The notes under the pieces are model-generated. The model was not told the DNA's origin. It saw nothing but the letters and a program-made list of their open reading frames with translations, and searched no databases. This document shows, in pieces, positions 1 to 37,379 of a stretch of 37,379 bases of DNA. The DNA is taken from NCBI GenBank assembly GCA_029856435.1, contig JAHQXB010000014.1:1-37379 (forward strand), read 5' to 3'. This DNA is from Candidatus Jordarchaeia archaeon (GTDB lineage Archaea; Asgardarchaeota; Jordiarchaeia; Jordiarchaeales; Jordiarchaeaceae). A program made the translations under genes and the position numbers. Position 1 is the stretch's first letter. Every line of letters begins with the position of its first letter.

Positions 1-93
1 AACATAGGCGTCCTCACTTTTCAATAGGGTAATCTGTGTCTCTTCCTCAACGCTGGGCTCATTACGCTCCCCATAAATAGACTTAAAACCCAT
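1..93 (-). CDS. Partial CDS (N-terminus MGFKSIYGERNEPSVEEETQITLLKSEDAYV...), runs off the window
   Basis: Open minus-strand frame from ATG at 91-93 to the window edge, 31 codons without stop; family not recognised. Confidence 0.35.
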   Translation of the reverse strand, partial: MGFKSIYGERNEPSVEEETQITLLKSEDAYV

Positions 94-470
94 TTTTCGC
101 AGATTCTGCGAATTTCTCCGTGACGCTGAAAAACTCCCGGCGTTGTAGGTGTAGCCTCGAAGACCTCTCAAATAGTAGTTTGCGAGGGTTCCGAGAGACG
201 AGGTTCTCAAATCTAAGAGTCCACAAATCTCACAAAAAGATTCACAAATGTGCGAAAAATGGGTTAAAAGAAAGCAGTGGGTTTTTTCAGGGAGTTTTTT
301 GGCCTTGATTATTTTGATTTTGATGGTGCCGTGCCTAGATGTTTCTGGTTCCTTAGAACAAGCGCATAAGAAAATAGTCAGCTAGAAAATTCTTATTCAT
401 GAGCGATCAACATTGGAATCTAAGTTTTAGAATAACTTATCCAGACAGAAGCTATTGTTAACGACATAAA

Positions 471-578
471 GGTGATGTAGAATCGTCCGATTTCGCCTCA
501 AAAAAGGGGTGTTTATAGGGCTTCTTTCACGATTTGGAGCATTATTAGGGAGATGGAGCCGAATAAATCTGCATCACC
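471..578 (+). mobile_element. MITE-like hairpin element, copy 1 (GGTGATG...CATCACC)
   Basis: 108 bp, closely similar to 6038-6146 and 19585-19691; terminal inverted repeats. Confidence 0.8.
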
Positions 579-725
579 CTTTTAGTGGACACCTAACTGA
601 GCGCCACCTGCCAAGTATGGCTCATTTTTTGGCTTTTTTTCATAAATAAAAATAAATTATTCTTTTTACATTATTTATTACTACTATTATTTTTATTATG
701 TATTGGTTTAAAGGAGTTTCTCAAA

Positions 726-1253
726 ATGGGTTTATTTGATTATAGTGATTATCTTGTAGAAGAAAAGTTATTGACACCCCGATACACTCTCATAATAAAG
801 AATGAGAAGGGTGAAGAACTGGGAAGAGCAGTTAGTAAATTTCTCTCTTTTAAGGGAAAAATTGAATTCACCGACAACTTGGGACAAAAAGTGGGCTCAA
901 TTGAGGGAAAGCTGTCTGCTAGGCCCACCTTCAAAATAGTGGATCAGAACCAGAAACTCATTGCTATAATTAAGGAGAAAATGCTAACTATTCACGACGA
1001 CTGGTGGGTTGAGAACACGGAGGGAGAAAAAATCCTGTTTGTGAAGGGCGACGTATGGGGTTTAGAGTATAAAATTGAGGATAAGTCTGGTCTTGTTGTT
1101 GCGGAGGTTTCAAAAAAGTTTTGGTCCATACGCGACCATTTCGGAGTCAAAATAAAATACGATTTCAATCCCTTCCTAGTACTCTCCATCGTGGTGGCGA
1201 TAGGTTTCCAAAAGCAGAGAGAACGGGGTGCTGCTGTGGCTTCCGCCTCCTGA
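726..1253 (+). CDS. LURP-one-related / Tubby-C-like fold protein
   Basis: 175 aa MGLFDYSDYLVEEKLLTPRYTLIIKNEKGEELGRA...; repeated beta-strand pattern; paralog at 3445-3957. Confidence 0.65.
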   Translation: MGLFDYSDYLVEEKLLTPRYTLIIKNEKGEELGRAVSKFLSFKGKIEFTDNLGQKVGSIEGKLSARPTFKIVDQNQKLIAIIKEKMLTIHDDWWVENTEGEKILFVKGDVWGLEYKIEDKSGLVVAEVSKKFWSIRDHFGVKIKYDFNPFLVLSIVVAIGFQKQRERGAAVASAS

Positions 1254-1417
1254 AATAGTTGAAAAAATTTGTCAGCTAACAATGGGTGTTACGGGTGTCA
1301 TATTTTTTGTGGCGTTTTTAGAGTATTACCCGAAGCACATACAGAAATAAAAACTCTAAATCCATCCCTATTAGTGGACAAACCAGCACCAGTGAGGGCA
1401 CCATATAACTATAGAGT

Positions 1418-1831
1418 TTGGGGCTGATTCTTATGGATAAAAAAGTTGACGAGTTAATGGGAAAAATTAAATCCGCAATTCCCGGGAAAAGTTTTCTGGC
1501 TCTGATGGACGAAGGAGGAAAAATTCTATACAACAATTTTCACAGCGGCTTGAATGGCAACATCAAAAACTTTGCCCCTGCAATAAAAATAATGGATGTG
1601 GGAGACTACCATATTAAGAACTATGATAAAAGCTGTTTAATCATCTACAAGGTCAGTGACAGTTTAGCTCTAATTGCAGAAAGCTACGTTAAGGAAGGCT
1701 TACTCATTTTCACGATAAAACACCTGGCGGAAAACTTAAAAGACCAGTTCCTTGAAATAGACATTCTACAAACTTTCACAAATATGGTGGAGGAAGAAAA
1801 AGAGGCCAAGATAACAGAGCAACTATTATGA
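1418..1831 (+). CDS. Small protein, possibly roadblock/LC7-like
   Basis: 137 aa; KSFLALMDEGGKILYNN... pattern; likely true start ATG ~1433. Confidence 0.45.
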   Translation: MGLILMDKKVDELMGKIKSAIPGKSFLALMDEGGKILYNNFHSGLNGNIKNFAPAIKIMDVGDYHIKNYDKSCLIIYKVSDSLALIAESYVKEGLLIFTIKHLAENLKDQFLEIDILQTFTNMVEEEKEAKITEQLL

Positions 1832-2099
1832 AATTCTCCAAGATGCATAGCACTTAATGGGCCTCCATAAAAATGCGGATGCCGCTTCCTCTTCTGCCAT
1901 TAGGTGCGGTTTCCCTTCCCATAATTGGGAACGCTCCCTTTACAAAAGCTACAGGCGAGAAAAGCTCCTGACTTCTGGTTGAGGGGATGAATCTCCATGT
2001 TTATACACCAATTTTTGAACAAAGAATTTTGATGGGAAAGGGATACCCGAAAGCTAAGAAAATAAGGCTATCATCTGAAGTTGAAGAAAGGTTCCGGCA

Positions 2100-2275
2100 G
2101 GATATACGGGCTTGTTTGGAAGCTTTTCCGAGGAAGTCACTAACGCTGGTGGCACAGCCCCTCTGCAGACAGGTTTCCAAACAGTGAAGGTATGAATGCA
2201 GCCCTAGATTTGTCCCAGAAGCGGTGGAGATGCTGTGTTCAGGAATCCCCGAATTTGTTTGAGGGGAGTGTCAAC
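2100..2275 (+). mobile_element. Diverged tnpB 3'-end / right-end relic (copy D, plus strand)
   Basis: Shares the 18-mer gctggtggcacagcccct with the rc of the 21634-21877 repeat, and ends in a hairpin followed by ggggagtgtcaacc, like ggagagtgtcaacc in copy B. Confidence 0.45.
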
Positions 2276-2285
2276 CGAGTTTCGC

Positions 2286-2990
2286 CTACTTGGGAACCTT
2301 TCTTTCCCTTATGTTAACCCAAAGCGAGCCAAAAATGATGAATCCCAGTTCAATAATTGGAATGCCGCCAACATTGGTGCTGCTAAGAATATCGCGTAAA
2401 ACGCCAGCGAAGCTTATGAATACTCCAGAGCCATAGATTGCCGCGGTTTCAATGAAAATTTTTCTATAGTGCCTGAATAATCTTTCCTTACCATGCTTTC
2501 TGATTTCTTCCGGAAACTCTTTGATGAGGTGGTGCCACCAAAGGCTCCAAACTGCAAAAAGTAAAGCTAAAACCAGAACAACACTATAGAAGGGCCAACG
2601 AAAATTTCCTATGCCATAAATAGCGCAGGGAAAACACGAAATAACTATGAGCAAAAGAGCGTCTACTATTGGAAACGGCATATCGGGGCGAATATACCTC
2701 ATTCGAGTACTCAGATAAGACCACCACCATGAAAGCACAGATATTGCAACAATAATGAACACAAATATTCCCACTACACCCAATTCCGTGGCGAAGATGA
2801 TGCTGAACCCCACAGCTATACTTACAAGAGTTGTTGCCAGCTCCACAAATATCTCGCGAGTAATCTCTTTTCCCAAACCCACTACTCGAACGTTCCTTCT
2901 CTCCTTATTCTCACTTATTCTTTCTTCCAAATCTCTTACCTCCAAATCGCCACAAGTAGACCAAAAAGGATATAATAATTGATCCCACAA
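2286..2990 (-). CDS. Multi-pass membrane protein
   Basis: 234 aa with several hydrophobic segments. Confidence 0.6.
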   Translation of the reverse strand: MWDQLLYPFWSTCGDLEVRDLEERISENKERRNVRVVGLGKEITREIFVELATTLVSIAVGFSIIFATELGVVGIFVFIIVAISVLSWWWSYLSTRMRYIRPDMPFPIVDALLLIVISCFPCAIYGIGNFRWPFYSVVLVLALLFAVWSLWWHHLIKEFPEEIRKHGKERLFRHYRKIFIETAAIYGSGVFISFAGVLRDILSSTNVGGIPIIELGFIIFGSLWVNIRERKVPK

Positions 2991-3444
2991 AGTCTAAACC
3001 ACTTTTCGGAATAAAATAATTAACATCTTTATGCAATTTTAATTTTCTCCAAACACTTCAACACATTTCTTTCCCTCTCACAACCTCCAATCAAACTAAT
3101 AAAACAGACCCCAAAAGGGCTCAACAATCTAACCCGTCAACGGTACTACCAGCCTTAGGTTCATTTGGAGGAATCATTAGGCTCTCTCCTTCTCAATAGA
3201 TGGTGTTATGCTGTGTATCGCTTTAGAGAGGTAGGATTTCAGAAATTTTTCCTCTTCTACTGGAATTTATTATTTGGTTCAGGCTACGGATGAAGCGTTA
3301 GGGCTTCTAACCACCTGTTCGGTAGGGGTTTTAATGGGGATTTTGAAAAGTGGAGATGGAACAACTTTTGGTTTATGTGATTCATCATAGATGCGGTAAA
3401 AATATTAGGGCGGATATTGGTTATTTTTTTGAGAGGTTTCAGAT

Positions 3445-3957
3445 TTGGGTTTGTTTGATTATAGAACTTATCTTGTAGATGAAAAGTTGTTGTCTGTACG
3501 TGACACTTTGGTAATTAAGGATGAGAAAGGCAGGGAACTGGGCAAAGCCGTAAAAAGGCTTTTGGCGCTGAGAGAAGAAATAGAGTTCATTGATAGCCAG
3601 GGAAAAAAGGTTGGAGCAGTCAAGAGGAAAATGGTTACAGTCGCACCCGCCTTTGAAGTCTATGACCAAGGCAAGAAACGTGTAGCAAACATCAAAAAGA
3701 AAATTGTGGCCATCGGGGATGACTGGTGGGTGGAGGATAAAAAGGGCAAAAAAATACTAAACGTTGATGGGAACATTCTGGATTTGGAGTACAAAATAAA
3801 AGATAAACTTGGTCAAGAAGTTGCCCTGGTGTCAAGAAAACTTTTTTCTATACGCGACCACTACGGTGTCAAAATAGTTGGGGATGTTGATCCCCTACTG
3901 GTTCTGGCCACAGTTGTTTCAATAAATATGGAGAAAGAGAGGAAGGAGAAAGACTGA
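3445..3957 (+). CDS. LURP-one-related / Tubby-C-like fold protein (paralog)
   Basis: 170 aa MGLFDYRTYLVDEKLLSVRDTLVIKDEKGRELGKA..., collinear with the 726-1253 product. Confidence 0.65.
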   Translation: MGLFDYRTYLVDEKLLSVRDTLVIKDEKGRELGKAVKRLLALREEIEFIDSQGKKVGAVKRKMVTVAPAFEVYDQGKKRVANIKKKIVAIGDDWWVEDKKGKKILNVDGNILDLEYKIKDKLGQEVALVSRKLFSIRDHYGVKIVGDVDPLLVLATVVSINMEKERKEKD

Positions 3958-3989
3958 GTTTCCCAAAAAAAGGGGTTGTGTTTCTTGTT

Positions 3990-5210
3990 TTACATTGATT
4001 TTGCTGTGAGGTCTATGGCTCTTTGGATCTCTTTTTCTAGGAATTCTGGTAGGCCAAAGACTCTTATGTCCATGAAGCCTCTCACTATTAGGGCGGATGC
4101 CTCCTTTTCTGAGAAGCCTCTAGACATGAGGTATAGTATTTGTTCCTCGGCGATTTTTCCCACTGCGGCTTCGTGGGAGAGTTCCGCTCCACTTTTGCTG
4201 CCGATTAGTTCGGGGATGGCGTGTATTGTGGCGTTGTCTGAGAGTAGGAGTCCGTTGCATTCGAGGTGTGCTCTACTCTTTGAATTATTACCTACCAGCA
4301 TTCCCCTAGAGTAAACGTGGGCTTTATCTGTGGCGATTACTCTGGAGCTTACTTCGGCTCGGGTTTCGTCTCCGTCCAGAATAACTTTTGATCCCAGGTC
4401 GATTTGGGAGGAGCCACTGGCATAGATAACGGAGTTGAAAATTGCTGTGGACTTGTTCCCCTTGCAGTAGGCTGTTGGGTAGCTTTGAATGCTTCTTACT
4501 GGTTTGAGGAGTACATAGTTGTTTATGTAGGTTGCCCCGTCTTCCAGCAAGATTCCAGTTCGGGGGCGGACGTCCACATCCTGCTTCCAGTTGTGAACCA
4601 TGGTGAAGGTCAGCTTGGACCCCCTCTTTAGGTAAAATTCGGAGATTCCCACGTGGAGACCTCTACGCAGGTTTGGATGGGTAACGCAGCCCGTTATCAA
4701 TTGGGCTTCTGAGTCTGGCTCCAGCACCACAATGTTGTGAACATTTTGGTCAATGTTTTCACCCGCCAAAAAGAGGCAGGATTGCAGGGGGAGAGTGATT
4801 TTTACTCCTTCAAAGACATGGATGAAGTATCCGTGGTCCCATTCTAATTCTGCTAGGGCGGTGTATTTGTCTGTGTCTACTGGGACGAGGTTCCACCAGT
4901 AATCTTTGAGCCAGTCATATTTTTCGAGTGCCTGTTTGGTGCTCATTATTTCCGCTTTGTCTTTGAATGTGGTGTCTACGGTGCAGGAAACAACTGAGTG
5001 GTCTATTTGGAAGAATGTTCCTGCTCTTTCTTTGGTTTTGGGTGTGACTCCGCAACTCATGGCTCCCTCTAGGATTGGTTCTGGGAGTTCTGATATATTG
5101 GTTTCATCCCAATTGGTGGAGTTTCTTGAATACTCTTCTAGATTGAGGTCTACTCCATAGGGTGCGGGTTTATTTATTGCTTCTAGGGCTCTTTTCCTAT
5201 ACTCCGACAT
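3990..5210 (-). CDS. sufB: Fe-S assembly scaffold SufB/SufD family
   Basis: 406 aa; SufB/D-type beta-helix core (LGSKVILDGDETRAEVSSRVIATDKAHVYSRGMLVG); overlaps sufC. Confidence 0.85.
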   Translation of the reverse strand: MSEYRKRALEAINKPAPYGVDLNLEEYSRNSTNWDETNISELPEPILEGAMSCGVTPKTKERAGTFFQIDHSVVSCTVDTTFKDKAEIMSTKQALEKYDWLKDYWWNLVPVDTDKYTALAELEWDHGYFIHVFEGVKITLPLQSCLFLAGENIDQNVHNIVVLEPDSEAQLITGCVTHPNLRRGLHVGISEFYLKRGSKLTFTMVHNWKQDVDVRPRTGILLEDGATYINNYVLLKPVRSIQSYPTAYCKGNKSTAIFNSVIYASGSSQIDLGSKVILDGDETRAEVSSRVIATDKAHVYSRGMLVGNNSKSRAHLECNGLLLSDNATIHAIPELIGSKSGAELSHEAAVGKIAEEQILYLMSRGFSEKEASALIVRGFMDIRVFGLPEFLEKEIQRAIDLTAKSM

Positions 5211-5947
5211 CTTTCACACCACCAGTAGCCTTCTCTTAGAATGTGGTCAAGTGTTTCTAGGGGTGCCCCCGAGCAGGCTATGCAGCCCTCAATTATTACG
5301 TGGGCCTTGTTTGTTCTCACATAGCGTAGAATGTATCCTTGATGGGTTATGAGGATTCCTGACCTTTCCTCTAGGAGTTCATTTATGAGTTTCCCGATTA
5401 GCTCCAAGTTTTCAACGTCAACACCTGAGTCTGGCTCGTCAAGCATGATGAATTCCGGTCTCTGGGCCAGTATTTGGAGGACTTCGGAACGTTTGACTTC
5501 GCCTCCGGAGAATCCGTAGTTTAGATCCCTGTCTAGGAATGATGCTGGAAAATTGACCTTCTTAGCTAGGCTCTTTTCTCTTCCAGCTAGATTGTGGTTT
5601 TTTTCGCTTATTTTGCTTACAATGTCTCCTAACTTTACGCCTCTTATGGCTGGGGGATGCTGGAATGTGACGCCCATTCCCATTTTTATTCGTTCGTCGG
5701 TGGGCAGATTTGTTATGTCCTTGCCTTTGAAATAGATTTTTCCAGATATTATCCTATATTTTGGGAAGCCCAATAATGTAAAGATGAGGGAAGTTTTTCC
5801 GCTCCCATTGGGACCGAATATAACATGAACTTCTTTTTCTGGAATTTCAAGGTTAAAATCGTGGAGGACTTTTTTTCCGTCCACAACTACATTGAGGTCA
5901 TGGATTTCTAATATGTTCAACTTCCTCGCCTCCGAAAACAGCCTCAT
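5183..5947 (-). CDS. sufC: Fe-S assembly ATPase SufC
   Basis: 254 aa ABC ATPase: GPNGSGKTSL Walker A, FSGGEVKRSEVLQIL signature, MLDEPDSGVD Walker B. Confidence 0.92.
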   Translation of the reverse strand: MRLFSEARKLNILEIHDLNVVVDGKKVLHDFNLEIPEKEVHVIFGPNGSGKTSLIFTLLGFPKYRIISGKIYFKGKDITNLPTDERIKMGMGVTFQHPPAIRGVKLGDIVSKISEKNHNLAGREKSLAKKVNFPASFLDRDLNYGFSGGEVKRSEVLQILAQRPEFIMLDEPDSGVDVENLELIGKLINELLEERSGILITHQGYILRYVRTNKAHVIIEGCIACSGAPLETLDHILREGYWWCERCRSIGKEP

Positions 5948-6037
5948 TTAGTTCAGGAACATGGGTACAAGCAACTCCTTTAATTCCACTTATGCGTTAT
6001 TGTAGCTGTATTAATATATATTGCTCCCTACCCAGCC

Positions 6038-6146
6038 GGTGATGTAGAATCGTTCGATTTCGCCTCAAAAAGGGGGATGTTTATAGGGATTCTTTCACGA
6101 TTTGGAGCCTTATTAGGGAGATGGAATCGAACAAATCTGCATCACC
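6038..6146 (+). mobile_element. MITE-like hairpin element, copy 2
   Basis: 109 bp; TIRs GGTGATG...CATCACC; interrupted at its right border by the 6147-6333 element. Confidence 0.85.
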
Positions 6147-6333
6147 CCATATGTTTAGGCGGCACTCCTGTTTATAGGGATCTGTTTTGTGGCTGCCTGA
6201 GAGAAACCATCACCCCCATCTTTTTTAAACACCTTTGTGTAGAAAAATGGAGGTAGGAAGGGATGCAGAAGCAGGCTAAGGCAAGCTCACACCACAAAAA
6301 TTCAGATCCCCGGAGTGTTGCTTAAACATATGG
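6147..6333. mobile_element. 187-bp long-inverted-repeat element nested at the right end of MITE copy 2
   Basis: CCATATGTTTAGGCGGCACTCC... versus ...GGAGTGTTGCTTAAACATATGG inverted arms; flanked by direct repeat CATCACC (6140-6146 and 6334-6340). Confidence 0.75.
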
Positions 6334-6540
6334 CATCACCTACGCAGCCTGCCTAAATTTTTTAAATATTTTTGAGTTGTTCGTTTCACATTTTAGAGTA
6401 GTTTTGGGAAAGAGTCTAAAAATACGTTTTTCCCACCTTTGCCGAATTTTTGGTCGAAAAAGTTTGGTGAGTGTTTATCAGCATGTTTTGTGAAGATTTT
6501 CCAAAGTGGTGCTTTCTTCTTGGTTGTATGTGTATAATTT

Positions 6541-7743
6541 TTAGAACTCGTTTTGGGTCAGAATGTTTAGGAAATAGTCTAGGCCGTTGCCCATTTTTTG
6601 GAGCTCATTTCTTTTGTACGGGGGTTCATCCAACAGGTTTAGCACATCTTTTTCCAAGTTTTCTGCGATTTTGCCATAGCCATATTTCTGGACCATTAGA
6701 GCGTTTTTCCTCTTTTCCATGTGTTCCTTGGCGGAGAATAGTAGTAGGGGCACTCCATACATTATGGCTTCAGAAATGGTTCCAAATCCGCCCCGCGTAA
6801 TAACAAGGCTTGAAGCGTTAATGTAGTTTTGAATGTCTGGGAGGAAACCGTTGAATTTCAAGTTTTCCTGCTCCAATTCTCTGCAAATTCCCGATGGTGC
6901 AACCACATGGAAGTGGATGTCTGGGTGTTCCAGTGCAATCTTTTTGTAAATGTGAAAATCATAATTTTTCCTTAAACAGCTTTTTTGGTAGGGTCTTCCC
7001 ATCACTAGAACCAATGGTTCATTTTTGCCCAATCCTAATTCCTCTCTCACCTTTGATTTGGTTTTGGTCACGTCTCTAACAATTGGGGGATAGACTTTTT
7101 CGCAGTCCACAACTTCTGGCCTAATATCCATTGCGAAATTCTCAGAAAGGCCCAAAAATGAACGCACACGCTCCCCCCAAACTATGGGCCTCTCAACCAG
7201 ATACGAGTAAAAATTCATCCTGAACTCTCTCCACCCGTACTTAAAGGGTAGGTAGTGAGTAATATTAATAGTCCTCATTCCCGGAATGCATGTGAGATGG
7301 GGGTTATAATCGTTAATTAGGACACGGTACTTCAAGCTCATAATTAGGATTCTCAAAAAGTCTATGGGGAAATATAGGCTACCAAAAATTAACCTCAAAA
7401 CCGTAGGGAAAACATTGAGGTCACCATTATTGCTATAAACATATTTTATTCCATGAAGCTTATTATTACACTTTAAATCGGGCTGGGAGAGAAATTTTAT
7501 TCTTTCCTCATCACTGAATACAAGGAAATCTATATTACTCATTTTTAGCCTTGAAGCTATTGCGCAAATCCTCTGGGCATGGCCGTATCCCTCTGTTGTG
7601 GGGCAAAGAACTACTTTGAAACTTTGATTTTCACAAATCGGTTTTTCCAACAATTGTTTATCCAACTCAGCGGTTACCAATCTCTTATCTCCCATCAAAA
7701 CTTTTGAGCTGAACTCGTATTCCTCTTCTCGCCAAATTATCAT
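6541..7743 (-). CDS. Glycosyltransferase, MurG/GT28-like
   Basis: 400 aa; PTTEGYGHAQRICAIASRL N-terminal loop and ITRGGFGTISEAIMYGVPLLLF C-terminal donor-site motif. Confidence 0.8.
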   Translation of the reverse strand: MIIWREEEYEFSSKVLMGDKRLVTAELDKQLLEKPICENQSFKVVLCPTTEGYGHAQRICAIASRLKMSNIDFLVFSDEERIKFLSQPDLKCNNKLHGIKYVYSNNGDLNVFPTVLRLIFGSLYFPIDFLRILIMSLKYRVLINDYNPHLTCIPGMRTINITHYLPFKYGWREFRMNFYSYLVERPIVWGERVRSFLGLSENFAMDIRPEVVDCEKVYPPIVRDVTKTKSKVREELGLGKNEPLVLVMGRPYQKSCLRKNYDFHIYKKIALEHPDIHFHVVAPSGICRELEQENLKFNGFLPDIQNYINASSLVITRGGFGTISEAIMYGVPLLLFSAKEHMEKRKNALMVQKYGYGKIAENLEKDVLNLLDEPPYKRNELQKMGNGLDYFLNILTQNEF

Positions 7744-7978
7744 AAGATTAGGTTTTTTGTTTTTCTCTCTTTAAAAGAATTGTTGGCGAGATAAACCCCC
7801 AGCTTCTTGAGCCAAGTCTAGGAGAGCATACCAGCCAAAGTTTATAAAGACCACCTCAAGAAGAACAACCGTTTTCAAACAGTGAATAAATTAAGGAAGT
7901 TTTTTGATCTGGCAAAACGAACAGAATATCAAAATGTTCCCCTTAAGGGGAACAATCGGAGAAAAACCAAGCCACACC

Positions 7979-8350
7979 GTGCGCATGAAGCTTGAGATAC
8001 CCAAAAAGGCTTCAATACGTTCGGCAACGAACGAATGCCAAGCTCAACGTCTGGCATAAGGGCTTGACTGGAGTACCAGTCAAAGTAACCAAGCCCTGAA
8101 GCACAAGGAAGAGGGAGATAAGCCTGAGAGGCGTTAGTCTATGCACCGTTAAAGCCTTGAAAGTAGAGGTACAACCCCGCAAGCATCCATGAAACACTGT
8201 CTTGGCGACAAGCGGGAAATGGTGAACGAAACCTGGAAGCCACCATTTTCAAATGGTGAAGGAGGTCACTTTACTACCCATGCAGAGAAGGCCGCATGTT
8301 TAAACAGGACTCTCCTTTGTGGGGACTCTGACTGAGTTTTGAGGGATGAC
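7979..8350 (+). ncRNA. Large structured RNA-like region, possibly 5' half of a degenerate group II intron
   Basis: Starts GTGCG; many nested hairpins including GNRA loops (cgttcgGCAAcgaacg, cttgGCGAcaag, gcctGAGAggc) and gggcttg-actgg-agta-ccagt-...-caagccc. Confidence 0.45.
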
Positions 8351-8608
8351 TTCCACCATTTTTAACAACATTACGTTAAAAAAATGAAATAAGGATGCAA
8401 ATAGAAGAACTGCGAAGAAAAGAAAGCGAAGTAACATTCAACGAAAATGACAGGAAGCAAAAAGAAAAACTGCAAAAGGAACTAATGAAACGTAGAGAAA
8501 CTAGACAAATACCAGAAGGAATGAAAAACCCTTCAAAGAAACTGAACCCATCCCCCCTTAATTCTACAACTTTAGCCCTGAAAACACGTTTCCATTACTC
8601 TATCTTTG

Positions 8609-8852
8609 ACACTCTCCACGGCTGAAGCCGGGAGACTCCTGCTTCTAAGGTTTTCGTCTGCTCTGTTCATTGCCCTTTTTAGGCTTCCACTTCACTTCAT
8701 TCCACATTAGCAGGGGTTGTGCCACAGCCCGTTAGCCTCGCCTCCATAGAGGCTAGCTGATATTTTTAAGGCTCCGACGACACCGGCGTTTAAACTTATT
8801 GACAATTCGTCCCGCGGTTAAAACTGTAGGCTTTCTTGTCGCTGCGGCTTGT
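8609..8852 (-). mobile_element. Solo tnpB 3' end + omegaRNA/right-end-like element, copy A
   Basis: ~245 bp shared with 21634-21877 and ~29590-29835; hairpin ccacggctgaagccggga at left; reverse frame RDELSISLNAGVVGALKI. Confidence 0.65.
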
Positions 8853-8906
8853 AAAGAGTATGATTGTTTATTAAGAAAAAAGGTTTTTGCAAAACACTGC
8901 TTTATT

Positions 8907-10274
8907 TCATGCTAGCAGTTCGGTTAGCTGATTTATGTCGTCTACCTTCTCTAAATTCTCAATTGTGGAGACTATTTCTCCGATTTCCTGTTTGGTTTTT
9001 ACTCCTTCTGCCATACTGTATAGTTTTTTCTTAACGTCGAAGCCCTCCTCAGGTTGGAGGAAGGCGTCATACTTGGAGAATTGGGTATAGCTGGTTCCGT
9101 CCTTCATGGTTATGGTCACTTCAGCCGATGATCCTACTGCGGGATCTCCTTTGAGTTTGATTTTCTTTATTAATTCTTGTATCTTAGGGTCTAGTATTTT
9201 TTCCATTTTTAATTGTCTTGGCGTATACTCCTTGTCAACCAAGGATATGGCCATGGGATAGTATCCGTCTATTAGAAGTGCTTGGTAGGTCCAGTCTCGG
9301 CGATTCTTGATTCTCTCATAGAAATCGGGGTAGCGTAGAGAGTAGAATCCCGCAGTCAACATCATGATAAATGGGCACCTTATACTTATCTCTTTAACAT
9401 TTTCCGGCTCAACTTTGGTGCTGTTTGCGGTTTTGAGGATGGCATCTATTGGAGCATTGTAGTAGGCCACCACTGGGAAGGGTTTGTTCACCAGTTTCAG
9501 TGTTCTCCAATCCCTTCCCAAATCTTTTGTGATTATCTCCAGTCTGGATAAGTCGGGTATATTGGAAGCCATGTTGCAGTATCCCAGAGAGTGCTCCAGT
9601 ATCTCGTGGCTTCCACTCAAACCCGCCTGAGCTAAATTAGCTGAAGTAACTCCTACATAGACGGGCATTCCGGTGAGCATACCCTTACAATCTGCAGCCC
9701 AGCTAATCATGGTGTTTCCCTGCACATGGGTGCACGCTATACCCATAGCGTCCATTAACTGTTCCACATCTAGACCCATCAATTTGCCCGCCACTAGTGG
9801 TACGTCAATTGCGTGATTCGGCGAGGCGTGCCCCACATGGACAGGGTCCACTAACACTTCTCCAGTTCTTCCTCCAACCTCGTTTCCAATAACTAGAGCG
9901 GTGATTATTTCCTTACCACTGGAGCCGTAACTTTCACCCACAGCCAAAGCTGTTGGAACACCCGCGTCTCCCACGTGTGATTCTGGTAAGTAGTCCTCAA
10001 ACTCCAAAATGCATGCAAGGTAAGAGTTCACCATAGCGGCGTTTCTCATGGAGGTTTTGTAGCCACCGCTAATCACTGTGGACTCCGGCTTGTCACCCCA
10101 ATTTTTAACCGCTTTGATCATCCGTTGCCCGGGCTCCATCATCGAACCGGCATATATTGTGGCTATCATATTTATCAACTGGTTCTTTACACAAGAAACC
10201 ACTTCCTTCGGAATATGTTCGTACCTCAGGTTGTAGGCCCATTCCGCAACTTTTCTTGTAATGCCTTGCCGCAT
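8907..10274 (-). CDS. MmgE/PrpD family protein
   Basis: 455 aa; AMVNSYLACILEFEDYLPESHVGDAGVPTALAVGE and GNEVGGRTGEVL typical of MmgE/PrpD. Confidence 0.88.
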   Translation of the reverse strand: MRQGITRKVAEWAYNLRYEHIPKEVVSCVKNQLINMIATIYAGSMMEPGQRMIKAVKNWGDKPESTVISGGYKTSMRNAAMVNSYLACILEFEDYLPESHVGDAGVPTALAVGESYGSSGKEIITALVIGNEVGGRTGEVLVDPVHVGHASPNHAIDVPLVAGKLMGLDVEQLMDAMGIACTHVQGNTMISWAADCKGMLTGMPVYVGVTSANLAQAGLSGSHEILEHSLGYCNMASNIPDLSRLEIITKDLGRDWRTLKLVNKPFPVVAYYNAPIDAILKTANSTKVEPENVKEISIRCPFIMMLTAGFYSLRYPDFYERIKNRRDWTYQALLIDGYYPMAISLVDKEYTPRQLKMEKILDPKIQELIKKIKLKGDPAVGSSAEVTITMKDGTSYTQFSKYDAFLQPEEGFDVKKKLYSMAEGVKTKQEIGEIVSTIENLEKVDDINQLTELLA

Positions 10275-10294
10275 TTTTTTACCACCTCTCTTTT

Positions 10295-10663
10295 CTACTT
10301 TAATAGGGATAGTAGCTGTACAACCATTCCCAGAGCCAGAGCTGTGTTTTGCGCATCCTTGTTCACTACAAGTCTATCTGCGGCGGCCACGCTTGCCAAG
10401 TTTGCCTCGCCACGAAAAACCGATTTCCAGTCTTCTTCGTCCATCTCCACTGTAGCGGCCACCCATTCACTCTCCCCCTCCTCAAAATAAGCGGTTTCCG
10501 GCTCCACAGTTAAAACATAGCTCTTCTTGCCCCTCACCTTCAAGTTATACATTTTGTTCTTGATATAGTTGTAGTACTGAGTGCCGCTAACCACTCGCCA
10601 GAGATACTCATAAGCCTTGCAAAAATGGTTCAAGCCTTCCTCTACTTCATTCAATATAGACAC
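10295..10663 (-). CDS. SCP2 sterol-binding-like domain protein
   Basis: 122 aa; YVLTVEPETAYFEEGESEWVAATVEMDEEDWKSVFRGEANLASVAAADRLVV pattern; between M24 and MmgE/PrpD genes. Confidence 0.5.
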   Translation of the reverse strand: MSILNEVEEGLNHFCKAYEYLWRVVSGTQYYNYIKNKMYNLKVRGKKSYVLTVEPETAYFEEGESEWVAATVEMDEEDWKSVFRGEANLASVAAADRLVVNKDAQNTALALGMVVQLLSLLK

Positions 10664-10672
10664 CTCAAAAAT

Positions 10673-11851
10673 TTATACTTCTCTTATTAAGGGCTCCACA
10701 GGAGTCTTGGTGAGCTTCTCAGCACCCTTCTTAGTGATGAGTATGGGTATTTCTAGTCTCAGGCCTCCCACTCCGGGATGGTTCAACTGTATGAAGAGTT
10801 CTTCCACCATGTTCTCTTTAAACTCCATACTCGCCCAAGGCTCGAAACTGCTAATGGGGGGATACCACTCATGGCCCACTATTCCCAGACCATGGCCAAA
10901 AACTGGCGGAACATGTGGAAGATACTCGGTCTGGAAGAGCTTCTTGGAAATTTCGTTGGCGATTTCTCCAATTTTCATCCCCGGCTGTATATTATCAAGC
11001 ATATAGTGCACTATTTCATTGTAGGTGTCTATGAGTTTCTGCTGCTTGGGTGTAGGCTTACCCATAACCACATTGTATGCGAGGTCCGAGTAGTAGAGTT
11101 CGTAGGTGCAGTGGAGATCTATGCAGACCACCTCTCCCTTTCTTACCTTTTTGTTGCTGGGAGGTGTACAGGCACACTTGCTTAGGGCTCCACGTTCCCC
11201 AGAATAGATTTCATCTCCCCCGGTTACTGGCCAGTTCCACATGGAACCCAGCTCCCGCATTCTTTTCTCTCCCGCCCCCACTATGGCGGTTTCCGTAACC
11301 CCCACGTCCAAAACTTCCAGAGCCGCCTTCTGACCCTCATCTGCAATCTGGGCCGCCTTCTTGAGCAGTTTTATTTCCTCCGGCTCCTTTATTACGGCCA
11401 CCTCGTTTACCACATCTGAGCCATCAACAATCTCTGCTTCTGGTAGACACTCCGTTAGGGTCTGATACTCAGCATGGGTGATTAGTCCCTCCACGAGCCT
11501 TGGGGAGAGGCTCATCTCTATTCCAATTGTGGCATTTTGGAGCTTATTCTCTTTGACTCTATTAGCAATTTGCTCCATCCAAGTTATACCCTTAATGGGC
11601 CCCCACTCGTACACGTCTTTTATCCAGGTTTCGGTTTTCACCCTAGAAGCCTCAATAACCGAGGGATAGACTGCCACTTCGCCCTCAAGGGGCACGTAGA
11701 CTGCGGCCCGGTAGGGGATAAAGGTTCCCGAAATGTAGCATACACTGGAAAGTCTTGTTCCCACCAGAATATCTATGCCTTTCTTCTCCATATTGGACCT
11801 TATTCTCTCGATCCTCTTCTCAAAATCAAACTTCGGCTTCAAAACATACAC
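10673..11851 (-). CDS. M24 family peptidase (Xaa-Pro aminopeptidase-like)
   Basis: 392 aa; VVCIDLHCTYELYYSDLAYNVVMG and PPVFGHGLGIVGHEWYPPI. Confidence 0.9.
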   Translation of the reverse strand: MYVLKPKFDFEKRIERIRSNMEKKGIDILVGTRLSSVCYISGTFIPYRAAVYVPLEGEVAVYPSVIEASRVKTETWIKDVYEWGPIKGITWMEQIANRVKENKLQNATIGIEMSLSPRLVEGLITHAEYQTLTECLPEAEIVDGSDVVNEVAVIKEPEEIKLLKKAAQIADEGQKAALEVLDVGVTETAIVGAGEKRMRELGSMWNWPVTGGDEIYSGERGALSKCACTPPSNKKVRKGEVVCIDLHCTYELYYSDLAYNVVMGKPTPKQQKLIDTYNEIVHYMLDNIQPGMKIGEIANEISKKLFQTEYLPHVPPVFGHGLGIVGHEWYPPISSFEPWASMEFKENMVEELFIQLNHPGVGGLRLEIPILITKKGAEKLTKTPVEPLIREV

Positions 11852-11976
11852 CCCTTCAAAAATTTTCTCAAGTAATCTAAGCTATTTATGGATAAGGGGT
11901 TAAAAGGCTTTTTAAGAATTTGTAACGCCATAATCAACACAGCAATAAAGAGGAGTTTACTTTTCGGGGGAGGGAC

Positions 11977-12474
11977 TCATTTTAGTTTTTCTCCGCAGTA
12001 CTTGCAGAATCGGGAGTCCCAGTCAATTTCCATGCCGCAGAAGGGGCAGAAACTCACCTTTGGTTTGGGTATGGGAGTGAATCCTCCTGAGAATAGGGTG
12101 TGAATCATTGTGCAGAGGTTTCTCCAGGAATCTTTTAGTTTGGCCTTTTCCCTCTCGAATGTCTCTTCGTCCATTTCTCCATTTTGGAAGTATGGTGTAA
12201 TTTCGTAACTTACAGTGATGGAAACATGCTTCTTATCCTTTTTGAAGGTGAGGGGCCCCACCGAGTCGGCATAGCATAACTTTCGGCTAATTAGGATTCG
12301 ACCTCCTTCCCAATCCTTTTCCACCATTATGAATCCCAAATTGCTGATGACTTCCTCTATGAGGTTGAAAAACTCTTCCTCAGACAAATCCACATCTTCA
12401 AATTCACCCAACCAGCGGAGCTCCGACAATTTCACACACCAGCAAAAACCATTTGATGAAACGAGGCCTGCCAA
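11977..12474 (-). CDS. Zinc-ribbon protein
   Basis: 165 aa ending FCPFCGMEIDWDSRFCKYCGEKLK. Confidence 0.7.
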   Translation of the reverse strand: MAGLVSSNGFCWCVKLSELRWLGEFEDVDLSEEEFFNLIEEVISNLGFIMVEKDWEGGRILISRKLCYADSVGPLTFKKDKKHVSITVSYEITPYFQNGEMDEETFEREKAKLKDSWRNLCTMIHTLFSGGFTPIPKPKVSFCPFCGMEIDWDSRFCKYCGEKLK

Positions 12475-12633
12475 ACAACACTCATTATTCGAAACTCATA
12501 GTTCACATATATAAAAATTTTGAAATAGAAAATGTTTCTCTCTCAAATTGTTTTATGTTTTTTGGATTTTTCGAAAAGGTCTTATACTTACGAATTCATA
12601 ATAAAGAAAAAAGGTTGTTAAGGAGAGGTTTTG

Positions 12634-13716
12634 ATGAGTAGTGAGGATGTTTATCAGGAGCTGCAGAAGCACCTTGACAAGATGCCTGTGGGTTTTCCAG
12701 CCACAAATTCCGGCGTGGAACTAAAAATATTGAAGTACCTTTTCACACCCGAGGAAGCGGGAATAGCGACAAAACTAAGCTGGGAATTTGAGCCCCTCCA
12801 AACCATTTATGGCCGCTTTGACAAGTCGCAAATCTCAATGGAAGAGTTGAGAAACAAATTGGACAACATGGCCAAGAAGGGCATTGTTCACTACAAAATT
12901 GTGAAAGGCGAGAGGTACTACGCAAATCCACCACTCGTCGTAGGCATGTACGAGTTTCAGGTGAACAGGCTCACCAAAGAGTTCCAAGAGGACATTGACA
13001 AGTACATCTCTGAAGCATTTGCCCTAGAATTTATCCGCACCGGAATAAACCAGCTCAGAGTCATACCCATAGAACAAAGCGTAAAAAGCGAGGGCTTCAC
13101 AGCAACTTACGATGACCTAAGAGAAATTATTAAAAACGAGGAGGGCCCCTTTTGTGTGTCTGAATGCATATGCCGCAAGGCCGCAGAACTGAGGGGAAAA
13201 CCCTGCAGCAAGACCTCCCTTCGTGAAACCTGCATATCCCTTGGAGACACAGCCCAACTGTACATAGATAGCGGATGGGGCCGCCCCGTAAACAAGGAGG
13301 AAATTCTTGAGATACTAAGAAAAAATGAGCAAGAAGGTCTAATTCTCGAACCAAACAATGCCCAGAGACCAGACTACATATGCAGTTGCTGTACGTGTTG
13401 CTGCGGAATCTTATCCAGACTAAAAGCCTTTCCCCGCCCCACAGACCTTATCAGCTCAAACTACTTTGCCCAGATAGACCCCGAATTATGCACCGGCTGC
13501 GAAACATGTGTTCAGCGATGCCAAATGGAAGCACTAAAAATAGTAGACGAAATTTGCACAGTAGACACAGGCAGATGCATAGGCTGCGGAAACTGTGTAC
13601 CCGTATGCCCCTCCACAGCAATCACCCTGCGGAAAAAGGAAAAGGAATGGGTGCCACCCAAAACCCTAGAAGATCTTTACAGAAAAATTAAGAGCATAAA
13701 AGACCAGACAATCTAA
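12634..13716 (+). CDS. 4Fe-4S dicluster protein with N-terminal winged-helix-like region
   Basis: CTGCETCVQRCQMEAL and CIGCGNCVPVCPSTAI, plus CSCCTCCCG and CVSECICRKAAELRGKPC motifs. Confidence 0.85.
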   Translation: MSSEDVYQELQKHLDKMPVGFPATNSGVELKILKYLFTPEEAGIATKLSWEFEPLQTIYGRFDKSQISMEELRNKLDNMAKKGIVHYKIVKGERYYANPPLVVGMYEFQVNRLTKEFQEDIDKYISEAFALEFIRTGINQLRVIPIEQSVKSEGFTATYDDLREIIKNEEGPFCVSECICRKAAELRGKPCSKTSLRETCISLGDTAQLYIDSGWGRPVNKEEILEILRKNEQEGLILEPNNAQRPDYICSCCTCCCGILSRLKAFPRPTDLISSNYFAQIDPELCTGCETCVQRCQMEALKIVDEICTVDTGRCIGCGNCVPVCPSTAITLRKKEKEWVPPKTLEDLYRKIKSIKDQTI

Positions 13717-13869
13717 AAGTTGCATCTCAGTCTTTCTATATCATCCTTTTTGCTCAACTAATTCTAAAAGCACTATTGTCGAAGGGAGATGTGCCAATTT
13801 TCTGCTGGAAGCCCAAACCTTTCTCTCTGGTCAAAAAAAGGAGGGGGAGAGGCTTTTTGATTGGTTTAT

Positions 13870-14688
13870 TTATGCGCCTTTGAATTTGGGTTCTCTTTTT
13901 TCGAGAAAGGCCATTACCCCTTCCCTGGCGTCTTCGCTGGCTGTTGCAATGCTTGCCAGTGCTCCCTCAAATATTAGGCCAGCATCCACAGGTCCTTGGG
14001 ATCCAAAGTTCAGCGCGTATTTTGCTACTCTCTGGGCCACTGGCGGTCCTTTTGCTAGTTTTAAGGCGTACTGTCTCACTTCTTCCTCAAAGTTTTCAAA
14101 GGAGAACACCTTATTTACCAAGCCGATTCTGTAGGCTTCTTCCTCGTTTATTGGCTCGCCTGAGAGTATAAGCTCCTTAGCTTTGGCAAGTCCGATTAGT
14201 CTAGGCAGCCTTATGGTGCCACCCCAGCCCGGAATTATTCCACGATCCACTTCTGGTTGTCCAAGCTGTGAACCCTTAGCAGCTACTCTGAAGTCGCAGG
14301 CACAGGCTAATTCGCATCCTCCCCCAAGGGCAAACCCCCTGATTGCAGCTATCACAATTTTGGGAAACTTTTCAATTTTGGTGGTTAATTTAGCCATAAG
14401 AAGAGCGGTGTCCATCTGTGCTACGGCCATGGGAACTCCAAGGGTTAGTGTCGGCGGCTCCTTAAGATCAGCTCCTGCAGAGAAAAACCTATCACCGGCA
14501 CCCATAAGAATAACCACGTGGATGTCCTGTTGGAACCACAGTTCGTCAAATGCCTTGTCAAGGGCGTTAATTAGTGCTACGTTCAAAGCGTTGGCTTTCG
14601 GCCTGTTCATAATAACCCATGCCAAGGGAGGCTCCTTTTTAACAATAACAATGTTTTCCGACAATTCTCTTACACTCCAATCTTCCAA
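13870..14688 (-). CDS. Enoyl-CoA hydratase/isomerase family protein
   Basis: 272 aa; FFSAGADLKE, AAIRGFALGGGCELACACDFRVAA, LGQPEVDRGIIPGWGGTIRLPRLIG. Confidence 0.92.
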   Translation of the reverse strand: MEDWSVRELSENIVIVKKEPPLAWVIMNRPKANALNVALINALDKAFDELWFQQDIHVVILMGAGDRFFSAGADLKEPPTLTLGVPMAVAQMDTALLMAKLTTKIEKFPKIVIAAIRGFALGGGCELACACDFRVAAKGSQLGQPEVDRGIIPGWGGTIRLPRLIGLAKAKELILSGEPINEEEAYRIGLVNKVFSFENFEEEVRQYALKLAKGPPVAQRVAKYALNFGSQGPVDAGLIFEGALASIATASEDAREGVMAFLEKREPKFKGA

Positions 14689-15005
14689 AACTGAACATAA
14701 TTAAATAATTCAAATTGTAAATGAACGCTTTTTCAGCCCTTTATAAAAATCTTCCGCAAAAATAGTCAGTAACAAAACCACCGAATAGCACAGGCATAAA
14801 TGTTCTAATTCTTAAAGCATCAAAGGAGGCTGCGAAATTAAAAAAAATAAGATTCCCTTATATCTCTGCCAGGTTTTGGCAATTAGCTCTCGGATACTCT
14901 TTTGGATTATGTGTGTCCTCTAGAATCCTAATTTCAGCCCAGTTATTGATGAATCTAAATTCAAAAAATAAAAGTTGTTTTGTTTCTTTGTCCCTTTTTT
15001 GGGGG

Positions 15006-15620
15006 CTATTTTGGTTCCGTTTTCACTGTGAGTTGGCATACTGTTTCATTGTTATCCACATTGATGCCCAAAACTTGGATAATGTTTGTAGCATCAATTG
15101 TACCCATCAGCATAACAGACGTGACACATAGTGGGCAGGCTTTGTATCCTATAGATTTTCCATATTTACACATTTCCAGCCAAGGGCATTGAACAATTTT
15201 CATACTAAGATTGTTTCCAGAGTAGCTCAATTCGAACTCTTTGCCAAATACTCCGAAATTTTTACCCACAATTTCTAAATCCTTTATGAGCTCTTCCATA
15301 GTTTTAGGCGGAGCCGTACCTAAAAATTGTTGGGCCAGATTTTCAACCATGGGACCTAATATTTTTGATGATTGACGTCCGAGTAGCATGGGATTTATTC
15401 CCATCTTGTCCGCGGCACTAAGTATGGTGCCAAAAACGAATCCGTAAAAAAGATTTACTGTATCCGACATAAATGTTTTCACCTTCACCAGAGTTTTTAA
15501 ATGATTAGAGCTTGCTAAGGGTTGGAAACCCTGTTTTTTGAACTTGTTTCGATTAGTTTCGCTTTCCGTTTTCACTGCTTCAAATATTACGAGTTGTATA
15601 AGTAAGTTATTATGTAGCAT
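15006..15620 (-). CDS. Hypothetical protein, C-terminal Cys-rich (possibly ATC-hydrolase/V4R-like)
   Basis: 204 aa; VQCPWLEMCKYGKSIGYKACPLC; fold assignment weak. Confidence 0.5.
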   Translation of the reverse strand: MLHNNLLIQLVIFEAVKTESETNRNKFKKQGFQPLASSNHLKTLVKVKTFMSDTVNLFYGFVFGTILSAADKMGINPMLLGRQSSKILGPMVENLAQQFLGTAPPKTMEELIKDLEIVGKNFGVFGKEFELSYSGNNLSMKIVQCPWLEMCKYGKSIGYKACPLCVTSVMLMGTIDATNIIQVLGINVDNNETVCQLTVKTEPK

Positions 15621-15825
15621 ATATACATAATAAATATTTAAATGTATTGATTCTCCAATAAAACAGTATAGTCGGAAGTCGCCAAAGAGGCCAAAGGATT
15701 AAATCAATTTGGGAGGAGACATGAAAAAACATTTTCGCTATTACGCGGATTAATAAATGTTTTCGGATGAGTTCAGCTCACCTAAACCCTATCGTTAGGC
15801 CAAATTGCTCACCCTATCGAACACG

Positions 15826-16179
15826 TCAAGACCGTATCATTGTCAGAAGCATTTTGAATCTACTTAATGCTCTCAAGGCGTGTGGCTGGTTGGCTGGCAT
15901 TATTACCATTTCACCCTCTTTCACGCGTAGAGATTCGCCAGAGATGGTGATTTCCGCTTCGCCTTCAAGAATGTGCACTAAAGCATCAAATGGTGCAGTG
16001 TGCTCACTTAAACCCTGTTCCTCGTCAAAAGAGAATAATGTAACTGTCCCGGCCTTTTTATCAATTATTGTTCTGCTCACTACAGCCGCCTCCTGATAAT
16101 CGATTAAATCCTTCAACCTTACTGCTTGCGCCACCAGTTTCTTTGTATCCATTCCCCTTTTATCATCTTCCATTTCCAC
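15826..16179 (-). CDS. Cupin domain protein
   Basis: 117 aa; PFDALVHILEGEAEITISGESLRVKEGEMVIMPANQPHALRA. Confidence 0.85.
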   Translation of the reverse strand: MEMEDDKRGMDTKKLVAQAVRLKDLIDYQEAAVVSRTIIDKKAGTVTLFSFDEEQGLSEHTAPFDALVHILEGEAEITISGESLRVKEGEMVIMPANQPHALRALSRFKMLLTMIRS

Positions 16180-16288
16180 TCACACCCCTAAATTATGTCA
16201 ACTTACCATAATTAATCACTCCCCCCAGAAGAGGAAAAAGAGAGGGATGCGAAGTATTTTGGGTTTAACTTTTAATTGTAGTTTTGTG

Positions 16289-18223
16289 TTAGATGCCCAG
16301 CTTTTTCCTTTTCGCCTCTATGTGGGACAATATGGCTTCCGCAGCTCTTACTGGATCTTTTTCCACATTGAGTTGGGCGCCTGTAATTTGTTTCAAGTCC
16401 TGTGTTAACAGTTTGACCAGGTTCGGCCCTCCGGTTACTGTGGGCACCGGGTTGACGTAGGTGAATAGTCCCAGAGCCAAGGCAAATATTGCATCGATGG
16501 TTGCTTTTTGCTCCATGTATTCCGGCGCCACTGCTGCAACTGGTAGGTCTGGTATGGGTACTCCTCCCAGCGCATTTGAAACCGCAGCAAGTAGGTCGGC
16601 CAGACGCCCAGTATCGGTGCAGGTACCATAGCTCAGAACTGGAGGAATCTTCAATTTTTCACAAATACTCTTCAGTCCCGGCCCCGCAAATTTTTTAGCG
16701 TCTAGAGTGCAGAGACCAGACACTTGCATAGCGGCGTTCCCACACCCCATAGACAGAACCAGAACATCACGCTTAATCAGCTCCTTAGCCACATTCACAC
16801 TGTGTACGTCCTGACCATAATCTCTAAGAGTGGTACATGAAATAAGTCCCACAATCCCTCTTAAAGTTCCATCCTTTATTGCCCCTAGAAGGGGGTCAAG
16901 GGTTCCTCCTAGGGCTTCCAGAATGCTTTCGGTGGAAAATCCCACCAGTACTTCTTTCATGGGTAGATTGGTTACTGGTTCAATAGTGGCTCTGCGTTCC
17001 TTAAAGTTATCTATGGCCATTTGCAGTAGCTGGGCGGCCTGTTGCTCAGCTTTCTCGGGAACATAGTTGACCCTTTCTTTTACTCCCTCAAAGGCCACCA
17101 GCTCACTTACGGGCACCAGTTTAAACTTGTATTTTTTAGCGTAAATGGGGTCAATTTGCATGGAACAATTCATGTCGCAGGCGAAGAGGTCTACGCAGCC
17201 ACTAGCCAGAACCGCCTCCTGAGAAATCCAGTTTCCAGTGAAACCGTAGAAGGCGTGATCCATGTTCCATCTCTGAATCATTTCTTGACCTGTTTCTATG
17301 CTTGCAATTACTCGCAGGCCTTTGGCACCCACGACTTTAGCCTTCTCCTGCCACTCCGGTTTCCGAGCCAGCTGAACCATAGCAAAGCCCAAGAAGGGCT
17401 CGTGGCCGTTTGGCAAAACATTTACATAATCTGGATCCAAAACTCCTAAATCAACCCGCATAGTGTGCGGCCTTGGAATACCGTAGAGAATGTCTTGGCA
17501 GTACTCATTTACTATTTGGCTCTGGTAAGCCATAGCCAGACTTAGACGCATAGCCTTAAAGGCCAAACTGGCGTAGTAACCGTCCACATTTGTGAGGCAG
17601 GAACTTGTGGCAAGCATCATCTCACCATAAATTCCACCCGGAAATATGCCCAGCTTCCTCCAGACCTCTTTACGCTCCGGGGGAGCTAAGGCTTCAACTA
17701 TTCTGCTTGGTTCATAGTACTTTCTGTTGAAGTCTTCTTCCACAAAGTCACAAAGGCGAATGGCTATTTCCTCCACGGTTCCAGAGGTGTCTATTCCCAA
17801 TCTCTTAGAGAAGGCCTTCAACTTTTCAGGCTCTTTAATCTCGAAGGGCGTTTTACCCATTGCTGTGGCTCTGAGAGTCTTTACAGTCTGGTCTGTGTGG
17901 TAGTGATAGGTTGAGGCTCCCAAAACATTTCTGAGTAGCATCATACGCATAGCCATACCGTCAGCGGTGATGCCGCAAACTCCCCTCTTGTCCTTTTCAG
18001 CATCTGCTCTGCATGGTCCGTTTGAGCATAGGTCGCATCGCACTCCCGCTTGGCAGAAGGGACATCTTCTGTCGGGGTCTCCGCCCATTCCTTGGGCCTC
18101 ATATCGATCCCAAATGTTGGTCATGTTGTCCTTTTTTATTTTTTCATACATTTTCCGGACTGATTCATGATAGGATATTCTATCTTCCTTCATTACAAGC
18201 CCTCCACTCAAACAATTTTCCAA
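16289..18223 (-). CDS. cooS: CooS-family anaerobic CO dehydrogenase homolog (active-site variant)
   Basis: 644 aa; RCPFCQAGVRCDLCSNGPC...GVCG, NGHEPF, DMNCSM, ISCTT, GCGN, GTCTDTGR; likely start at MKEDRISYHES. Confidence 0.88.
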   Translation of the reverse strand: MENCLSGGLVMKEDRISYHESVRKMYEKIKKDNMTNIWDRYEAQGMGGDPDRRCPFCQAGVRCDLCSNGPCRADAEKDKRGVCGITADGMAMRMMLLRNVLGASTYHYHTDQTVKTLRATAMGKTPFEIKEPEKLKAFSKRLGIDTSGTVEEIAIRLCDFVEEDFNRKYYEPSRIVEALAPPERKEVWRKLGIFPGGIYGEMMLATSSCLTNVDGYYASLAFKAMRLSLAMAYQSQIVNEYCQDILYGIPRPHTMRVDLGVLDPDYVNVLPNGHEPFLGFAMVQLARKPEWQEKAKVVGAKGLRVIASIETGQEMIQRWNMDHAFYGFTGNWISQEAVLASGCVDLFACDMNCSMQIDPIYAKKYKFKLVPVSELVAFEGVKERVNYVPEKAEQQAAQLLQMAIDNFKERRATIEPVTNLPMKEVLVGFSTESILEALGGTLDPLLGAIKDGTLRGIVGLISCTTLRDYGQDVHSVNVAKELIKRDVLVLSMGCGNAAMQVSGLCTLDAKKFAGPGLKSICEKLKIPPVLSYGTCTDTGRLADLLAAVSNALGGVPIPDLPVAAVAPEYMEQKATIDAIFALALGLFTYVNPVPTVTGGPNLVKLLTQDLKQITGAQLNVEKDPVRAAEAILSHIEAKRKKLGI

Positions 18224-18400
18224 AAATAGGAGTTGTAAGGGACTATCAAATGGAAATAAATAATTTTCCTTAAGACATATGGAACAATATTTTATAAATC
18301 TATTTATTATAACTCATTATGTTTACTGACTTTTAATCTATGAGTTATTAAAACAAGATACGCTGCAAAAATAAAAAAGGGGAAGTGGTTGGTGGTGCTT

Positions 18401-19471
18401 CTACTCAAACAGTTTTTGGACAAACTCGCATATTTTGGCTATTGCCTCCTTTGCCTCAGGCAGGTCGTATAAGCCGAAGGATTGAAACACATGAGGCATA
18501 TCATCCCATGTTTGCAGTGTAGCATTCACACCCGCCTTTTTGGCTCGCTCCACAAAGCGTTTGCAGCCTCCAAAAAGCATTTCAGAAGTACTGGCTTGAA
18601 TTAGCAGGGGAGGCAAACCCCTCAAATCCCCATAAATTGGAGAAATCAGTGGATCGCTGGGGTCCGCCCCTCCCAGAAACGCGGGAATCCACCAGAAGAG
18701 CCCCACATCTGCCAGAACTGGGTCAGTCTTAGCATTTTCAAAAAACAATTCGTCAGAACCAGTCCAGTCGGTTGCTGGCGAAAGACAGACCGCCCCAGCG
18801 GGTAAGGGTATTCCCTCATCTCTCAGTTTTAAGAGTGTGGTAAGCGTCAAGTTACCTCCCGCCGAGTCTCCGGCGATTACAATATTTTTGGGTTTGATTC
18901 CCTTTGATAGAAGCCACTTGTATGCCTTGGTGCAATCCTCCAGTTGGGCTGGGTGGGGATGTTCGGGTGCAAGGCGGTAGTCCACACTCAACACACGCAT
19001 CTTTGTTAACTGTCCCAGTGTAACAGTTAATATTCTGTGGGTGTTGGGGGAGCCCAAGACCATTCCTCCCCCATGGAAGTATAGGAGGACTCGGTCTTTC
19101 TTTGCGCCTGGGACGGTTTGCCACTCTGCGGGAACTCCGTCGGCGTCGACTTTTTCTATTTTCACCTCTTTGGGAATGGGGTGCCTTTTCTGATCCATAT
19201 CTGCGGCGTAGTTGAAAGCGTATCGGAAAAGCCTAGTTAAGAATAGCATTTCGTCTTTTGTTAACCAATTGTACAAGTCTTCTATGGTTCCCTCTCTCCT
19301 GAAGAACCGCTCATTTCCATCCACCAGTTTTTGCCACAGTGCTGGAAAGTTGACTCCCTGGTTCTCTTTGGCTTTGAGGAATTCTAAAACACCGTTAGTT
19401 TGCTCCTTTAACAGTTCATCCATAAGTTTAAGCACGTCCGGGCGAATTTTAGACCTATCTAAAATTGGCAT
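18401..19471 (-). CDS. Alpha/beta hydrolase (HSL-family esterase-like)
   Basis: 356 aa; YFHGGGMVLGS oxyanion motif, VIAGDSAGGNL nucleophile elbow. Confidence 0.9.
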   Translation of the reverse strand: MPILDRSKIRPDVLKLMDELLKEQTNGVLEFLKAKENQGVNFPALWQKLVDGNERFFRREGTIEDLYNWLTKDEMLFLTRLFRYAFNYAADMDQKRHPIPKEVKIEKVDADGVPAEWQTVPGAKKDRVLLYFHGGGMVLGSPNTHRILTVTLGQLTKMRVLSVDYRLAPEHPHPAQLEDCTKAYKWLLSKGIKPKNIVIAGDSAGGNLTLTTLLKLRDEGIPLPAGAVCLSPATDWTGSDELFFENAKTDPVLADVGLFWWIPAFLGGADPSDPLISPIYGDLRGLPPLLIQASTSEMLFGGCKRFVERAKKAGVNATLQTWDDMPHVFQSFGLYDLPEAKEAIAKICEFVQKLFE

Positions 19472-19584
19472 ATACTCTTTTAACCCCCAAAATTTTTAGT
19501 GACTTTTTGTCGGAAGTTTTATAAAAATGTTCCGCGAAACCTAAAGGGGGCCTCGTCTTTAAGTGTGTAGCTTCTCTCCATGCG

Positions 19585-19691
19585 GGTGATGTGGAATTGT
19601 TCGGTTTCGCCTCAAAAAGGGATGTTAGTAGGGCTTCGTTCACGATTTGGAGCCTTATTAGGGAGATGGAGCCGAATAAATCTGCATCACC
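19585..19691 (+). mobile_element. MITE-like hairpin element, copy 3, with 9-bp target duplication
   Basis: 107 bp, GGTGATG...CATCACC; flanked by CTCCATGCG at 19576-19584 and 19692-19700. Confidence 0.9.
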
Positions 19692-19950
19692 CTCCATGCG
19701 TAATCGTTTGTTCCTCTCAAAAAAAAGGAGGCTTTACAGGGCTTCCTTCCAAAGAAGCCTAAAAAATGGTAAGACCAGTTAACCCTGCACAAAATTCATG
19801 TCAACGAACTACATACTACAATAAGGTCCCAATTTACAGGAAGCTTCAGTAGCCACTACCACAGAAGGTAGTTTACCGAATTTCAGCGATGTAAGTTATT
19901 GCACCTTTTTTAAAAATATGTGGGGAGATGGGGTTGTGGTTGGTATTTTT

Positions 19951-20640
19951 CTATTCTTGGGCCTTTTTTGCTTTCCACCTTCTTAGTGCTCTTTCTTCGA
20001 GTATTTTTGAGTATTTTTCCCATTGGTCTTCTTCGCCCTTCTTTTTTCTCCATAGTCTGAAGCGGCATGTTTCCGCTCCTGCAGGGATTATCCATTTGAA
20101 TTCTACATCAAAGTTAATTTCACCTTTTTCTTTAAAGTATCTTCTTATGCCTTCCACTAAGTAGCGTTGCACCCGGCAGTCAAATGGCTTGTAAACGTCT
20201 TGGTGTGGACACCATAGAATATCGAATATGCACTCGTCTTCGTTTAGGATTTCGGGTTTCTCAATGGAGGTCCAGAGAACTGTGTTAATCCATGTTCCCA
20301 CAAAACTGGTTTTCTCTATATCAGTTGTGCCCTCGGGAAATTTTGCGTTTTCAAAACTCTGCCGGGCAACATCGTATCCCACTTTTCTCAGGGCTTCACT
20401 GACCACCCGCTGACCTTCTGGACCAAAGTTTTCCTCCACATCCTCCATGATTTGCAGAACACTCATACCCATCATAGTTCCCCAAATGAGCAAGGTTGCG
20501 GGGTCAAAATCAGGTCTACCCATAACATCTTTCCGGAATCTTTCCACAGCCTTTTTGTAGGGTTCCTCGAACTTGGTTCCCTTCCAATTCTTTTCCTTAC
20601 GTTCACCCTTAACACATATTCCGTCAGTAATCACGGGCAA
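19951..20640 (-). CDS. Hypothetical protein, possibly L-2-amino-thiazoline-4-carboxylate hydrolase-like
   Basis: 229 aa; ILWCPHQDVYKPFDCRVQRYLVEGIRRYF...; fold assignment weak. Confidence 0.5.
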   Translation of the reverse strand: MPVITDGICVKGERKEKNWKGTKFEEPYKKAVERFRKDVMGRPDFDPATLLIWGTMMGMSVLQIMEDVEENFGPEGQRVVSEALRKVGYDVARQSFENAKFPEGTTDIEKTSFVGTWINTVLWTSIEKPEILNEDECIFDILWCPHQDVYKPFDCRVQRYLVEGIRRYFKEKGEINFDVEFKWIIPAGAETCRFRLWRKKKGEEDQWEKYSKILEERALRRWKAKKAQE

Positions 20641-20837
20641 ATCACCACAATCCCCTAAGAGATTTCAGTAAACTAAAAAGTTTTCTCTTTAGGGATATAA
20701 ATTGTGCTATCCACTTTCTAAATGTATCTTAAGAAAGGCTGAGAACTATTGTTTCTCCGCGAATAGTTGTGCATTTTCACCTTAGTGTGGGTCACCATAA
20801 GTGTGGAAGGCTAGTTGATTTTTATTGTATGTTTTTC

Positions 20838-21332
20838 TTATACTTTGACTAGGTGGTTTTGGTAGTTCTCAACGAAGTATTTTTTGCCTTTCTGGACGAT
20901 TTTGTGGCCTTCTTCTTCTAGTAATTTTTTGTGTGCTTCCACTCCGCCGGGATATTTTTCATTTAGAAGCCCGTCTGCTTTCAACGTGCGCCAGTAGGGG
21001 TTGGGGTTCTCTTTTCCTTCTTTTATGGTTTCTTGGGCGGCGTTGGCGGCGGTCATAATGAATATTCCTGTAGTTAGGGTGCAGCATGCTTCAACATTAT
21101 ATTTCTTGGCGAGTTTCATACAGATTTCTCTAATGGTTATGAGTTTGCCTCTGGGCACCGTTTTCATAACTTCTTCTACTTCGCAGGGGTTGACAAGCAC
21201 ACACCTGTCACCCACCTTCGCCCCCATTTTTTGTAGGGCTCTGAAACAGGGTTCTCCACCTTTCAGCTTTATTATCTTTGGAAATCCCTTCTTATCAGAC
21301 ATTTTCTCCCGCCACGATTTTCTCCTGCTCAT
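20838..21332 (-). CDS. MGMT-family alkyltransferase-like protein lacking the catalytic PCHR motif
   Basis: 164 aa; VPRGKLITIREI and NPYWRTLKADGLLNEKYPGGVEAHKKLLEEEG. Confidence 0.7.
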   Translation of the reverse strand: MSRRKSWREKMSDKKGFPKIIKLKGGEPCFRALQKMGAKVGDRCVLVNPCEVEEVMKTVPRGKLITIREICMKLAKKYNVEACCTLTTGIFIMTAANAAQETIKEGKENPNPYWRTLKADGLLNEKYPGGVEAHKKLLEEEGHKIVQKGKKYFVENYQNHLVKV

Positions 21333-21633
21333 ACCCTTTTCACCATCCTAATTTAATTTAGGTACAAAATATATGAAATAAGTTATAGTTTCAGGATATA
21401 ACGTTGGCGGAGTCATTTTTTAGCTATAGATTTGGAAGTTTTCCCAGCCGCCTTCCTATAAATGGTAATAATTTCTGCTGAGAGGAAACGTTTTTGTTTG
21501 AGTCGTTTGAGAGTTTTCAGTCTTTGGATTCATCAGATCTACTTTTTGGTTTTGAATCACTCTTCAATCCCTAGCATTTTCGTTAATCTGCCTTCTGCTT
21601 TAGATGTGGGCGAGTCTTAATTAGTCGATGGTT

Positions 21634-21877
21634 GACACTCTCCACGGCTGAAGCCGGGAGATTCCCTCATATAAGATTTTCATCGGCTCTGTGTTCATCG
21701 CCCTTTTTAGGCTTCCACCTCACTCCACTCCGCCTTAGCAGGGGCTGTGCCACCAGCCCGTTAACCTCGCCTACATGGAGGCTAGCTATTTTTAAGGCTC
21801 CAACGGCACCGGCATTTAAACTTATTGACAATTCATCCCGCGGTTAAAACTGTAGGCTTTCTTGTCTCTGCGACTTA
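21634..21877 (-). mobile_element. Solo tnpB 3' end + omegaRNA/right-end-like element, copy B
   Basis: Best-preserved copy; reverse frame RDELSISLNAGAVGALKIASLHVGEVNGLVAQPLLRRSGVRWKPKKGDEHRADENLI*. Confidence 0.65.
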
Positions 21878-22011
21878 AATTTAAACTATGAGTGGAAAAT
21901 ATTCATAAAAACTAGTAACTATATACTTTTATTGATTTTGAGAAAATAATGAGTTGTGCCTTTTTCAAAAGCGTAAATTAAATCTTTCTATTTATTATGT
22001 TTTAGTCCGAT

Positions 22012-23154
22012 GTGTGGAGAGTGGTGTTTTTGGCTAAGAAGGCTAATGATGTTTCTTGGACTCCGGAGATGTTGGAGAAGGGTGGTTATCCACACTTTAT
22101 GCTGAAGGAGATTCATGAGCAGCCGAAGGCTTTGAGAAATGCTCTCAGTTTAAGGTTAGAGGTTTGCCAAGAGGCGGCACGGATTCTTAACGATTCCCAA
22201 CAGGTGTATATTACTGCGGCGGGCACATCGAATCATGCAGGGTTGGCTGGGCGTTACATGTTCACTAAACTTTCGCGGGTTCGAACTCAGAACATTTTGT
22301 CTTCTGAGTTTCCGGAGCTTACCGGGGAGCTTCTATGCGAGGACGATGTGGTTCTCGCTATTAGCCAGTCTGGGGAAACGGCGGACACAATAAATGCGGT
22401 TAAACATGCTAAGAGGCAGGGGGCAAAGGTGATTTCAGTGACAAATGTTGTGGGTAGCACTATGAGTAAACTCTCCGACTATACTATTTACACCTATGCG
22501 GGGCCAGAGTACGGGCTTGCAGCCACCAAAACATTCCTTGTTCAAGTTGCATGCCTATCATTGTTATCGCTGGATTTGTCTCTCATGAGGGGTTCTCTTA
22601 GTGATGGTGAGGTTAAAACTCTTAGAGAGGGTTTAATGAATACGCCTTATGTGGTTGATAGGACAATTAAGAGGCAGGATAGGGTGGTTAGAGATGTTGC
22701 TTATCAATTTGCGAATAAGCAGAGTTTCCTTTTCTTGGGGCGTGGTATTAGCACCGCCACGGCCATGGAGGGAGCGCTAAAACTTAAGGAAACTGCTTAT
22801 ATTCACGCTGAAGCCTATCCTGCGGGGGAGTTCAGACATGGACCAATGGCACTCATTGAGCCGGGATTCCCGGTAATAATAATTGCGCCTCCAGATGAGA
22901 CTTATGATAGGCTGGTTAAAAATTTGGGGGAGGTTAAGGTGCACCAGGCGAAAATAATAAGTGTGGTGCAGGAGGATGATTCTGAGGTGCGGGCATTGTC
23001 AGACCATGCAATTAGTATTCCGGAGACTGCGCCCATGTTTTCTCCCATAACCTTTGTGGTTCCCCTACAGTTGTTCGCTTATTTTGTGGCGTTCAGGAGA
23101 GGGTATAATCCGGATAAGCCCCGATACCTGGTAAAAGCGGTCACGGAGCCCTAA
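22012..23154 (+). CDS. SIS-domain sugar-phosphate isomerase/deaminase (GlmS C-terminal-like)
   Basis: 380 aa; AISQSGETADTINAVKHAK, GRGISTATAMEGALKLKETAYIHAEAYPAGEFRHGPMAL. Confidence 0.88.
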   Translation: MWRVVFLAKKANDVSWTPEMLEKGGYPHFMLKEIHEQPKALRNALSLRLEVCQEAARILNDSQQVYITAAGTSNHAGLAGRYMFTKLSRVRTQNILSSEFPELTGELLCEDDVVLAISQSGETADTINAVKHAKRQGAKVISVTNVVGSTMSKLSDYTIYTYAGPEYGLAATKTFLVQVACLSLLSLDLSLMRGSLSDGEVKTLREGLMNTPYVVDRTIKRQDRVVRDVAYQFANKQSFLFLGRGISTATAMEGALKLKETAYIHAEAYPAGEFRHGPMALIEPGFPVIIIAPPDETYDRLVKNLGEVKVHQAKIISVVQEDDSEVRALSDHAISIPETAPMFSPITFVVPLQLFAYFVAFRRGYNPDKPRYLVKAVTEP

Positions 23155-23172
23155 AGGCCTTGGTGAAGTTTT

Positions 23173-24654
23173 ATGCTTGTCAAAGAATGGATCGAGAAGT
23201 ATTTTCAGGCACTCCAAGAGGTTAAAAGAAACATTGGGCTCTGCCACATGTTTATCACGGGTTTAAACACTAATATTGATGGACTAAAACACGTCAGGGG
23301 CCCAGAAATAGAAAAGATAGTAAATGAAGAAAAATTGGCAGAAGAAGTTCTCCACAAGTTGAACAATCCTCCTAGGGAAATTGTGACTTTTTCCGATGTT
23401 TTGGCCGGTATACTCTACTGTGCCAAGAATGGTGATGGAGAAGAATGGTTCATTCGCAAACCCCGAATTACTGAGATGATAAAATCAGTTTTTGGCTATG
23501 ATAGGTTGCGTATGGGTGGGCAGTGTGGAATAATGACCAATGTGCTGGCCCTTATGAACCTAAAAGTTATTCCGAACGTGGTGGAGCTCCCCCCACTGCA
23601 GGCGGAGCAATTCACCAAGAACTGTGGGGAAATCCTTATACCTCGGTTTGAGGGGGGAAAAATTGTTTTCAAGAAACCTTTAGAAGCGGCTAGAGAAGAA
23701 GACAAAGTCTTTATACATTGGATATTTGAGTTCGACAATCAATTCAAAGCAAGAATTAACCACGAAATTGTGGAGGCTCCGGTTGAAAACAGGTTCATAG
23801 CAACCTATGATGATGAAAACATTAAGCTAAAAACGGATCCCGCTTTTCGGGAGGGAACCCTAAAAGTAATCCAGAAAGTGGGAAGGGTGATACTCTCCGG
23901 CTACCATATGCTTCAAAAGGTTTATCCTGATGGTTCCAAGCCTGAAGACTACATAAGGGAAACCCTAGACCTCATCAATTCCTGGAGGGAGAGAAATCCG
24001 GAAATTAGGATACACAGCGAGATAGGCTTCCTAGCTGAGCCAGACCTGAGAAAATCGGTTCTTGACATGGTGGCTCCAAATGTGGATTCTCTTGGTTTAA
24101 ATGAGGATGAATTAGCAGATAATCTACACACCCTAGGAGATAGGGATGGTCTTGCGGAAATAAAAGCCTTGGACGCTCCAAAGATTTATATGGGCGCAAG
24201 AAAGATTTTGGAGAAGTATCACTTGCCACGCATAATGGTGCACACTAGAGAATTCTCCCTAAGTTTGACTACCCCAAATTATGGAATCCATCCCCGAGAC
24301 GAACTATACTCTATAATGTTCGGTTCACTATTCGCAGCCACACTGGCACACACTGGAAACTTCCCCACAATCCAAGTCGCAGAAAAAACTCTCAAAAGCG
24401 GCGAACTAAAAGTAAGCATGAGGGGCATGGCGGAACACCAGAAACTCGCAGAACTACTTGAAAATGAGGAAGGCTACCCCAAGCAGAAATTTCTAGAAGA
24501 GGGATTCACAGATACAGAGCCCTCAATAGCCTTTGTTCCTTCAAAGTTAACGGAGCCCAAAGCCACTGTGGGAATGGGAGACACCATAACCTCAGCCACC
24601 CTAGCAGCACAAGAAGCACTAACACGCAGAGCCAAAAAACACCAAAACAATTAA
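23173..24654 (+). CDS. ADP-dependent glucokinase/phosphofructokinase family
   Basis: 493 aa; GLNTNIDGLKHV, RMGGQCGIMTNVLA, VGMGDTITSATLA (GXGD-type motif). Confidence 0.88.
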   Translation: MLVKEWIEKYFQALQEVKRNIGLCHMFITGLNTNIDGLKHVRGPEIEKIVNEEKLAEEVLHKLNNPPREIVTFSDVLAGILYCAKNGDGEEWFIRKPRITEMIKSVFGYDRLRMGGQCGIMTNVLALMNLKVIPNVVELPPLQAEQFTKNCGEILIPRFEGGKIVFKKPLEAAREEDKVFIHWIFEFDNQFKARINHEIVEAPVENRFIATYDDENIKLKTDPAFREGTLKVIQKVGRVILSGYHMLQKVYPDGSKPEDYIRETLDLINSWRERNPEIRIHSEIGFLAEPDLRKSVLDMVAPNVDSLGLNEDELADNLHTLGDRDGLAEIKALDAPKIYMGARKILEKYHLPRIMVHTREFSLSLTTPNYGIHPRDELYSIMFGSLFAATLAHTGNFPTIQVAEKTLKSGELKVSMRGMAEHQKLAELLENEEGYPKQKFLEEGFTDTEPSIAFVPSKLTEPKATVGMGDTITSATLAAQEALTRRAKKHQNN

Positions 24655-24737
24655 TAAACACCACAAATATAGAGTAACCATAAATATGATTAGGTTAGGT
24701 GACTTTTCCCATTTTTTCTTGAAATGGAGGATTTGTT

Positions 24738-25577
24738 TTGTGTCAATATTGTGTTGAACATGGTCAGGGTACTAAATGGTATTTGAATCCTAAGAATTTG
24801 AATCTTAAGAAGGCGTGGGAAGATGCTAACGTTAGATCAGTTTTGGAGTCTCTGGCACTCGGTGGGCCCAAGGCGCTGGTTGAAACCATAGCTTCTGTGA
24901 ACGCCCTAGTTGAGGAGCTACCCTACTCCAAAGACGCGTTAGAGGCACTAAATAAAATGTCTGAGGGGGCTAACGGTGGACAAGTGGTTCCCCTAGAAGA
25001 CACAATCCAAATTCTAAAGACTCCTCAGAAGTTCGACATGAAAATAGGGTTAACCTACTGTGCCTGCAGAAAACAGTGGGGGGGACAAAACAAAATGGTC
25101 TGCATGCACTTTGAACCATTCTGCGACCTTCTAAAAAAGTCCCAGGGCACCCTATCCAAATATGATAGATACATCACACCCGAGGAAGCCATAGAACTCT
25201 GCAAAGACTGCTACAAGGAGGGACTCGTGCAGTGGGTTCAATGGTGCTCGATGCCCAACGTAATAGGAATCTGTAACTGCGAATTACCCTACTGCATAGT
25301 GTTCAGAACCAGACTAATTTCAGGCGTGAGAAACGCAGCCATAAAAGGCCACTACATTGCGCAGATTGACCAGAAAAGGTGTGATGGCTGCGGAGGAAGC
25401 CCCCAATGCTTACTAGCATGCAACTTTGGAGCCATAAGGTTCTCAAGACTGGAGCAGTACTCAGTCGTCGACCCCACAATGTGCTTCGGCTGCGGAGTAT
25501 GCAGAGAACGGTGTCCAAACAAGGCCATAAGCCTCATTGATAGGGAAAGCGTGGCAGTGGCAAAGGACCTCTGGTAG
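24738..25577 (+). CDS. 4Fe-4S dicluster protein, TTG start
   Basis: 279 aa; CDGCGGSPQCLLACNFGAI, CFGCGVCRERCPNKAI; extra Cys-rich N-terminal region. Confidence 0.82.
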   Translation: MCQYCVEHGQGTKWYLNPKNLNLKKAWEDANVRSVLESLALGGPKALVETIASVNALVEELPYSKDALEALNKMSEGANGGQVVPLEDTIQILKTPQKFDMKIGLTYCACRKQWGGQNKMVCMHFEPFCDLLKKSQGTLSKYDRYITPEEAIELCKDCYKEGLVQWVQWCSMPNVIGICNCELPYCIVFRTRLISGVRNAAIKGHYIAQIDQKRCDGCGGSPQCLLACNFGAIRFSRLEQYSVVDPTMCFGCGVCRERCPNKAISLIDRESVAVAKDLW

Positions 25578-25602
25578 CTAGAAAGAAAAGGAGGTAGCAA
25601 CT

Positions 25603-25836
25603 TTGAAAAAGTACAACATAGTTGTCGACATGGGGAAGTGTGTGGCACCCCAAAATTGTGACTTGAAATGTATCAAGACTTGTCCTCTTAAAGTATTCGC
25701 TTATTATCCCATTGACACTTCAAGAGAGGACAGCCCAGTTATGATAACTGCGACTTTCCCCTTTTCCTGTAATGGATGCAACCTCTGCGTCGTAGCGTGC
25801 AAGCCAAGAGCCATATCTGTTTCTCCACCCGCGTAG
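25603..25836 (+). CDS. Small ferredoxin-like protein, TTG start
   Basis: 77 aa; CVAPQNCDLKCIKTCP, CNGCNLCVVACKPRAI; upstream ggagg. Confidence 0.8.
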   Translation: MKKYNIVVDMGKCVAPQNCDLKCIKTCPLKVFAYYPIDTSREDSPVMITATFPFSCNGCNLCVVACKPRAISVSPPA

Positions 25837-25942
25837 GACGTGGTTTTGTTCGATTAGTCTCCGAGGAAGTGTTTATAGGGCTTCTTTTCCCATTTAGAAC
25901 CCTAAAATAAAAAATGGAACCGGGTGAGTCTAAATCGTTCTA
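25837..25942 (+). repeat. Highly diverged relative of the 108-bp hairpin element (copy 4)
   Basis: ttgttcgatt ... gtttatagggcttctttt...ccctaaa...atggaaccg follows the same order of motifs as copies 1-3. Confidence 0.45.
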
Positions 25943-27199
25943 GCATAGATTCGCCATCCCTAAATTGCTGGTAGCCTCCAATTTTCTATTAGGAGTGGTA
26001 AGTACGGGTTCAAGGTGGAAGGGTGACGAAAAGGGGGGTTTCCTACTGGTGGGAGGAAGCCTAACAGTAAAAAGTTAACGCCTTGTTTCCTCGCCCTAGC
26101 AGTAATCTGTCTGTTCGCTGGACTAAACCCCTTACTACATTACATTTAAGCCTGTTTATGGGATGTTAAAACTGCTTCTATTTAGAATAAAGCTTGTTAA
26201 CTTCCAACAGTTAACGTTAAAGAAAAACTATTAAAATTATTATGCCTCAAAAACAGCCATACATATACATGTCGTGCAGCCGACTCCAGCCAAAACCCGG
26301 AGTGCGGGAAGTTTGAAAAAGTCCAATGGGGACAGGGCCACAACTAGGAACATTCCCCTACCGAAAGCAGTGGAGATGTGCCTGTCTCACCCGTTCCCCC
26401 GGGCGATAGATTCACAGGATAATATGTTTTTACCATTGTGTCCTAATAATTTATGGTTTTATCGGTGTTTTTCCTCAATTTTTAATATTTCCATCCCATT
26501 TAAGTGGTGAGAAACAGTTTTTGAGAAGAGCCAAAAAAAGGGCCCAAAAACACGAGATTTTGCGAATCTATCGCCGGGAGAAAGCCTCCCCATGAAACCG
26601 AGGAAAAAACCAAGTTACGCGAGGTCGACGCTGGGTCAGAACGGGTTACCTCAATTATAGGTACTTAGTGTAGTTGTTAAGGGAACAGAACATATTTCTT
26701 TCATTGACGGCAATCTTCTTACTTGCAGGCCTCGCAAGTTTCATTTTTTCCATTATTCGCAAGTAGTTCACGATTCTAACCAAGACTTGAAAAAGAGTCC
26801 AAATCAACTGTCAGTTCGAGTAAATGACAGCTTCCCAAATGTTAGACCAGAAAAACCGATAAAAGCCAGTGTTGAGGTATCTTTACAAATAATTAAACAG
26901 TATATTAACATAATTCTCATAGCTAATTGGACGCTTCCCACAAATAGGTTTGGGGATTCTTACTTCCAACCCCGCACAAAGAGCTCTGGAAGCAATGAGT
27001 AAACCGCCTAGTCAGCATGCTCTTCTTGGGGAATGGCTAATTTGTGGCTTAATTTTTTTCTTTCAAAAATTTTTAGCATCTATTCAAAATTTTTTTTATT
27101 ACTATTTAGAAAATTTTAATATTTTCCCCCATTATATGGGTTTAATAGTTTCCTCTGGTAATTGTAGGCTTCCCTGAAAACTTTTATGGTTATGCAGGA

Positions 27200-28720
27200 T
27201 TGATTTGGTGTGGATGGATGGAAATGTCTGGAAAGTATGATGTAATAGTGGTTGGCGCGGGTCTTGGGGGACTCTCCGCCGCGGCCTCGCTGGCTAAGAA
27301 TGGACAGAAGGTTCTTTTACTAGAGAAACATTATAGGCCTGGCGGCTATGCGGGAAGTTTTGTGCGGGGTAGATTCGAATTCGAAATCGCCTTGCATGAA
27401 CTCTCCGGTCTGAACCTGGACGCTAAACGCGGCTTCTTCTACAAGTATTTGGAAAATCTGGGAATAACAAAGAGGATTGAATTCGTCAAGCTGGACACTG
27501 TTTACCGCTCCGTGTTTTCCGATATGGAGGTAACGGTTCCCGCGGGAAGAGAAGAGGCCGAAGGCGTTTTGGTAGACACCTTTCCCAAAGAGGCTGAAGG
27601 AATAAAACGTTTCATGGCAAGGATGAGCGCCACCAACAGGGCCCTAACCCTAATACAAAGAGGGGAAAGCTTTTCAAACCCCGAAATAAAAGAAAACTTC
27701 CTACCCTACCTAGACAAAACCCTAGCCGACGTCCTACAAAAGGATGTTAAAGACCCTAAAGCCCGGGCAGTCTTATCCCAACTGATGGGCTACTGCGGCC
27801 TGCCCCCATCAGAACTAGCATACGTAATATACGCCATTGTTTATGACACATATATACACCTTGGGGGAGCCCAAATCAAAGGCACATCCCAAAGCCTCGT
27901 CAACGCATTTGTAGATATTATCCAAGAGGCGGATAGCGAAGTTCGAGTCAACTGCGGAGTTAAAAAAATCCTCACCGAAGGCGACAGAGTAACAGGAGTA
28001 GTTACGGAAAATGGCGAAACCTTCCTCTCAGACCACATAATCTCAAACGTTAATCCTTTGACAACCTGCGCCAAAATGATTGGCGTAGACAAAGTTCCCA
28101 GTTCCTTTTTTGAAAAACTGCAAACCAAAGAAATCGCCATAGGAACCATGAACGTGTACCTAGGATTAGACGCACCCCACCGAGAACTGGGAATAGATGA
28201 ATTCGAAATATTCTTTAACGCAGGCTACGACTTCGACGCAGCTTGGGCAAAAAGTAGAGTCAGTCTAGAACCCGCAGACTTCGCCCTAGCTACCTACAAT
28301 GTTGCATACCCGGAAGCCTCTCCCCCAGGAACCACAGCTGCAGTCATCACCACTCTAAGCTACGCCCAACCCTGGTACAAAGTTCCCCCCTCAGAATACG
28401 TAGACACCAAGAACAGGATGGGCGAAAAACTACTAAATAAATTGGAAAGATTCTATCCCGGAGTCAGAGAGCACATAGAGGTCATTGAAGTATCCACACC
28501 CCTAACAAACATGCGCTACACGGGAAATCTCGGAGGCTCCATCCTTGGAACCCCCTACAGCCCAAACAACATATTTGGAAACCGCCTACCCCAACAAGGA
28601 CCCTTAAAAGGACTTTACTTTGCCGGAGCATGGACCCAAATAGGAGGAGGATTCCAAACCTGCATCATGTCCGGTATGTTAGCCGCACAAACGGTAATGG
28701 CTCAACTAATGAAAAAGTAG
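27200..28720 (+). CDS. FAD-dependent oxidoreductase, CrtI/phytoene desaturase-like (copy 1)
   Basis: 506 aa; YDVIVVGAGLGGLSAAASLAKNGQKVLLLEKHYRPGGYAGSF; C-terminal FAGAWTQIGGGFQTCIMSGMLAAQ. Confidence 0.9.
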   Translation: MIWCGWMEMSGKYDVIVVGAGLGGLSAAASLAKNGQKVLLLEKHYRPGGYAGSFVRGRFEFEIALHELSGLNLDAKRGFFYKYLENLGITKRIEFVKLDTVYRSVFSDMEVTVPAGREEAEGVLVDTFPKEAEGIKRFMARMSATNRALTLIQRGESFSNPEIKENFLPYLDKTLADVLQKDVKDPKARAVLSQLMGYCGLPPSELAYVIYAIVYDTYIHLGGAQIKGTSQSLVNAFVDIIQEADSEVRVNCGVKKILTEGDRVTGVVTENGETFLSDHIISNVNPLTTCAKMIGVDKVPSSFFEKLQTKEIAIGTMNVYLGLDAPHRELGIDEFEIFFNAGYDFDAAWAKSRVSLEPADFALATYNVAYPEASPPGTTAAVITTLSYAQPWYKVPPSEYVDTKNRMGEKLLNKLERFYPGVREHIEVIEVSTPLTNMRYTGNLGGSILGTPYSPNNIFGNRLPQQGPLKGLYFAGAWTQIGGGFQTCIMSGMLAAQTVMAQLMKK

Positions 28721-28734
28721 GGAGAAACCACCAT

Positions 28735-29575
28735 TTCTGAGAAGTATGACGCCATAGTTATTGGTGCGGGTATGGGGGAACTCTCTGCTGCCGCCACTCT
28801 AGCCAGTAATAGGCAGAGTGTTTTGCTGCTGGAAAAACATTATAGGCCTGGTGGGTACGCGGGAAGTTTTGTGCGGGGTAGATTCGAATTCGAAACCGCC
28901 CTCCATGTACTATCCGGATTGGATTTAGAGGGAAAAACGTGGCTCACTCTACAGGAATTTTGAGAGCCTTGGAATCACGAAAAGGGTGGACTTGAAGGTG
29001 GACAATTTTTAAGCTGTTTATCCAGATATGAAGATCACAGTGCCAGCCAACCGGGAGGCTGCGGAAGAAGTTTTGGTGGACGTGTCTCCCCATGAGTTGG
29101 AGGGAATAAAGTGTTTCTTGGACAGAATGGCGGCTACAAACAGGACCTTGGCATTGTTAACCCGCACGGGAGACATTTCTCAGAAGGAGATTAAAGAGGA
29201 CTTTCTTACTTGCCGAGAAAAAACTCTGGCCGACGTTCTGCATATCGATGTGAAGGATCCTTAAGGCTCGTGCCGTGTTATCCCACATTATGGGATATTT
29301 TGGTTTGCCACCCTCCCAAGTTTCGTACATAGTGTGTGCGATTGCTTATGATACTCTTCTGAGATAGGGAATAACGCAGGTTAAGGGCACCTCCCAGACT
29401 CTATCCAACGCCTTCGTGGATATCATTGAGGAAAAGAGTAGCGAGGTTAGGCTCAGCCGTGGAGTTAAAAGAATCCTCACCGAAGGCCGAGTGAAAGGAA
29501 TGCTAACCGAAAACGATGAAAAAATATTTTTAGACTACATCGTTTCAAACGTTAAACCGTTGTTGGATAGTTAAC
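28735..29575 (+). pseudogene. CrtI-like oxidoreductase, frameshifted and C-terminally truncated (copy 2)
   Basis: Collinear homology to 27200-28720 in several frames (ORFs 28772-28963 and 29028-29264, then ARAVLSH...VSNVKPLLDS*), in-frame stops, missing C-terminal ~200 aa. Confidence 0.88.
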
Positions 29576-29589
29576 ATTTTATGACTATC

Positions 29590-29835
29590 CGTTCCACCTC
29601 GGCCCTGAAGCCGGGAGATTCTGCTTCTAAGGTTTTCATAGGCTCTGTGTTCATTGCCCTTTTTTTAGGCTTCCACTTCACTCCACCTATAGGAGCAGGG
29701 GCAGTGCCACCAGCCCGTTAACCTCGCCTCCATGGAGGCTAGCTATATTTAAGATTATGACGGCACCGGCATTGGAACTTATTGACAATTCATCCCATGG
29801 TTAAAACCGTAGGCTTTCTTGTGGCTGCGACTTGG
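29590..29835 (-). mobile_element. Solo tnpB 3' end + omegaRNA/right-end-like element, copy C
   Basis: ctgaagccgggagatt...gcctccatggaggctagct...cttgtggctgcgactt; abuts the pseudogene break. Confidence 0.65.
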
Positions 29836-29895
29836 TAAAAAGGGGATACAGTGTGAATCTACTGGCTACAGGCTCCTCTCATAAATAGCGGTAGA

Positions 29896-30548
29896 TCAGT
29901 GTTTCTGAAGCACTTTATTCACGATGAATTTTTTCATGTTGTGAGTGTATAAGGCATAGAGAAAAGCGGTGAATAGTATCAACAAGAACAAAACTGACGC
30001 GATAGACTCCTCCCATAGCATAATGAAATGCAACAATATGCCAATTGAAAGCAAGGATCCAATTATGGATAATGTGGGATTTAGGATAACGCTTTTCCTT
30101 TTTTGTGCCTTTCTTTAATAGAGACACCACCAGCCGTTTCTCATCACCATACCGCTCATATTCCTTAACACCCCTTAATAAACTGACAAGTTGGAGAGCT
30201 CAACTGAAAAAGGGTAAAAAGCGCCTAGGAAACTATAAAAACAACAATTAATAGCATTGAGAAAGGAGTGATTGCGGGATATACTGCAAAATTGGTAAAA
30301 GGTGCCGAGAGATGAACCAACCTTAAACCCATAGGGGAGAAATAACAAACAACCCAACTAGTTACTGGGGGTGCAGACTCCAGAATCAAAATGAAAACCC
30401 ATCTGGGGAAATGCAAATAAAAGGCAATAATAAGAGTCACAGAAATGGGTATAACCACAAGAAGCAATGTTAGTAAACGCCCCATATAGACCGTTTTTAT
30501 ATCCATATTTTCCCAACCAAACATATTTCTCACCCCTTTAAATTTCAC
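29896..30548 (-). pseudogene. Frameshifted small membrane protein
   Basis: N-terminal ORF 30225-30548 (MFGWENMDIKTVYMGRLLTLLLVV...), then a separate frame encoding KSVILNPTLSIIGSLLSIGILLHFIMLWEESIASVLFLLILFTAFLYALYTHNMKKFIVNKVLQKH* ending at 29896. Confidence 0.55.
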
Positions 30549-30680
30549 AATTTAATACAATAAAATAAAGATTTATAACGCAGCGGACGCTAATTAATGA
30601 ACAATCCGTGAAACAAAATACTAACGTGTTTCTCGCAATTTTGGGAATATTACCAGTTTGTGAATTAAAAGTTTGGAGTA

Positions 30681-32189
30681 GTGGAAATGTTTGAAAAGTT
30701 TGATGTGGTAGTGGTCGGCGCGGGTCTTGGAGGCCTCTCTGCCGCAGCTACCCTTGTCAAGAGTGGACAGAAAGTGCTTCTATTGGAGAAGCATTATAGG
30801 GCTGGTGGTTATGCGGGTAGTTTTGTGCGGGGCAGATTTGAGTTTGACATTGCACTCCATCAAATCTCGGGTTTAGACTTGGTGGGTAAACGTGGTTTTC
30901 TTTATCGAAACCTTGAGAGTTTAGGTGTGACAAAGAGGGTGGAGTTCGTACGTCTTCTCAATGTTTACCGCTCCGTCTTCCCAGATTTGGATATCACCCT
31001 TCCTGTGGGGAGGGAGAGTGCTGAGGGAGTTTTGTTGGACACTTTTCCCAAAGAATCGGAGGGGATAACCCGCTTTTTGGACAGGGTGGAGGCTACCAGT
31101 AGGGCTTTGGGTATGCTGCAACGCGGAGCGGGCTCAGAGGAGGAAAAAAAGTATGTTAAGGAGAACTTTTTTGCCTATAAGGATAAAACTTTGGCAGAAG
31201 TTCTTAATGGAGATGTTGGGGATCCTAAGGCCCGGGCGGTGATAGCTCAAATTTTCGCTTATTTTGGTCTGCCGCCTTCAAGGGTTTCCTACCTAATTTA
31301 TGCTTTGGGTTGGGGTGACTATTTGCGTTATGGGGGTGCTCAGGTCAAAGGCACATCTCAGATGCTTGCCAACGCTTTTGTGGATATTGTTCAGGAGATG
31401 GATGGCGAGGTTAGATTCAACTGCGGAGTCAAAAAGATACTTACAAGGGGAGGAAGGGTAACTGGTGTGGTAACCGAGAAGGGTGAAAAAATAGAAGCTC
31501 CCTATGTAATTTCAAATGTGAATCCCATAACCACCTGTGCCCAAATGATTGGAGTGGACAAGTGTCCTGACTCATTTTTCAAAGCATTGCAGACCAAGGA
31601 AATTGCCATTGGTTCATGCTGCGTCTACATGGGGTTAGATGCTCCTCATGGGGAGCTGGGAATAAGTGATTTTGAAATATTCATAAACTCAAGTTACGAT
31701 TTTGAATCCTTCTGGGACAGGCTTAAGACCAGCGTTGAACCCGCAGACTTCGGATTAGCATGCTATAATTTAGCCTATCAAGACGCCTCACCCCCAGGCA
31801 CCTCAATTGTAGTACTTACAACCACAAGCTATGCTGAACCTTGGTACAAAGTTTCCCCCGCTGAATACGTGGAGACTAAGAATAGGGTTGCAGATATAAT
31901 GTTGGAGAGAACAGAGAAGATCTTTCCGGGGATAAGGAAGCACATAGAGGTTATCGAAGTGTCAACCCCTCTAACCAACATGAGGTACACTGGTAATCCC
32001 GGTGGCTCAATCTATGGGTGGCCCTATTCTCCTAAAGAGAGCATTATGTACCGTTTACCACAAGAGGGACCTTTTAAGGGGCTCTTTTTTGCGGGAGCCT
32101 GGACCCAGATAGGGGGAGGATTCCAGCCCTGTATCATGTCGGGATTGATGGCTGCACAAAGGGTAATATCTGAGCTCACAAAGAAATGA
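30681..32189 (+). CDS. FAD-dependent oxidoreductase, CrtI/phytoene desaturase-like (copy 3)
   Basis: 502 aa, collinear with the 27200-28720 product over full length. Confidence 0.9.
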   Translation: MEMFEKFDVVVVGAGLGGLSAAATLVKSGQKVLLLEKHYRAGGYAGSFVRGRFEFDIALHQISGLDLVGKRGFLYRNLESLGVTKRVEFVRLLNVYRSVFPDLDITLPVGRESAEGVLLDTFPKESEGITRFLDRVEATSRALGMLQRGAGSEEEKKYVKENFFAYKDKTLAEVLNGDVGDPKARAVIAQIFAYFGLPPSRVSYLIYALGWGDYLRYGGAQVKGTSQMLANAFVDIVQEMDGEVRFNCGVKKILTRGGRVTGVVTEKGEKIEAPYVISNVNPITTCAQMIGVDKCPDSFFKALQTKEIAIGSCCVYMGLDAPHGELGISDFEIFINSSYDFESFWDRLKTSVEPADFGLACYNLAYQDASPPGTSIVVLTTTSYAEPWYKVSPAEYVETKNRVADIMLERTEKIFPGIRKHIEVIEVSTPLTNMRYTGNPGGSIYGWPYSPKESIMYRLPQEGPFKGLFFAGAWTQIGGGFQPCIMSGLMAAQRVISELTKK

Positions 32190-32273
32190 GACATCTACTA
32201 TACTATTTTTCCGCAGTTACGTTTGGCTCACAGCCTTTTTGGTTGGTTGTGTTTGTTCGTTTTTTTGTTTGTT

Positions 32274-32858
32274 TTACCATACTTTTCCTTTGTATTCGCT
32301 TATCATGGGGCAGCCTAGGCATCTTTTTTCTTGGTGTTTCTTGCAGTCGGCGCAGTTGATTTCTAGCCCGCAGAAGGGTCTATCAACAATTTTTACCTTC
32401 ATCTGGTAGGGCAGGTTTAGCTCTTTTGCGGCGGATATTATGATGTTGAATTGTATTTCTTTGACTTCTTTTAGTGGTCCTAGGTGGCACTCGACTATTG
32501 ATTCAAGTGTGGGTATGTCTTCTCCTATTAGAAATAGGAGGACGTTGCTTTTCCCGGAAACCACGTAGCCGTTGAGGAAATATGGGCAATTTTGGAAAAT
32601 TGACAGTATTTTTGCGCTGTCGATGGTGGATACGTCAACTTTAGCTATGTTGAGTCCCAGCTTTAAGGGGTTTACCCCGCAAATTTTGCGGAATACTCCC
32701 ATCTCCTTTAGTTTCCTTAGTCTCATAGCTACTGAGGGCTGGGACAGGTTAATAATTTCTGCAATCTGTTCCTGGGGGATTTCGGGATCCTCGCTTAGGA
32801 GTGTTAGTATCTCCCGATCCTTATCATCCAACTTAAAAATATGCTCTTCCATTTTCAC
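32274..32858 (-). CDS. Lrp/AsnC-family regulator with Cys-rich C-terminus
   Basis: 194 aa; LDDKDREILTLLSEDPEIPQEQIAEIINLSQPSVAMRLRKLKEMGVFRKI; tail CGLEINCADCKKHQEKRCLGC. Confidence 0.85.
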   Translation of the reverse strand: MKMEEHIFKLDDKDREILTLLSEDPEIPQEQIAEIINLSQPSVAMRLRKLKEMGVFRKICGVNPLKLGLNIAKVDVSTIDSAKILSIFQNCPYFLNGYVVSGKSNVLLFLIGEDIPTLESIVECHLGPLKEVKEIQFNIIISAAKELNLPYQMKVKIVDRPFCGLEINCADCKKHQEKRCLGCPMISEYKGKVW

Positions 32859-33093
32859 CTAATAATGAAGTCATAGCGTATTTATAAGAATATTGCGCAA
32901 ATCCTTTTTCTACTTATAATTTATAGGTTAGAGGGGGGAAACTTGAATAAATTATAATAATCAACTTTATTAAATATTTAACTATTAAATAAAATAGAAA
33001 AAATAAATATATTAATTCAAAGCAAAAAAATGTGAACAATACCCATTTGGGAGAGCACACATGGAGGAGGAAACCAAAACTCCAAACAGGAAA

Positions 33094-33130
33094 AGGAGAA
33101 TCCCCCAAAACTGGGAGGAGGGATTCTCCT
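33094..33130. repeat. Perfect 11-bp inverted repeat hairpin
   Basis: AGGAGAATCCC (33094-33104) / GGGATTCTCCT (33120-33130). Confidence 0.85.
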
Positions 33131-33460
33131 AACAATTCTCCCAAAAAAGAAAACCTCCAACCAAAAATCAAGATTCCAAAAAGAGTGTGGCTGAATGAGC
33201 TTCACAGATTCACAATAATTTGGCTCGTAGATAGTGGCCACCCACCAAATGTATCTACCATATTTTTCTGTGAAGCCCCACTAAACACACTTCTAACACA
33301 ACGACTAAAAAATGGTTACAACAAGTGATTGTGAGCTGTGCAGAAGCGAGAAAGAAGGCGAATTAAACCTTAAATTCAATCATAAATCTGTTTAGAAACT
33401 CGTTTGAGGCGTGATTTCCTTCTTTTGAAAAATTATTAAACTGCTAATGGAGGCTAAAAA

Positions 33461-33640
33461 ATGTCAAAAACTGTTAATAATGTGAGAGAAAAAGCTACTT
33501 TAATTGTGGACTTTGATACTTGGAAGGGTTTGAACCAGATTAAAAATGAACTTAATTTGAATTCCATCGATGAGGCAATTCGATTCCTCATAAAGGAATA
33601 CAATTCTAGCTATGAAAGGTGGAGAAACTACAAAACGTGA
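33461..33640 (+). CDS. Small 59-aa protein, RHH/VapB-antitoxin-like
   Basis: ATG with upstream ggagg; MSKTVNNVREKATLIVDFDTWKGLNQIKNELNLNSIDEAIRFLIKEYNSSYERWRNYKT*; missing from the ORF track because it is under 60 aa. Confidence 0.65.
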   Translation: MSKTVNNVREKATLIVDFDTWKGLNQIKNELNLNSIDEAIRFLIKEYNSSYERWRNYKT

Positions 33641-33666
33641 AAATTTTGAGAGTAATTTCGTTTCTT

Positions 33667-34047
33667 TTATAGATGTTCTTTGATGATGTTTAGTAGACTT
33701 TCTATTTTTATGGGTTTAAGTATGTAGCCGTCGGCACCCTTGTTTAGGGATTCAATGGCGCTCCGCATGGTGGGATAACCGGTAATCATAATTTTTGACA
33801 TTTTGGGATTAATTTTTCTCATAACGGGTAGGAGTATGGTGCCCTCCATGTCGGGAAGTCGAATGTCTATTAGTGCAAGGTTGTATGATGTGGCTTCTAT
33901 TCTTTCTATTGCTTCTTTACCATTTTTGGCCGTGTCCACAATGTACCCTTTTTCTTCCAGTATGGTTTTTAACACCTTCCCAATTTTTTCATCGTCTTCC
34001 ACTATAAGAATTTTAGAGGGACAATTCATCTCTCTTCCCATCCCCAA
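33667..34047 (-). CDS. Stand-alone response regulator receiver domain
   Basis: 126 aa; ILIVEDDEKIGKVL, LALIDIRLPDMEG, MITGYPTMRSAIESLNKGADGYILKPI. Confidence 0.92.
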   Translation of the reverse strand: MGMGREMNCPSKILIVEDDEKIGKVLKTILEEKGYIVDTAKNGKEAIERIEATSYNLALIDIRLPDMEGTILLPVMRKINPKMSKIMITGYPTMRSAIESLNKGADGYILKPIKIESLLNIIKEHL

Positions 34048-34521
34048 ATAATATTTTGATTAAAGGGAAGATGCTACATATTATTCTTCTTAACCATAGC
34101 ATCTTTTAACTAGGTTAAAGGCCTTGAATCTTCGTGGGGCGACACTTTCTATGGGTCCTAACCTAACCTTTGGTTCCACGCTACACTGAATATTTAAAGC
34201 AAAATTTTGACCTGCAAAGACTGCGGAGACCACACTTACGCAAATTCTTCCAAATATACAATTTTCACAACTTAATTTCCATATTTTTGTTATACTCTAG
34301 TTCTATCTCATATAAAAAAGTATTCAGTCTTATAAAAAACTCATTCTTAACCAAAGATTAAACCACCAAGAACAAAAGGGAAAAGCAAGCTAAAAACACT
34401 TTATCGGATGGGAACAATTATCAGGAGGAATTTTGTCCCTTAAAAAAACACCAAACAAATTTTACTCTTACTCAAAATAAGTAAAGTAGCTACTTAATGG
34501 CTGTTCTGGAAGGTTAACCAG

Positions 34522-35301
34522 ATGTATGTTAGTGAATTATTCCCGATTGATAGAGCATCCCTACTGATAAAAGCGAAGAAAGTGTTGGCTGTGCAGGCCC
34601 ATCCTGATGATTTTGATTTTTTCGCGGGAGGAATCATTGCTAAACTGGCACAAAGAGGATGCGAAATAACCTATTTGACTACAACTGATGGCTCCCGATC
34701 CACCACAAACCCAAAAATAACGCCGGAAAAATTGGCTGAAACACGCATGAAAGAACAGGAGAGGGCGGCAAAGATTCTGGGCGTTAAACACTTGATGTGG
34801 CTAGGCTACACAGACAGCGAATTCCAACCTACCCTTGAAGCAAGAGGCAAAATAATAAGAGCAATTCGCCAAACTAGGCCCGATGTTTTAATGACCCTTG
34901 ATCCATGGCTGCCCTACGAGGCTCACCCTGACCATGTAAATACTGGTCTTGCTGCCTGCTGGGCCGCAATGCTTAGTGGATTCACAAACGTGAATCAGGA
35001 ACACTTTAGTGAAGGACTTGAACCACACCAGGTATCTACAGTGTGCCTTGCAATTAGTGCCAAGTACAACACGTATGTAGATATAACAGAAACCATGGAT
35101 CTGAAAATCCAAGCTCTAGCGCAGCATAAGAGCCAGTTCCAGTCTGAAACTGAGGTGGGATTGGGTCCCTTCGAAATATGGGAGACAATAATAAAATCGG
35201 TAGCAGAAGGTTTCGGAAGGGAAAAGGGAATGAAGTATGCCGAAGTTTTCAAGGTGCTTACACCCTTGGAGATGCATTGTAACTTGTCCCTTGCCCGATG
35301 A
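34522..35301 (+). CDS. PIG-L/LmbE family deacetylase
   Basis: 259 aa; AVQAHPDDFDFFAGG, YEAHPDHVNTG. Confidence 0.9.
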   Translation: MYVSELFPIDRASLLIKAKKVLAVQAHPDDFDFFAGGIIAKLAQRGCEITYLTTTDGSRSTTNPKITPEKLAETRMKEQERAAKILGVKHLMWLGYTDSEFQPTLEARGKIIRAIRQTRPDVLMTLDPWLPYEAHPDHVNTGLAACWAAMLSGFTNVNQEHFSEGLEPHQVSTVCLAISAKYNTYVDITETMDLKIQALAQHKSQFQSETEVGLGPFEIWETIIKSVAEGFGREKGMKYAEVFKVLTPLEMHCNLSLAR

Positions 35302-35437
35302 GGATTAGGCTATCCAAAACTTCTTTTTTATTTCTTTTTTGGTTTTTCTGAAATTGTGGTGGCCTTAAAAAATTTGATTTAAAGGCTTTTAAGACGAATA
35401 ATTTTATTTTATGGGGAGGTTTAACCGAAAGATTTAA

Positions 35438-35492
35438 ATACTACTATTTGTAGTATACAACTTGGATTAGTATACAAATAAAATTAGTATAC
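35438..35492 (+). promoter_or_regulatory. hsp20 promoter/operator array
   Basis: TATA-like gatttaaata, then TAGTATAC at 35451, 35468, 35485 and an ATACTAC/GTAGTAT inverted repeat (35438-35456). Confidence 0.7.
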
Positions 35493-35506
35493 TGGAGGTG
35501 GGAAAC

Positions 35507-36025
35507 ATGGCTGAGGTGAAAGAAAGAAAAGAATCAACTGAAATCGAGCCAATAGAAAAAAGATCATGGCTATATAGACCATTCGAAGAACTGTTCGAAG
35601 ATTTCAACAGAACCTTCGAAGCCCTCATGAGGCCATGGTTCGACATTGTCCCCTCAAGGAGAATCGAGTTCCCAACACTAACCAGATTCCCAAGACTGGA
35701 CCTAGAAGACACTGGTGAAGGCTACACCGTTACCGCCGACGTTCCAGGAATCCCCAAGGACAACATAAACCTGAACATCACAAAGGACACCCTAGAAATC
35801 AGCGGCGAACTTAAAGAAGACAAGGAGGAAAAGGGAAAGAACTACCTCCACAGAGAGAGAACCTACGAGTCCTTCCGAAGATGCATAGTCTTCCCAGAAG
35901 AAGTAGTTCCAGAGAAAGCCGAAGCACAGATTAAAAACGGCATCCTAACACTAAAGGTTCCCAAGAAAGAGCCCACACCCAAACAGGAGCCAGTCAAAGT
36001 ACCCATAAAGGACACAAGCGAGTAA
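35507..36025 (+). CDS. hsp20: Small heat shock protein Hsp20/alpha-crystallin
   Basis: YTVTADVPGIPKDNINLNITKDTLEISGELKEDKEE and RRCIVFPEEVVPEKAEAQIKNGILTLKVPKKE; ggaggtg SD before ATG at 35507. Confidence 0.95.
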   Translation: MAEVKERKESTEIEPIEKRSWLYRPFEELFEDFNRTFEALMRPWFDIVPSRRIEFPTLTRFPRLDLEDTGEGYTVTADVPGIPKDNINLNITKDTLEISGELKEDKEEKGKNYLHRERTYESFRRCIVFPEEVVPEKAEAQIKNGILTLKVPKKEPTPKQEPVKVPIKDTSE

Positions 36026-36199
36026 AAAGGAACCAGACAAATTCCCACAAATCATTCTTTTTTTAATTTTTCTTCAAAAAAGGATTTAAACTAATTCTTC
36101 TAAACATTGAATCTTTCTTGGAAAAAAGGTTTCTCTTTTACTAACAAGAAGTTTTTAATCAGAAATCTATTATTTTGAGGTTTGTTGCCTTTTTGTGTG

Positions 36200-36982
36200 C
36201 TAGTCTTTTTCTTGGGGTTCTTGGCACAGAATTTGTGGTCTTTTTTCTTTTGGGGACTTTCCCAGTCGGAGTTGGAGCATCTTCCATATTTCGTCACAGA
36301 TTTCTTTGTTTTCGCAGGTAGTGCAATCGTATGAGGGGGTTGATTTGATGGGAGCTGCTATTTTCCAAGCCTCTTCAGTTATTTTTCCGAGTTCTCTCAC
36401 GTCTTCTTCGCTGGAGGTTACAAATATGGCTTCTACAGCTTCTGCTTTTGGGGGTTTCTCTTTGAGGCTTACCATTAGTGCTTTTCCCAGAGTTTCTAGT
36501 GCGAAACCCTTTTCTACGGCTTCCCTGCTGACTCTGCTCCATACTCTTTGACGCTGGGGAACTGCCCTCAACATGTAGCCCTCTAAATTTAGATCGTACT
36601 GGTTACGAATGAGAAGTCTATAATCCTTAGGCTCCAAACCCCTAGTTTGGGCTATGAGAACTTGGGCGAATGGTAAATTGCCCTTTGCTTCGGGAATGTC
36701 GGGGCCCACAATTGTTATTTTTCCGTCTCTAACTAGGGAGGGATTCTCGGTCCATAGGACGAAGGCCACGGAGGCCGTTTTGGGATTTCCAAGCTCAACA
36801 AAAGTGTCCTCTTTAAGGATTATTTCTGGCTTATTACTCGTTGGGAGGGTTTCTTTCAGTTTTTTGACGCTAGTGTTACACTGTTTCTCGCTTATTCTTC
36901 TTCCCTGTCTTTTCCAGTATTCTATATGCTGCCTGAGCTCACATATCATTAGGTCGAATATCTCCAATAGATTTGCCTCCAA
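36200..36982 (-). CDS. Stand-alone protein resembling the N-terminal region of acetyl-CoA synthase (CdhC/AcsB)
   Basis: 260 aa; FVELGNPKTASVAF...DGKITIVGPDIPE...RVWSRVSREAVEKGFALETLGKALMVSL...EEAWKIA...YDCTTCENKEIC follows the CdhC N-terminal order. Confidence 0.65.
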   Translation of the reverse strand: MEANLLEIFDLMICELRQHIEYWKRQGRRISEKQCNTSVKKLKETLPTSNKPEIILKEDTFVELGNPKTASVAFVLWTENPSLVRDGKITIVGPDIPEAKGNLPFAQVLIAQTRGLEPKDYRLLIRNQYDLNLEGYMLRAVPQRQRVWSRVSREAVEKGFALETLGKALMVSLKEKPPKAEAVEAIFVTSSEEDVRELGKITEEAWKIAAPIKSTPSYDCTTCENKEICDEIWKMLQLRLGKSPKEKRPQILCQEPQEKD

Positions 36983-37237
36983 GTGGGCATTTTTTTCATC
37001 TTCTTCTTGCTCGGATGTTACTGTTACCGTTGATTAACCCCGATGCCCAGACTTTTCGGGAAGGATTATGTTGGCCCTTTTTTTGGTTTGGTTTCTACGC
37101 CAATTTTTCCAGTTTTTCACTATTAGTTTTTTGCTAACACTCCTTTAACTATTACCTACTACGATTATGTAAATTATAATTACTGCCCATTTCAAGACTA
37201 AAAGGGAGGGAAACCTCTAAAAGGATGAAAAATATTT

Positions 37238-37378
37238 TCAACAAAAAGGGAATTGCCCCACATTCCGCACCCTTCGTGAATTTTTTGGTATTTTTTCTTT
37301 TTCCCAATTTCTGCTCATTTCTTCTGCAGGGATTTGGGGGTTTCCGAAGAATTGTTCGGTAAAGGCGGGCATCCTCCA
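37238..37378 (-). CDS. Possible C-terminal fragment of a CDS entering from beyond the window
   Basis: Minus frame ...MPAFTEQFFGNPQIPAEEMSRNWEKEKIPKNSRRVRNVGQFPFC*; looks more protein-like than the supplied 37152-37379 ORF. Confidence 0.35.
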   Translation of the reverse strand, partial: WRMPAFTEQFFGNPQIPAEEMSRNWEKEKIPKNSRRVRNVGQFPFC

Positions 37379-37379
37379 T

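Follow-up and report, generated by a model that had tools for sequence, protein, structure and literature searches.

Nested insertions of two small transposable element families between sufC and a glycosyltransferase gene in an Asgard archaeal genome

Introduction

How two short inverted-repeat elements came to lie end to end between two genes of an Asgard archaeon, whether they arrived together or separately, in which order, and what moved them, are the questions raised by positions 6029–6349 of the window, i.e., the whole 37,379-nt stretch of DNA analysed here (contig C84 of a 3.54-Mb, 181-contig genome, G000). The pair is preceded by a gene for a sufC-like ABC ATPase (5183–5947, minus strand) and followed by a glycosyltransferase gene (6541–7743, minus strand). 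A preliminary description, made from the sequence of the window, had read the site as a nested transposition, in which a 187-bp element entered exactly at the end of a 109-bp MITE copy, and had taken this as a relative dating of two mobile families. In the present study the site was compared across its own genome and three relatives of the same genus (G001, G002 and G003).

Results

Direct reading of positions 6029–6349 agreed with the preliminary description. The older insertion, MITE copy 2 (6038–6146, plus strand, 109 bp), starts with GGTGATGTAG and finishes with CTGCATCACC, giving the ends GGTGATG and CATCACC, and is 94–97% identical to other MITE copies. The later insertion is a non-autonomous foldback element of 187 bp (6147–6333, plus strand) without an ORF of at least 80 aa. 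Its long, imperfect inverted arms are 22 nt in length and 86% complementary, the left being CCATATGTTTAGGCGGCACTCC (6147–6168, plus strand) and the right CCATATGTTTAAGCAACACTCC (6312–6333, minus strand). CATCACC occurs on both sides of it, as had been described, at 6140–6146 and 6334–6340 (both plus strand). The left of these is the final 7 bp of the MITE itself, so that the insertion point falls within this 7-bp terminus, a refinement of the preliminary description; the right arose as the target duplication when the 187-bp element entered, and is the MITE's outer end in its present, displaced position. The target duplication that MITE copy 2 had seemed to lack was found outside both elements, as TACCCAGCC (6029–6037) and TACGCAGCC (6341–6349), which are equal at 8 of 9 positions, and the single mismatch must be a later mutation.

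The empty site implied by a nested history exists in G003, where contig C167 carries the same two neighbour genes (SufC 96% identical). DNA of G003 aligns to the window up to 6037 and resumes from 6342, a single ACGCAGCC being common to both alignments, and the flanks are syntenic on both sides with an identity of 87–90%. This locus is a complete empty site, both elements being absent there in the G003 lineage. Since G003 carries both families elsewhere, absence at this site does not mean absence of the elements from that genome.

The nested duplications together with the empty site place the MITE first and the 187-bp element second, and the same order follows from the 7-bp duplication being the MITE's own final 7 bp. 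We are therefore highly confident that two unrelated, non-autonomous elements transposed successively into the space between the sufC and glycosyltransferase genes, a reading carried by the copies of both families, their duplications, the empty site and a second, independent case described below. In the first step, the 109-bp MITE inserted into an ancestral (T)ACGCAGCC, duplicating 9 bp; in the second, the 187-bp foldback MITE took the terminal CATCACC of the first element as its target, so that this outermost heptamer now occurs twice. As the two families have no ends in common and make duplications of unlike length, we infer that they were moved by two different transposases.

Around 19 complete copies of the 187-bp element, plus fragments, are present in its own genome. 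With these copies and the G003 locus, neither of the two outcomes that the preliminary description had named as contrary to nesting (an element lacking further copies; an orthologous locus showing the stretch as one unit) was observed. They are 179–199 bp long, 79–91% identical to the window copy, and have 22-bp ends beginning CCATATGTTTA…. When the 19 copies were aligned with their flanks, the flanking repeat was an exact 7 bp in 11 and had at most one mismatch in 14, with no repeats at 6 bp and no exact ones at 8 bp, so the 7–8 bp first proposed can be narrowed to seven. The element is thus itself a MITE: short, multicopy, without a transposase, and with inverted ends, a constant duplication and ends in common with an autonomous element. 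G003 has its own subfamily, of equal length and likewise with 7-bp duplications, and members throughout the genus have retained this length (mostly 184–189 bp) while their sequence has diverged to ~70%. Two arrangements in G003 also place elements of this CCATATG family next to one another. At one (C224; L056 1501–1880), two divergent members lie side by side with one common 7-bp target, in the order CGAGAAA-element-CGAGAAA-element-CGAGCAA, and at the other (L061) an element lies within the end of a relative, again an element beside an element end.

Self-folding of the 187-bp element is far above that of shuffled sequences (z of -6.4 to -7.0; about -6.5 when folded as DNA). The cross-species consensus fold consists essentially of the terminal repeats and its covariation term is small (-1.79 kcal/mol), for which reason we ascribe the foldback to the element's inverted ends, a structured RNA was rejected, and no RNA function is claimed. 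An Rfam search of the window gave no structured RNA match.

The 109-bp family has 77 recognisable left ends in its own genome, versus 8, 2 and 1 in the three relatives. Exact target duplications flank 23 of 30 examined copies (10 bp in 15, 9 bp in 8), and with its many copies, inverted ends and constant duplication it is likewise a MITE. The ends of IS1 also start with GGTGATG, and a 9-bp duplication is usual for that element. Searches with the IS1 transposase profile PF03400 gave no match in G000, G002 or G003; in G001 they detected two IS1-type transposases without GGTGATG ends nearby. The 109-bp MITE thus resembles IS1 in the start of its ends, but a partner IS1 transposase with matching ends was sought in its genome without success, and derivation from IS1 is not supported.

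A second MITE copy nested with a 187-bp element was found at C89:28566–28864, the insertion having hit the identical terminal 7 bp. There the 187-bp element is in the opposite orientation to that in the window and the outer flanks differ (CCTGTTACT), so the C89 pair is not a copy of the window pair. Elsewhere in the genome, a 187-bp element lies inside a diverged MITE relative with a 7-bp duplication (C72), another does so with a less clean junction (C79), and a third adjoins a truncated MITE without a duplication (C61). Insertion at the exact end in 2 of the 19 complete copies has a chance of ~3e-7 if the whole genome is open to insertion, and of ~1.4e-5 if, by assumption, only 15% of it is. 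Because these values are so low, the transposase of the 187-bp family likely favours MITE DNA to some degree, and the MITE end most of all, a judgement based on the two exact-end cases and the three insertions in or beside diverged MITEs. The more specific proposal, that this transposase prefers the terminal inverted repeat of an unrelated MITE family as its landing site, is put forward tentatively. If true, the ends of one parasite would be the safe harbour of another, with a 7-bp cut falling exactly on the MITE boundary in both orientations.

There is also a possible, if somewhat doubtful, explanation in which chance or survival, without any target preference, accounts for the position at the exact end, the nesting itself being unaffected. 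Insertions in MITEs may survive better than others, being harmless to the host, and the exact-end cases number only two. In addition, a logo of the 7-bp targets from 15 sites displays no strong common sequence, with weak A-rich/T-rich symmetry ~8–10 bp outside the duplication. Against it stand the improbability of two such landings in 19, even with the smaller available fraction of the genome, and the two further elements, at C72 and C79, that lie inside diverged MITEs.

The repeated pair bears equally on whether the 296-bp stretch could be a single composite element that transposed in one piece. Both parts occur together with the same junction at C84 and C89, and the whole stretch is missing from G003, as such a unit would be. 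However, the 187-bp part is oppositely oriented at C89, and most copies of either family are solo with duplications of their own (9–10 bp for the MITE, 7 bp for the 187-bp element); the difference in orientation and the solo copies refute the composite reading, which we regard as very improbable. Misjoining of reads from two repeat families is just as improbable. The draft is indeed fragmented (181 contigs), and several 187-bp copies sit at contig ends. Nevertheless, both outer flanks are syntenic with a single G003 contig, the inner and outer duplications match across both elements, and each element is short. That the 187-bp element came first and the MITE inserted beside it afterwards recalls C26 and C85, where MITEs adjoin remnants of the 187-bp family, but has next to no probability here, given that the right-hand CATCACC is MITE sequence that the ancestral site preserved in G003 lacks, ACGCAGCC occurring there once, that the 9-bp duplication of the MITE surrounds both elements, and that no relative was seen with the 187 bp and its 7-bp duplication but without the MITE.

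The succession of MITE first and 187-bp element second applies to this locus and not to the families overall, which limits the relative dating given in the preliminary description. Copies of the 187-bp family differ from their own consensus by 4–25 substitutions, those of the MITE by 2–6 differences, and by this measure of divergence the 187-bp family is older on average, although its copy in the window is the younger insertion. The reverse arrangement at C26 and C85, where the 187-family element beside the MITE is truncated, shows that the two families were active during overlapping periods. Relative dating is therefore secure for the window locus only, and the families as a whole are left unranked.

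A transposase with CCATATGTTTA-type ends, as anticipated in the preliminary description, was found in decayed form in the same genome and with an open frame in G001. A search of G000 for the 22-bp end gave one pair 2.1 kb apart (C115:5722–7835), between which lies a decayed, frameshifted and interrupted transposase gene; G000 yielded no intact copy of such a transposase. The pieces have below-cut-off profile likeness to MULE, IS256, ISH6 and IS66. In G001, contig C2 carries a related transposase with an open frame of 278 aa, followed by a second frame that runs to the contig end; the transposase part of SQRJ_82 (278 aa; GenBank, Candidatus Freyarchaeota) is 100% identical in G001, a match that suggests this Asgard phylum for the genus. 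Three other contigs of G001 (C18, C49 and C50) share with C2 the left end and the start of the transposase and stop thereafter, as expected of an element that multiplied recently. At these four G001 loci (L141, L147, L149 and L151) the CCATATGTTCAAT ends begin 49 bp upstream of the transposase start. The insertion sequence, with at least four loci, was probably active recently and multicopy, with contigs mostly breaking inside it.

The partner transposase scored 23.0 bits against MULE PF10551 (E = 1.1e-4), below the Pfam gathering score of 27.6. Its scores against the NCBIfam profile of IS256 (25.8 bits, cut-off 150) and the ISH6 profile (21.1 bits, cut-off 240) are far below the curated cut-offs, and membership of the IS256 family is not assigned on this ground. 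Because the 22-bp ends are common to both, the 187-bp element likely owes its mobility to an insertion sequence that encodes a MULE/IS256-like DDE transposase, which would act in trans on it with a staggered 7-bp cut. The nested site thereby indicates where the movement probably came from.

In G000, the transposase gene at C115 is broken by what seems to be a third small inverted-repeat element (L113 2345–2530) with the ends CTTGTTAAAAAA/TTTTTTAACAAG, and a repeat of GTACCCGCG lies alongside.

Discussion

Mobile elements landing in mobile elements are an ordinary phenomenon, and MITEs are known from archaea, including SM1–SM4, SM3A and SMN1 of Sulfolobus and the MITEs of Haloquadratum (PMC3718332, PMC3119063, PMC10969869). 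Both families described here share with them a short, non-coding sequence, terminal inverted repeats, target duplications, many copies and presumed dependence for movement on an insertion sequence whose ends are alike. They differ in their ends, in the host group, and in their duplications of 7 bp (187-bp element) and 9–10 bp (109-bp element).

The closest parallel is Haloquadratum walsbyi, where SMR-A and MITE elements insert into PATE and IS605-type elements, 192 foreign-element insertions have been tabulated, and functional transposase copies have been lost while MITEs still move (PMC3119063). There, as here, one small archaeal family is found repeatedly at a set position of another. Unlike the present case, in which a 7-bp duplication is made within a terminal inverted repeat, SMR-A makes no target duplication and targets near-terminal palindromes of elements without inverted ends (PMC3119063). 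In Coxiella, IS1111 inserts into QMITE2 (described in PMC10969869), so that there, too, a mobile element has a MITE as its target. The incoming element is non-autonomous in the present case, whereas IS1111 is a complete insertion sequence and recognises a palindrome. As to the transposase beside the CCATATGTT ends, its profile matches to IS256, ISH6 and IS1249 (MULE-like DDE) are weak but consistent, and it is assigned to none of these families, the curated cut-offs being far higher than its scores.

MITEs of archaea are thus already known, as are small element families that target one another, and the present case adds an instance in a new host group. For an Asgard archaeon, the site documents a complete and dated nesting of small transposons, from empty site through first to second insertion. 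This pair of families, with its own ends and duplications, is apparently undescribed. Among the papers searched, none named Freyarchaeota in connection with mobile genetic elements. Should landing at the exact end prove a true preference, it would add a new case of mobile elements serving as mutual harmless landing sites, comparable to Haloquadratum. A practical caution is that elements of these families break assemblies of such genomes.

Several smaller observations were made on the repeats around these elements. A repeat with the ends GGCGATAGATTYGC / GCRAATCTATCGCC immediately abuts the end of a 187-family remnant (L043 1500–1952, G000 C132) and likewise that of a MITE relative (L009 1–130, G000 C72); as it adjoins both kinds of element, junctions of element beside element recur. 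Within the window, 8292–8400 holds a CCATATG-family element of which the left part persists in decayed form (CCGCATGTTTAAACAGGACTCT); in its end it resembles the G003 subfamily more closely than the 187-bp family of its own genome. Two further copies of the 109-bp MITE are present in the window, one at 471–578 with no target duplication visible, and one at 19585–19691 with the 9-bp duplication CTCCATGCG.
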